A stretch of 64,000 bases of DNA from a virus. The stretch is taken from positions 1-64,000 of IMG/VR virus record IMGVR_UViG_3300029915_000731, one strand, 5' to 3'. Every line of letters starts with the position of its first letter. The first letter of the stretch is position 1. Made by a program: the position numbers and the translations under genes. Positions 1-64,000 of the stretch are shown here, piece by piece. The notes beneath the pieces were generated by a model that made no database searches, had not been told where the DNA came from, and was given only the letters and a program-made list of their open reading frames with translations.

Positions 1-264
1 ATCGTCCAGCAACTGCAAGTCGAACGTCGTAGAATTGACGCCGCTCTCAACGCCCTTATCGGAGAGCAAGCTGCCCCGGCGAGAGCCCCTGCAACTGCTA
101 CCGCACCCGCAACTACCTCAACCACCACCGCAGCCCCGAAGAGCCACCACAAGCGCAAGGCACGCTCCTTGACACCGGAAGCCAAAGCGAAGATTTCAAC
201 GGCTCAGAAGGCACGCTGGGCTCTGATAAAGGCCAACAGCAAACCTGCCGTTCGTGCGGCTTAA
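1..264 (+). CDS. C-terminal part of an Ala/Thr-rich basic protein (left-truncated)
   Basis: The frame is open from base 1 and ends at TAA 262-264, leaving 87 residues. An Ala/Pro/Thr-rich stretch is followed by a basic His/Lys/Arg segment and an ISTAQKARWA tail. Such tails occur in small DNA-associated proteins of several bacteria, as I recall including Acidobacteriota, but I did not check this. It is the only plus-strand gene in the left 41 kb and converges on the next gene. Function unknown; DNA binding is a guess from the charge. Confidence 0.75.
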   Translation: MVQQLQVERRRIDAALNALIGEQAAPARAPATATAPATTSTTTAAPKSHHKRKARSLTPEAKAKISTAQKARWALIKANSKPAVRAA

Positions 265-280
265 ACAGCAGGTCACCCAA

Positions 281-308
281 AAAGGCTCCGTCATTGACGG
301 AGCCTTTT
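281..308. terminator. Bidirectional hairpin terminator
   Basis: AAAGGCTCCG pairs with CGGAGCCTTT across a short loop and is followed by TTTTCTTCTTC on the plus strand. It lies between two convergent genes (ends at 264 and 342). Confidence 0.8.
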
Positions 309-341
309 CTTCTTCTTCTTCTTCGACGTACGAGGTATCTT

Positions 342-692
342 TTAATAGTGGATAAACTGGTCTCGGTCTGCTTGCGTAATGGTCTTCAAACAGGCTGAAC
401 ACCTTTCATACCGCTCAGTGTCCTCTCCATCATGAGGGCCGTAGCTGGTTGCAACATGTCCACACTCATTCTGGTGTTTGCGAAGGTAGGCAGTGCGGCG
501 GATATAATTCAGGTGAACGTAGTCGCCGTAGCCGTCGCCGCCCCCATACGCAGGGGGTAGAGACGTAGCGGCCTCACCTTCCGCCGCCGCCAGCAGCTTC
601 ATCTTCTCGTACACGTCCGACTTCTGCTTTTGCAAGTCTTTGATACGACCGCTTAGTTCAGCGTCCGCCGCTTTAAGCTGCTTCATTGTCAT
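342..692 (-). CDS. Hypothetical protein, coiled-coil start and Cys/His tail
   Basis: 116 residues. The start ATG at 692 has AAAGGTG a few bases upstream. Residues 1-40 are charged and helical (possible coiled coil). A Gly/Tyr-rich linker follows, then a C-terminal half with NECGH and, about 24 residues later, CSAC, which could form a single zinc site. I recognise no family. It ends the left-most minus-strand transcript at the terminator at 281-308. Confidence 0.7.
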   Translation of the reverse strand: MTMKQLKAADAELSGRIKDLQKQKSDVYEKMKLLAAAEGEAATSLPPAYGGGDGYGDYVHLNYIRRTAYLRKHQNECGHVATSYGPHDGEDTERYERCSACLKTITQADRDQFIHY

Positions 693-695
693 GTT

Positions 696-845
696 TCACC
701 TTTCGATGGGTGCGGCCACGTAGGTCACAGCCCAGTCCATCTCGCACTTTGTCTTCAACCTGAGCCACGAGTTCATTGACTCCGCTGCTCCACAGAAGCT
801 TTTCTCCAACGTGAAAAAACAGGCGATACTATAGCCGCCCCACAT
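696..845 (-). CDS. Possible 49-residue protein
   Basis: A frame opening at ATG 845 and ending at TGA 696-698 fills the gap between two better supported genes and stops four bases before the next start. A better ribosome site (GGAGCACAT) precedes ATG codons near 853-856, but those open a frame of only 8 codons. The composition is Trp/Cys-rich and no family is recognised. Confidence 0.3.
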   Translation of the reverse strand: MWGGYSIACFFTLEKSFCGAAESMNSWLRLKTKCEMDWAVTYVAAPIER

Positions 846-870
846 CTTTCATCATATGTGCTCCTTATTT

Positions 871-1245
871 TCACTTTATCTTCAATCCACAGCGGCTGAG
901 GTGCTTTCGAATTTCAGCGAACTCCACGGGCTTGTCGAAGACAGCGATTTTTCGTTTGAGAGTCCAGAACCGTCGATTGGCTTCGCGACTATCAGCAGTC
1001 ATCATCGCCACTTTCTGACCGGGGTGCTCGGTGAGAATTGCGTCGAGCATCCTCACCCCATTCATCCGGGGCATATCGAAGTCGGAGAGCACATAGTCAA
1101 ATGGTTGGGCGCGGAAGAGTTCTAAACCCTCGCGCCCATCGCCAGCCTCCACGACATCAATCGGGGCTCCCCGGACGGCCTTCTCCAGAGCTTCTCTGAG
1201 GTAGGCGAGGTTCATCCGGTCATCATCCACGATAAGAACCCTCAC
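871..1245 (-). CDS. Stand-alone response-regulator receiver (CheY-like)
   Basis: 124 residues, the size of a single receiver domain. Visible signature: acidic pocket DDD at 7-9, phospho-acceptor Asp55 in LSDFDMP, Thr in MMTAD near 84, and the conserved Lys in FDKPV near 105. No output domain follows. In bacteria such proteins take phosphate from a histidine kinase and switch partner binding. Here a host kinase would have to be the donor (inference). It starts at GTG 1245, which overlaps the stop of the upstream gene (GTGA), so the two are translationally coupled. Confidence 0.88.
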   Translation of the reverse strand: MRVLIVDDDRMNLAYLREALEKAVRGAPIDVVEAGDGREGLELFRAQPFDYVLSDFDMPRMNGVRMLDAILTEHPGQKVAMMTADSREANRRFWTLKRKIAVFDKPVEFAEIRKHLSRCGLKIK

Positions 1246-1463
1246 TTACGCCTCTTCGTTCCAAATCGGATGTAGTCACGACCACGTTGGGTGATGCTAT
1301 ACCAGAGGTTGTGACATGCGCCGGTGCTTAAGAACCCATGCCTGACCAGAGACCGTGCGGTCTGAAGGGGGTGACCCTTTACCCAGACCCTCCCGTGAAG
1401 GCTCCTGTCAATGGCGTCTAGCAAACAGAACTGGGCAAGCGACAACTTCGGCCAGTCCCTCAC
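1242..1463 (-). CDS. Small winged-helix-like DNA-binding protein
   Basis: 73 basic residues ending in TKRRK. The run from SLAQFCLLDAIDR through ARSLVRHGFLST to YSITQRGRDYI has the spacing of a winged helix: helix, recognition helix near residues 33-45, then the beta wing preceding a terminal helix. The GTG start overlaps the upstream stop and its own stop overlaps the receiver start, so it may be the output partner of the receiver (inference). Confidence 0.55.
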   Translation of the reverse strand: MRDWPKLSLAQFCLLDAIDRSLHGRVWVKGHPLQTARSLVRHGFLSTGACHNLWYSITQRGRDYIRFGTKRRK

Positions 1464-1795
1464 GGGAGTTTCACGCGGGAGACCGTTCCAGTGCTAACAA
1501 CGTCTTCAAGGAATCCCTGACCTACCGGGCTCCCGAGCCACTGGATGACGGTGGCCGCGACGGTCGCCTCTTGCTGCGTCAGTTTGTAATGCTCACTCTT
1601 CTCCTGCCCATGTAGGAGGTAGCCCAGAGTCATTTCAGCACGCCTTGCCCACGCTTCAGCGAATGCGGCCTCAGCCGGATTCGAGGGGAGCCGATAGGAG
1701 CACAGACCCACGTGTTCAATCGGAGCTGGCTCCAAGTTTGTATTGAGTAGCTCACCCAACGATTCTGGTTTGTTTCCAAATTGGCTAGGCATCAT
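1460..1795 (-). CDS. Hypothetical protein
   Basis: 111 residues. GGAGGG lies directly before two in-frame ATGs (1795 and 1792), and the second has the better spacing. Predicted mostly helical, with an Ala-rich middle and a C-terminal QEATVAATVIQWLGSP stretch. First gene of a three-gene coupled set with the winged-helix and receiver genes. Family not recognised. Confidence 0.65.
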   Translation of the reverse strand: MMPSQFGNKPESLGELLNTNLEPAPIEHVGLCSYRLPSNPAEAAFAEAWARRAEMTLGYLLHGQEKSEHYKLTQQEATVAATVIQWLGSPVGQGFLEDVVSTGTVSRVKLP

Positions 1796-1894
1796 CCCTC
1801 CGGTACTCGCGATTCACTGATAGGTACATCGAAAAGCTCTATCAATGCAGAATTTGCAGTTGATGAACTTTTTAAGCTGTCCACGCGGCGGTCA

Positions 1895-2164
1895 TTAAAG
1901 GAAGACCCACGCCACACGCCGCATGGGCGTCTTGGCCGCGTCCGGCTGAAAACCACCGTGGTCGATTCTGCGCTGCATAGCCGCGATGGCTTCGGCTTCA
2001 GTAGCACCGCTCACGCTACCGCCGCAACCGTTGCCGCGATAGCTTGCGTCTGCGACAACACGCCCATCGGCCAGCTTGAATGTGGGATTGAAGTACAGGT
2101 CAACCCAGTATTTACCGCTACGTGACTCCCAACGCGCAATCTTCGTTCGCCCTAGCTTTGCCAT
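1895..2164 (-). CDS. Hypothetical protein
   Basis: 89 residues from ATG 2164. A longer frame to 2221 exists, but TAGGT precedes the inner ATG. A perfect TATACT (2171-2176, minus strand) lies only six bases upstream, which would give a nearly leaderless message if it acts as a -10 box. The protein mixes beta strands (WESRSGKYWVDLYFNP) with a terminal helix (EAEAIAAMQRRID). Family not recognised. Confidence 0.6.
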   Translation of the reverse strand: MAKLGRTKIARWESRSGKYWVDLYFNPTFKLADGRVVADASYRGNGCGGSVSGATEAEAIAAMQRRIDHGGFQPDAAKTPMRRVAWVFL

Positions 2165-2207
2165 ACCTACAGTATACCGGGGATGGGGGGATTTGGCTAG
2201 AATTATT

Positions 2208-2489
2208 TTATCCGACGCCATAGGACTTTCTTCTTTTGGTTTTTGCCGAGGGCACAGCCGGAACTACCTCAACTAGGGGCGTCTCTTTGATGCCTCGGTC
2301 ACGACGATTGAATGGGTAACCATGGGGGGATTGAGTAAAGGTAGACCCGTTCGTCGTATGAACAGTGATGTGAACCGGGTCGAACTTAGCCTCCTGTGCC
2401 GCCTTTACAAGCAGCTTAAGCAGGTCTTCGGCAGTCTTTCCCGAATCATCGGGGGCGAAGTTCATTTCGACGTGATATTGAGTGTACAT
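2208..2489 (-). CDS. Hypothetical protein
   Basis: 93 residues from ATG 2489. The frame can be extended to 2597 but would then run inside the neighbouring gene. The sequence before 2489 is GTATTAGACGAT, an example of the GTATTAG motif found before many genes here. N-terminal half helical (KTAEDLLKLLVKAAQEA), C-terminus basic (KTKRRKS). Function unknown. Confidence 0.6.
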   Translation of the reverse strand: MYTQYHVEMNFAPDDSGKTAEDLLKLLVKAAQEAKFDPVHITVHTTNGSTFTQSPHGYPFNRRDRGIKETPLVEVVPAVPSAKTKRRKSYGVG

Positions 2490-2502
2490 ATCGTCTAATA
2501 CT

Positions 2503-2706
2503 TCATTTGCATGTTTTCTTATCAATGCATCTAATGACTGCGTGCAAGTAGTCCTCGTCAAAAGACTCTCGGTGCTTTCCGTCCACGTAAATAACATAGG
2601 CGTCCACCGAGCAGTTCATAAAGACTTGGAGTTTATGTCCAAGGCAACCCCCTAAGTCACAGCCACTGCACTCGTAGCTCTCCTCACCAACCAAGTAGGT
2701 GCTCAT
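2503..2706 (-). CDS. Hypothetical Cys-rich protein
   Basis: 67 residues. Four cysteines in CSGCDLGGCLGH plus a later CIDKKTC could bind a metal. The ATG at 2706 overlaps the stop of a short upstream frame (ATATGA) and has a purine-rich GGAGGA about 15 bases upstream. Family not recognised. Confidence 0.6.
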   Translation of the reverse strand: MSTYLVGEESYECSGCDLGGCLGHKLQVFMNCSVDAYVIYVDGKHRESFDEDYLHAVIRCIDKKTCK

Positions 2707-2798
2707 ATGAGGGGACTGTCCTCCTCCTTGGGAGCGTCCTTGCCACGACGTTCGGGCTTCTGGGTGCGAATCTGTTTACCCCAATCACCAGTTGGCAA
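2703..2798 (-). CDS. Possible 31-residue basic peptide, +1 frame at the lipoprotein 3' end
   Basis: This frame overlaps the last codons of the lipoprotein gene and ends exactly in the ATGA overlap of the next gene. It reads as a hydrophilic tail (TQKPERRGKDAPKEED). The only start is TTG 2798, with no ribosome site. It could be a separate peptide, a +1 frameshift extension of the lipoprotein, or the trace of an indel. Confidence 0.3.
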   Translation of the reverse strand: MPTGDWGKQIRTQKPERRGKDAPKEEDSPLI

Positions 2799-2988
2799 CC
2801 GTTGTCACAACACCCGACACCGGGTTAGTCTCAGAGGACAGGTTCCAGTTAGACGGAGGGGGAGTGGAAGCCACTGTTTCAGGAGAGGTTACTTCAGGAG
2901 TAGCTGGTTTTGGTGCGTAAACCCCACTGTCACATCCGGTTACAGCCAGTATGCCAATCGTAAGAGCAATAACCACGAGTGCTTTCAC
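2785..2988 (-). CDS. Small lipoprotein
   Basis: 67 residues. The signal peptide has a hydrophobic core (ALVVIALTIGIL) and a lipobox AVTGC, so Cys19 should be lipidated by the host. A Pro/Thr-rich spacer (residues 25-45) and a short beta-prone end follow. Size and layout recall outer-membrane spanin lipoproteins or superinfection-exclusion lipoproteins. No partner is adjacent, so neither can be chosen. Confidence 0.7.
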   Translation of the reverse strand: MKALVVIALTIGILAVTGCDSGVYAPKPATPEVTSPETVASTPPPSNWNLSSETNPVSGVVTTVANW

Positions 2989-3024
2989 GTGATTCTCCAG
3001 TCTTGATTTGGTTAAAATTTCTCG

Positions 3025-3126
3025 TTATTCCACACAGCGATAACAGCGCCGATGCCCTGGGAGGAGAATTGAGACTCTCCATCTCTCGCCTTCGTACTCA
3101 ACCTTATCGCATACGTCTGGAACCAT
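3025..3126 (-). CDS. 33-residue hypothetical protein
   Basis: Short frame with a strong ribosome site (AGGGGG six bases before ATG 3126) and TAA at 3025. Contains three cysteines, two as CYRC near the C-terminus. It lies directly after the tRNA-Leu block in the direction of transcription. Function unknown. Confidence 0.55.
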   Translation of the reverse strand: MVPDVCDKVEYEGERWRVSILLPGHRRCYRCVE

Positions 3127-3137
3127 AAAAATACCCC

Positions 3138-3212
3138 CTACTTCTTATTTAATAGTCGGCTCTTCCAACGATCTTGTGTTTCAGCTCCGCCGAACGGTAT
3201 CGGACAATGCGA
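3138..3212 (-). pseudogene. Remnant of a paralogue of the 60.8-61.8 kb zinc-ribbon protein
   Basis: The minus strand reads FGGAETQDRWKSRLLN before TAG 3138. This nearly repeats the last residues of the protein encoded at 60832-61803 (FGGAETQDRWKSKFLN). There is no start codon, and an in-frame stop precedes it at 3213-3215. It looks like the 3' stub of a duplicated gene left beside the tRNA island. Confidence 0.55.
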
Positions 3213-3233
3213 TTAGGAAACACTTGAAAAAGT

Positions 3234-3320
3234 TGGTGCCAGAGACGGGACTCGAACCCGTATGAGTTTAACCTCGGAGGTTTTTGAGACCTCTGCGTAT
3301 ACCAATTCCACCACTCTGGC
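3234..3320 (-). tRNA. tRNA-Leu (CAA)
   Basis: Cloverleaf with acceptor GCCAGAG/CTCTGGC, encoded CCA, long class II variable arm, T loop TTCGAGT and anticodon loop CTCAAAA (CAA, reads UUG). Last gene of the leucine tRNA array in transcription order. Confidence 0.93.
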
Positions 3321-3326
3321 AAATTT

Positions 3327-3414
3327 TGGTACCCGTGACAGGAGTCGAACCTGCAAGACCCGGAGGTCTATGAGGGCTTAAACCTCATGTGTACGCCAAT
3401 ACCACCACACGGGC
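3327..3414 (-). tRNA. tRNA-Leu (UAA), copy 1
   Basis: Acceptor GCCCGTG/CACGGGT with encoded CCA, class II variable arm, anticodon stem TGAGG/CCTCA and loop TTTAAGC (UAA, reads UUA). Separated from its neighbour by a few bases. Confidence 0.92.
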
Positions 3415-3424
3415 ACATCTAAAC

Positions 3425-3515
3425 TGGTCGGCGCGGGGAGACTTGAACTCCCAGTTGACCTTGCGGTACGGCACGCCCTGAACGTGCTGTGTCTGCCGAA
3501 TTCCACCACGCGCCG
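3425..3515 (-). tRNA. tRNA-Leu (CAG)
   Basis: Acceptor CGGCGCG/CGCGCCG with encoded CCA, long variable arm, stem GCACG/CGTGC and loop TTCAGGG (CAG, reads CUG). The 5' base is C, unusual but paired. Confidence 0.92.
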
Positions 3516-3527
3516 AAAAATCTAAAA

Positions 3528-3615
3528 TGGTACCGGGTGAGAGACTCGAACTCTCATGAAGCTTGCGCCTCGCTAGCTCCTAAGGCTAGGGTGTCTGCCA
3601 TTCCACCAACCCGGC
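3528..3615 (-). tRNA. tRNA-Leu (UAG)
   Basis: Acceptor GCCGGGT/ACCCGGT with encoded CCA, class II variable arm, stem CTAGC/GCTAG and loop CTTAGGA (UAG, reads CUA). Confidence 0.92.
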
Positions 3616-3627
3616 AAATCTAAACTT

Positions 3628-3719
3628 TGGTACCCCTGACAGGACTCGAACCTGCAATGTTTACCGCTTGGGTATCGCGTCTTAAGCGCGACGTGTCTCG
3701 CCAGTTTCACCACAGGGGC
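3628..3719 (-). tRNA. tRNA-Leu (UAA), copy 2
   Basis: Acceptor GCCCCTG/CAGGGGT with encoded CCA, long variable arm, stem TCGCG/CGCGA and loop CTTAAGA (UAA). Same anticodon as the gene at 3327-3414 but a different body. Confidence 0.92.
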
Positions 3720-3731
3720 ACATCTAAACTT

Positions 3732-3822
3732 TGGTCGGCTCGATGAGATTCGAACTCACAATTGTCCTTTCGGAACACATGGACCTCAACCATGCGCGTC
3801 TCGCCAATTTCGCCACAAGCCG
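3732..3822 (-). tRNA. tRNA-Leu (GAG), copy 1
   Basis: Acceptor CGGCTTG/CGAGCCG with encoded CCA, long variable arm, stem CATGG/CCATG and loop TTGAGGT (GAG, reads CUU and CUC). A second tRNA-Leu (GAG) with the same 5' acceptor strand lies at 4470-4556. Confidence 0.92.
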
Positions 3823-3845
3823 ATACTTTACTTCAATACTGAGTG

Positions 3846-4094
3846 TTACCTCTCAACATGCCCCCTCTGAGAAAGCGCCCGGTCGATAAACTGGTCTGCA
3901 ACCTGTTCTCGGTACGCCGGGGACTCAAACAAACTTTTAGTGTCCATGGTGTAGTAGGTATTGTAGCTCTTCTTCCCCACCTTGTCGGATACCGCCACTT
4001 TCAGTATTGGAAAGCAGCCTCCGACTTGGACGGTGACATCGTCTCGCGTCACCTTTACCTTGCCATTCTTTAATACCTTAACACCCTTATCCAT
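3846..4094 (-). CDS. Hypothetical protein inside the tRNA-Leu array
   Basis: 82 residues. AGGTTG precedes ATG 4094. The first half is beta-prone and basic (KVLKNGKVKVTRDDVTVQV), the second helical (SPAYREQVADQFIDRALSQ). It splits the leucine tRNA array into 6 + 1 genes. Family not recognised. Confidence 0.65.
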   Translation of the reverse strand: MDKGVKVLKNGKVKVTRDDVTVQVGGCFPILKVAVSDKVGKKSYNTYYTMDTKSLFESPAYREQVADQFIDRALSQRGHVER

Positions 4095-4114
4095 TGTTTC
4101 AACCTGTTACCCTC

Positions 4115-4270
4115 TCACAGAATACTCACGCCTCCACGTCCAGCTATATGCTTTATCGTTTGGCCACAGTTTGGACAACACTTACGACTGACTCCTATGA
4201 CTCCTATAGGGGCTAGAAACGCTGCTAGAAGCCCCGAGATAACGAAAATGATAACCACTGTCAAAACCAT
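4115..4270 (-). CDS. 51-residue membrane peptide with CPNCG knuckle
   Basis: ATG 4270 is preceded by GAGAGGTATTT. The first 27 residues form one membrane helix (VVIIFVISGLLAAFLAPIGV), followed by RKCCPNCGQ, a half zinc ribbon, and a short cytoplasmic tail. Such one-helix plus CPxCG peptides are common phage orphans. Role unknown. Confidence 0.6.
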   Translation of the reverse strand: MVLTVVIIFVISGLLAAFLAPIGVIGVSRKCCPNCGQTIKHIAGRGGVSIL

Positions 4271-4355
4271 AAATACCTCTCGGAATCGGTGGGGGTGAGG
4301 AAATTGCTTCCCAGTGCTCCGCCTATTTGGGGTTATTCAGCGGACACCCCCGAAC

Positions 4356-4462
4356 TGGTGGACTGTGGTGGCGTTCGAGCCACGCTATCGCTTCATCTCA
4401 GGACACGGGAAAGTCACCCTAGCACCTGCCTTTACGATGTCTTCACCTAACTTACACAGCCC
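4356..4462 (-). ncRNA. tRNA-like element in a tRNA slot (degenerate)
   Basis: Immediately follows the tRNA-Leu at 4470-4556. The ends pair as a seven-base acceptor stem (GGGCTGT with ACAGTCC) and finish in ACCA. A GTGGC/GCCAC hairpin with loop TCGAAC sits where a T arm belongs, one base short of the normal loop. No normal anticodon arm can be drawn and the element is 107 nt long. A decayed tRNA or a tRNA mimic. Confidence 0.3.
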
Positions 4463-4469
4463 AAAACTT

Positions 4470-4556
4470 TGGTCGGCTTGGGGGGACTTGAACCCCCACT
4501 CCCTTGCGAGAACCAGCCCCTCAAGCTGGCGCGTCTGCGAATTTCGCCACAAGCCG
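4470..4556 (-). tRNA. tRNA-Leu (GAG), copy 2
   Basis: Acceptor CGGCTTG/CAAGCCG with encoded CCA, long variable arm, stem CCAGC/GCTGG and loop TTGAGGG (GAG). This tRNA would read the CUU codon at which the release-factor frameshift at 30.37 kb is proposed. Confidence 0.92.
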
Positions 4557-4634
4557 ATAACTTACATTAACCTAATACTACAAAATCTGGTGGGCTGGGA
4601 AGGATTAGTTATACCTCACATCCCCTTACGAAAG

Positions 4635-4722
4635 TGCGCCGTGATGGATTCGAACCACCGATGTTACTCTTAAAGAGGACTGGGTTACGGCCAGTCGCTT
4701 TCGTCCACTCAGCCAACGACGC
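4635..4722 (-). tRNA. tRNA-Tyr (GUA), atypical
   Basis: Acceptor GCGTCGT/ACGGCGC with discriminator A, long variable arm, normal T loop TTCGAAT, stem ACTGG/CCAGT and loop CCGTAAC, giving anticodon GUA but C instead of the nearly invariant U at position 33. CCA is not encoded. A segment ending in CCCACCA follows at about 4588-4612 and looks like the 3' end of another, lost tRNA. Confidence 0.75.
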
Positions 4723-4735
4723 ATATCTAAAAATT

Positions 4736-4826
4736 TGGTGGGTAGGGAGGGATTCGAACCCCCAGCGTGCCCAAAGGGCATCCAGATTTACAGTCTGGCG
4801 CGGCCAACCGTATCCACGTCCTACCC
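4736..4826 (-). tRNA. tRNA-Tyr (GUA)
   Basis: Acceptor GGGTAGG/CCTACCC with encoded CCA, class II variable arm, stem CCAGA/TCTGG and normal loop CTGTAAA (GUA). First tRNA of the left island in transcription order. Confidence 0.92.
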
Positions 4827-4835
4827 ACAATACAA

Positions 4836-4859
4836 AAGCCGCTCGGTTGAGAGCGGCTT
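4836..4859. terminator. Hairpin before the tRNA island
   Basis: AAGCCGCTC pairs with GAGCGGCTT around GGTTGA. On the minus strand it is followed by TTG after CTTT, so it is a modest terminator or a processing hairpin upstream of the tRNA-Tyr genes. Confidence 0.55.
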
Positions 4860-4883
4860 CGTTTGAACTCTGGTTTGACTTGA

Positions 4884-4982
4884 CTATTTGTCAGTCCACC
4901 CGTTCAACACGGAGCCGTCGCTAAGCAGGTAATACAAGCTTAGTGATAAAACCGAGTTGTTAACGAGGTTGGTCATTGTCAT
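4884..4982 (-). CDS. 32-residue peptide in the leader of the tRNA island
   Basis: ATG 4982 (or ATG 4976, better spaced from AAAGGG) to TAG 4884. Hydrophobic middle (VLSLSLYYLLSDGSVL). It lies between a strong promoter (5072-5101) and the tRNA genes, so it could be a leader peptide. No homologue recognised. Confidence 0.45.
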   Translation of the reverse strand: MTMTNLVNNSVLSLSLYYLLSDGSVLNGWTDK

Positions 4983-4999
4983 CCCTTTCGCTGTGATAA

Positions 5000-5032
5000 G
5001 CGTCTAGGGGTCGCTTAGCGTCCCCTAGACGC
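5000..5032 (-). promoter_or_regulatory. Perfect 11-bp inverted repeat in the promoter-proximal leader
   Basis: GCGTCTAGGGG and CCCCTAGACGC flank an 11-base loop. It lies just downstream of the predicted start of the minus-strand transcript from 5072-5101, so it could be an operator or a leader hairpin. No T run follows, so it is not a simple terminator. Confidence 0.5.
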
Positions 5033-5071
5033 AATACTCTATATACTCTATATCGGTACCACTTCATATAT

Positions 5072-5101
5072 ATAATACGCAGGAAACCGGAAAACTGTCA
5101 A
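5072..5101 (-). promoter_or_regulatory. Strong sigma70-type promoter for the left tRNA island
   Basis: Minus strand TTGACA (5096-5101), 18-bp spacer, TATTAT (5072-5077), AT-rich before and after. It is the best housekeeping-type promoter in the window and points toward the leader peptide and the Tyr/Leu tRNAs. Confidence 0.75.
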
Positions 5102-5286
5102 TTCTTTTCTGAAGAAAAATGAAAGTGGCCGTTTGGAGCACTGTCGAGGTGGCCTTCCCCCGGTTTACACGAGCCTCTGCGTCTTTCGTCTCGCCGTTGT
5201 TACCCTGCCTCGTTGCACCTTCCCAACATCAGGGGTACGTACGGTGCTTCAGACATCACTATACTAATACCATAAAACGTGAAACT
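5102..5286. other. Gap without a convincing gene
   Basis: The minus strand has only an 18-codon frame preceded by GGTATTAG near 5265 and short GTG frames. A plus-strand frame from 5119 runs into the antisense of the next gene and is probably spurious. Nothing else is seen. Confidence 0.5.
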
Positions 5287-5538
5287 TTAGCAATACCCAT
5301 CTGGGTCAGGCTCGTACTGCTTGTGGTGCTTGTGGTACCATCGGGTCGTTTTAATCCGCTTGTGAAATTCTGAACAAGTCTCATGAACATGCTCAGGGAA
5401 TGCTGAGCCAAAACGACGCCAAGCAACCTCTCTGGCCTCTTCATCAATCGCATCTACAATCCAACTATACGCGACGATTTCCCAGTAGGCAACATCCTCT
5501 ATCCGCTGGTCTTGCCCTAAGTTTTTCAAATTTCCCAT
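5287..5538 (-). CDS. Hypothetical protein
   Basis: 83 residues. ATG 5538 follows GGGGAAAACGT. A TATACT box lies about 20 bases upstream (minus strand, 5557-5562). Helical N-terminal half (IVAYSWIVDAIDEEAREVAW) and a His/Lys/Tyr-rich C-terminus ending in Cys. Family not recognised. Confidence 0.6.
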   Translation of the reverse strand: MGNLKNLGQDQRIEDVAYWEIVAYSWIVDAIDEEAREVAWRRFGSAFPEHVHETCSEFHKRIKTTRWYHKHHKQYEPDPDGYC

Positions 5539-5577
5539 ACGTTTTCCCCACCTAGTATAGGGGGCTGTAGTTGATTT

Positions 5578-6534
5578 TTACGCTCGTGTCCCTTCACTCA
5601 AATTTAACATCGGGTATTTCTGTACCAACTGCTCGAATGCCTTCTTTACATGGTGACCATATTGGTCGGCGACGATCATTACTGAGTTCATACGCGGGAT
5701 GAGAATACAGGACTCAGCGGTTACATCATGGGCGGCGAACACCTCGGCCATAATCTTCCGGGCGAACAGTACCTCGTTAAGGATGCCCCCACCTGACTTA
5801 GAAAAAAATGGATAGGGGATACCTTCCGCTTGAAAGCCTGTAGTGCCGTCCAACACATTAGCATAAGTAAAGTGATTAGCCATTTGCGGATTACTGCGGG
5901 GCTCCCAACTAATATAGAAGACCTTCAGGTTGGGAAGCGTTTTAAGATACTGGTCGGCTCCAATTCCCATCATGGAGATGTTGCGGCTATCCGCAAACGC
6001 GGGAGTTTGTTGTAGGGGTGTAACCCGGAAGCTAATCTGTGGGGTGAACTGGGAGATAATCTTCAGAGAACGCATCGTGCTGAGAACCATGTTGTACTGC
6101 TTCTCTTCATCGGTAGCGGCAATCTTCACCATCTTCGCCTTGGGTTCAAATGGATTGAGCTTTGCGGTCTTCGGCCACGATTCCTGTAACCGCTGGAGTT
6201 CCTTCTCGGCATCCTTGGTCTGGTAGGCCATCCCAGTGTACATCTGAAGGTTCAGCAGCACCTGAGTGAATAGGTTGTAATCAAGGAAGCTCTGTAGCTC
6301 ACGGAGGATGGCGAGTCGGTCATACCCTGTCGGAACGGATGTGACCTCTGGGCCGTATTTGACCCAGCACTCCGTCAACATTCTGTCGAGGATGATGTTC
6401 CAGAAGTCCGTCCGGGTGAACTCTAACTCCCCGATGTACTTCAGGAAGACCGCCTTCAGGGTCTCTTCAGTTTCGAAGGTGGAGTCAATAAGTTTTGAAA
6501 ATTCACGAGCGACGGTTCTGTAAGTTTCTTGCAT
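5578..6534 (-). CDS. Hypothetical protein, 318 residues
   Basis: A full-size soluble protein, acidic and mixed alpha/beta. It has no signal peptide, membrane segment or nucleotide-binding motif that I can see. A helical first half (residues 1-130) is followed by a beta-rich part with Asn/Gly turns. It lies downstream of phoH on the same strand, with AAAGG rather far (about 14 bases) from ATG 6534. I do not recognise the family. Structure comparison would be the useful test. Confidence 0.7.
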   Translation of the reverse strand: MQETYRTVAREFSKLIDSTFETEETLKAVFLKYIGELEFTRTDFWNIILDRMLTECWVKYGPEVTSVPTGYDRLAILRELQSFLDYNLFTQVLLNLQMYTGMAYQTKDAEKELQRLQESWPKTAKLNPFEPKAKMVKIAATDEEKQYNMVLSTMRSLKIISQFTPQISFRVTPLQQTPAFADSRNISMMGIGADQYLKTLPNLKVFYISWEPRSNPQMANHFTYANVLDGTTGFQAEGIPYPFFSKSGGGILNEVLFARKIMAEVFAAHDVTAESCILIPRMNSVMIVADQYGHHVKKAFEQLVQKYPMLNLSEGTRA

Positions 6535-6676
6535 GGCGTTGGTTCTTTACCTTTCGGGACTAGCTGGTCCTTATCACCATACGGATGCGCCTCCAGAGTT
6601 CTTCATCTAGGAGGCTGGGAACAACGGCGATGTACTTCTTACTTCCCCCTCAATTACTCGAAAGGTGAGATGGACT

Positions 6677-8395
6677 TCATTCTTCATAGTTCTCGTAAGC
6701 TTCAACCACTCGCTGTACCAAAGCATGGCGAACCACGTCAGTCTTATCGAAGTCTTGAAAGTGAATCCCCTCAATGTCGTGTAGCACTTTGCGTGCCTGA
6801 ATCAACCCGCTCATCTGACTAATGGGAAGGTCGATTTGAGTGATGTCTCCGGTGATGACCACTTTCGACTCCATACCCATGCGGGTGAGTAACATCTTCA
6901 TCTGCTGAGTGGTGGTATTCTGCGCTTCATCAAGAATGATGAAAGCGTTGTTGAGGGTGTTATGAGTCAAGATAAAATCATCGGTGACATACAAACTGTC
7001 CCCTGCCGCTACCTTAATACACTGAGTTTCCTCATCTCCTATAAATTCAATGGACTTAATAGATCGAACCGGACGCCCCCTTTTTGTCGTGTGATAGGCT
7101 TCAGACTTTCGACTAAGCCTAAACGGCTCTAGCCCATCCGGGAGTCTTATATCGAGACAAAACCAATTGCGCCGATGATACACGGGTCGGGTAGAAGAAC
7201 CCCCCGGTCTTCCTGATGGCTTTCTTTCTCTCCATGTAACTGTGCCACCTAAAGAGCGAACTAAGAAAATCACGCCATCTTTAAGTTGTTCTGAAGTAGT
7301 GGTATACCCGATACGGCTGGTTCTATTATTTTGTGAAACTACACCACCGTCTGTATCTAACAACCCTTGCAATACCCCAAGTCTAACATTCAAACTATTG
7401 TACAGATATTCCTCGGGGATAAACTTGGTGTAAGAATAGGTGCCAAGTGTGTAGTCAATATCCGAACCCGTGCAGGGTTTAATCACAACTTTCATCCAAT
7501 CCAAGTAGGGAGCAATCAGTGCTACTGAATCTGCTGTAGTAAAAGAGGGGGTGGTCGAACCTGTAATACACCCGTCTCCCAATAGAGCCCCTAACAAATA
7601 GGGATCAAGTGGAACATGTCGAAACCCAAAATTAACGGGGGCGACTAAAGGCAGTTCATACCGATATTGATGGGCACTCCGTAGACTATCAACCATATCT
7701 TTAGTCTGAATAACGCGATACGGCTTATCTCGACGTTTATCACTCGCAGTCAGCACAGACCATAAATGTTCATCAGAAGCTAATGTGGAAGCCCCATCAG
7801 TGGTTGTTACTCTGTAGACAGGCTTAACACCTTGTGGGTACACCCCTAAAACTGTTGTTGGACTACCATCCGACCCAACCACTGCATCCCCTACTTCAAG
7901 GCTCCCCATTAACTTCCAGCCAGTTGGTGTTAAAACACTACTTCGGAGGGGCTGCGCTCTACCCCTCATGAAAGCCAACGGGGCAACCTCGATAATTCCC
8001 TTCTCCAAATACTGGTCAACCTTCTCTGGGGGCATCAGGTCGTAGAGCGCGTCGTACAGAGGGCGCAGGTAGGGGTCAACCTTATCCTGCATAGAGCCAG
8101 GGAGGAAGCCCAAACGTTCTCCTGCTTCTACGGCGGGGCGGACAAGAACAAGGCGATTACCCTTCTTTGCCAGCCAAGTGACTGCTTTGGCGACGGCGAG
8201 GAGGGTCTTGCCTGTACCTGCGGGCCCAATGCCGAAGACCATATCGTTGGCATCAATCGCATCGAGGTAGTTCTTTTGGTTGACACTCTTCGGCTTAACC
8301 TTCAGAAAGCCCAGCTTCGCAGATGGGTGATAAGGGGCATCAACTTCAACTTGCGATGCTTCGGGAGTTACCTTTTTCTTATACTTGTTACCCAT
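6677..8395 (-). CDS. phoH: PhoH-like ATPase interrupted by an intein
   Basis: 572 residues as encoded. N-extein 1-146: Walker A GPAGTGKT (57-64), [16 protein letters not shown], ending [10 protein letters not shown]-extein 480-572: [16 protein letters not shown] (Walker B) and the [10 protein letters not shown] motif. Joining the exteins gives a normal PhoH-like ATPase of 239 residues. This family is frequent in large phages and is linked to phosphate starvation and RNA metabolism, but its phage role is unsettled. The ATG at 8395 follows the stop of the preceding gene directly (TAAATG). The insertion sits at the conserved RGR|TLNN site beside the DEAQ motif. Confidence 0.92.
6959..7957 (-). 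mobile_element. Intein with LAGLIDADG homing endonuclease, class 3 signature
   Basis: Residues 147-479 (333 aa) of the PhoH precursor. The intein starts AQPL, with Ala instead of Cys or Ser at position 1, and ends LTHN before Thr+1. Class 3 inteins are defined by a Trp-Cys-Thr set. Here these are Trp212 (SDEHLWSV, block B), Cys459 (QCIKV, block F) and Thr477 (THN, block G). Two LAGLIDADG motifs are intact: LLGALLGDG (Asp273) and LQGLLDTDG (Asp348), so homing activity is plausible. Both splice ends look functional. Confidence 0.85.
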
Positions 8396-8707
8396 TTATC
8401 CTTTGTCCTCGCCAACCATCTTTTCAACTTGACTGAGTGTAGCTAGAACGTTGTGTAGAACGCTGGTGAGAGTGGTCACCTTGGCTGTTAGTGGGTAGCC
8501 CTTAGCGGCCTTATTGCACGGTTCCTCCTTGCTATTTGAACCGTTCACGTTACCATTCAGATGGTCTGCAACATATTTAAGTTCACTAGCCAGATTAATG
8601 AGGGCGCTTAGACTGCTGTGTAAGGTAGCCACTATCGACACTGGCGTGCAGTCAGTGTCGCAGCATTCTTGTTGTGCTGGAGGGTATTTGTTATAGGTAT
8701 TGGCCAT
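8396..8707 (-). CDS. Hypothetical helical protein upstream of phoH
   Basis: 103 residues. AAGGGGATTATA before ATG 8707 is a good ribosome site. Four Cys are clustered at residues 15-20 (ECCDTDC). The rest is two amphipathic helices around a polar loop. Its TAA touches the phoH start, so co-expression is likely. Function unknown. Confidence 0.7.
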   Translation of the reverse strand: MANTYNKYPPAQQECCDTDCTPVSIVATLHSSLSALINLASELKYVADHLNGNVNGSNSKEEPCNKAAKGYPLTAKVTTLTSVLHNVLATLSQVEKMVGEDKG

Positions 8708-8784
8708 TATAATCCCCTTTTGTACTCACGGTGCATAAGCTACTTGCACGATTGGTGCAAGGATACCTTCCACTTAATACTGAC

Positions 8785-9177
8785 TTATTGATGCGTTACT
8801 GTTTTTCTGCACAGCTTATCCCTTACTTCAGCCGCGATGTCAGCAACTCGGTAGAACAGGCCAAGGCACCCACTACCCCCCTCAAGGTGTGCCTGTGCTA
8901 AATATGAAAGAGCATCAAGACACTCCTCATATGCATCAGTAAGAGCATCACGCCCATTGTTTATTTTCAGCCGTTGACCATATTTCTTCTCGCCGAAAAC
9001 AATACGGGACTCATGGTCTTTGGCTACATCAGGTAGGTAGTGCAGGGTGTAATCAGGGGTTGTGAAATCGGTAAGTGCTTTGGTGGTAAGGTACTCTACT
9101 ACGGCGTCACCAACATCAACAGCGTCAGCGTCTCCGGTAGGTATTTTTTGAACAACAGTAGGGTCGAGTGTAGACAT
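8785..9177 (-). CDS. Possible MazG-like nucleotide pyrophosphohydrolase
   Basis: 130 residues. The stretch GEKKYGQRLKINNGRDALTD followed by AYEECLDALSYLAQA resembles a phage subgroup of the all-alpha NTP pyrophosphohydrolases, in which acidic EE..D residues bind magnesium. If so it would hydrolyse NTPs or dNTPs to monophosphates and tune pools for replication. I see only one clear EExxD motif, so the assignment is tentative. ATG 9177 follows GAGGAGGGGCACA. Confidence 0.5.
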   Translation of the reverse strand: MSTLDPTVVQKIPTGDADAVDVGDAVVEYLTTKALTDFTTPDYTLHYLPDVAKDHESRIVFGEKKYGQRLKINNGRDALTDAYEECLDALSYLAQAHLEGGSGCLGLFYRVADIAAEVRDKLCRKTVTHQ

Positions 9178-9210
9178 TGTGCCCCTCCTCGAACCTTTAA
9201 TACGTAGTTT

Positions 9211-9639
9211 TTAAGCTAAGATTGGATTGTCTTTCTGGTCGTACAGGTCGGCGAAAGTGGAGATGTCGTAGTGATTCAAAACTCGAATAGCTTCCGGGGC
9301 AATCTCATGGTGAATGATTTGAACTGGAGTTTCTCGATGGAACATAAAACCCTTCCAGTCTAAGTCGTGAGTTACTCCAAACCCACTCTCCAATCCCCAC
9401 GATTCATCATAGGTTACTTCCAGTAAGACGACGTTCTCAGTCTTCTTGGTGATGGCTTGCCAGATGATGCAACCCAAGTGGGATAGCCCCCGCTGCCGTT
9501 CCATGTACAGCCAGACCCCGGTGTTAGAAACACCGAAAGGGGCGGCAACCTTGGAGAGGCTCTCCACGAGGTACGGCTTCAATCCCTCTCGCTGAATTAC
9601 CTCCCAGTTGTGAGCCGATGTGTAGTGATATCCAATCAT
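9211..9639 (-). CDS. Putative ADP-ribosyltransferase-fold protein
   Basis: 142 residues. YHYTSAHNWEVIQREGLKP at the N-terminus matches the first strand and helix of small ART/Tpt1-like proteins, where a His or Arg starts the NAD pocket. GVWLYMERQ fits the next strand with its aromatic residue. A late acidic catalytic residue is not obvious. Members transfer ADP-ribose or remove 2'-phosphates from RNA. Phage ARTs modify host proteins. The start overlaps the upstream regulator gene (ATGA). Could also be an inactive fold relative. Confidence 0.4.
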   Translation of the reverse strand: MIGYHYTSAHNWEVIQREGLKPYLVESLSKVAAPFGVSNTGVWLYMERQRGLSHLGCIIWQAITKKTENVVLLEVTYDESWGLESGFGVTHDLDWKGFMFHRETPVQIIHHEIAPEAIRVLNHYDISTFADLYDQKDNPILA

Positions 9640-10031
9640 ACCTCTTCCTCGGTCAGCTTTCTGAAATCGGCAGTGTGGTATCCAAAATAAGTCCTACCGT
9701 CCTTTGTCACGAGGGTGCAATGACCGGGCATATTGGCGATGTCTCCGAGCACGAGAACTGTGTCGCCCTCTTTGAAGGGGTACTCGAACCGCTCGCAGAC
9801 CCTCTGGGGCATGTCTACTTTTGCCAAGTACCCGCACACCGGGTCTTCGTGATGCCTGTTAGCTCCCTCAGCTTCGAGAGTCCCCATCCGCTTCACCCGG
9901 TCTGCCTGAGGAGAAGCCTTGCCGTTCTCCCATCTGTTGACCGTTGCAAAGCTAACTCCAAGAACCTCGGCGAATTTCTCCTGAGTCAACTGTAGCTTCC
10001 GACGCAGTTTCTTAATCTGAAGAGGCTTCAT
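9636..10031 (-). CDS. Cro/C1-type HTH regulator with extra C-terminal domain
   Basis: 131 residues. Residues 5-58 are an XRE helix-turn-helix (KLRRKLQLTQEKFAEVLGV, then SFATVNRWENGKASP). Residues 70-131 carry VCGYLAKVDM, a DTVLVLGDIANMPGHC strand pair and a DGRTYFGYH motif, reminiscent of a small beta domain. It may repress its own operon or sense a ligand through the tail. Stop overlaps the start of the ART-like gene. Confidence 0.75.
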   Translation of the reverse strand: MKPLQIKKLRRKLQLTQEKFAEVLGVSFATVNRWENGKASPQADRVKRMGTLEAEGANRHHEDPVCGYLAKVDMPQRVCERFEYPFKEGDTVLVLGDIANMPGHCTLVTKDGRTYFGYHTADFRKLTEEEV

Positions 10032-10032
10032 T

Positions 10033-10629
10033 CTATTCCACCCGTCCCGAGCCCTTAAGAGACTCCCGATACTCTAACCATGCTGGCATTTTACGCGCCA
10101 TTTTCTCCATAACCTGCTCGATTGACACTGGGTGGAAATTCCACTCGGGAACATCCACCCCAACATCAAAAGAGAGTAGGGTTGGGTCTTCAGGTAACAT
10201 GGAGTGCGAGTGTCCATAGAGCTGAAATGTCCCCTTGTGGCTACTCGGCCATGTCCTTAGAGCATAGTGACATAGTGTAATATGAGGAACCCCCTCAATT
10301 TTAGGGCTGAGGTTCGCGAGGTCTTTAATCCAAATCCATGGGAGTTTTTCACCCACAGCATCATGATTCCCCCGAACAAAGTATTGGTTACCATTCAGTC
10401 GTTTAAAGAGGGGGAGGACGCTCGACACTTGAGTCTTCACTGCGAAGTCCCCAAGATTGTACACAAGGTCACCCGGCCTAACTACCTCATTGTGGTTTTC
10501 AACGATTGTCTCGTTCATCTCCTCAACTGAAGAGAACATCGGACGGGGTACCCTTTGGCCGGGTATTCCTCGGAGCATGAAATCGTGAAATAGGTGCCAG
10601 TCGGCTGTAAAAAATAGGTTCATAGCCAT
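10033..10629 (-). CDS. Calcineurin-like metallophosphoesterase
   Basis: 198 residues with the full motif set: DWH (10-12), GDF near 67, GNHD near 88-91, a lone His in CHYALR and GHSHS. These bind two metals and hydrolyse phosphate esters or phosphodiesters. Phage members of this small class are often annotated as phosphatases of unknown substrate. ATG 10629 and ATG 10623 are both possible. A promoter-like TTGGCG-17-TATACT lies just upstream. Confidence 0.85.
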   Translation of the reverse strand: MAMNLFFTADWHLFHDFMLRGIPGQRVPRPMFSSVEEMNETIVENHNEVVRPGDLVYNLGDFAVKTQVSSVLPLFKRLNGNQYFVRGNHDAVGEKLPWIWIKDLANLSPKIEGVPHITLCHYALRTWPSSHKGTFQLYGHSHSMLPEDPTLLSFDVGVDVPEWNFHPVSIEQVMEKMARKMPAWLEYRESLKGSGRVE

Positions 10630-10631
10630 CC

Positions 10632-10660
10632 AGTATAGCAGACTAGCGACGTTCCGCCAA
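10632..10660 (-). promoter_or_regulatory. Promoter-like element before the metallophosphoesterase
   Basis: Minus strand TTGGCG (10655-10660), 17-bp spacer, TATACT (10632-10637) with an upstream TGC (extended -10). The -10 is only a few bases from the start codon, so transcription from it would give an almost leaderless message. Confidence 0.5.
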
Positions 10661-10804
10661 CTTTATTGCTACCAGCATCACAGCCGCCACTAGGGAAGCG
10701 AGGAACAGAACATCCAGAATAGAGAGGGGTCGGGGGTCGGTCAAACCCGCGATAACGCCGCAGGGGTTGGCGATACCGCCGCAGGGATAAATTATAGTGT
10801 TCAT
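10643..10804 (-). CDS. 53-residue membrane peptide
   Basis: AAGGAG lies six bases before ATG 10804 and TAG is at 10643. The N-terminal part carries two similar PCGG/PCGV turns encoded by a short direct repeat. Residues 28-48 form one membrane helix (ILDVLFLASLVAAVMLVAI), followed by a basic end. It lies between the two metallophosphoesterase genes. Function unknown. Confidence 0.6.
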   Translation of the reverse strand: MNTIIYPCGGIANPCGVIAGLTDPRPLSILDVLFLASLVAAVMLVAIKLAERR

Positions 10805-10812
10805 GTTGCTCC

Positions 10813-11823
10813 TTAAAGTTCACATAATTCTTTAACAAATGAGAGCAGTTCCGGTTCGTCAACCGGGCAGAGCGTCTTCAAAATCTCTCGGGGGTCAGTG
10901 GCTTCGATGTCGTCCACCTGCTCTTCCAAACCCGTGAGGAACTGCTTCAACTCCTCCGACTTCGCTACGCTGTCCATGCCCTTGTCTGCGGTCTGGAAGG
11001 CTACCTGAAGTGGAGTAACCGGGATTTCCTTTTCCTTGTACCTAATACCGTCTTCCGCGAACGAGATAATTGCACAAGCTACCGGACGGTCAGTTTGGTC
11101 GGTATCGAAGGCCGCCCGGGCGAGGGAGCCTAGATGGATGTGGGTGGGGCGGCCTACAGTGACCGTCTCCTTGCGGGAGTGGTCGTGACCCCAGAGCAGG
11201 AAATCATAGTCGGACTCGGCAACCTCGTTGTACCCGATAATGCGCTCTCCAAAAAGGGAGCCCTCATTGCCGGGTTGTCCATAGGCGTGAACAATACCCA
11301 CTCGGTGGGTAACCCCCGCTGGGCGGGGTGCCGCCGCCATAATGGACTCTAGCACACCCTCGTGGGCATAGGGGAATGTCTCAACCAGCACCTGTACCGT
11401 ACCTGAGTTGTTGGAGAAGATGACTGGGTTGTAGGTTAAATCACGGTAAACTCCCGCCGCAATCAACAACCCTAGGGGCTGTTTGGTAAGGGAATCTAGT
11501 CGGTCTGCTGACAAATCGTGGTTGCCCACCGCACCCCAAAGACATCCATAAGGGAACTCCCTAAACTCCTTAGCTGCTTCCACGAGCAATCCAAGAGTAT
11601 TTGACGCGGCTCTGGGGTTTTTAGAATGAAAAACATCCCCACCGCACAAGCCCACTGCTTTAATGCGTTGAGTTAACTCTCTAACAAACCGCACCTTATC
11701 AAGAATCGCTTTCTGGTAATCATCCCCCCGCCTTCCGGGTGGAACCGCTGACATATGCAAATCGGTAATGAAAGTAAATGTACAGCGCGGGTGCGGGAGT
11801 TTTACAACCGTGATAGTGGACAT
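10813..11823 (-). CDS. sbcD: SbcD/Mre11-like nuclease subunit
   Basis: 336 residues. Metal motifs in order: DLH (21-23), GGDVFH (61-66), GNHD (100-103), HAYG near 180 and GHDHS near 213. This is the Mre11/SbcD/T4 gp47 phosphoesterase core, followed by a capping region with acidic helices. Such enzymes process DNA ends and hairpins together with an ABC-type partner; the candidate partner is at 13281-14528. In T4 the pair makes ends for recombination-dependent replication, and the nearby recombinase fits that picture. Confidence 0.88.
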   Translation of the reverse strand: MSTITVVKLPHPRCTFTFITDLHMSAVPPGRRGDDYQKAILDKVRFVRELTQRIKAVGLCGGDVFHSKNPRAASNTLGLLVEAAKEFREFPYGCLWGAVGNHDLSADRLDSLTKQPLGLLIAAGVYRDLTYNPVIFSNNSGTVQVLVETFPYAHEGVLESIMAAAPRPAGVTHRVGIVHAYGQPGNEGSLFGERIIGYNEVAESDYDFLLWGHDHSRKETVTVGRPTHIHLGSLARAAFDTDQTDRPVACAIISFAEDGIRYKEKEIPVTPLQVAFQTADKGMDSVAKSEELKQFLTGLEEQVDDIEATDPREILKTLCPVDEPELLSFVKELCEL

Positions 11824-11826
11824 AAG

Positions 11827-12231
11827 TTATTCCTTCGCAAAGCCGTTGGTGTAGGGAGCCCAAGTCACGCTGTACTCACCATTAGTTGAAGGGATGACAT
11901 ACATCACATCCATCTTCATCGTTGCCGCAATCTCCAACTCCGCAGTAACCCCCTTTGATTCCTCCCAGCCCGGAAGGCAGAGCACCCAAATAGCATCGCA
12001 GCGAGAGAGCATGGTCTCATCGAACTGCTTCCAGAACGCCCAGTCACCCTGCAACTTACAGTAAGTTGCAATCGGATGGGTGTGACAGATGGGGGAGTAA
12101 AAGAATAAGTCCGTGAACTTGTTCATCAGGTAGCCCGTGGCCACCGCTGCCGACAAGAACCTTACCTCCTGCTGAACTTTGTCCGGGCTGGAGTACGGGC
12201 TTGCGACGTAGACTAGCTTACCTCTTTCCAT
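11827..12231 (-). CDS. DUF1937-like nucleoside-deoxyribosyltransferase-fold protein
   Basis: 134 residues from ATG 12231, chosen because GGAGGC precedes it. LVYVASPYSSP at the N-terminus, PICHTHPIA, then DAIWVLCLPGWEESKGV with TAELEIA match the DUF1937 pattern, a relative of nucleoside 2-deoxyribosyltransferases that bind nucleotides at the SPYS loop and the GW.S.GV.E motif. A nucleotide-salvage role is possible but unproven. Confidence 0.7.
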   Translation of the reverse strand: MERGKLVYVASPYSSPDKVQQEVRFLSAAVATGYLMNKFTDLFFYSPICHTHPIATYCKLQGDWAFWKQFDETMLSRCDAIWVLCLPGWEESKGVTAELEIAATMKMDVMYVIPSTNGEYSVTWAPYTNGFAKE

Positions 12232-12265
12232 TTTGCCTCCATCCTTGTAATACTGGAGACAAAAG

Positions 12266-12292
12266 AAAAGAGCCCAATTACGGGCTCTTTTG
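12266..12292. terminator. Hairpin terminator
   Basis: AAAAGAGCCC pairs with GGGCTCTTTT around AATTAC, with T runs on both sides. On the minus strand it is followed by TTTTCTTTTG. It separates the small-peptide genes from the DUF1937 gene. Confidence 0.75.
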
Positions 12293-12293
12293 G

Positions 12294-12356
12294 TTATCTC
12301 ATCTTTTGGAGCCACCACCATGCCAGCAAGAGAATGAGCACGTCCGCCGCCCTCAC
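12294..12356 (-). CDS. Possible 20-residue hydrophobic peptide
   Basis: GTG 12356 starts three bases after the stop of the previous tiny gene and TAA is at 12294. One hydrophobic core (VLILLLAWWWL) flanked by charges. No separate ribosome site, so it would rely on coupling. Confidence 0.3.
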   Translation of the reverse strand: MRAADVLILLLAWWWLQKMR

Positions 12357-12359
12357 TAC

Positions 12360-12431
12360 TTAGAGACCGACGATGACGACTTGTACGAGAATCGTAATCG
12401 CTACCAAAAAACTTTTCAAAACAGTTTCCAT
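12360..12431 (-). CDS. 23-residue single-helix membrane peptide
   Basis: GAGAGAGGATTT precedes ATG 12431. The peptide is almost all membrane helix (FLVAITILVQVVIVGL). Tiny phage membrane peptides of this kind can act on host membrane enzymes or lysis timing; nothing here says which. Confidence 0.45.
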   Translation of the reverse strand: METVLKSFLVAITILVQVVIVGL

Positions 12432-12449
12432 AAATCCTCTCTATCTCTA

Positions 12450-12974
12450 TTATTCTGCAACGGTCTTTGCAGACACGTCGATGGGGGCACTCTTGCCTAC
12501 CTTGGCGGATGTGTCGATGGTTGGGTTCTTGCCTACCTTGGCGGATGTGTCGATGTGAAAAGGAACCTTCGTCTTCTGCTCGGGGACTACAGGGGCTTCG
12601 ACTACAGGGGCTTCGACTACAGGGGCTTCGACTACAGGGGCTGCTTGCCGCTCCACTTTGACTACGGGCTGAGCCGACTGAGGCTCTGTTTCCGTGGTTG
12701 CTACCGCAATCGTCGGCGTCCCCGTCTTCTCATAGAAGGCGTCCATAACTTTCTCGTGGGCATCGTTTGCTACCATACCCTTGAAGTCAGCAATGACCGA
12801 CTTGGTAGCCTTGCTCGTCGGACCTGATTCGGCCTTAATCTTGAACTCTGCGTACTCCTGAGCTAAGACACTCGTGGGAAAAGTGATAACTGCCACTACG
12901 ATGTGGTTGTTGATGAGGGACACGTTGTAGGTTCCCTCAGCGGTCTTTGCCATGGTAACTTTATCGTAAATCAT
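12450..12974 (-). CDS. Hypothetical protein with two sets of tandem repeats
   Basis: 174 residues. A compact N-terminal domain (1-95) is followed by a low-complexity tail: four APVVE units (about 111-130) and three IDTSAKVGK-type units (about 141-170). At DNA level these are near-perfect 15-bp and 36-bp direct repeats (12477-12611), which are prone to slip in number. The start overlaps the upstream stop (TAATG). Possibly a surface or scaffold tether; not recognised. Confidence 0.7.
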   Translation of the reverse strand: MIYDKVTMAKTAEGTYNVSLINNHIVVAVITFPTSVLAQEYAEFKIKAESGPTSKATKSVIADFKGMVANDAHEKVMDAFYEKTGTPTIAVATTETEPQSAQPVVKVERQAAPVVEAPVVEAPVVEAPVVPEQKTKVPFHIDTSAKVGKNPTIDTSAKVGKSAPIDVSAKTVAE

Positions 12975-13270
12975 TAGTTCTCCTGTAACTGCTGATACTC
13001 TCTCATCAAAGCATCACCTTTGGTGAGTTGTTCTTCAATGGACTGAAGCCAGTCAGCCAGTTGAGTCTGTAGCTCATTGGCCAGTTTTTGTAGCTCAGCT
13101 TCAGTCATGGTCTCTGCCTCAATGCCATACTGATGAAGATTCTCATAGGCTTGAGTCAGCTTCTGCTTCTCAATACCTGCATCGTGGATAATCTGGTCGC
13201 GGCCATTCGCCAAGGTTTTCACCCTCGCAGTGGCTTCCTTCAAACGTTCTTGAATCTGTTTAGCTTCCAC
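12974..13270 (-). CDS. Coiled-coil protein between the SbcC-like half and SbcD
   Basis: 98 residues, nearly all heptad-like helix (QIQERLKEATARVKTLANG through the C-terminus). GTG 13270 follows GGGGGGTATCG. Its position directly after the SbcC-like half gene suggests it could supply coiled-coil length or bridge that protein, but it has no Walker B or ABC signature, so it is not the missing C-terminal half. Confidence 0.65.
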   Translation of the reverse strand: MEAKQIQERLKEATARVKTLANGRDQIIHDAGIEKQKLTQAYENLHQYGIEAETMTEAELQKLANELQTQLADWLQSIEEQLTKGDALMREYQQLQEN

Positions 13271-13280
13271 CGATACCCCC

Positions 13281-14528
13281 CTAACCTACTACTCTCCCAT
13301 GATTGGATAGTTGAAATCCACATTTAGGGCAGAGGATTAGTGTTGCCTGTCGCTTCTGCTCTTCATCCAAAATGGTAAGCTTATTCAATTCCTCTCGGGC
13401 AGCTCCCAGTTCCACCTCATTATCAGAGAGTTCTTTGGCCTTACCCGCCACCCGACTACGGTAAACAATCGCCGCACTCAAGTACCTAATACTGATTTGC
13501 GCGTCGGTTGCCTTTTTGGTATCGCGATCAAGTACACTTAAAATGCAATCAAGCCGCTTTTCATACTCCTCTGAAGAGGTCTTCCGGTTACTCAAGATAA
13601 ACAGTAGCCCATTGACACTCTTCTGCTTTCTGAATGCGATGATTAACTCTGACCAGTCAGCGGCGATGCCGTCAAAATGGGACTCCAACCCCTCTAACTT
13701 TGACTCCTTCCGTTGCAGCCAAGTATGGTACAAAAGCGATTTCTCCGCCTGATTGAGGTACTGTATTTGCTGGTACAGGCTCTGACCCTCGGTTAGTTCC
13801 GGGAGTACACAGGACTTGAGAATGCGAACGATGGGAATAAGCTTTCGGCGAAGACTCAATACGGTGAGGAGTGCCCCCAGCTTACCCTCCACCTCACGGG
13901 CGCTAGCCTCTAACGTATGTAGCGTCCCTGCCAACTCATCTGCTCTCTGGGAAAGAGGGAGCAACTTGGCTTTGCGCTCCTCAGCATCTCTAATCTCTAT
14001 GGAAAGAGTCTTAGCCTCGCTGTTCTTACTAGCAACCCGGGAGTTGGCTTCTTTCTTTCCCGCGTCTAACTTCTCCGTACTGGAGAACGCTCCGATGATG
14101 GCATTCAATTCAGTCGGTTTATAGCGGTCGGAGTCAATCAGGAACTGAGCCTTGTTCTGCTCTGCGAATATGGGATCAATTGAGTAGTCCCCAATCTCCA
14201 CTTCACCAAACTTTAATGCGGCTACCTCATCGGGAATTTTTCGATTGAGGCTGGTATATGGCTTGCCATGGTCGATGACATAAGTGGTGCTCCCCCCCTT
14301 TTTACGGGAGGCTTCAACACAATGACCATCAACATCAACTGAAAGCTCCATAGGTTCCGGCTGATTGTTTCTGATGTACTCCTCAGGAAGGTCATTACGC
14401 AGTAAGCCCCTCAACGCCCGGAAGGTTGCAGACTTACCCTTATTAGAGGGGCCGACGATGACGGTTAATTTGTCGATAGAAATTTCAAACTCACCCCATG
14501 GCTGAAAATTCTTACCTTTGAAGAGCAT
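13281..14528 (-). CDS. SbcC/Rad50-like N-terminal half protein ending at a zinc hook
   Basis: 415 residues from ATG 14528, chosen because AAGGAGAT precedes it. Walker A GPSNKGKS is at 26-33 with the AAA_23-type FEISIDKLTVIVG strand, a Q-loop-like FAEQNKAQFL near 125, then long coiled coil. The chain ends 13 residues after CPKCG (Cys400, Cys403). Full Rad50/SbcC proteins continue through a second coil to the ABC signature and Walker B. Those are absent here and not seen nearby. Either the protein works as a half unit or another protein completes it. Confidence 0.78.
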   Translation of the reverse strand: MLFKGKNFQPWGEFEISIDKLTVIVGPSNKGKSATFRALRGLLRNDLPEEYIRNNQPEPMELSVDVDGHCVEASRKKGGSTTYVIDHGKPYTSLNRKIPDEVAALKFGEVEIGDYSIDPIFAEQNKAQFLIDSDRYKPTELNAIIGAFSSTEKLDAGKKEANSRVASKNSEAKTLSIEIRDAEERKAKLLPLSQRADELAGTLHTLEASAREVEGKLGALLTVLSLRRKLIPIVRILKSCVLPELTEGQSLYQQIQYLNQAEKSLLYHTWLQRKESKLEGLESHFDGIAADWSELIIAFRKQKSVNGLLFILSNRKTSSEEYEKRLDCILSVLDRDTKKATDAQISIRYLSAAIVYRSRVAGKAKELSDNEVELGAAREELNKLTILDEEQKRQATLILCPKCGFQLSNHGRVVG

Positions 14529-14550
14529 CGGAAATCTCCTTAAAACACGG

Positions 14551-14576
14551 GGGTGCATACCGAAGTACACACCCCT
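14551..14576 (-). terminator. UUCG-tetraloop hairpin between recA-like and sbcC-like genes
   Basis: An 11-bp stem (two G-U pairs on the minus strand) closed by a TTCG loop, followed by CGTGTTTT. A strong attenuator or terminator that would reduce reading from the recombinase gene into the SbcC-like gene. Confidence 0.7.
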
Positions 14577-14587
14577 TAATCCCAGAA

Positions 14588-15925
14588 TTATTCTTCTTCG
14601 ACTTCTTCGAACGCTCTACGGGCTTGGCTGGTGAGGTCAACAACCTCAACCCCAGATTCGTTCTCCTCGTCCATGACTGAGACATGGCTCTCACTCAGAG
14701 CGTCCATCTCTTCCTTGGTGAGGCTGGCGTTAAAGCGACCTGAGTCATCGGCTTCCAGCCGCTCAATCAGCAGCGCCTTCAGTCGTGGGTAGATTTCAGG
14801 GTTCTCGCGAATGACGAAGTCCTCCACCAATTCTTTCTTGTTGGCGTAGGTGATAATCGCGTCGTCCTTTGAGTTACCGATAACCCACTTACCTCCGGTA
14901 AAGCCAACTAGGTCATAGGTACATGCCAAGTCGCGGATGCTCATCTTCTCGTCTATGCCGTAGCCAGGACGGATGTAGATGAAGCCCTCGCGGTAGCCCC
15001 CACCCGTAATCTTATTCTTCAGGGTGCGGATACGTACCTTGTTGGCGGTGGGGAATGTCTTCGCTTCAGCTCCTGCTGGCTGGATGAGAAGGAAGTCTTC
15101 CTTGTCCTGTGGCATCTTCTTCCAATCCCACGGGCGGAGTTCCTTGTTCATCGTCAACTCAAGCATTGTTGCTGGAGCGAAGCGACCCATGCGGCCACCA
15201 GGAAGGGAGTAGATGCGATTGGTGTAGCTGTACTGAGTCGCACGCATGGCTTCAGGGCTGTCGTCAATGCGGTCGCGGGTCTGATTGACCATGAACAGAC
15301 CACCATCGTACTTCCTTAAGAAGGGGTTCAGAGTTGTGTAGAAGGTAGCAATAGCCTTGGCGTGCTTACCGTAGTTGGCCTTGAATACCTTCTTGGCCAT
15401 GATGTCCTTCTCGTCTACCAATTGCTGCATGTAGGGTATCGAGTCACATATGACGAAGCGGGTTCCACCTTTGAGGGTGGTCAGAATGTCCGCCATTGCA
15501 GTGTCAATGGAGTCGGGCTTTTTGAACAGGGTCATCTCCGGGTCGAGTCCGAGGAGGGTGTTGTAGCTGGTGGTGCCAGTACCTTCAAAGTCGAAGAAAC
15601 CAACAGGCTCTCCGGTAAACTTCTGGAACTGGGCGGCGATATAGAGGATGACAGTGGACTTACCCGTCCCCTCATCTCCGTGAATCTGGAACACACGACC
15701 ATTGAAGGAGATGCCACCCAGCTTGAGTACATTGTCAAACACAATGTGACCGTAGGGGATGGTGGCCTCTTTGAAGTCGGATTCGACCAGTTGATAGTCT
15801 CCTTTGAAGGAGGCACGGGTCTTCAGGAAAGCCTCACGACGTTGTTCAACTGTCCAGTTGCGGGAAGAACCCTTCGGCTCTTCTGTAGATTCTTTCTTTG
15901 CATTCTTCGGCGTAGCTTTTGCCAT
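14588..15925 (-). CDS. RecA/UvsX-like recombinase
   Basis: 445 residues from ATG 15925, preceded by CTGGAG; an in-frame GTG at 15943 is less likely. Walker A GDEGTGKST lies at about 83-91, a Walker B-like strand RFVICDSIP near 155, and FMVNQTRDRIDD near 213 in place of the RecA L2 region. A long acidic C-terminus (EEVEEE end) is typical of regulated recombinases. It coats single-stranded DNA and drives strand exchange. It is flanked by end-processing, junction-nuclease and SSB genes. Confidence 0.85.
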   Translation of the reverse strand: MAKATPKNAKKESTEEPKGSSRNWTVEQRREAFLKTRASFKGDYQLVESDFKEATIPYGHIVFDNVLKLGGISFNGRVFQIHGDEGTGKSTVILYIAAQFQKFTGEPVGFFDFEGTGTTSYNTLLGLDPEMTLFKKPDSIDTAMADILTTLKGGTRFVICDSIPYMQQLVDEKDIMAKKVFKANYGKHAKAIATFYTTLNPFLRKYDGGLFMVNQTRDRIDDSPEAMRATQYSYTNRIYSLPGGRMGRFAPATMLELTMNKELRPWDWKKMPQDKEDFLLIQPAGAEAKTFPTANKVRIRTLKNKITGGGYREGFIYIRPGYGIDEKMSIRDLACTYDLVGFTGGKWVIGNSKDDAIITYANKKELVEDFVIRENPEIYPRLKALLIERLEADDSGRFNASLTKEEMDALSESHVSVMDEENESGVEVVDLTSQARRAFEEVEEE

Positions 15926-16006
15926 GTAGTTCTCCAGTTTCACGCTTATTCAGCTATATGCACAATGTGCTGACTGATGCGTTTTAGGTAACACAGTTAA
16001 ATACTG

Positions 16007-16819
16007 CTAGATCGTGAAATCGACCCTAGATAGTTTCTTCTTGGGGTTGGTGGCGTCTTTAGACATCACCCCATAGGTACTCTTTTGGTACGTCGTCCAG
16101 TATTCAGGGTGGTGGAGTACACCTTCGACAACAAGGTGGGCTCGTTTACCTTTTCCTTTTACTTTTTGAGTGGCATCGCATAGTCTGATTTTGACGTTAT
16201 TAGGAACATCTTCTATACGCCCCATGAGGAGTGCGCTAGTCCATCGCGCCATCATCATGAGTAGCACTCCGTCGCAAGCGTCAGTATCCATTTCTGGGAA
16301 CCTGTCTTTGTTAACAAAAGTCAATGCCTTTGCAATGTTCTCTTTTTTATTCCCTGACCCAGTTTTAGTTAATCCCATCAAAGATCGAAGGGTGCTGGCG
16401 TTCACAAATAGAATGTGGGCGGGAGCACTCTTGTGGAGTGGGGAGTCTTCTGCAAAGAATTGGGTGAGTGCCCCGTTTCTAGACCCGCTCAAAAAATCGT
16501 TCCTTGGGGTTGCCGCCTCGAAGCATAGTAATAACCCTGCGCCCTCTTCCAGTAGTGAACAGACCACAGGGGTACAGATTTCAGCTAAAAGTCCCTTGCC
16601 TGTTAAATTACTACGTATCCAAACGGGGGCTATGGGACTGGTGGCTTGTGGTTTAACACTCCCCACCTTGATTACCTCAAACCCAGTCTCAGTCACGACG
16701 CCTACGGCATACCCTGAACGGGATGTACTTAAATCCAAGCCAACAACCACCCACGAGTTGTAGGAGAGGGGGGCGGGAAGGTTTATCAATACCTCTTTTT
16801 TAATCTTCTTCTTAGCCAT
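16007..16819 (-). CDS. RuvC/RNase H-fold junction nuclease-like protein
   Basis: 270 residues. VVVGLDLSTSRSGYAV near 25-40 gives the first catalytic Asp, LLLCFEAAT near 97 the Glu, and DTDACDGVLLM near 178 the C-terminal Asp pair, with a Lys-rich tail. This is the order of the RuvC-type RNase H fold. A Holliday-junction or branched-DNA nuclease role fits the recombination neighbours. The start follows the upstream stop within a few bases (GGTATTAAGAGAT), so the two genes are cotranslated. Confidence 0.75.
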   Translation of the reverse strand: MAKKKIKKEVLINLPAPLSYNSWVVVGLDLSTSRSGYAVGVVTETGFEVIKVGSVKPQATSPIAPVWIRSNLTGKGLLAEICTPVVCSLLEEGAGLLLCFEAATPRNDFLSGSRNGALTQFFAEDSPLHKSAPAHILFVNASTLRSLMGLTKTGSGNKKENIAKALTFVNKDRFPEMDTDACDGVLLMMMARWTSALLMGRIEDVPNNVKIRLCDATQKVKGKGKRAHLVVEGVLHHPEYWTTYQKSTYGVMSKDATNPKKKLSRVDFTI

Positions 16820-16824
16820 ATCTC

Positions 16825-17556
16825 TTAATACCCGTTTTCGTCTACAACCACGATGGAAAATCCAGCTTCGGCGACTCGGGCTTTCTCGTGCTCAAGGGCA
16901 TCCTGCTTGATAACGAGCAGCCAAGCGATGAATCTCCCACCTTCGTACTTTGCACGATAGCCACATGCCTTTATCTTGTCGTTGAGACCTCTATCACCGA
17001 CCGCCTTTACGTAGATGCTGGGTGTCTGAGCACTTTTAACGACCTCATTGATGTCATAGTTGCTGAGGACACGGAACATAGTCATAACATCAAACACAGC
17101 CCGGTGGGGAAATGGGTTCAAGAAACCGTGCTCCACAGCAAGGTAAGGCAGATGTCGGCTTCTTATCCCCTTGGGGAGGGGGATGTCGGCAGAGGTGTCA
17201 ATCCAGACCTTATCCTCTGCGAACTCGATGTTGTGCTTCTTGATCCACGCTTTTAGGAACCCGTGGTCGAAGGGGGCGTTATGGGCACAGATATAGTCGG
17301 CCTGTTGATACATGGCTAGAACTTGCTTGAGGGCTCGTTCTGAATCGTGTCCATACTTATCACAAACCAATGTATTGAGCCCGGTGATTTCAGCAGCCAC
17401 CTCGCCAAAAGGGGTGTCCCCCGTCTTCACCAAAAATCCCATAAGTTTGACGGGGGCTTGCAGGTCGGTATCCCAGAGGATAGCTCCTACTTCAGTAACT
17501 ACATCAACGGCGGATTCGAGGCCAGTAGTCTCGAAGTCAATTCCCAATAGCAACAA
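16825..17556 (-). CDS. DnaQ-like 3'-5' exonuclease (DEDDh)
   Basis: 243 residues. Exo I DFETTG (7-12), Exo II AHNAPFDHGF near 95, Exo III HRAVFDV near 152 with the DEDDh histidine. A C-terminal extension of about 75 residues (YVKAVGDRGLNDKIKACGY onward) may be a recognition domain. The start is TTG 17556 with GGGAGG at good distance. Likely proofreading or end trimming; no polymerase is visible in this window. Confidence 0.85.
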   Translation of the reverse strand: MLLLGIDFETTGLESAVDVVTEVGAILWDTDLQAPVKLMGFLVKTGDTPFGEVAAEITGLNTLVCDKYGHDSERALKQVLAMYQQADYICAHNAPFDHGFLKAWIKKHNIEFAEDKVWIDTSADIPLPKGIRSRHLPYLAVEHGFLNPFPHRAVFDVMTMFRVLSNYDINEVVKSAQTPSIYVKAVGDRGLNDKIKACGYRAKYEGGRFIAWLLVIKQDALEHEKARVAEAGFSIVVVDENGY

Positions 17557-17632
17557 TGTATTCCTCCCGATTAGCCTTCAACCAATTGCAACAGACACAC
17601 AATAACTGATACTCGTCGGTTACAGAATTCAA
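17537..17632 (-). CDS. 31-residue Cys-rich peptide overlapping the exonuclease start
   Basis: TTG 17632 with GGAGAG upstream, ending at TGA 17537 inside the first codons of the exonuclease gene. YQLLCVCCNWLKANREE resembles the zinc-binding C-terminal end of some HNH proteins, so it may be a remnant. Coupling to the exonuclease is possible. Confidence 0.4.
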   Translation of the reverse strand: MNSVTDEYQLLCVCCNWLKANREEYIVAIGN

Positions 17633-17659
17633 TATTTTAATCTCTCCAGAACTAAAAAT

Positions 17660-17683
17660 GGGTGGGGGTGTGAACCCCCACCC
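17660..17683 (-). terminator. Strong terminator after the SSB-like gene
   Basis: GGGTGGGGGT pairs with ACCCCCACCC around four bases, followed by ATTTTTAG on the minus strand. It isolates the SSB-like gene from the exonuclease operon. Confidence 0.85.
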
Positions 17684-17702
17684 CAGATTTAACTCACCCA
17701 AA

Positions 17703-18515
17703 CTACAGGTCATCTATGTCGTTGAGTGCGGCGTCTTCCGCTGTGGTTGGGATACCTGCAAGCAGGGCCTTCCATTCAAGCAGGGTAGCGACCTTACCGA
17801 GTTTCCCGATAAGCTTCTTGCCACCATCCTTGACAAACTTCTGTGCGGCGGCTTCAACTTCAGCCTTCAGAGCCGGGTTGACAGTCCAACGTGCCTTTGG
17901 AGACTTGAGCGTGAACTCGTATCCGATGCCGTTGTCTTTCTTCGCCATCACCATGTCAATGTCATACGGAGTGGCTTCTTCCGGTGCTAGGTTCGAGACC
18001 GAACGGTAGTTGGCACGGGATAGGTCAACATAACCAACTTCCCATTCAATCGGGGCACCCTTCTCATAGCCGCCTGTGGTGGGGTCCGCATTGAGGTAGA
18101 GCACAGCGAGAGCAACAACGTGGAGCTGGCCATCTTCGCCGATCTTCTGGCAGCAATAACCCGGCTCGTCGCCCTTACCCAAACAACGGTAGGTACCCTT
18201 CTTGTCCTTCAACTCCAAGAAGTGATTCTTCGCCGACTTCGGCTTCATGATAGACTCAGGAAGCAGAGCGAAGCGGACTACGCGGTTCTTTTCAGCACGG
18301 ATGCGGTTGAGCCCGTCACCCTTGGCCATTAGTTTCTTTTCGCCGAATCCTACATCAAGGTCATCATCGACGGAAGCGGGGGTGTGAGCGGGTGTTTTAG
18401 CTACTTGCTGTACGGGTTCATCGAGATCATCAGTCTGAGCAGCGGTGGTTTTAACGGTGGTCGCTGAGGTTGTGACCACATCATCTAATTCGTCATCAAA
18501 TGATTGGATTGGCAT
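17703..18515 (-). CDS. Probable single-stranded DNA-binding protein (gp32-type role)
   Basis: 270 residues. An acidic Thr-rich leader (1-50) precedes a core with YRCLGKGDEPGYCCQ, a Cys cluster like the zinc-bearing OB folds of phage SSBs, then VVALAVLYLNAD and WEVGYVDLSRANY strands. The C-terminus ends in an acidic tip (AALNDIDDL), as SSBs use to call partners. It sits with recombinase, exonuclease and HU-like genes, has its own terminator, and an upstream repeat array suitable for self-regulation. Assignment by architecture and context. Confidence 0.6.
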   Translation of the reverse strand: MPIQSFDDELDDVVTTSATTVKTTAAQTDDLDEPVQQVAKTPAHTPASVDDDLDVGFGEKKLMAKGDGLNRIRAEKNRVVRFALLPESIMKPKSAKNHFLELKDKKGTYRCLGKGDEPGYCCQKIGEDGQLHVVALAVLYLNADPTTGGYEKGAPIEWEVGYVDLSRANYRSVSNLAPEEATPYDIDMVMAKKDNGIGYEFTLKSPKARWTVNPALKAEVEAAAQKFVKDGGKKLIGKLGKVATLLEWKALLAGIPTTAEDAALNDIDDL

Positions 18516-18530
18516 TATATTTTCCTTTTA

Positions 18531-18558
18531 GTTTCGAGTTTCGAGTTTCGAGTTTCGA
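18531..18558 (-). repeat. Four tandem heptamers just before the SSB-like ribosome site
   Basis: Plus strand (GTTTCGA)x4; in the mRNA TCGAAAC x4, directly followed by AAAAGGAAAATATA and the start codon. An unpaired, repetitive leader of this kind resembles the T4 gene 32 translational operator in position and composition. Confidence 0.8.
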
Positions 18559-18587
18559 GTTTTTGGAGCGTTGTGTTACTTTACTAG

Positions 18588-18619
18588 CTTCAGCCGAACA
18601 AAGAGATTATGACTCCAAC
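18588..18619 (-). promoter_or_regulatory. Conserved -10-like box plus 5' hairpin, copy A
   Basis: Minus strand GTTGGAGTCATAATC followed by CTCTTTG..CGGCTGAAG, a small stem-loop (CTTT/GAAG type). Nearly identical to copy B at 21592-21622 and matching plus-strand copies at 41817 and 59747. It lies about 70 bases before the SSB-like start. Confidence 0.6.
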
Positions 18620-18647
18620 GGACTAATACTCCATATTGGCCTCATAG

Positions 18648-18959
18648 TTAATTTGTTTTGCTCAACTTTCGAAGGGTACCTAGAGAGGTGAACCTAACTT
18701 TTCTCTTTTCAGAAATGTGTTTGAGTTCCCCTGTAAACGGGATTACCCGCATCGTAGGGGGGGTGTGTTTTACTGTGAATTTCCCGAGGCTGTTTAACTT
18801 CATTGAAAAGTTGTCAAGGCTCAAGTTATCAACGAGGGTCTCCTCGATGCAGGAGATAATTGTGTTAGTAATAAACTCAGCCTCTTTTTTGGTGTCCAGT
18901 TTAAGGGCTTCCTTTACCTTCTGTACTAACAACTCTCGACCTATACGCGAATTGGACAT
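18648..18959 (-). CDS. HU/IHF-like DNA-binding protein
   Basis: 103 residues. The first 50 form the two-helix dimer part (GRELLVQKVKEALKLDTKKE, then FITNTIISCIEETL), then SLDNFSMKLNSLGKFTVKHT matches the LxGFGxF-type turn before the DNA arms, and VRFTSLGTLRKL closes the domain. Length fits the family. It would bend and compact phage DNA. Stop and start are clear, with GTATTAG about 35 bases upstream. Confidence 0.75.
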   Translation of the reverse strand: MSNSRIGRELLVQKVKEALKLDTKKEAEFITNTIISCIEETLVDNLSLDNFSMKLNSLGKFTVKHTPPTMRVIPFTGELKHISEKRKVRFTSLGTLRKLSKTN

Positions 18960-19040
18960 TAATCAAACCTCGGGTGCTGAACCACTTTCATCTCTCTAAT
19001 ACTAGGTTTGATAGTATTTTTCCCATTTACAAGCATAAAA

Positions 19041-19064
19041 AGAGCCCCGGTTGCCCGGGACTCT
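19041..19064 (-). terminator. Terminator after the outer-membrane-like gene
   Basis: AGAGTCCCGG pairs with CCGGGGCTCT (one mismatch) on the minus strand and is followed by TTTTTATG. Confidence 0.8.
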
Positions 19065-19098
19065 AAGTCCTGTACAAATGAATTAAGGTATGAGGTAG

Positions 19099-19704
19099 TT
19101 ACAGGACAATCTTGATGCCAGCCGTTGCACCAACAGTCATCTGGCGCGTCTTCTCCGGCACGTTACTGTCGAGCAAAATACCCCCAATTGCACGGATGTG
19201 CTTCGTGACGAATACTTCAGCATTGACGTTGCCGATACGCTCGTTAGTAACCGCATCCTTACCCGGAAGTAGGTAGGTGGCAATCACGCGGAACTTACTG
19301 GTCTGATAACCTGCACCGACGAATGGGTGGACGCCTTGGAAGCTGTTCACACCCTTGCTCTTAAGGTCAACGCTATTAACCGTCGAATCGACGCCAGCTC
19401 CACCAAGGAAGTGGTTAAAGACCTTGAGGTAGCCAGCGGCCTGAGTGTCAAAGGTGTAACCCTGCCCGGTTACAGCATTATTGGCCGTGTTAAAAGTCGT
19501 ATGGGCGTCCAACAGAAGGTACTTCGTGCTTGATTCGAGGCCGCCTCCAACTGTGTAGTTCGGGTTGGTCTTGTCCACTGTTGAGACAGCCGCACTTTGG
19601 ATTCCAACACCTGCGGTAGCGTATGGGGCGAAGGCACCGTTCTGTGCGACGGCGGCACCTACCACCAAAGTTAGGACAGCTAACAGCATTGCAAATCTCT
19701 TCAT
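19099..19704 (-). CDS. Secreted outer-membrane beta-barrel-like protein
   Basis: 201 residues from ATG 19704 (TTGGAG upstream). Cleavable signal peptide (MKRF, hydrophobic core, cut near AVA-QNG). The mature part alternates short amphipathic strands with Gly/Asn/Ser turns (YATAGVGIQ, YTVGGGLE, HPFVGAGYQ, RVIATYLLPG, TVGATAGIKIVL), as in eight-stranded barrels. Phage outer-membrane proteins such as lambda Lom alter the infected cell surface. It has its own terminator and a GTATTAG motif upstream. Confidence 0.6.
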   Translation of the reverse strand: MKRFAMLLAVLTLVVGAAVAQNGAFAPYATAGVGIQSAAVSTVDKTNPNYTVGGGLESSTKYLLLDAHTTFNTANNAVTGQGYTFDTQAAGYLKVFNHFLGGAGVDSTVNSVDLKSKGVNSFQGVHPFVGAGYQTSKFRVIATYLLPGKDAVTNERIGNVNAEVFVTKHIRAIGGILLDSNVPEKTRQMTVGATAGIKIVL

Positions 19705-19754
19705 GAATATCTCCAAGGAGCTTGATTAGCTCACTCTGACCTAATACTGGGTTT

Positions 19755-20552
19755 TTAGGTTTTTGGGGTTTTGGTGTCCCATATTTTAGAGACTCGAAAA
19801 GCGCATAAGTAGGGGTCGTACTGAAGGTTTCGCCACTGAGATAGTGTATATAGGGTATCGTGAACCTTGGTTACGTCAAGGGTAAGTCGAGTGAATACTT
19901 TAATCTTCGAAGGCGAGAAAAACACATCCGCCTTCCTGAGGGTGTCCTTATCCTGAGTACCCTTGATGAAGGTGTATCCACGTAAGTCTTTGTAGAGACA
20001 ATGGAGACGGTAAGCGGGCTCAACACCCCGCTTCATCCACCCAATGGGGTCTTCCCATGGTTCAGGCCACCGCTTAAACTCTTCGGGGGCGTCCCCACAG
20101 AGTAAACCAACTGCTGTCCAAACTGCTACTCGGAGGTCTAGTACTTCCTCGGAGGCTAGTATATCCGCCGTTCGTTGAATCAGGACTTTATCCGGTTTAT
20201 CCAACTTCAAGAGGGTGGCGGAGTACCGTACTATCGCATTCGCCCCGGAGCTGCCCTTCTCGATTGGGTCGAGTGACCAAAGTCCGACGTTAGTTCTGAG
20301 ATTGGGGGAGACATCGAGCATCCGGCTGGATGCAATTTGAAACAGATGGGTGCTGTTCTCCGCGAGGAGTTCGGAATCGGTCAAAGAAGCCACTGACTGG
20401 CATCGAGTGTCGAGAAGCTGTTCAACAAACCGTACCTGGGCGGGGTCGTCCCCCACCAGTACGGTATACCGCTTCGGCTTCTTCTCTAGCAGAGAGGGAA
20501 CCGGAGGGAACTCGGATACTCTAACGCCAGCCCGTAGCTTATCTTGACTCAT
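19755..20552 (-). CDS. Hypothetical protein, 265 residues
   Basis: Soluble, mixed alpha/beta, with a YTVLVGDDPAQVRFVEQLL opening and a Trp-rich WPEPWEDPIGWMKRG segment near 165. The size and a nucleotide-fold-like beginning would allow a clamp-loader-delta-like role, but there is no motif to prove it. GTATTAT lies 10 bases before ATG 20552. Function unknown. Confidence 0.65.
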   Translation of the reverse strand: MSQDKLRAGVRVSEFPPVPSLLEKKPKRYTVLVGDDPAQVRFVEQLLDTRCQSVASLTDSELLAENSTHLFQIASSRMLDVSPNLRTNVGLWSLDPIEKGSSGANAIVRYSATLLKLDKPDKVLIQRTADILASEEVLDLRVAVWTAVGLLCGDAPEEFKRWPEPWEDPIGWMKRGVEPAYRLHCLYKDLRGYTFIKGTQDKDTLRKADVFFSPSKIKVFTRLTLDVTKVHDTLYTLSQWRNLQYDPYLCAFRVSKIWDTKTPKT

Positions 20553-20574
20553 ACCAAGATAATACTCTCTATTG

Positions 20575-20817
20575 TTAGAGCTTCGCCTTTAGGTCGGCTT
20601 CCAGACGGACAACTTCCGCCTCAGCCAACGCCAGCTCAACCTGAGCCTTTGCTTTTAGTGATGCGAAGACCACCTTAGCCTTGGCAACCTCTAGTTGGAC
20701 ATCCGCCTCCAACGTGGGGATGGCAGCCTTCAGCTTAGCTTCCAGTGCCTTAAACGACCCCTCTATGGTGGACAACTCCCCACTCAGGAACCACTTTGCG
20801 ATCAGCTTCTTGAACAT
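20575..20817 (-). CDS. Ala/Lys/Glu-rich coiled-coil protein
   Basis: 80 residues from ATG 20817 (TTGGAGG upstream; the frame extends to 20880 without a site). After an amphipathic FKKLIAKWFLSGE start, the rest is an uninterrupted heptad helix (LEAKLKAAIPTLEADVQLEV and on). Could anchor to the membrane by the first helix. Role unknown. Confidence 0.65.
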   Translation of the reverse strand: MFKKLIAKWFLSGELSTIEGSFKALEAKLKAAIPTLEADVQLEVAKAKVVFASLKAKAQVELALAEAEVVRLEADLKAKL

Positions 20818-20876
20818 TTTTGTAACCTCCAACCCAACTCTGGGTCTACTACAGATTTGCGTAGTTAAAACTTCGT

Positions 20877-21575
20877 TCATCCCATCATACTTAACTTAGG
20901 CTTGGCCGACTGGAAATTGGCATGAGCCTTGGTCATATCTTCTACAAACTCAGATGCGTCCATGAGGTGGAGCAGCACTCGCTTACCCAGAGGGGTGATA
21001 CTCAGCCCCTCTTCTTCGGTTTCGATGATACCGTACCCTGTCCCAACAATCGCGATGGATTCGACTAGTTTCTTCATGATACTACGAATTTGCTGGGCTC
21101 GTTTCTCTTCGGGAATCTCGGTGCCATCCGGGTTGGTCAGTTTCAGGTGAATAGCCTTCTCCAGCGGTTCCACCAGATAATCGTGCTGGGGGTGCTCCAA
21201 CTCTGAGAGGAGGAGAATCAAGAGCTGCCGCATGACTGTTCCGAACTCCGGGTGGAGGTGCTTTACCTGCTCTATAATCAGCTCACCGACCAGCAGGGTG
21301 ACACCGAAGGTGGCACCCCATTTAGATGCGTTAGTCAATTCAGGACGAGCGGAGAATTCTGAGAGTGAGGGATAGTTAGCATACTTGGTCAGGAGCCGCT
21401 TCTCTCTCTCCATGAACTCCTCTGCACATTCAAGGAGTTGGTTTTGAGTGGCCTCAGATGGAAGTAGCCCATCACAGGCAAGCGAGAGCATCTCCGCTCT
21501 CGCTTGATGGGATACTGTTTTTTGAATAAAAAGCACCTTTTTTAGGTCGTCTATACTTTGTATGGGTACAATCAT
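20877..21575 (-). CDS. Hypothetical helical protein under the conserved hairpin leader
   Basis: 232 residues, mainly helical, with a hydrophobic but probably buried stretch ATFGVTLLVGELIIEQVKHL. It carries the closest copy of the conserved promoter-hairpin motif (21592-21622), 17 bases before its ATG, plus a GTATTAG at 8 bases. The strong signals suggest an abundantly made protein. Family not recognised. Confidence 0.7.
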   Translation of the reverse strand: MIVPIQSIDDLKKVLFIQKTVSHQARAEMLSLACDGLLPSEATQNQLLECAEEFMEREKRLLTKYANYPSLSEFSARPELTNASKWGATFGVTLLVGELIIEQVKHLHPEFGTVMRQLLILLLSELEHPQHDYLVEPLEKAIHLKLTNPDGTEIPEEKRAQQIRSIMKKLVESIAIVGTGYGIIETEEEGLSITPLGKRVLLHLMDASEFVEDMTKAHANFQSAKPKLSMMG

Positions 21576-21591
21576 GACATCTAATACCTAT

Positions 21592-21622
21592 CTTCAGCCG
21601 ATAAAGAGATTATGACTCCAAC
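21592..21622 (-). promoter_or_regulatory. Conserved -10-like box plus 5' hairpin, copy B
   Basis: Minus strand GTTGGAGTCATAATC followed by CTCTTTATCGGCTGAAGAT. About 30 bases nearly match copy A. GGTATTAG follows directly and the start codon is 17 bases away. Confidence 0.6.
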
Positions 21623-21631
21623 AGGCTCCCA

Positions 21632-21943
21632 CTAATATGGAGCTATTAGAACTTTCCGCACGTTTTCAAGTGAAGTAACTCGTTTTTTTAGATGCCACGC
21701 ACGATAACGAAATAGGCAAACCTCTCGCCAGATTTTGTTACTTTGCCAGAAAAGTATCTGCATGGAGTAACGGGTGTACTTGTTGAGACGGCGAAGGGAG
21801 TCGCGGTCTCGGTAGCCCGTGGCCTCAAAATGGTCATAAAACTCTCGGTAGTCGTTTAAGACGAGTGCCTCATGGAACTTCACTTCGGCCTTGCTTGCGC
21901 GGTACGGGAGTAGGAGCAGAGAGGTTAGCAACAAGTCCAGCAT
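21632..21943 (-). CDS. Hypothetical protein with hydrophobic N-terminus
   Basis: 103 residues from ATG 21943, preceded by AAGGAGGCCGAC. The first 16 residues (LDLLLTSLLLLPY) could anchor or signal; the rest is Arg/Tyr-rich and helical. Downstream of it lies the conserved hairpin motif of the next gene. Unknown function. Confidence 0.6.
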   Translation of the reverse strand: MLDLLLTSLLLLPYRASKAEVKFHEALVLNDYREFYDHFEATGYRDRDSLRRLNKYTRYSMQILFWQSNKIWREVCLFRYRAWHLKKRVTSLENVRKVLIAPY

Positions 21944-22066
21944 GTCGGCCTCCTTCGGCTTATACGCTACCCGCACCTCCTGAGGTTTGGGTTGCTCAAT
22001 GATATCGAGTTTTTAACTAAGAACACCAGCATACATAAAAGAACACCATAATCAAAATCCCCGCAG

Positions 22067-22351
22067 TTAGCGGGGATTGAGGTGAAGCAGTAAATAGGAA
22101 ATTAACGGTGGAATGGACTTAAACGGTTCGCCGAACCCCCCTACTTGAGCGTAGTAATACCCCCCTGAATACAGGTCAACTGACCATCGAATATCATAGG
22201 TCACCGAACTCAACCTAATGTTAGGCACTAACTTGAGGGACTCCCGCCAGCCGACCTGAAGTGGCTCATCCATTGGGATGTACGACTCTAAGGCCATCTT
22301 GACGCTACGGTACTCTTGTGGTTTTGGGAGCTTGGGACTACGTTTACGCAT
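22067..22351 (-). CDS. Hypothetical protein
   Basis: 94 residues. Basic N-terminus (RKRSPKLPKPQE), then beta-rich with SVTYDIRWSVDLYSGGYYYAQVGGFGEP. The start ATG shares its A with the upstream stop (TAATG). Family not recognised. Confidence 0.65.
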   Translation of the reverse strand: MRKRSPKLPKPQEYRSVKMALESYIPMDEPLQVGWRESLKLVPNIRLSSVTYDIRWSVDLYSGGYYYAQVGGFGEPFKSIPPLISYLLLHLNPR

Positions 22352-22533
22352 TACCTTTGGCTTAAGACCTCTTCCCAGATTTTTCCTGCGACTCGAACTG
22401 CGGCTTCAATCTCCATGTCGCTAGGCTCCACGATATAGGGAGGAGTATTGGGGTTGGAACGCAACCCCTTATGTACAGAGCCACCTAATAAACTAGCGGC
22501 TGCAAGCATCTTCAAATCTTCGAGTTCCATCAT
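22351..22533 (-). CDS. Hypothetical protein
   Basis: 60 residues from ATG 22533 (second ATG 22530). TTGGAGT precedes it and the stop of the upstream gene is eight bases away; a longer frame to 22629 would overlap that gene. Two helices around a polar loop. Function unknown. Confidence 0.6.
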   Translation of the reverse strand: MMELEDLKMLAAASLLGGSVHKGLRSNPNTPPYIVEPSDMEIEAAVRVAGKIWEEVLSQR

Positions 22534-22540
22534 ACTCCAA

Positions 22541-23113
22541 TCAACTGTCGAACCAAAACACGATGCGTACTTCATCCAAGCCGCCAAGCGTCCTGAGTTG
22601 TTCGAGATGCTCCATATAGCGTTCACCAAGGAGTTGGCGGTATGTCGTCATCTCGCCACCACCGGGCTCCGCTGTAGCCGCACCAGTCCAAGAACGAGGG
22701 CCTGTCTGCTGAGTTACACGTCGGTCTTCCACGAGTTTGTCGTAGTCAAACTCCGCCAACTCACGCAAAGTCAAATAGGAGTGGGAGTGATAGTCGCCGC
22801 CATAGACGTAGTCGTTCTCATCCCACGCGCCGTAGCCGATACCGAATGCACCGGGTTTGGGTTCAGATTTTCTGAAGTAGGGACTGTCGTGGGGGATACC
22901 ACGGGGCACTTTCCCGAAATTGTGAGGAATGGCAGAGTAATTCCGCACATCGGCGAAGAAGGCGAACATACCATAATGCCGCTGGTCAAACGGGGTGTCC
23001 GATATCTCTTCGTGCCCTGTCCACCCGTTGTTGAATATCGCCGGGGCGGTGTGTCCCCACTCCCCGGTGACCGGGTCTTTGATTTCTACCGTCAAATGAA
23101 TGTCGCAGCCCAT
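22541..23113 (-). CDS. Conserved phage protein of the MGCDIH type
   Basis: 190 residues starting MGCDIHLTVEIKDPVTGEW, a beginning I know from many phage orphans of unknown role. Gly/Tyr/His-rich middle (DYVYGGDYHSHSYLT), helical C-terminus ending in FWFDS. The conserved Cys-Asp-His start could bind metal. GGGAGGTAAT precedes ATG 23113. No function is established for the family to my knowledge. Confidence 0.7.
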   Translation of the reverse strand: MGCDIHLTVEIKDPVTGEWGHTAPAIFNNGWTGHEEISDTPFDQRHYGMFAFFADVRNYSAIPHNFGKVPRGIPHDSPYFRKSEPKPGAFGIGYGAWDENDYVYGGDYHSHSYLTLRELAEFDYDKLVEDRRVTQQTGPRSWTGAATAEPGGGEMTTYRQLLGERYMEHLEQLRTLGGLDEVRIVFWFDS

Positions 23114-23173
23114 ATTACCTCCCTAGCACGTATTTTATAACAGTTTCATTCTATACGCTCTACTTTAAGTAGA

Positions 23174-23201
23174 ACGGGGGCCATTTTTCAATGACCCCCG
23201 T
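23174..23201. terminator. Hairpin in the gap before the MGCDIH-type gene
   Basis: ACGGGGG..CAT pairs with ATG.CCCCCGT around a T-rich loop. T runs after the stem are poor, so it may be a weak terminator for the minus-strand gene ending at 23248 or simply an mRNA structure. Confidence 0.45.
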
Positions 23202-23247
23202 CGTCGGCGACTACTACTTGGAGAGAAGAAGTGCCGACAAGCTTGAA

Positions 23248-23574
23248 CTACCGTCTACAGGACACTGAGCTGCCAGCATTAACTGAGCCACCCACGGCAT
23301 CACAGTGTACTGAGCTACCTGCGTTGACTGAACCGCCAACCTTACCGCAGCTCACCGAGCTACCTGCTGAGACTGAGCCCTGTACATCGCCGCAGGTGAC
23401 CGAGGAATCCGATTCGAGAGAGGCCAGTGGCCCTTCCCACTTCACCTCAATCACACCGGAGAGACCTTCGGCAATGACCTTGCCATTAACCCGGACAGTT
23501 CCGCCCGTGATAGAGACAGCCGACACACTACCGAATACATCGGGATCAAACCGCTTACCATTGATGATAATCAT
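23248..23574 (-). CDS. Beta-helix repeat protein (bactofilin-like repeats)
   Basis: 108 residues from ATG 23574 (AAAGGGGACT upstream). The C-terminal half repeats a V.GSV.AGSSV.C unit of about 16 residues at least three times, each with a Cys at the same place. That pattern builds a small right-handed beta helix of the kind in polymer-forming proteins. Likely oligomeric; role in the phage unknown. Confidence 0.65.
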   Translation of the reverse strand: MIIINGKRFDPDVFGSVSAVSITGGTVRVNGKVIAEGLSGVIEVKWEGPLASLESDSSVTCGDVQGSVSAGSSVSCGKVGGSVNAGSSVHCDAVGGSVNAGSSVSCRR

Positions 23575-23582
23575 AGTCCCCT

Positions 23583-25439
23583 TTACGCTGCCATCATGGG
23601 CAGGAAAACCAATGAGTCGAGCCACCACTTCGGGAACATCTTCTCGTTGCGCGTAACAAACTGAATGAAGTCTTCATCCAGAATGTAGTGTTTTGCTTTA
23701 TCCTCTTTGTGACGGTTGGAGCGGCCTGTAGCCTGTACCATGACCAATGCAGTCAGCCAAGCGTAGTATTCTGGGTCACGCTGTTTACGTACCGTCATAT
23801 AGTTGTCGAGGAATGGAAATGGCACCTTGGTGATGATACTGAAACGGCTCAGGTCGTCCTTCAGGTCGAGCCCCTCAGTCATCGACGGAGAGAACAGAAC
23901 GGTGGGCTCACCCTCACGGGCGATGTGCTCAGCTACGACGCGGTCACGGTCACCGGAGATGCCAGTGTGAGTTAGTACGCGACTGCTCATTCCAAGAGAA
24001 CGAAGGTGGTTGACGATGTATTTCGTGTTCTCGTAGCTGTGGGTGTGAACTAGGCCCTTCACGTCTGGGTTCTTCTCGCCCACAATCTTGGCAACCATCT
24101 CAGCCATAAGTGGTAGGGTGGCCTTCTTATTGTTGAAGGACATCTTGCCAACAGGCTTCACGAAGATGCGGCGGTTCTCAATCGGGAACTCGCTATCTAC
24201 CGCTACGGTGACGGCGTCGTTTGGGTCAATCCCGAGGTTACGCATGAAAGTCGTGAAGTTTAAAATGGTCGCAGACAGGATGAGAATCTTCTCCGCCTTC
24301 GAGAACAGAATATCGTCAGCGAAGAGAGTGGCCGTCAACGGCTTCACAACCATCTTGGCCGGGGTGCGGGGGATTTCCACGCCGCAGTCGCGCTTCCAGC
24401 AAGCTTTGGTACCCGGAAGGAGCTTTGCTCCGCAGCGGGGGCACTCGTGAACGTCCGACTCCGAGTAGACAATCCAGTCACGGTGGTCAGGGGCGCAGGT
24501 GAACATTGCCAGCTTCTCACAGAATTGATTCAAACCTGAAAGCTTCTTCGCCAGCTTGGCCATTTCCGGGGTCATCTGGCCAGTAGCCTTCGCGGTGGCC
24601 AGATCATCTTCCCAACGGTTCACGGTAGCCGTAGCTGCCGGAAGGAACACTTCGGTAATCCACTTAAGGCCGGAGGCACAGTCGCCAGCGTCGATGAAGG
24701 GAACTGAGCTGTAGGTGATGCCGACTTCTTCGACGCGGAAGCGGTTGAGTTCGACGCTGGCCATCGAGAGCACCTGATTCTCGGTGTTGTGGCCTTCGTC
24801 AAGAATCAACATGTGGCGGTTCTTGAACTGGTTGCCGTGGGCGGTCTCGGTCAGGTACTTGGCGAAGTTGGTCACACCCAACGGGGAGTTCAGGAAGGCT
24901 TCCTTAGCGGGTTTGTAGCCCGAGCAATCACCCCCAGAGCCGTCGTGGGTTTCGTGATACATCATGGAGGCGGTTTCGCAATCCATACCCTCACCGTTAT
25001 CGTAGGTGTAGTGACAGAAGTAGTTCGCCTTGCCCTTGAGTTCTTTCAAACCCATGGCAGCAAAGTCACGCATGTACTGGTGAGTTAGAACCTTCTGGGG
25101 TGAAAGAATGTAGGCACCGGGGGCGTAGTTGTCAACGTTAACATTGGGGAACTCAGAGGTGATTCCGACCCGCTTCACGGGATCAGCAAGAGCAGCAAAG
25201 TTGTTCCGGGCTCCCATCACCTTGGCGTAAGACGCGGCAGCGATAGCGATACCAGACTTACCGATGCCCGTGGGAGCCTCGATGATAATGAACTTTTTGT
25301 TGGTGGCGTAAGCTTGCTCAATGGCCTGAAGACAAATCTCCTGCTTCTCGCGGATGGTGGGGAACGGGAAGTGTTCGCGAATGTTCAGCGAATAGTTCTC
25401 ATTCATGTTCTTCACGTCGCTCATTGAAGCAGTCGTCAT
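23583..25439 (-). CDS. XPD/DinG-family iron-sulfur helicase
   Basis: 618 residues. Walker A EAPTGIGKS (54-62), DEGH box (214-217), motif VI QATGRSNRHKED near 580. Cys142, Cys154 and Cys172 lie between Walker A and DEGH, where XPD-type helicases hold a 4Fe-4S cluster (the fourth Cys is not certain). A zinc ribbon, CPRCG..CWKRDC near 335-355, is an insertion not typical of the family. Predicted 5'-3' DNA helicase for repair or recombination intermediates. A TATACT box lies about 30 bases before ATG 25439. Confidence 0.85.
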   Translation of the reverse strand: MTTASMSDVKNMNENYSLNIREHFPFPTIREKQEICLQAIEQAYATNKKFIIIEAPTGIGKSGIAIAAASYAKVMGARNNFAALADPVKRVGITSEFPNVNVDNYAPGAYILSPQKVLTHQYMRDFAAMGLKELKGKANYFCHYTYDNGEGMDCETASMMYHETHDGSGGDCSGYKPAKEAFLNSPLGVTNFAKYLTETAHGNQFKNRHMLILDEGHNTENQVLSMASVELNRFRVEEVGITYSSVPFIDAGDCASGLKWITEVFLPAATATVNRWEDDLATAKATGQMTPEMAKLAKKLSGLNQFCEKLAMFTCAPDHRDWIVYSESDVHECPRCGAKLLPGTKACWKRDCGVEIPRTPAKMVVKPLTATLFADDILFSKAEKILILSATILNFTTFMRNLGIDPNDAVTVAVDSEFPIENRRIFVKPVGKMSFNNKKATLPLMAEMVAKIVGEKNPDVKGLVHTHSYENTKYIVNHLRSLGMSSRVLTHTGISGDRDRVVAEHIAREGEPTVLFSPSMTEGLDLKDDLSRFSIITKVPFPFLDNYMTVRKQRDPEYYAWLTALVMVQATGRSNRHKEDKAKHYILDEDFIQFVTRNEKMFPKWWLDSLVFLPMMAA

Positions 25440-25499
25440 TTATCTTCTCTCCACTTGTAGTATACTAGGCAGAAAGTGATTTTGGCTATTCCTTTTTTT

Positions 25500-26159
25500 T
25501 CAAAATACCCTAAAACAGTCAGAGGTACAGGTATAGTCCTGAATTTGCTCATTTTCGAGCATCTTTCTTTCTTCTTCAGAGAGAACCTCATAAAGGCCAT
25601 CCGCCAGCTCTTCCAGCTTGATGCGGAACGCCCGGTCTGACAATTTACCAGGAAACACTGTCATCATACCGCCTACCTTGCTGATGAGGTGATTACAATA
25701 CTTTTCAGGCAGACCGTCATCCTTACCTAAACTGAAACGCAGGAGGCGGATGAGAGAATCCAACCGGGGTGTGGGGTTGTCCACGTGGTTCTCAAGACAG
25801 GTGAATCTTGCCCATATCTGCTGGCGTAAATTCAAATCCTTCCAATGCACAGTATCCCGGCACGCCAAAGCGTGGACTACATCGTCGTACATCTGTTCCA
25901 ACTTGAGGTAAAGGGTAGCCGCTTCAAACTCGTTGGCCTCTAGATGCATGAATCGCTCACGGCGGTTTTTCTTCTCCTGCTGTACCAGCTCCAGTGAACA
26001 GGCGGCAGTGCCTGAATTTCCGATGCAACAAAGGGGGAGTTGACTGTATGGAACGAGGCGGAGAGTCGAGGCATCGAATTGCCCCCCTTGTTGGATGAGG
26101 GAGTCCCGAATAGTGTAGTAATCCCCCCGGGGTGCCTCGGGCTCAATATCAATCATCAT
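25500..26159 (-). CDS. Hypothetical protein
   Basis: 219 residues from ATG 26159. An earlier TTG at 26165 is within a 13-bp direct duplication (GAGTATGATGATT twice) that spans the previous stop and this start. Mostly helical with several Cys (LPLCCIG, DYTCTSDC). Family not recognised. Confidence 0.65.
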   Translation of the reverse strand: MMIDIEPEAPRGDYYTIRDSLIQQGGQFDASTLRLVPYSQLPLCCIGNSGTAACSLELVQQEKKNRRERFMHLEANEFEAATLYLKLEQMYDDVVHALACRDTVHWKDLNLRQQIWARFTCLENHVDNPTPRLDSLIRLLRFSLGKDDGLPEKYCNHLISKVGGMMTVFPGKLSDRAFRIKLEELADGLYEVLSEEERKMLENEQIQDYTCTSDCFRVF

Positions 26160-26161
26160 AC

Positions 26162-26557
26162 TCAATCATCATACTCTTTTGAGTCCCCGGTACACACACA
26201 CTTGACGGTCAGACTCTTGCCATAGCGAGTCCAGCGGATGAGATACTTGACGGGTGGGTTAAAATGGGTAGCGAGCGCTGCCGTGTCATCCGAACTCACC
26301 ATGAACTCCATGTATCCCTCTTCCCAATCAAAGGGACTCTTCATCTTGTCATCAAGGCCACGCGAATACGCCCCAGTAAGTACCGCAGTTCGAACCTCTG
26401 TTACCACGAGGTTGTGACCACGGGAGCGAAGTCCATTGGTAAGGATATTGGAATCCTCCAGCAGCTCTTGTTCGTCTTTGACTCGTATACCGTCTTCTTT
26501 GAAGGTGTTCATCTCTTCAATGAGGTTGGGCAGGTCTGACTTTGACGCGATTTTCAT
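26162..26557 (-). CDS. Hypothetical protein
   Basis: 131 residues. GAGGTAATA precedes ATG 26557. Acidic N-terminal helix region, then beta-rich with WEEGYMEFMVSSDD and YLIRWTRYGKSLTVKCVC. Coupled with its neighbours on both sides. Function unknown. Confidence 0.65.
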   Translation of the reverse strand: MKIASKSDLPNLIEEMNTFKEDGIRVKDEQELLEDSNILTNGLRSRGHNLVVTEVRTAVLTGAYSRGLDDKMKSPFDWEEGYMEFMVSSDDTAALATHFNPPVKYLIRWTRYGKSLTVKCVCTGDSKEYDD

Positions 26558-26559
26558 TA

Positions 26560-26820
26560 TTACCTCGGAGGAAAGTGTACTGTCTGATGCTTTTTTTCAA
26601 ATGCTTCTGGAAATTCGTTCTCAGCTTCCGGGTCGCCGCCAACGTTAGGGGAGATTTCCTTGTCAGAGGTCTCCCGTCTTTCGTTGGACGCGCCTGTGTC
26701 GTTTATGTTCGTCTGATTCTCTCTGTTGGCTATCTCCGTACTATCATAGTTGGTGTTCCCCTCCCCACCACCTATATCATACCCGTAGGCTTTTTTCCTA
26801 AGAAACCTTGAAATCCACAT
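26560..26820 (-). CDS. Hypothetical polar, disordered protein
   Basis: 86 residues. AAGGGGGTAAAT precedes ATG 26820. After a basic start (WISRFLRKKAYGYDIGGG) the chain is rich in Asn, Glu, Ser and Thr and looks unstructured. No motif. Confidence 0.6.
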   Translation of the reverse strand: MWISRFLRKKAYGYDIGGGEGNTNYDSTEIANRENQTNINDTGASNERRETSDKEISPNVGGDPEAENEFPEAFEKKHQTVHFPPR

Positions 26821-26841
26821 ATTTACCCCCTTTGTCTGACC

Positions 26842-27096
26842 CTATTCCGAAATGGGCTCTGATAGAGTATCCGAAAGCTGTTGTTTCAACCCTACCTCCG
26901 CATACTCTCCGATGATAGTTTTGTTAGGAAAAAACCGGAGGTAGACACCCTCAGACGTACGCTCCTCTTGAAGGGAGGCTTCCTTAGGAAGAGTCTCACT
27001 CTGGAAGAAGGTGTGGGGAATGAACATCTCATACCCTCCCCCAGCGACCCGCTTGCCATACAGTTTTACAATCGCGGACAAAATTAGTTTGTTCAT
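26842..27096 (-). CDS. Hypothetical protein
   Basis: 84 residues from ATG 27096, with AAGGTAAGC before it; a longer frame reaches 27162 but enters the upstream gene. Begins MNKLILSAIVKLYGKR, then a beta-rich part. No family recognised. Confidence 0.6.
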   Translation of the reverse strand: MNKLILSAIVKLYGKRVAGGGYEMFIPHTFFQSETLPKEASLQEERTSEGVYLRFFPNKTIIGEYAEVGLKQQLSDTLSEPISE

Positions 27097-27112
27097 GCTT
27101 ACCTTGCTACCT

Positions 27113-27301
27113 TTAGGTGAACGTAATCGGGACGACCCGGTAGCGTACTGAATCTCGGCCAAGTGCCTTGGCTACTTCGCGTGCCCTACGGCGCGTGTCA
27201 TAGATAAGAATCTGATTGTTAGAATTGGGAGTGGAAGACACCCACATGAAAGTATTCCCCTCTGAATCAATGAGCGCCCACCCTTTATTTGTCTTTTTCA
27301 T
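27113..27301 (-). CDS. Small phage protein, paralogue of the next gene upstream
   Basis: 62 residues: MKKT start, WALID..G strand, then YDTRRRAREVAK helix and a RVVPIT end. The same layout occurs in the protein at 27298-27567, so the pair arose by tandem duplication. This compact W..I.G..tr.eAr.vA..RVVPvt pattern is seen in phage orphans. Function unknown. Confidence 0.7.
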   Translation of the reverse strand: MKKTNKGWALIDSEGNTFMWVSSTPNSNNQILIYDTRRRAREVAKALGRDSVRYRVVPITFT

Positions 27302-27567
27302 TTTGAATTCTCCGCTTTACCGACTTCACCCTCGTAGGTGATCGTCACCGGAACCACGCGGCTAAACCTCATGTATATATTATCGCGGTAGTACCTTGCC
27401 GCGTCCCTTGCACCCTCGCGAGTTCTGTACAGAAGTGGGGGATCAGGTGATTTGCCCTCCACTATCACCGCCCATGCCTTAAGCTCTACTGTCTTTTTCA
27501 TTTTGTTTGTTTCAACCCCCGCACTCGTACAGAGTGTGACAATCGTAAATTCCTTAATTGAAGGCAT
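27298..27567 (-). CDS. Small phage protein, tandem paralogue
   Basis: 89 residues from ATG 27567, which shares its A with the upstream stop (TAATG). The homologous part begins at an inner ATG (27501, MKKT), so the real start may be there. WAVIVEG, YRTREGARDAARYY and SRVVPVTIT align with the downstream paralogue. Function unknown. Confidence 0.65.
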   Translation of the reverse strand: MPSIKEFTIVTLCTSAGVETNKMKKTVELKAWAVIVEGKSPDPPLLYRTREGARDAARYYRDNIYMRFSRVVPVTITYEGEVGKAENSK

Positions 27568-27911
27568 TAGACTATCGACGGGAGTTTAAAGAAACTTACC
27601 GACTGAGATAGTTTCATTGCGTCGGATAGTGCTACTTTAACCGCCCCCTCCACTTGAGTGACTCTTTCCACACTGGCGTCCAATTTTTTGATTCCCGGAA
27701 GAACGCTACCCCTCATCCAATCTGCTGCACAGTTAAACTCCTCCGCCCTAGATGATAGGTCTTCTTGGTTTAGAAGAGTCAACACCTGATTTAGACACAA
27801 CCCTAAATCACTCAACGACTGTCTGACCCCTGCGTCAGTAGCAACCCAGAAGGCCGCTGCTACACTGTTCTGTGCTGTCGCAACAAGAATCCTAACTTCA
27901 CTTTGCTCCAT
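27567..27911 (-). CDS. Hypothetical helical protein
   Basis: 114 residues, nearly all helical (AAFWVATDAGVRQSLSDLG, VKVALSDAMKLSQSVSFF). Its start lies inside the end of the lipoprotein gene (14-base overlap). Family not recognised. Confidence 0.6.
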   Translation of the reverse strand: MEQSEVRILVATAQNSVAAAFWVATDAGVRQSLSDLGLCLNQVLTLLNQEDLSSRAEEFNCAADWMRGSVLPGIKKLDASVERVTQVEGAVKVALSDAMKLSQSVSFFKLPSIV

Positions 27912-28866
27912 GTCGCTCTCCTGTAACTAACTGGTGATGGGTCTCAGCCAGTCTCTTGACTGCATCACTTGCGTTGGTTAAATCACTATCAGCCTTGGCC
28001 GCGTCTCGTTCAATCTGATAGAGCTTCTTGGTCTCTGCGCGTAGCTCCAATGGGGAAAACTTATACATATTCCTCTGGATGAACTCGCTCTGCCCCATCA
28101 GTAGCACCAAGTAGTCACTCTTGGCCTGACTTCTCAGGGTCACGAGGTCTTCAGACAACAGGACACAGAGCTGTTGGATAGTGGGGTCTGCCGCCTTCAT
28201 CAGAGGGCGAAGCCGCTTCTTCACCATGTGGTGGATGAAGGGTTTTATTGCCGCATCCATACCGGAGATGACCATATTCATCTGCTGCTGGGTCATGAGG
28301 GTATTTCGGCTACTGGTGAGTGTGCTGGTAACACTGCCTGTCTTGGTGGAACTCCCAGCATTAGTAGTGGTGTCGGTAAGAGTCGTGTTCACTTTCACCG
28401 CGTTAGAGGTTGTGTTGGTGGCGGTTGTGGTGTTGGTGGTTGTATTTGTGGATGCCGTGGTAGCCATGGCCGTTCGGACACCTGCCGCTGTGGTAGAAGT
28501 CAGCGACTTTGTTTTCGCCGCAAGCTCCTGCTCCCGCTTTCCGAGAGCCAAGTCGCTCACCATAATAGCATAATCGCGAAGGACTGAGATGGCGGCTTCT
28601 CGGGCTCGAAGGTCATCCTGCTTAATGAAGTCAGTCAACTGACCGGGGCGGTATCCGGTTGAAGAGTAGTGGTCGATGAGGGTCGATTCCTCCTCTAGTG
28701 TATGGATGGTGCTCACACCGAGGTACGCCGAGTCTACCTGTGCTAAAGCGGCAGGAGCCGGAAGAGAGAAGGCCCCCACACCCCTAGCCCAACGACTATA
28801 GCCGCAGCCACTAGTGACAACGAGGAGAGTAAGTAAGGTAAGAGATTGTACTTGTCGAGAGTTCAT
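27898..28866 (-). CDS. Large lipoprotein with Thr/Asn low-complexity linker
   Basis: 322 residues. Signal peptide with lipobox VTSGC (Cys21). Residues 130-190 are a Thr/Asn/Ser-rich linker (TTASTNTTTNTTTATNTT) between two helical domains; the C-terminal domain is a long coiled coil (LRAETKKLYQIERDAAKADS). A lipid-anchored, rod-like surface protein is implied. Roles in superinfection exclusion or lysis are possible. The start follows AGTATTAAGCTAC. Confidence 0.7.
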   Translation of the reverse strand: MNSRQVQSLTLLTLLVVTSGCGYSRWARGVGAFSLPAPAALAQVDSAYLGVSTIHTLEEESTLIDHYSSTGYRPGQLTDFIKQDDLRAREAAISVLRDYAIMVSDLALGKREQELAAKTKSLTSTTAAGVRTAMATTASTNTTTNTTTATNTTSNAVKVNTTLTDTTTNAGSSTKTGSVTSTLTSSRNTLMTQQQMNMVISGMDAAIKPFIHHMVKKRLRPLMKAADPTIQQLCVLLSEDLVTLRSQAKSDYLVLLMGQSEFIQRNMYKFSPLELRAETKKLYQIERDAAKADSDLTNASDAVKRLAETHHQLVTGERHGAK

Positions 28867-28885
28867 GTAGCTTAATACTGAAAAT

Positions 28886-28960
28886 TGGAGCGGGAGACGG
28901 GAATCGAACCCGCGACATTCAGCTTGGGAAGCTGACGTTCTACCACTGAACTACTCCCGC
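28886..28960 (-). tRNA. tRNA-Gly (CCC)
   Basis: Acceptor GCGGGAG/CTCCCGC, discriminator T, encoded CCA, T loop TTCGATT, anticodon loop TTCCCAA (CCC, reads GGG). Confidence 0.95.
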
Positions 28961-28997
28961 TCACTTCGTATGAATCTCTCTTCGACCGTACAAACTT

Positions 28998-29162
28998 TTA
29001 TTTTACAATAGAGATGATGTCACGGCCTTCTTCACCGACCACGTAGGCTGTGATCGAAGATTGATCGAACTTCCGATAGCAGCGCGGGGTGTCCCCGTCG
29101 ATGTGAATGCGGACAGTAGACGCCTGTGACATCAGGAATCCCACGTTCTCCTTCTGCATCAT
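28998..29162 (-). CDS. 54-residue hypothetical protein
   Basis: ATG 29162 (with a second ATG next to it) follows AGTATTAGAG; TAA at 28998. Residues 12-54 look like a small beta domain (STVRIHIDGDTPRCYRKF, then AYVVGEEGRDIISIV). An inner ATG at residue 11 is also possible. Function unknown. Confidence 0.55.
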   Translation of the reverse strand: MMQKENVGFLMSQASTVRIHIDGDTPRCYRKFDQSSITAYVVGEEGRDIISIVK

Positions 29163-29198
29163 CTCTAATACTGCTAATACTGCTGTTCTACTATTTAC

Positions 29199-29274
29199 TG
29201 GTAGGGTTAGTGGGGTTCGAACCCACGTTGGAAGATTGAAAGTCTTCTATCCTGACCGATTAGATGATAACCCC
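29199..29274 (-). tRNA. tRNA-Glu (UUC)
   Basis: Acceptor GGGGTTA/TAACCCT, encoded CCA, stem GAAGA/TCTTC, anticodon loop CTTTCAA (UUC), T loop TTCGAAC. Confidence 0.94.
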
Positions 29275-29280
29275 AAAAAA

Positions 29281-29358
29281 TGGTAGGGCCAGTGAGATTC
29301 GAACTCACGATTTCCTCCTTGAGAGGGAGGCGGCTTAAGCCAACTGGCCTATGACCCC
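29281..29358 (-). tRNA. tRNA-Glu (CUC)
   Basis: Acceptor GGGGTCA/TGGCCCT, encoded CCA, stem CCTCC/GGAGG, anticodon loop CTCTCAA (CUC, reads GAG), T loop TTCGAAT. Confidence 0.92.
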
Positions 29359-29375
29359 ACATTACATCTAAAATT

Positions 29376-29442
29376 TGGTAGCGGTTTCCGACGCCCGCAC
29401 GGTTCCTCCCAGCAGCTACGGGGAGCCCGTTGTTACACCGCT
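29376..29442 (-). ncRNA. Short tRNA-like element ending in CCA
   Basis: Occupies a tRNA slot between tRNA-Glu and tRNA-Val. Acceptor-like pairing AGCGGT/ACCGCT plus ACCA, and a CTCCC/GGGAG stem with a ten-base loop where the anticodon arm should be. It lacks a TTC-type T loop and is only 67 nt. Decayed or strongly reduced tRNA. Confidence 0.3.
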
Positions 29443-29472
29443 AGCTGTTCTCTAGTTCCAAGCGGGAGTCAT

Positions 29473-29594
29473 TTTCAATCAGACCCCGAGACTTTCCGGG
29501 GATGTAACGCCTGTGCGTAATCTCACTGTCCCCGATAGTTTCTTTCAATCGGACCCCCGATACCTTCCGGGGATGTAACGCCTGTGCGTAATCT
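29473..29594 (-). repeat. CRISPR-like repeat pair (array A)
   Basis: Two copies, 29473-29508 (36 nt) and 29543-29579 (37 nt), separated by 34 nt. On the minus strand each begins GTTACATCCCCGG and ends CGGGGTC.GATTGAAA, with a CCCCG/CGGGG hairpin inside. Fifteen bases preceding each copy (AGATTACGCACAGGC) are also identical, so the duplicated unit is about 51 bp. The left copy is identical to the copy at 33244-33279. Confidence 0.75.
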
Positions 29595-29670
29595 TGGTAC
29601 TCTCGGTTGGATTCGAACCGACGATTTCCTCCGTGTCGAGGAGGCGATTTAGCCACTAATCTACGAGAGC
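29595..29670 (-). tRNA. tRNA-Val (GAC), C33 variant
   Basis: Acceptor GCTCTCG/CGAGAGT, encoded CCA, T loop TTCGAAT, stem CCTCC/GGAGG, loop TCGACAC giving anticodon GAC with C at position 33 instead of U. Confidence 0.85.
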
Positions 29671-29676
29671 AAAACT

Positions 29677-30421
29677 TTAGTACAGTAAGTCTAGTTCACC
29701 CTTCAATATTCTCTCTGGGTACTGAACCATCTTACCATTGCGATGGTCTTTTGCGAAGCCCTTAATGAAGTTGTAGGTGCGAATCTTATCGCCCCGGCCA
29801 CCTCCACCTAACTGACTCTGCCGCTCAATACCGTAAGTGGTCTCTGCTTCCTTATCCTTCGCCAGCTTCACTTTCTGAGCTAGGATGGCAAGTGCGTCTT
29901 CCTTGTTACGGTGTTGGTCTCGACCATTGATAAAGACCGACAATCCAGTGGGCTTGTGTACGGCTCTCACCGCACTGTCGGTGGTGTTCTGATGCTGCCC
30001 ACCTTTACCGTGCCCCCGCTGAGTCTTGACTTCAATCTCAGAATCGGGAAGTTTGTCCTGATACTTCTCAGGAGGTAATGGCAATACAGCTACCGAGACC
30101 ACTGATGTGTGCCGCCGTCCAGCCCTGTCATTATCAGGGCACCGCTGGACAACGTGCTTTCCAGCTTCCCGGCGAAATAGTTCCCATACGTCTTGCCCAG
30201 AGAACTTCATTACTGCGTGTCCAAAACTACTGGTGAGTATCTCGGTCTTGAGTTTCTTGCGGAGCCCATACTGTGCGTAAGCACTGAGCATGTCGTCCAC
30301 GAAACCCTTCGAGTCATCCCCACCTTCACCGAAGTGAATTTCGAGAATCAAATCTGAGGATGGTCTAAAGACAGTTCCCTCGGACTGTATTCACCGCGTT
30401 GCTTTTCTGTTTTTCATACAT
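29677..30421 (-). CDS. prf: Class I release factor, apparent +1 frameshift at CTT TAG
   Basis: Zero frame: GAGGAGGATGCT, ATG 30421, 18 codons, then CTT (30368-30370) TAG (30365-30367). Skipping T30367 enters the frame that runs to 29677 without a stop, for 247 residues in total. The downstream frame alone has only an unsupported TTG (30351). Domains: no RF domain 1; LILEIHFGEGGDD opens domain 2; QRCPDNDRAGRRHTS occupies the stop-recognition place, with PDN where RF1 has PxT and RF2 SPF; GHGKGGQHQNTTDSAVR is the catalytic GGQ loop. E. coli prfB uses CUU UGA in the same way with a Shine-Dalgarno-like stretch upstream; here GAGGG lies six bases before CTT. A UAG sensor implies RF1-like specificity (inference). 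Confidence 0.82.
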
Positions 30422-30469
30422 AGCATCCTCCTCAGGATTGAATTAAATCTTCTTCCTTCCAGCCTCTTA

Positions 30470-30634
30470 TCACCTCGACTGCTGTCGCTCGTGGCTCAGG
30501 TAAGAATAACTTGCCATGAGAAAACCAATTGGATCATCTCCAGCACCAACATCACCATCAAACAGTTCTACCAAGAACTTCGCTACTCTCGCTTCGTCAG
30601 GCGAGTATGGATTGGTCTCCATGTTACGTGTCAT
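30470..30634 (-). CDS. 54-residue acidic protein before the release factor gene
   Basis: AAGGTGAGAA precedes ATG 30634; TGA at 30470. Helical and acidic (DEARVAKFLVELFDGDVG), ending QQSR. Cotranscribed with the release factor about 50 bases downstream. Function unknown. Confidence 0.55.
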   Translation of the reverse strand: MTRNMETNPYSPDEARVAKFLVELFDGDVGAGDDPIGFLMASYSYLSHERQQSR

Positions 30635-30668
30635 TTCTCACCTTAGAACAGTAAATCTACTCCAAAAC

Positions 30669-30744
30669 TGGTGGAGCTGGAGAGGCTTGAACTCTCGACC
30701 TTTTCCATGCCATGGAAACGCGCTCCCAACTGCGCCACAGCCCC
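30669..30744 (-). tRNA. tRNA-Ala (GGC)
   Basis: Acceptor GGGGCTG/CAGCTCC, encoded CCA, stem TTTCC/GGAAA, loop ATGGCAT (GGC), T loop TTCAAGC. Confidence 0.93.
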
Positions 30745-30751
30745 ACAACTT

Positions 30752-30855
30752 CGTGTGATGCAGTGCCGGAATCGAACCGACCTTGTGGCCGACAGAATCA
30801 TCCAAGCCATCTTATGGATTCAAGAGAACCCAGTTCTCTTCATCCTGCACACACG
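30752..30855 (-). ncRNA. tRNA-like element with extended acceptor stem
   Basis: Lies in a tRNA slot between tRNA-Ala and tRNA-Asp. A normal T arm (GTCGG, TTCGATT, CCGGC) is present. The ends pair for 11 bp (CGTGTG-TGCAG with CTGCA-CACACG, one bulge) rather than 7. The D-arm position holds an AAGAGAA/TTCTCTT stem, and an ATCCA/TGGAT stem closes a ten-base loop. No CCA is encoded. Not a standard tRNA. Confidence 0.4.
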
Positions 30856-30863
30856 CTAAAAAT

Positions 30864-30942
30864 TGGCGGTTCCAGCGGGATTTGAACCCGCGATCTTCAC
30901 CTTGACAGGGTGACGGGGACGGCCAGACTCCCCTATGAAACC
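30864..30942 (-). tRNA. tRNA-Asp (GUC)
   Basis: Acceptor GGTTTCA/TGGAACC, discriminator G, encoded CCA, stem TCACC/GGTGA, loop CTGTCAA (GUC). Confidence 0.94.
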
Positions 30943-30950
30943 AAAACTTT

Positions 30951-31026
30951 TGGTGGAGCTAGTCGGGATCGAACCGACGACCTCATCGTTGCGAACGATG
31001 CGCTCTCCCAACTGAGCTATAGCCCC
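30951..31026 (-). tRNA. tRNA-Ala (CGC)
   Basis: Acceptor GGGGCTA/TAGCTCC, encoded CCA, canonical D arm, stem CATCG/CGATG, loop TTCGCAA (CGC, reads GCG). Confidence 0.95.
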
Positions 31027-31254
31027 ATCCCCCTTTATGCGCGACCGTAAGGGCTCGTGACAGAGTTGACCTAGCGGCGGGGGTACCGTTTCATGCCTCT
31101 CCCAGTGTCACCCAAGAGACTACAAGCGGCGGAGGTACGGTAGCATGTCAAAACCAGAGAGCGAGTCTTTCTCCATCTGTTATGTGTTTACTACTCTCGC
31201 CCTACCGTCACAACCCATTGGTCAGTTTCTACTCACTGGGTCGGACTTAAACTT
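31027..31254. other. Spacer with a 23-bp imperfect direct repeat
   Basis: AGCGGCGG.GGTAC.GT..CATG occurs at 31073-31095 and 31125-31147. On the plus strand each copy looks like a ribosome site plus ATG and opens frames of 16 and 39 codons; on the minus strand there are only tiny frames. No tRNA is visible in this stretch. Confidence 0.45.
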
Positions 31255-31291
31255 TTTCAATTGAACCCCGAGACCTTCCGGGGATAACAAC
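31255..31291 (-). repeat. CRISPR-like repeat, isolated variant copy 1
   Basis: Same hairpin family as at 29.5 and 33.2-33.4 kb but with TTG for TCN and ATAACAAC at one end. About 50 bp around it, from AAACTTTTTC to CACTTATA, are identical to the copy at 32569-32605. Confidence 0.65.
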
Positions 31292-31384
31292 CACTTATAT
31301 AAGATGTGAGGATGAGCTTCTCGTCTCACCCATAGCGGGTTCTTATGTTGCCGCCGTCCTGATTGAACGATCACACCTTAAACT

Positions 31385-31461
31385 TGGAGCACTAGGAGGA
31401 ACTCGAATCCTCGCATTAACGGTTTTGCAGACCGTCGCCTTACCATCTTGGCCACTAGTGC
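31385..31461 (-). tRNA. tRNA-Cys (GCA)
   Basis: Acceptor GCACTAG/CTAGTGC, discriminator T, encoded CCA, stem ACGGT/ACCGT, loop CTGCAAA (GCA), T loop TTCGAGT. Confidence 0.94.
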
Positions 31462-31466
31462 TAAAC

Positions 31467-31545
<79 letters not shown>

Positions 31546-31603
31546 TGAGGGGGTAAATTTATAAAGCGGAAAGTCTACGTCAGACCCCCATCCGCTGAAT
31601 TAC

Positions 31604-31988
31604 TGTGCCAAACCGATAAGCGGAGTTCTGTTCCCCTCGCGGGGTGACAATCATTCGTCTACGAATACTGTTACCAGTACCCTCTAGCCCTCAACCCGCC
31701 GATTCATAACGGTACGAGCAGTACCTGTCGGCCTATTTGAAGTTGCATCGCGTAGAGATTGCCCGTTTCACCCGGCGTCCGGTTTCCCGGCTGACCGACT
31801 CGTCTCTGTTGCTCTAATCGTCGCAAGGGGGATTGGTTGGGAATTTACGGCTGTTACACCGCTGTCACGTTCGACATGAGAAACGCTTCCAACCACACCT
31901 TACGCTAGGCCGTTAGCCTATACGCTGCTCTTTGATGCTCCGACTTTCCTCCCCCACTTGCGTGGCGGCGATTGTCTGGTTTGGCACA
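31604..31988 (-). ncRNA. rnpB: RNase P RNA, bacterial type A
   Basis: 385 nt on the minus strand. P1: TGTGCCAAACC pairs perfectly with GGTTTGGCACA at the two ends. P2: GACAATC pairs with GATTGTC. Conserved core pieces appear in the right order: GGGGAGGAAAGTCGGAGC (CR I with 5' P4), GAGCAACAGAGACGAG (CR II), GGGTGAAACGGGCAA (CR III), CAAATAGGC with a following AGGTACTG that could supply the GGU loop binding tRNA CCA, and ACAGAACTCCGCTTAT (CR V with 3' P4; CGGAG/CTCCG pair). This is the catalytic RNA that cuts tRNA 5' leaders. It lies among phage tRNA genes on the same strand. A short hairpin (AGCGGA/TCCGCT) follows its 3' end. Confidence 0.93.
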
Positions 31989-32019
31989 ATTCTGTATTGA
32001 AGCCGGGTCGGGACTTACA

Positions 32020-32361
32020 TCAATCCACCTTGATGCGTTCTACTGCCACGCAGCGGAGGTGGTCTCGCACCTCTTGAGAGAACTCGTTGAACATCGTGCC
32101 CTTATCCAACCAGTGCAAGATGGCCGCCCAAGTCTCCTCTTCAGGGGTCCACTGCCCTTCAAGACCGTAACACGAGCAGTGTGAACCGTGAACTGAAAAC
32201 AGCTTACCATCCTTCTCGAATAGGACAAAAGCCGAACCCTCGTAACACTCGTAGCGATACACAGCCGCGTAGATTACAGCGTCCTTCAATTCGTCCTCGC
32301 CGATTTGGAACTCCCGGCGGATGTCTTCAGCTTCATTGAACTGCTCCTCGAATACATTCAT
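32020..32361 (-). CDS. Conserved phage protein with HCSCYGLEGQW motif
   Basis: 113 residues from ATG 32361, preceded by CAAGGAGAAAACACA. N-terminal helices, then YECYEGSAFVLFEKDGKLF strands, the motif GSHCSCYGLEGQW, then PEEETWAAILHWLDKG. I know this motif from phage orphans of T4-like and other large phages, without known function. Lies immediately upstream of the RNase P RNA gene. Confidence 0.7.
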   Translation of the reverse strand: MNVFEEQFNEAEDIRREFQIGEDELKDAVIYAAVYRYECYEGSAFVLFEKDGKLFSVHGSHCSCYGLEGQWTPEEETWAAILHWLDKGTMFNEFSQEVRDHLRCVAVERIKVD

Positions 32362-32447
32362 TGTGTTTTCTCCTTGTGAAATCACATTCACGGGTGGAGT
32401 CGCGCAATGAAGTTCGATATGACAGCCCAACCCGACTTCAAAACTTT

Positions 32448-32526
32448 TGGTGGACCTCCAGAGATTCGAACTCTGCTGATATTTTCGGTGCAAGCGAAAT
32501 AAACACTCCTAGCATTTCCGAGGCCC
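32448..32526 (-). tRNA. tRNA-Ala (UGC), divergent D arm
   Basis: Acceptor GGGCCTC/GAGGTCC, encoded CCA, stem TTTCG/CGAAA, loop CTTGCAC (UGC), T loop TTCGAAT. The D arm (AAATGCTAGGAGTGTTT) is weak and U8 is missing. Confidence 0.75.
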
Positions 32527-32568
32527 ACATTAAACTTAAATTTTCAAAGACCGTCAAGCTCTAAACTT

Positions 32569-32605
32569 TTTCAATTGAACCCCGAGACCTTCCGGGGATA
32601 ACAAC
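32569..32605 (-). repeat. CRISPR-like repeat, isolated variant copy 2
   Basis: Identical to the copy at 31255-31291 together with the flanks on both sides. Confidence 0.65.
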
Positions 32606-32607
32606 CA

Positions 32608-32635
32608 CTTATAAGCTTGATTCGTCGGGTGTCAA
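32608..32635 (-). promoter_or_regulatory. Sigma70-type promoter in the tRNA island
   Basis: Minus strand TTGACA (32630-32635), 16-bp spacer, TATAAG (32608-32613). Points toward tRNA-Ala (UGC), the 113-residue gene and rnpB. Confidence 0.6.
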
Positions 32636-32661
32636 GCTTATTAGCTTGTCCCGGTGTCAAC

Positions 32662-32689
32662 CTAATACTGTTGACATTACCTTTGTCAA
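32662..32689 (-). promoter_or_regulatory. Promoter-like element using TATTAG
   Basis: Minus strand TTGACA (32684-32689), 16-bp spacer, TATTAG (32662-32667) inside an AGTATTAGG copy of the recurring motif. Only here does that motif have a clear -35 partner. Confidence 0.5.
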
Positions 32690-32711
32690 CGTTACTCTGT
32701 TGACGAAACTC

Positions 32712-32786
32712 TGGAGCGGGAGACGGGAATCGAACCCGCGACCAACAGCTTGGAAGGCTGAGACTCTACCACTGAGTTACTCCCGC
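32712..32786 (-). tRNA. tRNA-Gly (UCC)
   Basis: Acceptor GCGGGAG/CTCCCGC, encoded CCA, loop CTTCCAA (UCC), T loop TTCGATT. One mismatch at the base of the anticodon stem. Confidence 0.93.
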
Positions 32787-32810
32787 ATCTACCCCCTTCA
32801 TAAAATCTCT

Positions 32811-32903
32811 GAGGAGCCTACAGGACACTACCTGTAGTCATTGGCGGTAATCGGGTCTCCCCTTCCCGCTAGGTAAGCCGAACTTACGTTTCGGCCACTC
32901 CTC
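32811..32903 (-). ncRNA. tRNA-like cloverleaf without canonical T loop
   Basis: In a tRNA slot between tRNA-Gly and tRNA-Val. Acceptor-like GAGGAGT/GCTCCTC (7 bp), D-like arm CCGAA/TTCGG, and a CTACAG/CTGTAG arm with loop GTAGTGT instead of a TTC loop. No clear anticodon and no encoded CCA. Confidence 0.35.
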
Positions 32904-32909
32904 AAACTT

Positions 32910-32984
32910 TGGTACTCGATAAAGGATTCGAACCTTCGACTTCCCACTTGTAAGGAGGGCACTCTACCGCTGAGTTAATCGAGC
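32910..32984 (-). tRNA. tRNA-Val (UAC)
   Basis: Acceptor GCTCGAT/ATCGAGT, encoded CCA, loop CTTACAA (UAC), T loop TTCGAAT. One T-T mismatch in the anticodon stem. Confidence 0.92.
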
Positions 32985-32992
32985 AAAAGTAA

Positions 32993-33010
32993 AGCCACCT
33001 TAAGGGTGGC
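32993..33010 (-). terminator. Terminator after the 38-residue peptide gene
   Basis: GGCCACC pairs with GGTGGC around CTTAA on the minus strand, followed by TTTACTTTT. Confidence 0.65.
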
Positions 33011-33035
33011 CTCGTTAGGTTCGGATTGATTCTGC

Positions 33036-33152
33036 TTATCCGATTCCTCCCGAGGACATGGTACCCTCATCTCCGCCTTCGCAATCAGCGGCCACGCCCG
33101 CGGCGACTGCTGCGGCGCTGACGGCTACGATGCTGGCGATGGTGTTGGTCAT
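33036..33152 (-). CDS. 38-residue membrane peptide
   Basis: GAGGAAGAAC precedes ATG 33152. One Ala/Val-rich helix (IASIVAVSAAAVAAGVAA) and an acidic Gly-rich tail. A longer frame to 33233 lacks a ribosome site. Function unknown. Confidence 0.5.
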   Translation of the reverse strand: MTNTIASIVAVSAAAVAAGVAADCEGGDEGTMSSGGIG

Positions 33153-33243
33153 GTTCTTCCTCACACTTTTATAATACCCAGTATTTCTGGTTTTTGTCAA
33201 TTCATTTCTGAATTTATTTTTAAACCCCATCATCTTTTCAATT

Positions 33244-33434
33244 TTTCAATCAGACCCCGAGACTTTCCGGGGATGTAACTAAATCTTGGGGTCGGGTAGA
33301 CCGTTGGTTTCAATTTTCAATGTTTCAATCGAACCCCGAGACTTCCCGGGGATGTAACGTGTTTTTGGGCGACCACGATACGCAGGCCCCTTTCAATCTT
33401 TCAATCGGACCCCGATACCTTCCGGGGATGTAAC
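33244..33434 (-). repeat. CRISPR-like repeats, three copies (array B)
   Basis: Copies of 36 nt at 33244-33279, 33323-33358 and 33399-33434, separated by 43 and 40 nt of unrelated sequence. Minus-strand form: GTTACATCCCCGG at the 5' side, CCCCG/CGGGG stem, GATTGAAA at the 3' side. Loop bases vary between copies while stem and ends are kept. The separators begin with one or more extra ATTGAAA units. No cas gene is present. The array fills the gap between the sigma-factor gene and the 38-residue peptide gene. Confidence 0.75.
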
Positions 33435-33441
33435 CTGTAGC

Positions 33442-34071
33442 CTACACAATACCCAGTTCAGCGGGAGATGTCAACTCAGTTCTGAACGTTGCTTTCAATT
33501 GAGAAACCCCACGATAAATGTCGGATTTGACGGCTGTGAGACTCTTGCCCATCATCTCCGCCAGTTCTTTTCCTGTATACCCCTCAATCTGGCTCAGAGC
33601 CACCACCGTGCGATACTTGGGTGGCAGCTTGAGCAGGGCACGGTGGATATCCTCGCGTGCCGGGAAGGACTCTTGCTGTCGGTCTGGGACGCTAAGCTGA
33701 ATCCTACCCCCGGTGAATGATTCCCTTCCCTCTTCATAAGGAATCTGCTCATCAAGTGAGATGTCGAAGACCCGCTTCCGGTACTTGCGAAGGTGTTGGA
33801 GTCCCTCGTTTACTGCGATGCGGTGAGCCCACGTAACAAAACTGGACTCGAAATTGAATCGCTTCAAGTTTAGGTACACCTTCAGCCACGTGTTGGCCGC
33901 AATGTCACAGGCTAGGTCGGGCTGCTCTACCACTCCCCTAGCTGCCTTGAACACACGGTCATCATAGCGTCGGTAGAGTTTACCGAACGCCTCCTCATCA
34001 CCCTTCTTTGCACGCCGAATGAGACTCAACACTTCCTTGTCGTCAAACATTCGTACCTTCTTCTTAACCAT
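33442..34071 (-). CDS. ECF-type RNA polymerase sigma factor
   Basis: 209 residues. Region 2 at about 27-97 (FGKLYRRYDDRVFKAARGVV, ACDIAANTWLKVYLNL, FVTWAHRIAVNEGLQHLRK) and region 4 at about 140-195 (ALLKLPPKYRTVVALSQIEG, GKELAEMMGKSLTAVKSDIY). There is no region 3, as usual for the ECF group. It should direct host RNA polymerase to a phage promoter class. No anti-sigma gene is adjacent. AGGGATTGA precedes ATG 34071. Confidence 0.9.
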   Translation of the reverse strand: MVKKKVRMFDDKEVLSLIRRAKKGDEEAFGKLYRRYDDRVFKAARGVVEQPDLACDIAANTWLKVYLNLKRFNFESSFVTWAHRIAVNEGLQHLRKYRKRVFDISLDEQIPYEEGRESFTGGRIQLSVPDRQQESFPAREDIHRALLKLPPKYRTVVALSQIEGYTGKELAEMMGKSLTAVKSDIYRGVSQLKATFRTELTSPAELGIV

Positions 34072-34119
34072 TCAATCCCTCAAAAAAGTGATAAACCCCA
34101 ATACGCAGTTTCAGTCAGT

Positions 34120-34623
34120 CTAAGCAGCCGTCGCCGTCGCTTTTTTCAAGTAATACTTCTGCTTGGCCTCCCACTTCTTGCGGAGGGTGGTAGCACGCTT
34201 CTCACGGGTGAGGGCGGCCTTCAACATCTTCTGAACGTGTGCCAGTTTTGCATCCGGCGTCGGCTTGGACGCAACCCTCTTCGGTTTCACTTCGAGGGGG
34301 AGCTGCTCACCCCAAGCATAAATGGTACGGTAGGAGCCCACCCGGCGATACTGGGAGTTATTCCGCATGATGCCATGCCCAGCCCCACGGGTGTGAGCCA
34401 GTTCGTGAGCCACTACGTGAGCGAAGTCTATTCTATCAGGAGTGTGCTTCGACAACCGGACACACATAGTGTTGGAGTGGAGATAGGCGTGCCCCGAGCT
34501 GTAGCTGCTCCCATTGCGACGGGTGTACACCACCCGGACTCGGAGGGCGGGGGCTCCGCGCTTACAAAGGTCGGGGCGCTCGACACGAGCTGCCTGAAGT
34601 ACACGCCTTAATATGGTCGTCAC
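34120..34623 (-). CDS. Zinc metallopeptidase-like protein, N-terminus displaced by +1
   Basis: 167 residues from GTG 34623, which has no ribosome site. HELAHTRGAGH near 75 is an HExxHxxGxxH zinc motif; the C-terminus is Lys/Arg/Ala-rich. About 34 bases upstream AAAGGAGTTAGACCCT precedes ATG 34657, which opens another frame reading MKIILTNKTHWRDDHIK. Dropping one G after AAG (near 34607) joins it to the RVLQAARVERPDL of this gene. So the intact protein probably starts at 34657 through a frameshift, an indel or a sequencing error. Confidence 0.65.
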   Translation of the reverse strand: MTTILRRVLQAARVERPDLCKRGAPALRVRVVYTRRNGSSYSSGHAYLHSNTMCVRLSKHTPDRIDFAHVVAHELAHTRGAGHGIMRNNSQYRRVGSYRTIYAWGEQLPLEVKPKRVASKPTPDAKLAHVQKMLKAALTREKRATTLRKKWEAKQKYYLKKATATAA

Positions 34624-34657
34624 GCCAGTGCGTCTTATTGGTCAGGATTATCTTCAT

Positions 34658-34910
34658 AGGGTCTAACTCCTTTGCTGTCTCCATTATACACGGGTGTACC
34701 CCTGAAAATTGGAAATGTTGTGAAAATTTGAAGTATCGAGGTTGAAAATAAAGGAGTTACACGAAAATTGTCGGGGGGTTGACACAGTGTTTATGCGGGG
34801 TTGAGAGGAGTAGTTTTGTAAAAAGTCAGGGTCAGCATATAGCTAACCCCTTTGTTTATAACGCTAAATTTAGGTCAAAATATTTTTAGTGTGGCACTCC
34901 TGTAACTGAC
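34658..34910. other. AT-rich intergenic region
   Basis: Contains a TATAAT box (minus strand, near 34683-34688) upstream of the peptidase gene and a hairpin at 34829-34849. A 15-codon frame with GGGGTT upstream (ATG near 34841) is the only minus-strand candidate. Otherwise empty. Confidence 0.5.
34829..34849 (-). terminator. Hairpin terminator
   Basis: GGGTTAGC pairs with GCTGACCC around TATAT on the minus strand, followed by TGACTTTTT. Confidence 0.6.
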
Positions 34911-35135
34911 TTAGGTTACATCCTCGCAGTCGCAACCCTCGCCGCTGCCGTAAACCCGCAAACGGAGGATGTCGGGGGTGAGGCTACGTCCAAACACTTC
35001 CACCCCCTCCACCATATCAAACTCTTGGCGGGTGATAATTACTTCACCGCCCGAGCGGTTGATAAAGATTGCAAGCAACTGAAGTAGTGTATCAACGGAA
35101 TACTGTTCCTTCTCGTTCGTTTCAATCTCACCCAT
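34911..35135 (-). CDS. Hypothetical acidic protein
   Basis: 74 residues. GAGGTGCTGCC precedes ATG 35135. One helix (SVDTLLQLLAIFINRSG), then beta strands, ending CDCEDV. Unknown function. Confidence 0.6.
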   Translation of the reverse strand: MGEIETNEKEQYSVDTLLQLLAIFINRSGGEVIITRQEFDMVEGVEVFGRSLTPDILRLRVYGSGEGCDCEDVT

Positions 35136-35232
35136 GGCAGCACCTCTGGTAAAGGGTTGGAAAGAGGAAAAGATTACTTCATCAAAACGGTAGTACCAAT
35201 CATCCAGACTTTCAGTCCGGGATCGCAGCCCA

Positions 35233-35556
35233 TTACAAGATAATCTTCTTCACGTTGTCGGCAGCCTTTGCCGTCCGGTCAACATCGCTGCCGTTGGCAA
35301 TGACAATGGAGGGTTTTTCAACCGTCACTTGCTTTAACTGGCTAGTAGGAGTGAAGGTGATTGAGCTATCGGTTTCGATAAAGCACCCCAACTGAGCATA
35401 CTGTATCATCTTCTTCCGGATGAACTCGTGAATGTGTTCCGAGGGGACTGTGATATTCTCACAGACTTCCCCCCGGTCTTCGGTTAGTGTGATGACGAAA
35501 TGTAGATTAGTTTCCAAATTAACCTCCCGGCAAACATCGCTCTTGATGTAGTTCAA
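35233..35556 (-). CDS. Hypothetical protein
   Basis: 107 residues from TTG 35556, which directly follows AGTATTAGGTA. Beta-rich start (NLHFVITLTEDRGEV), then a helix (EHIHEFIRKKMIQYAQLG). A short gap separates it from the reductase gene. Family not recognised. Confidence 0.6.
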   Translation of the reverse strand: MNYIKSDVCREVNLETNLHFVITLTEDRGEVCENITVPSEHIHEFIRKKMIQYAQLGCFIETDSSITFTPTSQLKQVTVEKPSIVIANGSDVDRTAKAADNVKKIIL

Positions 35557-35578
35557 TACCTAATACTAGGCAAAAACT

Positions 35579-37861
35579 TTAAAAACTACAAGCACCGCCC
35601 GCGCATGCGATGGTCTCTTGAATGGTCGTGTTGTCTTCTTCCTCGACCAACTCCTTGTAGTCTACATCGACGTACTCTCGCCTCAGATTACACCACAAAT
35701 GCCACATGCTCACTTCCTTCAAGCAGTAAGTCATCAACTTGGTATCGCCGTTGAAGTACCGCTCCGCGAACTGGTGGGCACGGCGAATCCAATCCTTCTG
35801 GGCGTAGTAAATTGTGAGTAGGGCGTCATTAAATTCTAGGTGCTCCTTGGATGCCCCATTCAATCGCGCTGGTACCTCAGAGAGCACGTTGACACCTGTC
35901 ACATAATCGCACGCCCCCCATAGGTTGTCATTGAAGGCGGCGAGGCCATCCACAATAAGTCCCGATGCCATCAAACTACCATCCCCATACTTCTTCACAA
36001 TCTCAGCGGGGGTGTGAACCGCCACAAATGGAGCTTGGGGGTAGTCCAAGTCACCCGTGTGCGACAGCAAAGAGACCCCAGCAAACATGTCGCGGTGTTC
36101 GAATATGTAGGCTTCAACCGCATCCCATTCGTCAGGCCGGACGTTGATGGTGTTGGACACATTGTGACGCAACCAAGGTTGGGTACACAATTCATCTACC
36201 TTACCTGCGGCCACCCAGTTACCTTGAGTTAGACGTACCAACTCAAGTAACTTGACAGCGTTGACTTCCTTCTTTGTCTGGGCACCTTCTGCGGTCTCAA
36301 TGCAAAACGAGATAATACCATCGGTGCCATTCTTGCTCCACACGCTTTTCTCTACCGCACGTGGATTCTTCTGCGAGAAGAACTGAAAGGGGGCTTCAAG
36401 CATATTGGCCTGTACGTGGCGGATATAACGCTTCGAGTGGTGGGCATGGATTCCGCTTGAAGTTCCAAGAATGCAGGAGGTTGATCCGGCGGGTTTCACG
36501 CAGGTGCAGCGTGCCGCTTGCCTGATGCCGATCTTAGCTGCGATTTCCTTGTTGGTTGCAACCACAAGAGCAGCAATCTCACGCTGGATTTCAGGGTTGA
36601 ATAGAATCTCTGGTGAATCCATCATACCTGTAATGGAAACCCCGATGAGAGCCTCGCGTTCGGCAATATGTTTCGTAGTTTCGCCCAGATATTCGAAGTC
36701 AGTGTAACCCGCCTGTGCAGTGCCGATAATAGCAGCGGCTCTGGCGGCGATTGCAAAGTCTTCCTTGGTCTTGCACTTCTTACCATTGATTTCGCAAAGA
36801 TTACAGAAGGCCCAACCAGACTCACCCGTGGTTACATCCACTGGATACATGCCGATCTCGACGCAGGGGTTGAACATCATCTCCAGTGAGTCTGACCACA
36901 CAAAACCGGGCTCACCAAAGTCATGGACAGACTTAATCAATTCATGAAACTGCTCACGAGTTGTGGTGGAACGAAGGAGCATGGCGGAGTTGTTGGAGCG
37001 ACCCCGCTGTGGGTTGGTGTAGTACCAATCTCCAGTCTTAGCCCCCAACATCAAAGGATCATCAGGAGAGAAAATACAAATAGTCGCGGAACGACGCACG
37101 CCGCCCGATAGCACGGCATCGGAGGCGTGCATCACCACGTCATAAGCGTCAATAGAACGCAGACGCCGCTGACCACGAGCTACGCACTCATCCAACAATT
37201 TGCGAATAGCTTCAAGGGACTTCTTCAATGGCTCTGGGCCGGGAGCCTTGCCAACGCCAGATGAAAGCTTAGACCCCTTCTCGCGGATGAGACTGTAGTT
37301 GAACTTCACTTCCTTACCCGCCCATTGAGGATAGTTTGGGTGTGGTAAATAGGTGGCCACCAAAACGCCAAGTGCATCAGCCCAACCTTCAATATCATCG
37401 GGAATAAAAAATTCTTCAATTGGAAATCCGCTATAAAATTCCCCAGTTTTTACACCATCATGGTGTGCCTGAATTTGTTCGGGAAGAAAGTCAGGAAGCT
37501 TTGCAATGTGGTGTTTTTGAACGGAGAACCCAACTCCGCTACCGCAGAGCAACAACCAGAGGGCTTCCTGAAAGAAACGTGGGCGGTCACAGTACGCAGT
37601 GCAACAGTTGTAAACCCGGGCATGTTTACGAAGCACTGGAGTACCCGCATACTGGAGAGCACGCTGACTGCCTAAAACTCGCTTAGCTTTGGCTTGTTCA
37701 AATGCCCAATCCAGCTCTTCCGCAATTTGCGGATAACGGCCTTGGTGCATGGTGAGGACACGGTTGTTGGCTTCCTGCCAAGTGTCGCGTCGTTTGAGTT
37801 GCGAATTGTAACGAGCGTACTTCGAGTGGAAAGTATAGTCTTGTAGAGCTTTGATTGACAT
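35579..37861 (-). CDS. nrdJ: Adenosylcobalamin-dependent (class II) ribonucleotide reductase
   Basis: 760 residues, the size of the monomeric Lactobacillus-type ribonucleoside triphosphate reductase. GSQRALQYAGTP and YNCCTAYCDRP near the N-terminus, NPCVEIGMYP (about 327) with the active-site Cys and Glu, CVKPAGSTSCILG near 460, and the swinging C-terminal CAGGAC pair. It reduces NTPs to dNTPs using vitamin B12, without a small subunit and with or without oxygen. The cofactor must come from the host. No thioredoxin-like gene is seen here. AGTATTAATC lies about 30 bases upstream. Confidence 0.93.
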   Translation of the reverse strand: MSIKALQDYTFHSKYARYNSQLKRRDTWQEANNRVLTMHQGRYPQIAEELDWAFEQAKAKRVLGSQRALQYAGTPVLRKHARVYNCCTAYCDRPRFFQEALWLLLCGSGVGFSVQKHHIAKLPDFLPEQIQAHHDGVKTGEFYSGFPIEEFFIPDDIEGWADALGVLVATYLPHPNYPQWAGKEVKFNYSLIREKGSKLSSGVGKAPGPEPLKKSLEAIRKLLDECVARGQRRLRSIDAYDVVMHASDAVLSGGVRRSATICIFSPDDPLMLGAKTGDWYYTNPQRGRSNNSAMLLRSTTTREQFHELIKSVHDFGEPGFVWSDSLEMMFNPCVEIGMYPVDVTTGESGWAFCNLCEINGKKCKTKEDFAIAARAAAIIGTAQAGYTDFEYLGETTKHIAEREALIGVSITGMMDSPEILFNPEIQREIAALVVATNKEIAAKIGIRQAARCTCVKPAGSTSCILGTSSGIHAHHSKRYIRHVQANMLEAPFQFFSQKNPRAVEKSVWSKNGTDGIISFCIETAEGAQTKKEVNAVKLLELVRLTQGNWVAAGKVDELCTQPWLRHNVSNTINVRPDEWDAVEAYIFEHRDMFAGVSLLSHTGDLDYPQAPFVAVHTPAEIVKKYGDGSLMASGLIVDGLAAFNDNLWGACDYVTGVNVLSEVPARLNGASKEHLEFNDALLTIYYAQKDWIRRAHQFAERYFNGDTKLMTYCLKEVSMWHLWCNLRREYVDVDYKELVEEEDNTTIQETIACAGGACSF

Positions 37862-37949
37862 CGGTGTTTGGGTTCCTATGATTTGATTAATACTGCGAGG
37901 TGGTTCTGGTCGCGTAATTAGATTTTGGTATTGGAAAGTCGGAGTAACT

Positions 37950-37972
37950 GGTGGTTCGAGCCCCGAACCACC
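37950..37972 (+). terminator. Hairpin in the gap before the reductase gene
   Basis: GGTGGTTCG pairs with CGAACCACC around five bases, followed by ATTTTTGC on the plus strand. It resembles a terminator for plus-strand transcripts; on the minus strand it lies between the loader and reductase genes. The rest of 37862-38065 shows no gene. Confidence 0.55.
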
Positions 37973-38065
37973 ATTTTTGCAGCACCGATGATGAAATTCA
38001 GATTGCAGTTTAGTTGCAGGGGAGTAATTTTTTCAGTACCACTGAGGTTTCTATTTAGAGGATAC

Positions 38066-39055
38066 TTAGTCCTTCTCATACTTGAGGTTGGCAAGGTTGT
38101 AGTAATCGCGAGTGTCACACATTTCTTTCACTCGGCGATAGATTGGTTCTCCAAAGGCTTCTTCAAATTCACCGACGGTGAGGTTGCTTGAGAGAATAAG
38201 GGTGCCCTCGTTCTCATAGACACCGTCAATGACATCGAACAACTTATCAAGACGAAACTTACTCGCCTTCAGCTTGTCAATCTCCTCCAGAATTACGACA
38301 GGTTTAACACCATACTTCTTGCGGAGGTGATTCAATTTCGGTTTGGTGACATCAGGCTCAGGGGCTGTATTGTCTGTGGACTTGGTCTGGAATTGTTCGA
38401 GCAAGTTCTGTGCGTCCACCCGCCAGATAAACTTGACGTTTTCCTTGAATGGGTCACGAAGAGACTCCACGTTCTCTTCGAGAGCATGACGGTAGAGCGC
38501 AGTGATAAACGTGGTTTTACTTGACCCTGCAGGACCGACAAAAAAATAACTCTTGAGTGAGTTTTTGCGGAGGTGTTCGATTTCGTTATCCTGCAACGCC
38601 AAGCGGAGTTCCAACCCTTTGCTGCTGTTGTCCTTCCCGCCCAAGGTAGAAAGTACGTCGGCTTCGAGGGTGTCCAAATCGGTGTTACGGTAGCGAGGCG
38701 GCAGCTCATTGTCCAGCAGCTTATGCAGGAACACCCAATTGCGGCACTCACACTCCACGAAGAATGTGCGCTGAAGCCCTGTGTCCAACCCAACCTCGCG
38801 GGTCTTCACACGATGGTTATTCTCGCCCTTGCAGACAGGACAAACCTTCTCCCCCTTAGCTATTTCGTAGCCCGTAGGTTTGGACACAGTGAGTTCGACC
38901 TCACCCAACTCTCTCCATACCCCATCCCGTGAAATCAGGATGCGTTGCCAATGCTTTTCTAGTGAGTTGAGAGCCATCAACTCGGGGTAGGGTAGTTCTT
39001 TTATTTGCTCCGGGGTTAGAGGAAGTTTAAGTCGGTTTTTCTTGTTGTCTTTCAT
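38066..39055 (-). CDS. DnaC-like AAA+ helicase loader
   Basis: 329 residues. N-terminal zinc-binding part with CPVC (72-75) and CEC (102-104). AAA+ core with GPAGSSKT (174-181), an unusual Walker A with Ser in place of the second-to-last Gly, VVILEEID (Walker B) near 250 and LILSSNLT near 292 (sensor 1). Loader proteins of this type place the ring helicase on DNA. The DnaB-like gene lies three genes upstream on the same transcript. Confidence 0.85.
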   Translation of the reverse strand: MKDNKKNRLKLPLTPEQIKELPYPELMALNSLEKHWQRILISRDGVWRELGEVELTVSKPTGYEIAKGEKVCPVCKGENNHRVKTREVGLDTGLQRTFFVECECRNWVFLHKLLDNELPPRYRNTDLDTLEADVLSTLGGKDNSSKGLELRLALQDNEIEHLRKNSLKSYFFVGPAGSSKTTFITALYRHALEENVESLRDPFKENVKFIWRVDAQNLLEQFQTKSTDNTAPEPDVTKPKLNHLRKKYGVKPVVILEEIDKLKASKFRLDKLFDVIDGVYENEGTLILSSNLTVGEFEEAFGEPIYRRVKEMCDTRDYYNLANLKYEKD

Positions 39056-39058
39056 GTG

Positions 39059-39580
39059 CTACTCCTGTTTTTGTGCGGCCATGGCTTTCTTGGCAGCTCT
39101 TTCCGCTCGAACCCGCTTAGCGGTCTCAATCCAATCGTCGCCGAGTTGATGTTGCGGTTTATTAACCTCGGCAACCGGCGAGTAGTTGTCGGAGGTTGGG
39201 GTTGCGTTCACCTTACGGGCTCGGATATCCTCCTTGCGTTTCTTGGCGGCATACTCACTGCCAAGCTTGGCGAACTCATCGGTGAAGCGGTGGAATGGGC
39301 TAGTATAGCCATCCTTTGCGTACCACTCCATCAAGCGGCTGACCCAGTAGATGCGCTCACAGAGCGCATAGTCGATAACCCCGTTCAACTCATCTTCCGA
39401 CCAGTCTTTCAACATGTTCAGAAAAAATAATTTCCAACTTGATATCACGGTAAGCGGCTCAGCTATAACTTTTGGGTCTTTCCCACTCAACTCCCAAAAC
39501 TTACGGGAGAGTCGGGCGGCGGCTTTGCGTTGCTCCAGCGGAAATTCCTTGATAGCTTCGATGGGAGGTTTGTAGGCCAT
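39059..39580 (-). CDS. Hypothetical replication-operon protein
   Basis: 173 residues, helical. WKLFFLNMLKDWSEDELNGVIDYA and YTSPFHRFTDEFAKL resemble helper segments of phage replication initiators, and the tail is basic and Ala-rich. Start shares bases with the upstream stop (TGATG). Lies between initiator-like and loader genes, so a primosome part is likely (context). Confidence 0.6.
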   Translation of the reverse strand: MAYKPPIEAIKEFPLEQRKAAARLSRKFWELSGKDPKVIAEPLTVISSWKLFFLNMLKDWSEDELNGVIDYALCERIYWVSRLMEWYAKDGYTSPFHRFTDEFAKLGSEYAAKKRKEDIRARKVNATPTSDNYSPVAEVNKPQHQLGDDWIETAKRVRAERAAKKAMAAQKQE

Positions 39581-40158
39581 CAGTCATCCCCCTCTTCAGC
39601 GAAAGCGAGGTCTGCCCGTTCTGAAAGCGAGAGCGAGGTTGAGGAGCCCTCTCCCAAGCCAGAACCAAAGCCAAGACCCTCTCCAAAGCCAAAGCCAAAG
39701 CCATGGTCGCCCTCTGCTACCTCTTTGCTACCCTGAGGGTACCCTTCTGTTAACCCAATCCCAGATACAATATCACCCGCAAGGAACTGCTTGAGTAACA
39801 AGCGGGGAACTGGCTCCCCCATTTTCTCTTTTTCTTTGCGGCTGGGAGCGGGCAGTCTACCCGGTTTATCCATACCTACCCAATGACCCCACACTTTACC
39901 GTCTGTGCCAATCCAACGGAAGAGTAACTTGACACGTTCGTAGTCTTTCAACATATTCTCCACGTCAGTTACTTTGTAGGAAGGCCGATTATAGCTGTAT
40001 ACGATTGACCATATCCGTTTGGGGTTACATTCAAACGTGCCATTGGCGTATGCAAGTGGGATGAGGTTGGCAAACTCCGCCCTGAATTTCTCAGGTTGGA
40101 CTTCAGCCAATTTGTCGGAACGCCATAGCGACTCCCCATCAACAATTCTCTTAGGCAT
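39580..40158 (-). CDS. Replication-initiation-like protein with Gly-Phe repeats
   Basis: 192 residues from ATG 40158 (GAGGG upstream). Residues 5-95 look like a winged-helix initiator domain (LWRSDKLAEVQPEKFRAEFA, then VENMLKDYERVKLLFRWIG), ending KVWGHWVGMDKPGRLP. Residues 150-175 are a GFGFGFGEGLGFGSG low-complexity run from a hexanucleotide repeat (39655-39700). I recall similar N-terminal domains in Acidobacteriota-linked elements, unchecked. Probably acts before helicase loading. Confidence 0.6.
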   Translation of the reverse strand: MPKRIVDGESLWRSDKLAEVQPEKFRAEFANLIPLAYANGTFECNPKRIWSIVYSYNRPSYKVTDVENMLKDYERVKLLFRWIGTDGKVWGHWVGMDKPGRLPAPSRKEKEKMGEPVPRLLLKQFLAGDIVSGIGLTEGYPQGSKEVAEGDHGFGFGFGEGLGFGSGLGEGSSTSLSLSERADLAFAEEGDD

Positions 40159-40212
40159 CAAACCCTCTTCTCGTGGTACCCGTAGGCTACCCTGCTGCTA
40201 CCCTAATACTCA

Positions 40213-41715
40213 CTATTCAATGTAACCGTCTGTTGGGTACAGCAGATAGTTGGCCTCACTGTCTGTCATGTTGCTCGTGATATTCTCAGAAGAGACCTTG
40301 ATAGTAGTGCCTTTGTCACAGATATACCCCAAAGTTTCGTTCAACTCCACCTTGTGTGCAGCGAATAACGGGCCACCACGAGCCTTCATGCACCGGAGCA
40401 TCAGGTTAGGCGGGGTTACCTCTTTAAGGTTGTCTCCCTCGAACCACACTGATATCACCATGTCCATATCTTGTGCGGCCTGCGTGTACCAGTCGATGGC
40501 ACCAAGAGATTGGTACTCACCGATTTTATCCCCCTCCTGTTTCGCCGCCTCGTCATGTCCCTTCTTGTTTGCTTGTAGTGGGGTGACGATGACCAACCCA
40601 GACTTATCGTTACGGATACCGTTACGGGTCAACATTTGGGCTTTACGGAAATCCTTTTTGTGCTCTTCTACCTCATCTCGGCCTTTTACCATTAAGTGGG
40701 TAAAGTAGTCGATGGCGAGAACGTCGTAGTCCACTTGGTCTACCGTGGCTTGCATGTACTCTTCAATTTCACCCCAACTCTCTAACGGCTCAACAATAAT
40801 TTTACCTTGGAGAAGTGTTCCATTCTTCAGGTCACGTATTACTTTCTTCATGTTGGTGTCAAACTTCGGATCGAGAGTGCTGCCCGCCTCAATCCATTTG
40901 ACACGACTGCACAACTCAAGCTCTGGGAAGTTTGAGGCATGGAGATATGCTAGTTGCATATACGCTTCATCCACGGAGACTTCTCGGGGGACAAGCAGTA
41001 CATTCTTCCCGGACATGGCCATGTTGTAAATGAGAGACAGCAGTAAGAGCGACTTTCCATGGTTGGTGTAACCGAGGATGCCAATCCAGCGATTGGGCTG
41101 GCGGCGTCCTATGACACAGGTATCAATAGTGCCAAACTTCGTAAAGATGCGAGAACTATCAGAGAGTATATAACTGTCGAAAATATTTTGGATATGGTCG
41201 GCGTTGGTTTTCAGGTCACCGGAGATCACCTTCGGGCCTTTGATGACCATCTTTTCCTTTTCTTCGTGTAAATATTGTTCAGCAGCTAGCTTACCTTTCT
41301 CCTTTGTCTTCGGGTGCTCCATACCCCCAGAGACAATTTGAGCCGCCACCATATAGGCGTTGGAGCTGTGCGCCTCAAGTCCTTGCTGGTAGACAGCCTC
41401 CATCAGGATAGCGACCTCCCCTACCGGGGTTTTGTCGGACTGAAGTTCAGTAATTTCCTCCTCAATTATTTTTCCCTTCTGTTCGAAGTATTCTTTCTTA
41501 TCGAAGTTGCTCTGAACAAACTGGAGTAGGGAGACTAGGGTATCGGGGCACTTCCCAAGCCGTTGGTCATAGTAGAGGATGGAACGCATGGTGTCTGCAA
41601 AGGGTTCATCTCGAAGGTGCTTATAGGCGTATTCGAGAAATTTTCGGTCACGGGTTAAAGTCTCATGTGGGTTGTCGCGAATCAAAGCTTGTATAAGTAG
41701 ACCTATTTCATTCAT
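40213..41715 (-). CDS. DnaB-like replicative helicase
   Basis: 500 residues. A helical N-terminal part and linker, then a RecA-type motor: GYTNHGKS Walker A (215-222), LLVPREVSVDEAY, DYDVLAIDYFTHL Walker B near 335, VIVTPLQANKKG and a C-terminal arginine region (MKARGG). Walker A departs from the usual G..GSGKS but keeps the essential GKS. First gene of the minus-strand block, with GTATTAGGACGGT at the start codon. It unwinds DNA ahead of the fork with the DnaC-like loader. Confidence 0.85.
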   Translation of the reverse strand: MNEIGLLIQALIRDNPHETLTRDRKFLEYAYKHLRDEPFADTMRSILYYDQRLGKCPDTLVSLLQFVQSNFDKKEYFEQKGKIIEEEITELQSDKTPVGEVAILMEAVYQQGLEAHSSNAYMVAAQIVSGGMEHPKTKEKGKLAAEQYLHEEKEKMVIKGPKVISGDLKTNADHIQNIFDSYILSDSSRIFTKFGTIDTCVIGRRQPNRWIGILGYTNHGKSLLLLSLIYNMAMSGKNVLLVPREVSVDEAYMQLAYLHASNFPELELCSRVKWIEAGSTLDPKFDTNMKKVIRDLKNGTLLQGKIIVEPLESWGEIEEYMQATVDQVDYDVLAIDYFTHLMVKGRDEVEEHKKDFRKAQMLTRNGIRNDKSGLVIVTPLQANKKGHDEAAKQEGDKIGEYQSLGAIDWYTQAAQDMDMVISVWFEGDNLKEVTPPNLMLRCMKARGGPLFAAHKVELNETLGYICDKGTTIKVSSENITSNMTDSEANYLLYPTDGYIE

Positions 41716-41866
41716 ACCGTCCTAATACCCCTTCATTGGGCAACCCGCCCGATTTTTAATCCCCGTTCCACTGACTTTCCAAAGTATTGATAGGTAGGCG
41801 AGGAAGTGATGTGCGTCTTAATCTCTTTGTCGGCTGAAGAGAGGGAGTTCAAGACGGGGGAGAAGT
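41716..41866. other. Divergent control region between minus and plus blocks
   Basis: Minus-strand replication genes leave to the left and plus-strand virion genes start to the right. It holds GTATTAGG for the left side and copy C of the conserved hairpin motif for the right side. No other gene is seen. Confidence 0.6.
41817..41841 (+). promoter_or_regulatory. Conserved -10-like box plus 5' hairpin, copy C
   Basis: CTTAATCTCTTTGTCGGCTG continues into AAGAG, so CTCTT pairs with AAGAG. The start of the first virion gene is 26 bases downstream. Matches the minus-strand copies at 18588 and 21592. Confidence 0.6.
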
Positions 41867-42349
41867 ATGGGTAATATCGAAGTTAAACTCTTACATTACA
41901 CCTTCACTTTTCGAAGATTAAAATGGAGAGAAGAGTTCGCTATCAAGCAGATTCCCTTGAAAGACCCGATACGGGTCTATCTCGCTCACGCCCTGAACGA
42001 GGTGTCCGGGCTCAAACCTAAAGACTTCCTAGAGGCTATGCGGGTCATAGACGCTGTTCCTAAGGCCATCATCAACCGGGTCTGGAAGATTTACAAAGGG
42101 GGGTTTCCCGCCTCCCGCCGCTTCCTTACTGGGGGTCTGTACAGCGCACCAGATACCCGAGTTTTCATGGGTAGGGTAGCAGAGGATAGTGGAGGTAAGA
42201 AGGCTAACGACGCCCACGCTTCAGCGATGTCGGCCATGGAGGCGAAGTACACGGAGGAGGAGTTAAGAACTGAGCGGGAGAATGATAGGAAGATTTTTGA
42301 TGCCATAAAAAAACGTGACGGTCTCATAAAGGCTACCCAAAATGAATAA
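41867..42349 (+). CDS. First gene of the virion block, hypothetical
   Basis: 160 residues. GGGGGAGAAGT precedes ATG 41867. Basic, helical, with a KDFLEAMRVIDAVPKAIINRVW segment and a long charged C-terminal helix. Its position upstream of chaperone-like and tape measure genes suggests a tail-assembly role. It overlaps the next gene by eight bases. Confidence 0.7.
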   Translation: MGNIEVKLLHYTFTFRRLKWREEFAIKQIPLKDPIRVYLAHALNEVSGLKPKDFLEAMRVIDAVPKAIINRVWKIYKGGFPASRRFLTGGLYSAPDTRVFMGRVAEDSGGKKANDAHASAMSAMEAKYTEEELRTERENDRKIFDAIKKRDGLIKATQNE

Positions 42350-43412
42350 GACAGCCCTGAACTTACCCTCCGGGGTAGACCTAATGATGAGAATTAACGA
42401 CGGGTTGGCCGTCAAGGCTCCCACTGAGTACGTTCAGAAAATCAAAGCCGAAGTTACCGACGCTTGTGATGAGCTACTTGATTTTGGGGCGAGGATTCGT
42501 CCTCTCATTGTAGATAAGACACAGATTGGGTGGGTGCGTGGATTCCATGGTAGTGAACGCCGCATACTGAATCGGTGGGTTTATAGTTCGAATGACTACA
42601 TTGCCAAGTCACTAGCCATCACCACAACTTTAACGACGGAGGAGATTGAAGACCTCACCGCCTTAGAGATAAAGAACCTTGTAGAGTTGGTACGGAACAT
42701 GACCGACTACGACTTCTCTCTCTACCCATATTTGTCAGCGTTCTCCACCACCTCAGCGTCGGAGAACCTGTGGAACGGGAAGGGGGGTCAAATAGCTTCA
42801 TTTGAAAATCGTAAGGTTGAGATGCCAGACGGCAAGGTAATGACCATCATGGCTCCTTCTGACCACGCTCGGTTATGGTCTACCTTATGTGTTTACCGGG
42901 AGCAAGCTAAGCGTCGGCTGGATGCCAATTTCAATGCGGTACTTATTATCCGCCCATGGGCAGGGAAAAGTGTAGACCCCCTTAACGCGGAACTGAAGGG
43001 CATCGCAAGGCAGCTCCGTTCCGACAGTATGGAAGCGTGGGAGAACCTCATCACCGTAGAAGATAAGCGAAACCTTGATGACGGTTGGGCCCACCCAGAC
43101 AACCTCGATACCCGAGAAGGTATGTTGAAGGAACTCCATGGGATGCTGAATAACGACAAGCACGAGCAGTTGATGGGTGAATTCTACCGCAAGCAAGTAG
43201 AAGAGGCTGAGGCTCAGAAGCGGCAGATAGAGGAGTCAGTGAATCGGCGTGGAGGGATAGGTATCAACGAAGAGACAATAGTGGTGGAGACAGAGGAGGC
43301 AGTTTTACAACGGGAGCGTGACCTCAAACAGGGGCGGGTGAACATCCCTGTCAACCGCGACACGGAGAAGTCCACCAACCCGAGAGATAGGATGAATCGG
43401 TATAACACCTAA
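42342..43412 (+). CDS. Hypothetical virion-block protein
   Basis: 356 residues, mixed helix and strand, with a long charged C-terminal coiled region (YRKQVEEAEAQKRQIEESVN). ATG 42342 overlaps the previous stop. No enzyme motif. Likely structural or tail assembly by context, given the tape measure gene downstream. Confidence 0.7.
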   Translation: MNKTALNLPSGVDLMMRINDGLAVKAPTEYVQKIKAEVTDACDELLDFGARIRPLIVDKTQIGWVRGFHGSERRILNRWVYSSNDYIAKSLAITTTLTTEEIEDLTALEIKNLVELVRNMTDYDFSLYPYLSAFSTTSASENLWNGKGGQIASFENRKVEMPDGKVMTIMAPSDHARLWSTLCVYREQAKRRLDANFNAVLIIRPWAGKSVDPLNAELKGIARQLRSDSMEAWENLITVEDKRNLDDGWAHPDNLDTREGMLKELHGMLNNDKHEQLMGEFYRKQVEEAEAQKRQIEESVNRRGGIGINEETIVVETEEAVLQRERDLKQGRVNIPVNRDTEKSTNPRDRMNRYNT

Positions 43413-43419
43413 CCATTAG

Positions 43420-44004
43420 CTAGTCGGGCAAGGGTAGCGGCTTCACCTTACGGACTTCCTCGGCGAGTTCTGGGTCTTCTATGCGATAGCTTATCCCACA
43501 AAGACACCCCCACCCACGCTCGGCTGCCCGCTCCCGCTCCCGACGATGGCGAATGGGAGGGAGGCATACGAAGAGGAGGTATCCAAGGCATAGAAAGCAA
43601 ATCATCATCACAGCAAGGTGGCCGAGTCCGATCTCTCCCGCACCAAGTCTTTGGCACCAAGCCTTCTCGGTTAAGCCGGTTGAGTCCCCATGGGGCATGT
43701 GCCGGTGGGCGTAGCCGATCCATAAAGCCCATGAAACCCCCACCCCGATAGACCCTAAAACTGTGTAAAACGGAGCTTTAAAAAATAGTATTACGGTGAA
43801 CAAGACGATGAGCCAAGTGAGGACGGCATCGCCGCTGACCGCCGCGCCAGTGAATAGCAGGTAGAAGGGGTAGCAAAGGAGGGCGAGAATCGCCGCCAAG
43901 AGCAGCAATACGCCCACAACCACGTCGGCAGCGATCTGGACGGGTTTTGTGATAATGTCTAAGGCTCCGAAGACTCTCTGCTGCACTTCCCGCTCGTTGC
44001 TCAT
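43420..44004 (-). CDS. Four-helix membrane protein inserted against the virion block
   Basis: 194 residues from ATG 44004 (GGAGGTAATT upstream). Hydrophobic segments: VVVGVLLLLAAILALLCYPF, VLTWLIVLFTVILFF, VLGSIGVGVSWALWIG and LAVMMICFLCLGYLLFVCL. The tail is Arg-rich then acidic. It has its own promoter and opposite direction, as expected of a separately inserted accessory gene. Candidate holin, immunity or exclusion protein; the sequence does not decide. Confidence 0.65.
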   Translation of the reverse strand: MSNEREVQQRVFGALDIITKPVQIAADVVVGVLLLLAAILALLCYPFYLLFTGAAVSGDAVLTWLIVLFTVILFFKAPFYTVLGSIGVGVSWALWIGYAHRHMPHGDSTGLTEKAWCQRLGAGEIGLGHLAVMMICFLCLGYLLFVCLPPIRHRRERERAAERGWGCLCGISYRIEDPELAEEVRKVKPLPLPD

Positions 44005-44020
44005 AATTACCTCCACTTTT

Positions 44021-44050
44021 AGTATACCAGCCGTTCCGTGGAATTGTCTA
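44021..44050 (-). promoter_or_regulatory. Promoter for the inserted membrane protein
   Basis: Minus strand TAGACA (44045-44050), 18-bp spacer, TATACT (44021-44026) with an upstream TGG (extended -10). Confidence 0.6.
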
Positions 44051-44115
44051 GTTTTTTTGTTTTTGCTAGTGATTTTAAGTTTGTAAAGTTGTCAACTATT
44101 CTTAGAGAGGTGTTT

Positions 44116-44700
44116 ATGGAAGGGTCACCAGTAGATATTGAGCAACCCCAATCGCTTGAAGACGTTATTGCGGGGCTGCGCGGATTCGGTATTGAAGAGA
44201 ACGAGGAGATTCTGACGTTCGTAGGTAAGGACGGCAAAGCGGTACGCCTCCGCATCACCAACCTACCTACCGACGATGAGATTAAGGCGTTAATAGTTTG
44301 TGATGAATATAAAGGGTATGCGTGGGTGCAGCGGATTCGAGTTGAGGTGTTATCTCATTCAATCTCTTGGATTAACGGCTTCGATATCCGTAGTCTTACC
44401 GGGGCTGACCGCTTCATTGTAGACCCCACAGATGGCGTGAAAAAGGATGTTCAGGTTGTCCTTCGAAACATCCTCATGGGTTGGGGGGAGCAGCTCCTGA
44501 CCACCCTCTGGAAAATTGCCATGGTTCACTCTGACAAGATTGAAAAGCGGTACCAAGCGGATTTCCCTGACTCCACCATCATGACCGACGCCGAGCGACG
44601 TTTCATGGACACAGTCATTAAAGAACTGGAAGATCAAGGAAAGAACGTCATTCAAGACACTGTACAGAAAGTTTTTGAATCTGAAGCCCCTGAGGAGTAA
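44116..44700 (+). CDS. Probable tail assembly chaperone-like protein
   Basis: 194 residues from ATG 44116, chosen because TTAGAGAGGTG precedes it. An acidic N-terminus with SLEDVIAGLRGFGIEE is followed by a domain with WVQRIRVEVLSHSISWINGF and FMDTVIKELEDQGKNVIQ. Position directly before the tape measure gene is where tail assembly chaperones sit. I see no obvious slippery site for the usual frameshifted partner. Confidence 0.55.
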   Translation: MEGSPVDIEQPQSLEDVIAGLRGFGIEENEEILTFVGKDGKAVRLRITNLPTDDEIKALIVCDEYKGYAWVQRIRVEVLSHSISWINGFDIRSLTGADRFIVDPTDGVKKDVQVVLRNILMGWGEQLLTTLWKIAMVHSDKIEKRYQADFPDSTIMTDAERRFMDTVIKELEDQGKNVIQDTVQKVFESEAPEE

Positions 44701-44704
44701 CTAA

Positions 44705-47700
44705 ATGCCCAACGACCCAATCAACCCGGACGTTGCAAAGAAGCTATTGGAAGCCATGACCGCGTTGCTTAATGTAACCACCCTCCTTGGTGAAGGGTTG
44801 GGGGTGGTTGATGGACACATTAAAAAGGCCACTGATGAGGTGGATGATTTGGGGCGTTCTTTCAAAAATGTGATTAGTCTTGCTGACTCAGCCAAGGAAC
44901 AGATGAAGGATATGCTGGGCTTTCTAAGGAAGACCGTAGATGCCAACCGAATGGGGATACGGACACTTGCTGATGCTAAGAAACACTATGAGGATATTGC
45001 GGCCTTCGCTAGGAAAGCATTAACCACCGCTAAAGAAAACTCTACTGAAGCCCTTGTTTTTAGACGGACATTGGAGGAGTGCGAACACACCCTGGAGGGG
45101 ATTTCTAAGATTGCCAGTCAGGTAGGTAAGGGGTTGAGCACTTCCCTGAAAGAGTGTAGTAGCGAATTCGATCCACTAGAGAAGGGTATGAAGCGTACTC
45201 TTGCGTTAATCGAGCAGATTTCCGATTCTGTGAAGGGGATTAAGTTCGATAAGTTCACTCGTGGATTTCAATCAATTAACAATATGTTTGGACGGAGCGG
45301 CGGGCGAGTTGAAAAGTACACCCGTATGGCACGCAATGCAGATGATATTAAAGAGACAGCCACTGCAAGAGGGAAGACTAAATCGGCTGAGTTTGAATTG
45401 AAGAAAGCCAGGTTTGACAAGATACTGAATCACCACAGCGTGAGGAAGAAGTTAGAAGAAGAAAGCCCTGAGATTTTTAAAAATGGGGAGATTCTCCAAC
45501 CCGATAAGATATTTGAAAATGACCGCGTACGTAAAGCCGCCATGAAAATACTTAACCCAAAGGCAGGTTTTTTTGACAGGAGAGCTACCGAGGGTCTTCT
45601 TCGTAAGGGGGGAATGAGTGCGTTAGACCCTGGTGGGCGTTTAGCTTTAGGTGGTGGCTCCGCTACCGAGGCAATGTTTGGCGAGGGTGAAGCTGCTCTG
45701 GCGGGGGGTCTCTCCACGTTAATGGGGAGAGCCGCACTTCCACTCGCTATTGGGGGTGCTGCCTTCTCAGGTGTTAAAAAAGTTGTAGATGCCTCAGCTC
45801 AGCAGAGTAAGGGGATAGAAAAGGACCTTGGAAAGGGGGGGATTTTTACCGGAAGTGACTCTGGTGGGGACAGCATGCAGAATGTGAAGAACAACCTACG
45901 TGCGTGGGGATTTAACGGTGGCAGGGTTACCACCGAGCGGCAGCAAGCCGTAGCGGCAGCTATGGTCAATAACGGAATGGCGGTCACTAACTTAGGTCAC
46001 GCGGGTAACACTATGGCCGATGGACACGCCGGGGCGATATCCGACATCGGCGACATCGCCATGAACCACGCCCGTGAGTTTGGACTAACTGATACCGAAG
46101 GTACCGAAGCAATTATCAAGCTTCTCCACGGTTACCAAATGACCATGCAAGGAACCCAGCGGTTCTTCCAGCAAATGGGTAAGTCAATTGCCTCATCTGG
46201 TATCAGTACGATGAAATACCTACAAATTATTGATGATGTAACCAGTCAGTTCGACCGAATGGGTAAGTCGATTGGTAATACCACCTCAATTCTCCGTGTA
46301 CTTGGTCAGTCAGGTACCTCTACTTTTGATGATTTGAAGGATGAGTTGAGTGCTTTGATTGGTACAGAGAAGTCCCACGAGCAGAAGGCGTTCCTCACCC
46401 AAAGTATGACCCCATGGGAGAGGGAGGGACTTGGAAAGGAGTTGGATGCCACTGCGGACAACGCGGCTGAGAATTTTCGTGAAGCTCTCAAAAACGCCGC
46501 AGGTTCTATCCTCAAAGACAAAGAAGGGGATAGTGACGAGAAGAAAGCGGACAATTTGGCAAAACGGAACGCCCTTGAGAATGCCCCCCTATCCACCGCA
46601 GAGGAAATCAACAAAGCGATGATTATGTACTCCAATGCGGGGGGAAATAAAGAGGGGGATGCCAACACCAACCAGTTATCTAGTTTGCAGAAGATTGCTA
46701 TCGCTTCGCGGGTAAATGCTAATGGTATAAAGGGAGACGCTGTCAACGCATCCTTCCTGAACGACTTCATGCCCACAACGAATGAGAGCAAGATGGCAAT
46801 GCAGCTACAGGCGTACAGAGTATCCGCGAAAGCGGCGGGGTTGAATCTCGGGGATGTTGCGAATAATGAGAATTTACTTACCCACGGGCACGCCGCCGCT
46901 GTTATGAGTTCAACCGCCTCGGCTTTAGGTGTGACTGATGCTGAGAAGAAGAATATCCTCCCGATGATGCAGGGTATTCAGAAGATCGCCAACTCCACCT
47001 TTGATGAAGTCTCCCAACACGGGGAGGAAGCTACAGGGAAGGACAAGGAAGAGTTTGAACGCCTCGCAGAGGCGATGTTGAAGAATGCCGAAGGTGGTCC
47101 AATAGCGAAGGATAAGGATAAAACTGCGATACAAACCCTAAAAAACAACCCTGGTTACTGGATGGCTGTCAAACAAGGGTATAACAGGTATATTGCAAAC
47201 ACCCCCGCCGAACTTCAGAAGGTGGTGGGGGAGAACTCAGTCGTTAGTCGGTCTCAGAAGGCACATAATGAAGAGACAGCAGGAGAGCAATACGCCAAAG
47301 TCGTGGGGATCGCCAACTCTGTCGAAAGTTCGGAAGACCTCTTGAAGGGGATTAAGGAAGCATTAACTGGATCAATAAGTAATGTGCTTACCGATACATA
47401 TGAGGTCTTACGTAAGCAATTCGGCGATGCTGAACCAGAGTTAGACAAGCGACTGAAAAACCAAGACTACCGGAAAGATGAGGATTTCCTGAGCGCCATG
47501 GCGGGTAGTAAATTGAAAGACATTATGGTGGAGATGAGTCCGGCCATAGAGGGTCATGCAGGAGACGAGGGCGGCAATGGAGCAATCGAAAAACGCGCTG
47601 CGGTTAACGAGAGCGTCGGGGACATCGTCAAAGAACTCATGAATTTGAAAGAAAAATACAAGAGCGGACATGCTAGCGATGCGGAGACAGCTAGGCTCAA

Positions 47701-48061
47701 GGAGTTAACCTCCCCTGAGTTCATCAACCGTATTGTGGGTTCCTTCAAAGGACTAGGGAAGGCAGGTGACGAAATCGCCGAGGCTTTGCGTAAGCAATTT
47801 GTGGACGCGGGGGGAGTAATTAAAAAGGATGCACTTCCAGATGTGCAGGACCCTGTAGCTAATGAAAGCCAAGGCACTAAGGCGGTTAATGCGGCGGCGC
47901 TTGCGATCAAACGGCGGAAACTATTGGGGGAGGTCGCTGCGGTGGGAGATACTATTACTAATAATACTACTACTTATCAGGGTCCACAGCCGCTTCGCGC
48001 ATCTCACCCCCAAACACTCAAAGACCCAAGCGAGACGGTTGTTCAATGGTGGCCGAATTGA
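44705..48061 (+). CDS. Tape measure protein
   Basis: 1118 residues. Long helical heptad regions (1-260), a Gly/Ala-rich hydrophobic stretch near 330-360 (EAALAGGLSTLMGRAALPLA), then more helices with Asn/Ala/Lys-rich linkers. This composition and size, placed between a chaperone-like gene and baseplate genes, is typical of tape measure proteins, which set tail length and enter the membrane during DNA injection. GAGGAG precedes ATG 44705. Confidence 0.82.
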   Translation: MPNDPINPDVAKKLLEAMTALLNVTTLLGEGLGVVDGHIKKATDEVDDLGRSFKNVISLADSAKEQMKDMLGFLRKTVDANRMGIRTLADAKKHYEDIAAFARKALTTAKENSTEALVFRRTLEECEHTLEGISKIASQVGKGLSTSLKECSSEFDPLEKGMKRTLALIEQISDSVKGIKFDKFTRGFQSINNMFGRSGGRVEKYTRMARNADDIKETATARGKTKSAEFELKKARFDKILNHHSVRKKLEEESPEIFKNGEILQPDKIFENDRVRKAAMKILNPKAGFFDRRATEGLLRKGGMSALDPGGRLALGGGSATEAMFGEGEAALAGGLSTLMGRAALPLAIGGAAFSGVKKVVDASAQQSKGIEKDLGKGGIFTGSDSGGDSMQNVKNNLRAWGFNGGRVTTERQQAVAAAMVNNGMAVTNLGHAGNTMADGHAGAISDIGDIAMNHAREFGLTDTEGTEAIIKLLHGYQMTMQGTQRFFQQMGKSIASSGISTMKYLQIIDDVTSQFDRMGKSIGNTTSILRVLGQSGTSTFDDLKDELSALIGTEKSHEQKAFLTQSMTPWEREGLGKELDATADNAAENFREALKNAAGSILKDKEGDSDEKKADNLAKRNALENAPLSTAEEINKAMIMYSNAGGNKEGDANTNQLSSLQKIAIASRVNANGIKGDAVNASFLNDFMPTTNESKMAMQLQAYRVSAKAAGLNLGDVANNENLLTHGHAAAVMSSTASALGVTDAEKKNILPMMQGIQKIANSTFDEVSQHGEEATGKDKEEFERLAEAMLKNAEGGPIAKDKDKTAIQTLKNNPGYWMAVKQGYNRYIANTPAELQKVVGENSVVSRSQKAHNEETAGEQYAKVVGIANSVESSEDLLKGIKEALTGSISNVLTDTYEVLRKQFGDAEPELDKRLKNQDYRKDEDFLSAMAGSKLKDIMVEMSPAIEGHAGDEGGNGAIEKRAAVNESVGDIVKELMNLKEKYKSGHASDAETARLKELTSPEFINRIVGSFKGLGKAGDEIAEALRKQFVDAGGVIKKDALPDVQDPVANESQGTKAVNAAALAIKRRKLLGEVAAVGDTITNNTTTYQGPQPLRASHPQTLKDPSETVVQWWPN

Positions 48062-48105
48062 AAGCTTCACTGGCCAACAAGAAGGCTGCAAAGGCTGGTA
48101 AGTAA
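48046..48105 (+). CDS. Possible 19-residue peptide overlapping the tape measure end
   Basis: ATG 48046 in a different frame reads a Lys/Ala-rich peptide (KASLANKKAAKAGK) to TAA 48103. No ribosome site of its own. It could be a coupled peptide or the trace of an old C-terminus. Confidence 0.2.
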   Translation: MVAELKASLANKKAAKAGK

Positions 48106-48156
48106 CGACATCGTGGGTTTGGCTCCGGCGGTTCCGCCGTGGGCATCGGAGGGTAA

Positions 48157-49557
48157 ATGGCTAAATCGACTTACACAGGAACGCAGTATAACTACCAGCA
48201 GCTTCAGAAGCTCTGGACAGATAACGGGGGAGATGAGAGTGTAGCCCCACTGATGGCTTCAATTGCATTGGCAGAGTCTAGCAATGGAAGCCCAAATGGT
48301 AGTTATTCAGGTGCCTTCAACCCCAATGATGCACATGGGGGCTCTACCGGGATATGGCAAATCAATAGCTACGGGAGCACAGACCCAAATGTCAACGCCA
48401 CGCAGGCCGTTGCCAAATACAATACGCAAGGATTGAATGCTTGGGGGTCATACACCAACGGCTCCTATATGAAGTTTGACCCCAATGGAGTGGGGCAGTC
48501 AGAGGCTGCGACGGCCTCAAATAACAATGCCAGCGGCACCGCAATAAACCCCGGCTCGGATTTTAAAACAGCGGATGGGTACCAAACACTTACTGAAAAT
48601 GGTGCCAGTGCAACAGTGGTGGAACCCACTGTGGTTGTAAACACAGGTTTGGATGTCACTCCTTGGTATAATGACACCGCTTTGATAACCGGGAACCCTC
48701 GCCTTAGAAAAGAAGTGGTTCCTGTGGTATTCGAGATTGTGCTGCATGACAACCACACCGGGAGTGACTTCACGTTATCAAGTCAGGGGAAGACGGGGAA
48801 TGCTATCGACATTCAGTTGAACGCCTCGATGACTAGTTTCAGCATCAACTCGAAGCACATATTCCACAATCAGCGAACGCGAACAGGGTTTCATATCACT
48901 CTGTGGGGTATGCAAGCTGACATGATTGAGGGCAAGTGCTCGACAGGAGTGTTCATGAATCAACTCGGGTTGACTGATTTTTTTAGCACCTCAACCATGA
49001 GTGACCAAATGAAGAAGTTGGTGACCAGTGGGTTCTCCCTAAGAGAGAACCCCAGCACGTATAACAAAACTACCAAGCAGACGGCACTTCTTAAGGCTGG
49101 GGGAGACCTCGGGGGCACATTTGTGGGCGGTGCTGTTAATAAGGGGGACTATGACACCATCGTCAACAAGCAGACTAAACAACCACAGGAGGCCTTCCGC
49201 GTGGCTGCACAGGATGCATTCCAAGAGTTCCTATCTCTATTCAAGAATAATGGAATTGTGTGGAATACAGGGGGGAAGGTACCAACGGGGGGAAATGGTA
49301 GTACAACAAATCCCGGGAGTGTCGTTCAGTCATGGTCGGCTAGCAACGGGGTATCCTCCGCTCAATTACTGGCAAGAAACAACGACGTTCTTAGCCGTGG
49401 TCATGTACTCATGAAATTTAAAAACACAGCGTACTCAGGGTACTTCAAAACTTTGAGTTGGCAAATAGACGCCAGCAAACCGTATTCTTTTGATTTTTCA
49501 TTTACTTTTCAGGTAGAGAGTACAATGAGCATTCTCTATACCCCAAAGAATGGGTAA
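48157..49557 (+). CDS. Tail lysozyme-like/baseplate fusion (lytic transglycosylase domain)
   Basis: 466 residues, GGAGGGTAA before ATG 48157. Residues 20-115: SVAPLMASIALAESSNG with the candidate catalytic Glu, GSTGIWQINSYG, and Ala/Gln-rich AVAKYNTQG, as in SLT lytic transglycosylases that open the murein during entry. The C-terminal half (residues 160-466) is beta-rich and ends FKTLSWQIDASKPYSFDFSF, resembling the protein at 49561. A cell-wall-cutting piece is thus joined to a baseplate component. Confidence 0.72.
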   Translation: MAKSTYTGTQYNYQQLQKLWTDNGGDESVAPLMASIALAESSNGSPNGSYSGAFNPNDAHGGSTGIWQINSYGSTDPNVNATQAVAKYNTQGLNAWGSYTNGSYMKFDPNGVGQSEAATASNNNASGTAINPGSDFKTADGYQTLTENGASATVVEPTVVVNTGLDVTPWYNDTALITGNPRLRKEVVPVVFEIVLHDNHTGSDFTLSSQGKTGNAIDIQLNASMTSFSINSKHIFHNQRTRTGFHITLWGMQADMIEGKCSTGVFMNQLGLTDFFSTSTMSDQMKKLVTSGFSLRENPSTYNKTTKQTALLKAGGDLGGTFVGGAVNKGDYDTIVNKQTKQPQEAFRVAAQDAFQEFLSLFKNNGIVWNTGGKVPTGGNGSTTNPGSVVQSWSASNGVSSAQLLARNNDVLSRGHVLMKFKNTAYSGYFKTLSWQIDASKPYSFDFSFTFQVESTMSILYTPKNG

Positions 49558-49560
49558 ATT

Positions 49561-50529
49561 ATGGCCATTAACCCCGCTCCCCCTAACGACGTGATACAAC
49601 TCCCATTACGGGGAGAGAAACGGTTCGCCCCGTTTAGCGTCGATGTCAATTCCCTAAATAAAACGATAGGCACCCCTGACAATTCTGTAGAGTCGGGTGA
49701 CTTTCTTGTTACCGCCGCGAAGAAGTCTTTTTTCTCTGACTACATCAAAGTTAGGATTCCCCATCGTGGTGTGGATTCTAACGGCAAGAGTAGCACCTCG
49801 CTTGACGCAATCTACCATTTCCTTATCAACCCTGCCACCCTTAATGTAACCCGGCAGACTGTGGATGCACAGGCATTCACTCGCGGCGGCTGGCAGTTTG
49901 GTGTTTGGGGTGAGGATGTAGTTACCATTTCGATGACCGGGCAGTCGGCGGGGCAATATTTTACTCTCGGTCTCACTGATGAGTTCCAACCGTACGCTAA
50001 GTCGTACAGAAATCTTCAGCAATTGGTTATTTTCTATGAAAATAATGGGTATTGGTTTGAAGGGGAGGAAGCAAACGAAGGACCGCTAGCTCCCGGATTC
50101 ACTCGTCGTCGGATTAAATCACACCAAGATGTGGAACTAACAGTGGGGAACTCAGTGTGGTCAGGGATGTTTGATACCCTTACGGTGTCGCAGGATGCCA
50201 CACGACCATTTGTGGTGAACTTTACTATCAGTTTTGTTGCGTGGAAGGAGCGCTTCCTCACCAGCTCTCCTTACAAAAACACGATAATGAATGGTGTCCA
50301 GAGGGGGCATTTTTACCAAGTACCCCCGACGACTCCCCCAGTTCCACCTAGTATCCCACCCACTCCGGTAGCTACTTCTCAACCCCCCTCGAATGTGAAT
50401 TCAAGTAGCACCGCAGTTCAAGTAGCTGCGGCAGGTAATTCAAACACACTGGGTAATTATGGTGCGGGGACGCTGGGAGACTATGAAACCAACCCTTTGA
50501 TTACCCCATTCGATTCTGGAGGTAGTTAA
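49561..50529 (+). CDS. Baseplate/tail-tip protein related to the preceding C-terminal domain
   Basis: 322 residues. Beta-rich core to residue 240 with FDTLTVSQDATRPFVVNFTI, which parallels the end of the preceding protein, then a Pro-rich linker (PPTTPPVPPSIPPTPVA) and an Asn/Gly-rich end. The shared domain suggests adjacent rings or subunits in the tail tip. Start follows the previous stop at once; its own stop overlaps the hub start (TAATG). Confidence 0.65.
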   Translation: MAINPAPPNDVIQLPLRGEKRFAPFSVDVNSLNKTIGTPDNSVESGDFLVTAAKKSFFSDYIKVRIPHRGVDSNGKSSTSLDAIYHFLINPATLNVTRQTVDAQAFTRGGWQFGVWGEDVVTISMTGQSAGQYFTLGLTDEFQPYAKSYRNLQQLVIFYENNGYWFEGEEANEGPLAPGFTRRRIKSHQDVELTVGNSVWSGMFDTLTVSQDATRPFVVNFTISFVAWKERFLTSSPYKNTIMNGVQRGHFYQVPPTTPPVPPSIPPTPVATSQPPSNVNSSSTAVQVAAAGNSNTLGNYGAGTLGDYETNPLITPFDSGGS

Positions 50530-53528
50530 TGTTAACTTCAGTGACTCGCAACATTAGTCAGACGGTACAGGAGCGGGAGATAGTTAAAACCTGCCCGGAT
50601 ATCATCGTGTACATCAAGGGCACTCCATACCTTCAAAACCCGTATATTTACAATGCCAACCAACCCAAGAATAAACAATTCACGGTTGTTCCTTTTAACG
50701 ACCATGTGGTGGCATTCTCAGCCTCTTTTGATGTTGACCAGCTTACGCCCTCGGCCATGCTAACCTTGACCGTCCCTAACCACTCAAAGCATCTATATCA
50801 ATCACCGGGCGGCAACAACCTTATTGAGACGATGCAGCCAATTCAGGTTTTTGCAAAGGGGTACTTTCCCTCGTCCAACGGAAATACCGTGTATCGCAGA
50901 ATCTTCAAAGGGCTGATTTCTAGTGTATCCCACACGGATAATGGGACTATTTTGGACATCTCAATTCAGTGTCTTGGGATTATGCACCTACTTGAGTTGA
51001 CCCAAATAGAACTCAATGCTGCGTTACTCTCTAACTCTGCAAAGGAAGTAACCCCCAACTCCACAAACCAAGCCGGGTTGACCCCATACCTCGCGTTAGC
51101 TGACACGTTTCTACGTGCAGTCGGTTTTGATGGTTTTCAAATTGCTAGTTTAAGCGGTGCGACAAGCAACGGTAACGGCAGTGTCAATCCAAACAGTCAG
51201 AATCCAAATTTGGGCTCTACGTCCGGGGATGGGAACAAGAGCGACTGGGTTGACTCAGTTAAGGCTAACTACATTTCGGCGTGGCAGAAGATGTTGTCTG
51301 ACCTCCAAAAGGATGTCTATATTTTAGGCATCCGCCCCTTTGATGTTGCCACAATGGGCACCAACGGTCTTGCAGCCCCAGTCGAACAAGGAAAAATGGG
51401 GCCTGACAGTGCGGCTTCGAGGGGGGTGGTCACAGCTAAAATCTCGGCAATTGACCAAGCCAATCAAGGGGATTACTACGTCGATGTTATCCGCAGTTAC
51501 CTCCCCGAGATGTCAATAGGTTCCATTAAGTTGATGGATGGTAGCACCACCTCACGACTGGAGAGAATTCGAACTCTCACTAATCTCCTCAACTACGAGG
51601 GGTATCAGGACGTGGATGGAGCCATTGTGTTTAAGCCACCATTTTACAACCTTGATGTTACTGAGGTTGGAAACATCAATTTGGATGGAACCAACTTTCC
51701 CTCCCCTGGCTCTGTCACAATCACGAATGACACCAATCCGTTTGTGATAAATCTGAGCGAGATCGAAACTGAGTCGGAGACTGAAGACCAGTCAGCGATT
51801 AAAGAGACCAGCGTGGTGGTTCAACCCGACTGGCTGCCTAATTTTCATTTCGACGGAGATAAGAAGAAGCTCCCATGGTCGCGTCACATCGACGTTTTCA
51901 AATTGGCTAAGTTTGGGCTCAGAGAACAACCCGCCCGTCAGTTGCCATTCCTTGGAGTAAACGACAAGATGGTGTTGTATACCTATGCGGTAAGTGAGCT
52001 GAATAGAGCCAACCGTGGGTACCGTCAATACACCATGACTATACCGCTTCGTCCTGAATTGAAACTCGGATTTCCGATGTACATCCCGCATAAGGATATG
52101 TATGGGTATATCAAAACCATCAGCTTCAGCTACAATTTTGGAGCGGCGGCAACGACAACAGTGATGTTGGATACCATCCGTAAACGTCCGATGTTTCCGG
52201 CTACCGATGCCAGCGGAAATACCATCTACACCACACAGAAGAATTTGGTAATGAAGTGGACAACCCCACCCCCACCCGCTGCCACTTCCTTGAGCACGGC
52301 TCTTAGTTTGGCAGGAGTGAGTCAATACTCGTACAGTTCATTAGGCACTAACCCATCTTCTTCGGGGTGTACTACATCAGACGACCCACAGGCAAATTGG
52401 TTAGGGAATCCGGCGACCTCTCGGCAACCCTCATCTAAGCCTGTCTACTCTGAAGAGTGGGAGGTAATCGACAACCGCCGCACGCAGATGGGCACTACTT
52501 GGTCAACTCGCATTGATACACGTACTAATAGTTTCAGGCCTCAGAATGATAAGGCGACGGCTGAGGACGCCACATTTACAGGCACCGGACCAACAGGGGC
52601 AAAAGTGACCATCTCGACACAAATTGAAGTTGGGAAACCCTTCTTCTCCGCAGATAATTGGGCAAAAGCAAAAGATACAACGACCACGGTCGGCGGAGGC
52701 AGCGACCCAACCACCAACTCAGCCACTGTAGCTCAACTTACTACCAATTTGGCCGCAGCTCAGAAAAGGTCTGATGATGCTATAGCTGCTTTGGCGGTTA
52801 ACTCCATGCAGTCTTCACATGCGGTTGGAACGACAAACAGCAGCGCCCAGAAAGCGGCTCAAACAGAGGTAGCAGCAGCAGCGGCAGACCTAGCTACAGT
52901 TCAAGCGGCTCTTGCCAAGGCACAGGCTACGCCTTCTGATACGACTCAAGGAGTTAAAGCGGGAACCAAGACAGCCACTGGGGTCAACGTCGTATACATG
53001 CAGAAAATTTTGAACTGCCAGCCGCTTACCGATGAGAAGGGGTACGAGGTTGTAACCCCATTCCCTTGGGGTCGTTGGAAGTCCCTGACTCAGGCTATCC
53101 ATGAGACTCGACTTGGTCAGATTGCATATAGTACGGATGCTAATGGGGTTTCAACCGACGTTTCAAACCCACAAGGTGCGACAACTATATCCGGGGTGAA
53201 CACTTTCATTTTTGCTGGGGCGGATATGACCGGACTCTCCAGTATGGACCCATCCACTTTGATGAGTCAGGCTCTCAATAACACTGGAACCACAGCACAG
53301 GATGCTATTTTTGAATTGGTAACCCCCACCCTTGGAGGGACTGACTCCTCATTGAGTACATCAGCGCAACCCGACTTACAGGCTCTGCAAACCTCGCTCA
53401 CTGATGACGAGGCAAATAGAACTAAGATGTTTATTAGTGGTCAAGCCCCAGTGTCAGATACCCTTGACGCTAGCTTGAACACGATCACCGACGCTCAAAC
53501 CGGGAAGTCCTCGGTGTATGGTCACTAA
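50529..53528 (+). CDS. Baseplate hub protein (gp27/gpD-like)
   Basis: 999 residues. The opening domain (CPDIIVYIKGTPYL, HVVAFSASFDVDQLTPSAML) has the strand order of hub proteins of the gp27/late control D type. The middle holds GLISSVSHTDNGTILDISI and a helical insertion. The C-terminal third is Thr/Ser/Ala-rich with a long Ala helix (QLTTNLAAAQKRSDDAIAAL). Followed by the spike gene, as in T4-like and P2-like hubs. Confidence 0.65.
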   Translation: MLTSVTRNISQTVQEREIVKTCPDIIVYIKGTPYLQNPYIYNANQPKNKQFTVVPFNDHVVAFSASFDVDQLTPSAMLTLTVPNHSKHLYQSPGGNNLIETMQPIQVFAKGYFPSSNGNTVYRRIFKGLISSVSHTDNGTILDISIQCLGIMHLLELTQIELNAALLSNSAKEVTPNSTNQAGLTPYLALADTFLRAVGFDGFQIASLSGATSNGNGSVNPNSQNPNLGSTSGDGNKSDWVDSVKANYISAWQKMLSDLQKDVYILGIRPFDVATMGTNGLAAPVEQGKMGPDSAASRGVVTAKISAIDQANQGDYYVDVIRSYLPEMSIGSIKLMDGSTTSRLERIRTLTNLLNYEGYQDVDGAIVFKPPFYNLDVTEVGNINLDGTNFPSPGSVTITNDTNPFVINLSEIETESETEDQSAIKETSVVVQPDWLPNFHFDGDKKKLPWSRHIDVFKLAKFGLREQPARQLPFLGVNDKMVLYTYAVSELNRANRGYRQYTMTIPLRPELKLGFPMYIPHKDMYGYIKTISFSYNFGAAATTTVMLDTIRKRPMFPATDASGNTIYTTQKNLVMKWTTPPPPAATSLSTALSLAGVSQYSYSSLGTNPSSSGCTTSDDPQANWLGNPATSRQPSSKPVYSEEWEVIDNRRTQMGTTWSTRIDTRTNSFRPQNDKATAEDATFTGTGPTGAKVTISTQIEVGKPFFSADNWAKAKDTTTTVGGGSDPTTNSATVAQLTTNLAAAQKRSDDAIAALAVNSMQSSHAVGTTNSSAQKAAQTEVAAAAADLATVQAALAKAQATPSDTTQGVKAGTKTATGVNVVYMQKILNCQPLTDEKGYEVVTPFPWGRWKSLTQAIHETRLGQIAYSTDANGVSTDVSNPQGATTISGVNTFIFAGADMTGLSSMDPSTLMSQALNNTGTTAQDAIFELVTPTLGGTDSSLSTSAQPDLQALQTSLTDDEANRTKMFISGQAPVSDTLDASLNTITDAQTGKSSVYGH

Positions 53529-53597
53529 GGAAAACACCCAACCACCATCAGCAAAGTTTGTTAGATAGGTTATTTTGAAAAGGCAGTAATTAAAAGT

Positions 53598-55931
53598 ATG
53601 AGTTCTCATGATGACTACACCGTCTATAAGATGCCGATGTCGGCACCGACCCGGAATGATGCTATGTACCGGGTATTCCTCGCCACGGTTCTCACCGTGG
53701 ATTACGAGCGAAAGGTGCTTACCCTTGAGAATACCAGCACAGGGGTAGTTTACACTGAAGTTGCAGCCCTTCCGGCAAACGCTGATTCTTTCGAGTCCAC
53801 CGATATTCAAATGCCGGAACAAGGCACAAACTGTCTAGCTGTCCCCCTTTTTTATCAGGGTGGTTATGTGCAGGTGGCCATCATCAATTACATGGCCTCG
53901 CAGACTACGAGAGCCATCGACAACATCGCCATGAAGTCGCTGCAAAATGTGGAAGGTTACAACGAGCGTAAGCGTGGTAACTACCGCAAGGCGTACCCCG
54001 GCCAGAAGACTGTTACCATGTCGCAGGGGTACACAGAGAAAATCGACATTGGTTGGGATAGGTCTTCTCAAGATTTATCCCGTGATAAATTGGACACCCA
54101 CCGTCGTACTTGGACGCAGATTACCGGGCGTCGGGTTTCCTATACTGATGCAGGGTTGGTATTTCAGGGAGCGGTTAATCGCCCCGATGCTACGGGCGTC
54201 ACCGGGGTCATACTCCCAGACGGCTCTAAGGAATTCGTAGTATACCTCACGCCGGGGGCTCAACCCACAGACCGTTACGTCTCAGGCAAGCAGGATGTTA
54301 TCCCCTTCGTTGAGAACACAACTCGCGTGCAGGAGTTCGCCCTAGACTACCCACTTCCGAACGAGATTCTCCAGACCGATTTACTGGACACCGTGCTGGG
54401 CACGACAGCCAACCCGTGGAACCGCACCGTAGTGAAGACTCTAGGTGGGGTTTCCTACGACGACAACGCCTATCTCATCAACCAGACTTGGGATCATCCA
54501 ACGCAGGGTAAGCCACTCGGGCCGACTATCGCAGAGGGAATCACCCCTAAACGTCGCGGCTTCATGATTGAGAAGTCAGAAGGAACGCTGGTAGGTTACA
54601 ACCGCTTCGACAAGGGAACTTACGGCAAGGTGCTGAAACCCGTCTACACCTCCATGGACGTTGCCGGGAGATTCGGAGCCAACTTCGACACAGGCTACAA
54701 TGGCTGCACGGAGTCCACCGACCATGCGGAAGCCCGACTTGCGGCCTCGGCTTACTCAGTCCGTTTCGCCTACGAGTACAACACCACTCGCTGGGACATC
54801 ACCAAGGAGGGATTGGTTCAGTTTGAAATTGGTGCAACCCTCCCCAAGGAAAACATCAAACTTCAGGGTGGATACGAGCACCCACATGGAGCAGGTCGCT
54901 CCATGGAAGGACACCTCGTTGGCTCACTGAAGCTAGTTGTTGGAAAGAATCGGGATGAGGAAGATGCAATTGATTTGCAAGCCCTTGGTCAGACAGTCCT
55001 CCGCCTTGGTGCGGATGATAGGTCGCTACCTGATAGGGGCCGCGTCGTCCATACCCAGAGTCGGGCTCAAGGGGACGCTTCAACTCCCCGTTCGCTCCAG
55101 TATTGGACTTCGCCAAAACTGAAGGCTGCCACGGGCTCCGATAGTTACACGCTCGATGCCGGGAGTAAGACAGTGGGGGAGGGAATCTCCCTTCGTCTTG
55201 CTACGGATGGGGCTTTAGTGGGTCGTCTCGGGGCTCGTGACCCCTTGGTAAAACGCCGCCATTTGATGAACGGTTATTCAGATGGACAGGGAACCCAAAA
55301 GGTGGATGTAAACTCAACTACACGGCAAGACTCACATTCCCCGGGTCGTCCAGCCTACCCAGCCGGGGACACGAACTACGTTTTCAATAAGCGGGACTTT
55401 ACTCAGGTGGGTTCCCCGCAGATTAAGCCGAACCCGATGATTCCCTACCAGCAATGGATGGGCGACCCACTCGCGGGTAAGGGGATGGATGCTCACGGGC
55501 TCTCGCTCGATTTACATCTTGTGAGTGACGCTCTTCTTCGCATCGGACAAAACCCAGCCAGCGGACAATCACTCATTCTCGACCTTGCAGGTGGTGTGGT
55601 TCTTGCGGCGGGAGTAGATAAGCAGGGACGCTCTCTAACGGCGCAACTCGATGGTGGGGTGGAAATGACCATCGGTTCTAACAAATCCAGCCGGGGACTT
55701 CGTATCGAAGTGAATGGGGATGTCGATTTTATGGTCAAAGGCAATCGTCACGACCATGTCACTGGGGTCTACACGCTGGAGTGCTCCGATTTCCGCCAGA
55801 TTTCAAAAGTAAATCATATCGTTACGGCACAGAATGTCAGAACGATGGCTTTGGGGAGCATCTACAATGAGTCGCCTGATAACAGTTCGCACAGTGGTGG
55901 TTATGGTAATGGCGGGGGGAGTGTTCTCTAA
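53598..55931 (+). CDS. Baseplate spike-like protein with OB-type start
   Basis: 777 residues. Residues 20-95 (YRVFLATVLTVDYERKVLTL, then GTNCLAVPLFYQGGYVQVAI) fit the OB fold that opens gp5/gpV-type spike proteins. The long Asp/Gly-rich beta part ends in short repeats (SLTAQLDGGVEMTIG, LRIEVNGDVDFMVKG) suggestive of a beta helix. It would form the central puncturing device with the hub. No lysozyme domain is present, consistent with that activity sitting in the 48157 gene. Confidence 0.65.
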   Translation: MSSHDDYTVYKMPMSAPTRNDAMYRVFLATVLTVDYERKVLTLENTSTGVVYTEVAALPANADSFESTDIQMPEQGTNCLAVPLFYQGGYVQVAIINYMASQTTRAIDNIAMKSLQNVEGYNERKRGNYRKAYPGQKTVTMSQGYTEKIDIGWDRSSQDLSRDKLDTHRRTWTQITGRRVSYTDAGLVFQGAVNRPDATGVTGVILPDGSKEFVVYLTPGAQPTDRYVSGKQDVIPFVENTTRVQEFALDYPLPNEILQTDLLDTVLGTTANPWNRTVVKTLGGVSYDDNAYLINQTWDHPTQGKPLGPTIAEGITPKRRGFMIEKSEGTLVGYNRFDKGTYGKVLKPVYTSMDVAGRFGANFDTGYNGCTESTDHAEARLAASAYSVRFAYEYNTTRWDITKEGLVQFEIGATLPKENIKLQGGYEHPHGAGRSMEGHLVGSLKLVVGKNRDEEDAIDLQALGQTVLRLGADDRSLPDRGRVVHTQSRAQGDASTPRSLQYWTSPKLKAATGSDSYTLDAGSKTVGEGISLRLATDGALVGRLGARDPLVKRRHLMNGYSDGQGTQKVDVNSTTRQDSHSPGRPAYPAGDTNYVFNKRDFTQVGSPQIKPNPMIPYQQWMGDPLAGKGMDAHGLSLDLHLVSDALLRIGQNPASGQSLILDLAGGVVLAAGVDKQGRSLTAQLDGGVEMTIGSNKSSRGLRIEVNGDVDFMVKGNRHDHVTGVYTLECSDFRQISKVNHIVTAQNVRTMALGSIYNESPDNSSHSGGYGNGGGSVL

Positions 55932-58900
55932 TGGGTACAATCGCAGCAGCAATTGTTAATCTCGATTCACAGGTAATGTCGGCGGTTAGGTCGTTGACGA
56001 CGGCCACACCCCCCTCTATATCGGGCTCAGGCGGTCCAGTCCCTCTGCCCAACGAACTATGGCCGATTCAGGTTCAAAAGGACATCAATACACTTCGCAA
56101 GAAGCTCAATCCGATGGGCGACCCCGCGATTGAGAAATACTACCATGAGGCACTTGAACAAGGTCGTTTATGTGAGAAGTCAATTGCCGACGCCCAGCAT
56201 TGGCTTAATCAGAAACAAGCGCTCCTTTTTAAACATATTCAGCACTGGCTCGGGTTGAATACCCTTGCGGTGGACGGCAAACTTTCAGACAAACCGAGAG
56301 CCGTCAGATATACTGCCGACAGCCTCCGGTTCCTTCAGCAGATTAACCAATTTCAGAAGGAGATCGTCGGTCTCATCCAAGCGGTGACGACCAATATCGG
56401 GATTCTTGTCTCGATGATGAACAACATGGTGGGTATGATTCAGGCAAACCTGAACGCACTCGCTGCATTGATGGCTGAAATTTGTAACTGGGGTCTCCCT
56501 AAGATACCCGCACTTCCCAACTTTTTCAAAGACACTATCTGGCATTTCAACGGATTTAATTTTTTCCCCTTGGCTATGTTTAAGATGCCGCACCTGTCTT
56601 TAGCCAACTTCTCCAACTTTTCTTTTGCTCAATGCAATATGGGTTTACCTAGTTCACCAAATGGCACGCCAGCTATCAATACGCTAACTCCTCCTGATTC
56701 AATGACCACGCAGGATGGGCTTACTTTCGGTACCCCGCTGTTCGTCCCCCCACTGGGTGGGCTTACCACCGACGCCGCAGCAGCCTCTACTCCTGCGGTT
56801 CCCTTGAGTAATACCACCATTCCAATTATCGACCCTACGGTGTGGAACGCCGATGCGACCCCGATGTGGGGTGCTGTCCCCGACCCGGCAACTATTGTGT
56901 CGGCCTACGAGATGCCAGCGGCTGTATATTCAGAAAATATTGTTTCAATTGTTCCTTCGTTGCGGAGCAATACCATCGAATCAACTGACAGTGACTATAG
57001 CAACCCGAACTACACGACTCGAAACGCAGCTCTACGGGTTGCATTAGTTGAGAACATCACCCTTGCCAACGTCGTAGCATCCAACTATGACCCCTACATT
57101 ACTTCAGCGTGGTTGATTTACTTGAATACCACTCGCACTTCACGACTAGGGAATTGGATTCAGAATTTTGAAGTGCAATATGCGACCTCTATCTCCCCCT
57201 CCTTGGTGGCATTGAGTAATGTGGTTCCTTGGAATAACACGGTATCAGTGCCGACCCCGGTGCTGCCGTTGGTGTCTACCCTCACCACCATGGAAACCCC
57301 CGCGAAAGGGAACTTACTGTGGCGGTTGTCTTACATTGAAGCCGCTCTGTTAGGCTATACCCGCTGCCAGCTTTGGGACGGGTATGCCGATACGACTTAC
57401 CTCTCTGGATACACGGGAGCGAATCTGGATTATGTTGCCTCGACCATTTCGAGTGCCACCACCACGGTTCTTTTAGGTGACGGTCAGGCAGAATACCCGG
57501 TAAGCTGTACATACCCTTCATCCATCAGTGGGGCGCTGCAACAGGTCATTACGATGGCCAACACAAACATTGTGAATACTCTAGACTACCAGAGTAAGCA
57601 GCCGCGCTTCCGCTACATCTACAACCAGTTTGCAGAAGCAGTTGAAGTAGATCGCTTCAGTCAATTTTGGAGAGAGTTTAACTCCAACTTGCAGAGCCTG
57701 TTGGCGAAAGACCCTTATTTGGTACAGTTCGTTGTGACTTATCCGGCCTCACTGGACTCGGCAATCGACCCACTAGGTAGCCCGGTGATATTCAACAACC
57801 TCAACGCCGATGCAGCCTCTCGTAATCGGACTTGGGTGCCGGGTTACTCCCTACTCAATCTCCCGATTGCCCCCCCGGTTGTTTACATGGGGGATGGTTC
57901 GGACGGAAGTAATGGGTACACCGGAAACGCCAGCGGGTGGAACGGTGACCTATTTGACCCGACCACATTTTTGGAACGTCCTGATGTTCAAGCACTCTCC
58001 ATTCCAGAGCAGATGGCCATGGTCAGCACGAATCAAACCTACGCCAGTCTCCTTTTGGCGAAGCAGGATATGCTGGATACCGCAGTTGCTCAGATTACAA
58101 ACTCACAAGCAGTGCTCACCAGTTTGCTTAACATGGGATTCAAGGTGGAGTCCTCAGGGACAACTGTCATTCCTGTGGGCAGCATGACGACTTCAGTCGT
58201 GCTCGACGTTATCGACTATGACCTAACGAATAACGCCACCAGCCCCACCTCATTCACCATGCAAGCGGCAGGAAGCTACGCGGTTGCAGGACAGTTGAAT
58301 TGGTCTTCTGGAGATGCAGGAACCCGGACGGTCACCGTTCTTCAGAATGGGGTGGCTATCATGACGGCCTCCATTGACACCAACACCGACCCCATTCAAC
58401 TGCCGTTCTCTACGACGGCCAGCGTTGCTATTGGGGACATCATCACATTGGAGGCAAGTCACAATCTGACGACGGCGCAGCAGATTACCACGGGGAGTTA
58501 CCTCACTGTGATGCAGTACGACCCCGACCAATCCGCCGCCCAGCTCTCGACTTCCTCAAGCAACACCTTGACAGGCACGGTGACTTTTACCGCCGATGCC
58601 GCTATTCCAGCCCTCACCGCTGTTCAGGTGGGGCTTGATGGCAAGGTTACCATCCTCAACCCCACTGTAATCGCTACGGATAGCAACGGGGTCACTTTAG
58701 CCCCTCTAGTAGATGGAATCACTACCGCAGCCGTCGCCGCAGGCGGGCAGGTCTCCGCAGCTAATGCCTATGGCGGGGTGTATCAGGTCTCAGGTGCCTC
58801 ATTCACTATTGGCGGCCTACTCTATGTCGGCTCGAATGGTGTGCTGACGCAGGATTTTACCAGTGTGCAGCAGGACTGCTCTTGGGTCATCTGTGTCGGA

Positions 58901-58969
58901 AGAGCCACGGCCACCGACACATTCATCTATACACCCCAACTACCGAACCGGGTTGTCCTGACGTTCTAG
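55931..58969 (+). CDS. Large baseplate or tail-tip protein
   Basis: 1012 residues; ATG shares its A with the previous stop. Residues 60-190 are helical and amphipathic, 200-700 Pro/Thr/Asn-rich strands, 745-860 a jelly-roll-like beta domain (SFTMQAAGSYAVAGQLNW, TVTVLQNGVAIMTASI) of the C1q/TNF kind found in receptor-binding proteins, and 870-1012 a second Ala/Gly/Thr-rich beta domain. Suggests attachment or baseplate periphery. Ends the transcript at the terminator 58999. Confidence 0.65.
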   Translation: MGTIAAAIVNLDSQVMSAVRSLTTATPPSISGSGGPVPLPNELWPIQVQKDINTLRKKLNPMGDPAIEKYYHEALEQGRLCEKSIADAQHWLNQKQALLFKHIQHWLGLNTLAVDGKLSDKPRAVRYTADSLRFLQQINQFQKEIVGLIQAVTTNIGILVSMMNNMVGMIQANLNALAALMAEICNWGLPKIPALPNFFKDTIWHFNGFNFFPLAMFKMPHLSLANFSNFSFAQCNMGLPSSPNGTPAINTLTPPDSMTTQDGLTFGTPLFVPPLGGLTTDAAAASTPAVPLSNTTIPIIDPTVWNADATPMWGAVPDPATIVSAYEMPAAVYSENIVSIVPSLRSNTIESTDSDYSNPNYTTRNAALRVALVENITLANVVASNYDPYITSAWLIYLNTTRTSRLGNWIQNFEVQYATSISPSLVALSNVVPWNNTVSVPTPVLPLVSTLTTMETPAKGNLLWRLSYIEAALLGYTRCQLWDGYADTTYLSGYTGANLDYVASTISSATTTVLLGDGQAEYPVSCTYPSSISGALQQVITMANTNIVNTLDYQSKQPRFRYIYNQFAEAVEVDRFSQFWREFNSNLQSLLAKDPYLVQFVVTYPASLDSAIDPLGSPVIFNNLNADAASRNRTWVPGYSLLNLPIAPPVVYMGDGSDGSNGYTGNASGWNGDLFDPTTFLERPDVQALSIPEQMAMVSTNQTYASLLLAKQDMLDTAVAQITNSQAVLTSLLNMGFKVESSGTTVIPVGSMTTSVVLDVIDYDLTNNATSPTSFTMQAAGSYAVAGQLNWSSGDAGTRTVTVLQNGVAIMTASIDTNTDPIQLPFSTTASVAIGDIITLEASHNLTTAQQITTGSYLTVMQYDPDQSAAQLSTSSSNTLTGTVTFTADAAIPALTAVQVGLDGKVTILNPTVIATDSNGVTLAPLVDGITTAAVAAGGQVSAANAYGGVYQVSGASFTIGGLLYVGSNGVLTQDFTSVQQDCSWVICVGRATATDTFIYTPQLPNRVVLTF

Positions 58970-58998
58970 TTTTACCAATATTGAACTCTAAGTAGAAG

Positions 58999-59034
58999 AA
59001 CTAAGTGGGTTTAGATATAACCACTTAGTTTTTT
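58999..59034 (+). terminator. Rho-independent terminator
   Basis: AACTAAGTGG pairs with CCACTTAGTT around twelve bases, followed by TTTTC. Ends the baseplate operon. Confidence 0.88.
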
Positions 59035-59139
59035 CTATGGACAAAAGAACCAACACCACCGTAGAATTAAGGTATTAGAAGTAGGAAGAAACTACGGTCA
59101 AAAGGAGCTATACGAGCACTCAATTCATTTGCAACCAAA

Positions 59140-59742
59140 ATGAAACCACTCGCTATGAAGAATTCAAAGCTACTTGTAGCCTTACTCATTTCTATTGTCT
59201 TTGGGACGACGGTTAGCGTCCTCGTGCATCAAAACCGGAGCCTCGCCCATCGACTCCACCAAAGAGATACTCAGAGGGACGAGGAACTTACCAGAACCAA
59301 AACCGAGTTAGTCCAGACCAAGAAACTCCTCGCACTGGCTCAACAGAAACTCGGATACCTCGACAAGCATAAGACTGATGTGCAGTTGACAGCATTTACT
59401 GCCATGCCCGGAAGTACCCAGTTTGCCAGTGGCCGCTCTATCCATCATGCTTACGCTGTACAGAAGCCAGCACTGCCGGGGGATGCTATTGTGAATGTGG
59501 CTCTCTCCCCCAGCGCTCGACTCAGGTTGAACGCAAAATTCAACGACTTGTTGGTGATTACGGATAAGCGGAGCCATCAGAGGACGGTTGCAAGGTTTGT
59601 GGATACCACAGTTTCCACTGAGAGCCGCTCAGTCATCGACGTTTTCTTTGCCGACCAAAGGACGGCTCAACGATGGGGACGCCGTCACGATTATGTTGCA
59701 GTTAACATTTCTGCGGCGGATTCCCCATTTAAAGGGTACTAG
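59140..59742 (+). CDS. Membrane-anchored protein with coiled coil
   Basis: 200 residues. One N-terminal anchor helix (LLVALLISIVFGTTVSVLV), a coiled coil (TQRDEELTRTKTELVQTKKL) and a C-terminal beta domain (ALPGDAIVNVALSPSARLRL, LVITDKRSHQRTVARFVDTT) resembling double-psi barrels of the RlpA/3D kind. Possible periplasmic cell-wall-binding or spanin-like role. ATG 59140 lacks a near ribosome site; AAAAGGAG lies about 35 bases upstream. GGTATTAG precedes it. Confidence 0.6.
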   Translation: MKPLAMKNSKLLVALLISIVFGTTVSVLVHQNRSLAHRLHQRDTQRDEELTRTKTELVQTKKLLALAQQKLGYLDKHKTDVQLTAFTAMPGSTQFASGRSIHHAYAVQKPALPGDAIVNVALSPSARLRLNAKFNDLLVITDKRSHQRTVARFVDTTVSTESRSVIDVFFADQRTAQRWGRRHDYVAVNISAADSPFKGY

Positions 59743-59746
59743 TAGG

Positions 59747-59772
59747 TTATAATCTCTTCGTTGGTTGAAGAG
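59747..59772 (+). promoter_or_regulatory. Conserved -10-like box plus 5' hairpin, copy D
   Basis: TTATAATCTCTTCGTTGGTT continues into GAAGAG, so CTCTTC pairs exactly with GAAGAG around GTTGGTT. The base changes keep the stem, which supports selection on the hairpin. GTG start 21 bases downstream. Confidence 0.6.
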
Positions 59773-59792
59773 GGGTCAGGTAGGAGACCAAA

Positions 59793-60038
59793 GTGCGTAT
59801 CATAATCATGCAGGACGAGCTGTACCTCTATCTTAAGAACGTAGTCAAGAACTACGCCAACAGCGGCATTGACCCGGAAGAGGGTCTTGCTCTCTACCAC
59901 CTTAATCAGGTCGTCAAGAATGCTCAGTCGGTGGATGACTCACAGGCGGCGAAGGTCGCCATCTCTGAGGACGAGTCAAAGGCGATGGTCAGTGTAGTCC
60001 CAGCAGCGGCTGACACTGACCCACAGGGGATCGCTTAA
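59793..60038 (+). CDS. Hypothetical acidic protein
   Basis: 81 residues from GTG 59793 with AGGAGACCAAA upstream. One helical domain (LYLYLKNVVKNYANSGIDPE) and an acidic Ala/Val-rich tail. Under copy D of the hairpin motif, so perhaps strongly expressed. Its 3' end meets the convergent lysin gene. Unknown function. Confidence 0.65.
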   Translation: MRIIIMQDELYLYLKNVVKNYANSGIDPEEGLALYHLNQVVKNAQSVDDSQAAKVAISEDESKAMVSVVPAAADTDPQGIA

Positions 60039-60814
60039 TCCAGTAACTTGGTTAGGTCTATAGGGGTTTCATGGACTATACCACGTCTACACGCCACTGC
60101 GCCCCTCCTAGAGAGGGCGTCCCAAACGTATTGAGGGTTGGATAGCACACTCCTCTCGTAAGCGTAATAAAGGAGAAGTCTGGCCATCGGGTCAGTCTGG
60201 GTAACTACCTCCCACATACCTGCACATTTTAGGTTGTTGTTATGAGTGAAATCGAGAACCCCCGTGATGTCAGGGTCTGCCCCGGCTGGTAGCGGTTTGA
60301 CTTTCCCCCGCGTGTTTTGCATTCCGCCAGATTGATTTACTGTATCGAAAAAAAAGGCCTGTACACGGGTGCTGTCAGTGTGGTCTGGGACATACTCAGC
60401 GGCCAGTACCTTCGCCCGCTGCAAAATCGTTGTAATTGCCAACTGTGTCTGAGCTGCAATTGATTCTGGCTGGTTGAGTAGATTCTTCCAGCAAACCTCA
60501 GCGGCTGGGTCTACCTGAGTGGAGCCTGCGGCGATGTAGTGGTCTAGGCACCATTGGATAGCCTCGGCGGGTTTGAGCACCGCGAAGTGGTGAATATCGG
60601 AACGGAAGAAAGTCTGCATTTTATCCCACCCCATTAAGGCGGCGATACTCTGCAATAACTGTTGCAAGGTTCCTTGGCCAGCATTCCACTGTAAAATCCC
60701 TGCGCTCAACCCCTGCCCATCACTTGCTCCAGTGAGGCCGTCATATTTTGGGGTTCCGTTTTCAAACACCCCTGTTACATTCAAGCATATATCCAACATT
60801 GTTTTGTCATCCAT
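60035..60814 (-). CDS. Putative endolysin (lysozyme-like fold)
   Basis: 259 residues from ATG 60814 (GGGGGGTGTT upstream). GLTGASDGQGLSAGILQWN followed by GQGTLQQLLQ resembles the catalytic start of a lysozyme-superfamily group (an acidic residue before a GxLQWN turn), and FDTVNQSGGMQNTRGK fits a later conserved loop. No signal peptide, so a holin would be needed. I recall the DGQGLS.G.LQWN..GQGTL pattern from cell-wall hydrolase and toxin-like proteins but cannot check it. Confidence 0.55.
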   Translation of the reverse strand: MDDKTMLDICLNVTGVFENGTPKYDGLTGASDGQGLSAGILQWNAGQGTLQQLLQSIAALMGWDKMQTFFRSDIHHFAVLKPAEAIQWCLDHYIAAGSTQVDPAAEVCWKNLLNQPESIAAQTQLAITTILQRAKVLAAEYVPDHTDSTRVQAFFFDTVNQSGGMQNTRGKVKPLPAGADPDITGVLDFTHNNNLKCAGMWEVVTQTDPMARLLLYYAYERSVLSNPQYVWDALSRRGAVACRRGIVHETPIDLTKLLD

Positions 60815-60831
60815 AACACCCCCCAAATAAG

Positions 60832-61803
60832 TTACCTATTACCCTCGTTCAGAAATTTACTTTTCCATCGGTCTTGAGTTTCGGCCCCACCAAACTGTAG
60901 TGGCTGTTGCTTCCAAGCTTTGATTCGAGATTCAATTTCAGGGATGGTAGCTTTGATTCCCCCAATGTCGCGGCGTAGTAGTGCTTGGGCGGTCACAAGA
61001 GCCTTTTCAAAGCCGTCCTCGCCCCGTTTGTAGACGCAGGGGACATCGTGGCTGTAACCGAAACGCTGCTCTTTCTCCCGCTTTGTGCCGTTCACTGAAT
61101 TCACCTTGCCAGCTTCCATATTAGCGAGGGTTTCTTTGGCACGTTGGAGACTGTGCTTCAAGGCGGCGACAAACTCAACAGCCCCCTCGGGCGATAGCTC
61201 CCACGCTGTGCATCCAGCCCCGAAGCAGATGCCGTTTCTCATACCCCACTTCAGCTCATAGCCATGGGCGACCATCTTCCCATCGAAGGTCAACTTCTGC
61301 CGACGCATGCAGACCGGGCATACTCCCGTGTTCTGTTTGTCACGTTCAATCTGAATCTTTTGTTTGTCGGTGAGGACTGGTGGTTTGCGGCCTTTGACAA
61401 TGTATGGCTTTGCGTTCTTAACCATCTCAGCTAGGGCTGCGCCCTCTTCCATCACTTGGAGAACAACGTCGATGTAACCTTCACCCTTAAATTTCTGGAG
61501 CTTCTTGACGGCACCCGGAAGATTGTTAAATTGCGGAGTGTAGATGATACTCCAACGGGGATCAGTGTTATCCCATGTTGGGTGGCCTTCACCCTCGCCG
61601 CGACGGATACCCCGCGAGGTCTCTTGTGCATACTCAATGGCCTCACCTACAACCCGTGAAATGTTCTCCCTAGCGGCCACAAAATCTTGGTTGAAGATTT
61701 GCTGGTTGGCGACCCCGGAAGTGAGTGCATTCTTAGCTGCGGGGAAGTTCTTAGCGTGACGGCTGCTGGCGGCGAAAGCGTCAATCTTGGGTGTTTCAAT
61801 CAT
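60832..61803 (-). CDS. Zinc-ribbon protein of unknown role
   Basis: 323 residues. Helical N-terminus, then GVCPVCMRRQKL, MVAHGYELKWGMRNG, ICFGAGCTAWELSPEG: a four-Cys/His zinc site pattern seen in phage and plasmid orphans. A long helical C-terminus ends FGGAETQDRWKSKFLN. That end is duplicated as a fragment at 3138-3212. Coupled to the lysin-like gene downstream. Confidence 0.65.
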   Translation of the reverse strand: MIETPKIDAFAASSRHAKNFPAAKNALTSGVANQQIFNQDFVAARENISRVVGEAIEYAQETSRGIRRGEGEGHPTWDNTDPRWSIIYTPQFNNLPGAVKKLQKFKGEGYIDVVLQVMEEGAALAEMVKNAKPYIVKGRKPPVLTDKQKIQIERDKQNTGVCPVCMRRQKLTFDGKMVAHGYELKWGMRNGICFGAGCTAWELSPEGAVEFVAALKHSLQRAKETLANMEAGKVNSVNGTKREKEQRFGYSHDVPCVYKRGEDGFEKALVTAQALLRRDIGGIKATIPEIESRIKAWKQQPLQFGGAETQDRWKSKFLNEGNR

Positions 61804-61810
61804 GATAATC

Positions 61811-62338
61811 CTATACGGGCACTACTGTTTCAAGGTATACCCGGTCTTGGGCGAGGTCTAAATTCACGACGAGAGTACCGTTAATAGCGATAGAGCCAGG
61901 ATCAGGGTTATAGATGACTGAGATAACGCCGTTAGCATAGGTCAAACCCCGTGGCTGAAACCCTTGAAGCGTCTGGCTGTACGAGTGGGCGATGCTCCCT
62001 AATGCAAAATTGTTGGACAAAGCGTAACTGTCTGAGAGTAAGGCCAGTAGCCAAAGGTTCAAATTGTGTGATGTTTCATCTAAAACGGCTAAAGAGGTAT
62101 TTGAAAGTAGGAGGAGTACGGAATTTGGAAACGCCGCACTACTTCCTCGATAGCTCCCGAAGGGCTCAGTTGCCCACGAGGCGGAGGCGGGGGTTACTTG
62201 GCCGTTGGAATAGAGAAACCCATCAGCGGCGTAGCCATTATATGACGGCTGCAACTCAGGGTTGTAAAACACATCATTGTTTTTTTTCTCGATGCTTAGG
62301 GTAGCAATGATGCTTTGACTTAGGTAGTTGAATGGCAT
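61811..62338 (-). CDS. Hypothetical protein
   Basis: 175 residues. GAGGTCAAA precedes ATG 62338. Ser/Asn/Leu-rich beta-type sequence with paired strands (LTYANGVISVIYNPDPGSIA, GTLVVNLDLAQDRVYLETV). No signal peptide. Perhaps a virion accessory protein by position beside tail genes. Family not recognised. Confidence 0.65.
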   Translation of the reverse strand: MPFNYLSQSIIATLSIEKKNNDVFYNPELQPSYNGYAADGFLYSNGQVTPASASWATEPFGSYRGSSAAFPNSVLLLLSNTSLAVLDETSHNLNLWLLALLSDSYALSNNFALGSIAHSYSQTLQGFQPRGLTYANGVISVIYNPDPGSIAINGTLVVNLDLAQDRVYLETVVPV

Positions 62339-62515
62339 TTTGACCTCAAATTTTCCGTGCTCCGCAGTTTTGAATACGTGGACAAGAAATTGGTCAACAT
62401 ATGGTTTTCATCCAATTGCAGGTACCACCTATGAAGCGGTTAGTCTAAAAACTGAACAAACAATTGCATACCTTTTGACTACCAAACCCATTAAAGAAGA
62501 CCACAGGACTCATCT
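62339..62515. other. Divergent intergenic region
   Basis: Separates minus gene 61811-62338 from plus gene 62516. TTGGTCAAC and TTGACTACC on the plus strand are possible -35 boxes without clear partners. No gene is seen. Confidence 0.4.
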
Positions 62516-64000
62516 ATGTCAATCAATTTTCCAAATGTAGTTTCTAGAACGTTAGACCCATCGGGAAAGTCCCTCCTAACTGTGGTCGGTCTTCATGACC
62601 GACAGCTTTCTGATGCCGACCTCAACCTGATTCAATCTCTTCAGGATTCGAAGCGACAGAAGCTAGTCAGCAACATGGCGACCTCTGGATGTTTGACCTA
62701 TGCTCCTTTTCAGTTTGTCCCCAGTATCGACAACACGTTCTTGATTCCCCAATTCGACGTGCTCTTCAACGGTGAAGTCGTCACCATTGCAGGTCACCTG
62801 TCGGACGACCCCACCCTCAACCGGGTTGTGATTCCTCAGCCGACCTCTTGGATAGCGGGTCAGACTTCTGAACCAGCGGCTATATACGTTGTTTTCTTGG
62901 AGATGTGGTATCAGAACCTCGACCCATCAACGGGCGAGGGGTATCTCCTAGACCCCTTTGATTCCACTCAATATTTCTACTACCCCTACGGGTGTGTGAA
63001 CCCCGATTTGAACTCCGCCATTGCGGGGCCGAATGCCATGCCGGATGATGCCATCGACATCTTCGACAGCGGTCTTCAGACCACTCAGCGTGCCCAGATT
63101 CAGTGGCGTTTCAACGTCCAGCGGGTCGCCCTGACCTATGATTTCACCCAGTATAGCTTCGGCCTTCAACCAGGAGCCCGCCCAACTGAGATAGTGTATG
63201 CACAAGCTCAGCCACAAGGCGGCTCAACTCCCATCATTGATTCTGGATACACGTATTGGAACCAAGGAGATACGAGTTCATCCAACCCTCATTTCACAGG
63301 AGATACGGGGCTATGGGCGGCTGGTGATGTCACTCAAGGGACAATTAACTCCCTCAACACGTTAGACGGCTTGAGCTATGCCCTCCCGATGGCCATTGTC
63401 TGCCAGAAAAACACGGGGAACTTTAATGTTCAGACCAACCCATTCGGCTGTGGAAATTCATCAAACGCCTCGCTTTCCGGGAGATACGACCAAAAGCTAG
63501 CTACTCAGATTTTTGCTGAGGATGTAGTCGATACCCGGCAGACAGTGAGCCTCAACGGCTGGGACTACGAAGACCTGCTGCGTGGCGGCTTCGTGGATGT
63601 CATCTCAGGGAACTGCCGTCTTGCCATCTCTCGCGGTATCTCACCGGGTATGGATAGTCGGGCGTTGGGTTCGGCTTTGGATTACTATGTTTCGGTGGCT
63701 CCTTCAACCTCCCCCGTACTCAACACAGATGAAATTGGACAGTGGGACGGCTACGCCAATGGCTTCAGTTCCGATCAACGTACCTTCTATGTTACTCAGC
63801 AGGTGACCAAAGCGGGTAACAACCAGACATGGGTGACAGGGGGTTTCAATCCCGACACGTTCAACTTGAGTTTACCCGGCCAGAGTTCAGCCACCATCTC
63901 GTCCGCTGTAGTGCAAGCATTCAACACACAGGGTAACGTGAAGGTTCCAGTGACTCTACAGCCCGGTCAAATCACCATAACAGGCATAGGGTCTAAGCAG
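62516..64000 (+). CDS. Baseplate-type structural protein (right-truncated)
   Basis: 495 residues to the window edge, without a stop. AGGACTCATCT precedes ATG 62516. LSDADLNLIQSLQDSKRQKLVSN near residue 32 resembles the start of DUF4815-type baseplate proteins, where a D..N..Q.L pattern begins the chain. Then beta-rich domains with Thr/Ser/Gly loops (AAIYVVFLEMWYQNLDP, ALPMAIVCQKN). Opens a new plus-strand tail operon. Confidence 0.65.
   Translation, partial: MSINFPNVVSRTLDPSGKSLLTVVGLHDRQLSDADLNLIQSLQDSKRQKLVSNMATSGCLTYAPFQFVPSIDNTFLIPQFDVLFNGEVVTIAGHLSDDPTLNRVVIPQPTSWIAGQTSEPAAIYVVFLEMWYQNLDPSTGEGYLLDPFDSTQYFYYPYGCVNPDLNSAIAGPNAMPDDAIDIFDSGLQTTQRAQIQWRFNVQRVALTYDFTQYSFGLQPGARPTEIVYAQAQPQGGSTPIIDSGYTYWNQGDTSSSNPHFTGDTGLWAAGDVTQGTINSLNTLDGLSYALPMAIVCQKNTGNFNVQTNPFGCGNSSNASLSGRYDQKLATQIFAEDVVDTRQTVSLNGWDYEDLLRGGFVDVISGNCRLAISRGISPGMDSRALGSALDYYVSVAPSTSPVLNTDEIGQWDGYANGFSSDQRTFYVTQQVTKAGNNQTWVTGGFNPDTFNLSLPGQSSATISSAVVQAFNTQGNVKVPVTLQPGQITITGIGSKQ

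Follow-up and report, generated by a model that had tools for sequence, protein, structure and literature searches.

Of the two ribozymes that are near-universal, one is RNase P RNA, which is seen as a housekeeping RNA of the cell. The hallmarks of type A RNase P RNAs are helices P6, P16 and P17, while P13 and P14 are usual in this type without being universal.

RNase P is unmentioned in the main text of a survey of huge phages (Al-Shayeb et al. 2020, PMC7162821). The open-access literature searched yielded no paper recognised as describing an RNase P RNA encoded by a phage; subscription journals and preprints were mostly not covered and priority is unproven. The class A model of Rfam, RF00010, was not found in phages G, XacN1, Atu_ph07, Lak-B9, SCTP-2, Tunturi_5 and LR756511. 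Its absence from the first six fits the statement of the initial annotation that no well-studied phage is known to have its own copy. A blastn search with the RNA described below gave no match among 50,697 phage records.

A class A RNase P RNA among the tRNA genes of a phage

The window, the whole 64,000-nucleotide stretch of DNA that was analysed, belongs to the 100,340-bp IMG/VR virus record IMGVR_UViG_3300029915_000731. Scanning it with cmscan yielded a match to RF00010 (RNaseP_bact_a) at 31987-31601 on the minus strand, with 182.3 bits (E=2.9e-57; gathering score 100 bits). The match is full length, model positions 1-367 of 367 without truncation, and is the single RNase P RNA copy of the record. 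The initial annotation had read a phage-encoded type A RNase P RNA at 31604-31988 and had proposed the Infernal run as a check. The significant match and the covariation bear out the identity, the phage gene context and the recurrence in tRNA islands of other phages bear out the phage ownership, and the coordinates had to be corrected by 1-3 nt. The locus is confirmed as a class A RNase P RNA that is the phage's own. Its parts are as follows.

31601..31987, minus strand: RNase P RNA gene, bacterial class A, 387 nt (Rfam RF00010)
31977..31987, minus strand: 5' strand of P1 (partner 31605-31616; two-sided changes in 9/11 P1 pairs among relatives)
31605..31616, minus strand: 3' strand of P1 (projected structure)
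31970..31976, minus strand: 5' strand of P2 (partner 31646-31652)
31646..31652, minus strand: 3' strand of P2 (projected structure)
31938..31946, minus strand: 5' strand of P4, AAGTCGGAG, with the bulged U, CR I (100% of cells paired; two-sided changes in 5/8 pairs)
31618..31625, minus strand: 3' strand of P4, CTCCGCTT, CR V (covariation)
31926..31930, minus strand: 5' strand of P6, GAGCA, pseudoknot with L17 (96% of cells paired; two-sided changes in 3/5 pairs)
31716..31720, minus strand: 3' strand of P6, TGCTC, within L17 (covariation)
31694..31697, minus strand: L15 GGGU (invariant in 15 phage sequences)
31826..31900, minus strand: 75-nt extra module in P9, GTGTGGTTGGAAGCG...CCCAACCAATCCCC (insertion in the Rfam alignment)

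Projection of the Rfam structure onto the RNA gives 85 nested pairs, 78 of them canonical, and both pseudoknots form, P4 (AAG-U-CGGAG/CTCCG-CTT) and P6 (GAGCA/TGCTC). P1 and P2 pair over 11 and 7 bp as originally read, and the core segments noticed then, GGAGGAAAGTC and ACAGAAC.CCGCTTAT, are those that pair as P4. All 8 P4 pairs are made, the bulged U is present and CR I-V are kept; the loss of P4 or CR V core residues, which would have refuted the reading, is not observed. The type A hallmarks are there too, with P16 and P17 paired in addition to P6. Among 83 near-invariant positions defined from 27 cellular RNAs, 76 are kept. Of the seven that differ, two (C47G and G366C) face each other in a single P4 pair, and this flip from C-G to G-C is found in 16 of 46 phage copies versus one of 86 cellular sequences, a narrow cellular sample. 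The GGGU of L15, with its CCA-binding GGU, does not vary across the 15 phage sequences and should pair with the tRNA 3' CCA.

P13 and P14 are absent, a model segment of 43 positions being missing in the Rfam alignment. Since P9 is also replaced by the extra module, the tertiary contacts L14-P8 and L9-P1 are probably lost. The thermodynamic fold of the single sequence is modestly better than that of shuffles (z=-2.9), as expected of a pseudoknotted RNA; the structural case rests on the covariance model and covariation, not on thermodynamic folding.

The RNA lies inside a tRNA island, as had been proposed. Of the 21 phage tRNAs, only the 12 same-strand genes that surround it (28886-32984) form this island, the other nine (Leu, Tyr) being in a separate island at 3234-4826. 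CCA is encoded in 20 of the 21 genes. The neighbours are listed here.

31471..31545, minus strand: tRNA-Gly(gcc), next gene downstream, 55 nt away
31385..31461, minus strand: tRNA-Cys(gca)
28886..31026, minus strand: downstream part of the island, Ala(cgc), Asp(gtc), Ala(ggc), Val(gac), Glu(ctc), Glu(ttc), Gly(ccc)
32448..32984, minus strand: upstream part of the island, Val(tac), Gly(tcc), Ala(tgc)
32020..32493, minus strand: ORF 32 nt upstream of the RNA, probably a shorter frame with ATG at 32360
33171..33200, minus strand: promoter-like TTGACA-18-TATTAT upstream of the island (11/12 consensus match)
29677..30351, minus strand: class-I peptide release factor homologue, GGQ, 224 aa (PF00472 4e-24, PF03462 1e-19)

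The promoter-like site, the best one detected, is a possible common promoter of the island. It is weak evidence because five such sites were found versus 3.4 expected; its position upstream of the whole island makes co-transcription likely, which is not shown. The ORF next to the RNA has a 67% identical homologue in L342/L346.

Several other features of the island were recorded. The tRNAs in it serve almost exclusively GNN codons (Val, Ala, Asp, Glu, Gly) and Cys, a set that recurs in relatives L190, L197, L200, L202, L342, L347 and L358-L360. The release factor is short; phage LR756511 (595 kb) has a homologue of 51% identity, and other large viral contigs have homologues as well. A hairpin element, CCCCGGAAGGTCTCGGGGTTCAATTGA (CCCCGGAAGGTCTCGGGG-type), occurs five times between tRNA genes on the minus strand (29484, 29555, 31266, 32580, 33255).

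The record codes for a DnaB-like helicase, a DnaC-like loader, ribonucleotide reductase, a tail protein, a transposase, a RecA-like ATPase, a release factor, a sigma factor and PhoH; it has no 16S rRNA and is possibly only a piece of a jumbo phage genome. The PhoH-like ATPase (6677-8395, minus strand) bears an intein with LAGLIDADG endonuclease and Hint domains. The genes at 42-62 kb follow the order of the tail module in Tunturi_5 (PP885688; PMC11924767), an isolated 309-kb myovirus of Tunturiibacter (Acidobacteriota), and the main proteins are 41-54% identical; the tail, RNR and DnaC genes are collinear between the two phages. The collinear virion and tail genes place the record with the Tunturi_5-like jumbo myoviruses. 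No DnaC relatives were found in IMG/VR by the search made. The host is probably an acidobacterium, an inference from the kinship with Tunturi_5 only. Tunturi_5 has 43 tRNAs and a tRNA nucleotidyltransferase but no RF00010 match, so that lineage can do without the RNA.

Structural selection, recurrence and origin

Covariation was scored in an alignment of 15 phage sequences, of which the window RNA is 63-71% identical to the others, over the pairs of the window structure plus P4 and P6. Standard pairs fill 96.6% of 1250 pair cells, against 75.7% after shuffling and 34-42% in slid controls. Two-sided changes affect 55 of 84 pairs, P4 and P6 included, and amount to 290 cells versus 89 +/- 8 in shuffled alignments; the covariation score is 0.643 versus 0.232. 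The source of the structure, one of the 15 sequences together with Rfam, favours it somewhat, a bias by which the two-sided changes in P1, P4, P6, P17 and P18 are hard to explain. The pairing and the two-sided changes thus indicate that the fold is preserved by selection.

IMG/VR was scanned with DNA patterns from the conserved cores. RF00010 scored above cut-off in 28 of 50 chosen records and in all 24 records with the clade motif TAGNGCNACAGAGACGAG. In more than 20 large viral contigs, of up to 463 kb, the RNase P RNA lies within or beside tRNA arrays, which reach 64 tRNA genes in ~20 kb and in several cases include tmRNA. The distance to the tRNA genes is often just 0-6 nt: tRNAs stand 6 nt away on both sides in G001 and G012, and the RNA abuts tRNA-Gln and tRNA-Lys in G058. 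None of the 32 RNase P RNA-bearing phage records has a 16S rRNA, and Terminase_6N exceeds the cut-off in five of them, with a sixth below.

Contaminated 'viral' records were set aside from this evidence. MW495066 (MW495066.1, L219), deposited as 'Microcystis phage MaAM05', was matched in BLAST by other phage copies but rejected as isolate evidence: it looks like a piece of a bacterial chromosome, with flagellar, SecF, glyS and rnpB genes. The unannotated gut fragments matched in the same way were rejected likewise, and many IMG/VR pattern matches, among them G038, G044, G045 at 334 bits, are possible host DNA and were not used.

RnpA (PF00825) was not found in the record or in 31 other phage records, by a search that was positive in 10 of 14 control genomes; the record itself may be a fragment. 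The initial annotation had suggested a search for rnpA and reliance on the protein subunit of the host, which this absence fits.

Higher-scoring RNase P RNAs (215-343 bits) are present in 59 of 60 Acidobacteriota genomes. In the tree, the window RNA groups with phage RNAs (11 phage rows, 80/95), away from Acidobacteriota, and an acidobacterial origin or a recent copy from that phylum is unsupported. The 11-row group lies inside a 25-row starred set that includes five cellular rows. The phage groups G006/G011, G007/G010, G018/G034 and G030 are placed elsewhere, which makes more than one acquisition likely at low resolution; bootstrap support is unsettled and the MAFFT alignment is not structure-aware.

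The phage copies vary in several ways. The extra module, GTGTG(S)(W)TGGAAGCG...CCCAACCAWGTCC, has a consistent fold with two internal loops and is found in P9 (window, G019, G035), P3 (G063, G078) and P12 (G076), so that one RNA element occupies three different helices. A scan of IMG/VR with a strict pattern did not find it outside RNase P loci. In other copies the bulged U of P4 has moved by one pair and the other strand compensates, CR I reading AAGTTC, not AAAGTC, and CR V GGCTA, not GCTTA. Compact RNAs lack much of the specificity domain; they come from viral contigs 122-527 kb long and lie near tRNA genes. The 445-nt RNA of G029 (L205) apparently has a short ORF, MTNRLSMTLLIRLNSDSE..., inserted inside it.

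Module copies: L068 7169-7206; L157 1268-1297; L345 3774-3811; L348 11465-11523; L360 5384-5442
RNAs with shifted P4: L369, L375, L372, L374, L376, L371 (G065, G063, G057, G067, G060, G076, respectively)
Compact RNAs: L210 (G052, 202 nt); L203 (G024, 243 nt); L209 (G055, 301 nt); L196 (G008, 336 nt)

Proposed function and its rivals

The best explanation, given a probability of about 0.75, is a working phage ribozyme that is co-transcribed with the tRNAs and matures them using host RnpA. Identity, intact core, structural selection, phage location, recurrence with tRNA arrays and RnpA absence are observations; transcription, RnpA binding, cleavage and benefit are inferred. The RNA would probably be transcribed within a polycistronic tRNA transcript, fold, and recruit RnpA from the host, the record encoding none. 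The holoenzyme would then remove the 5' leaders of the CCA-encoding phage pre-tRNAs, raising RNase P capacity when the phage floods the cell with precursors or once the host has ceased to make RNA. In relatives with tRNAs 0-6 nt away, cleavage at the next tRNA would also free the 3' end of the ribozyme. Conservation of the CCA-binding GGGU, the catalytic P4 and CR I-V argues for catalysis, and the repeated placement among tRNAs argues for tRNA substrates. Against this explanation, the host already supplies RNase P, Tunturi_5 manages its 43 tRNAs without an RF00010 match, and the lack of P13/P14 together with the altered P9 has probably cost the RNA some tertiary contacts; there are no expression or activity data.

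The main rival, unlikely but not excluded, is a decoy: by binding RnpA or pre-tRNA of the host, the RNA would depress the host's RNase P activity as the phage takes over. An RNA without a phage RnpA in any of 32 records must compete for the host protein, and the strongly shortened RNAs (202-301 nt) of some huge phages may be poor enzymes; a decoy, however, would need neither the conserved P4, CR V and L15 nor covarying helices, and the RNA is placed among tRNA genes that require RNase P. Quite improbable is a division of labour in which the host enzyme matures the tRNAs while the phage RNA acts mainly on phage mRNAs or the inter-tRNA hairpins, or with altered specificity. The repeated CCCCGGAAGGTCTCGGGG-type hairpins would offer such substrates and the P9 module could alter specificity, but those tRNA-recognition elements that can be checked are intact, and RNase P RNA is repeatedly associated with tRNA arrays.

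Phages often acquire tRNA-linked DNA, and the RNA could be a non-functional passenger captured with host tRNAs. This is very improbable in view of dozens of compensatory pairs, in both pseudoknots as well, at 63-71% identity to the window, and of the grouping of the phage RNAs in the tree apart from Acidobacteriota. Bacterial contamination or a chimeric assembly is scarcely credible: some RF00010-bearing 'viral' records are indeed contaminated, as MW495066 is with its flagellar genes, but here the RNA sits inside a phage tRNA island and is flanked by phage genes on either side, 16S is lacking, and the same arrangement is met in many independent assemblies.

A more far-reaching view, put forward only tentatively and held to be doubtful, is that of a long-lived viral RNase P RNA lineage evolving apart from its hosts. 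It would have a plug-in module placed now on one helix, now on another; some lineages would have a re-registered P4 and others a miniaturised RNA. It could form a self-releasing ribozyme-tRNA operon of altered specificity or protein requirement, making tRNA maturation partly host-independent.

Comparison with known systems

A virus-encoded copy under selection shows that large phages bring along not just tRNAs but also the first step of their maturation. Together the phage copies offer a naturally occurring set of divergent and miniature RNase P RNAs, with compensated changes in the catalytic P4 helix that are directly testable, and they raise the question why a phage with many tRNAs would outgrow the RNase P of its host.

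The window RNA has in common with E. coli M1 RNA and the RF00010 class A model helices P1-P12 and P15-P18, the P4 and P6 pseudoknots, CR I-V and the GGU of L15. It differs from the class in being phage-encoded with no rnpA in the record, in lacking P13/P14, in the 75-nt P9 module and in the C-G to G-C flip of P4 that is common in phage copies. The translation gene sets of huge phages (PMC7162821) likewise comprise tRNAs, a release factor and further genes of translation. Phage-encoded tmRNA, too, is a structural RNA of the translation machinery, of host type, that phages carry in their tRNA arrays, those of relatives here included, but it is another RNA with another function, whereas RNase P RNA is a ribozyme required for tRNA maturation.
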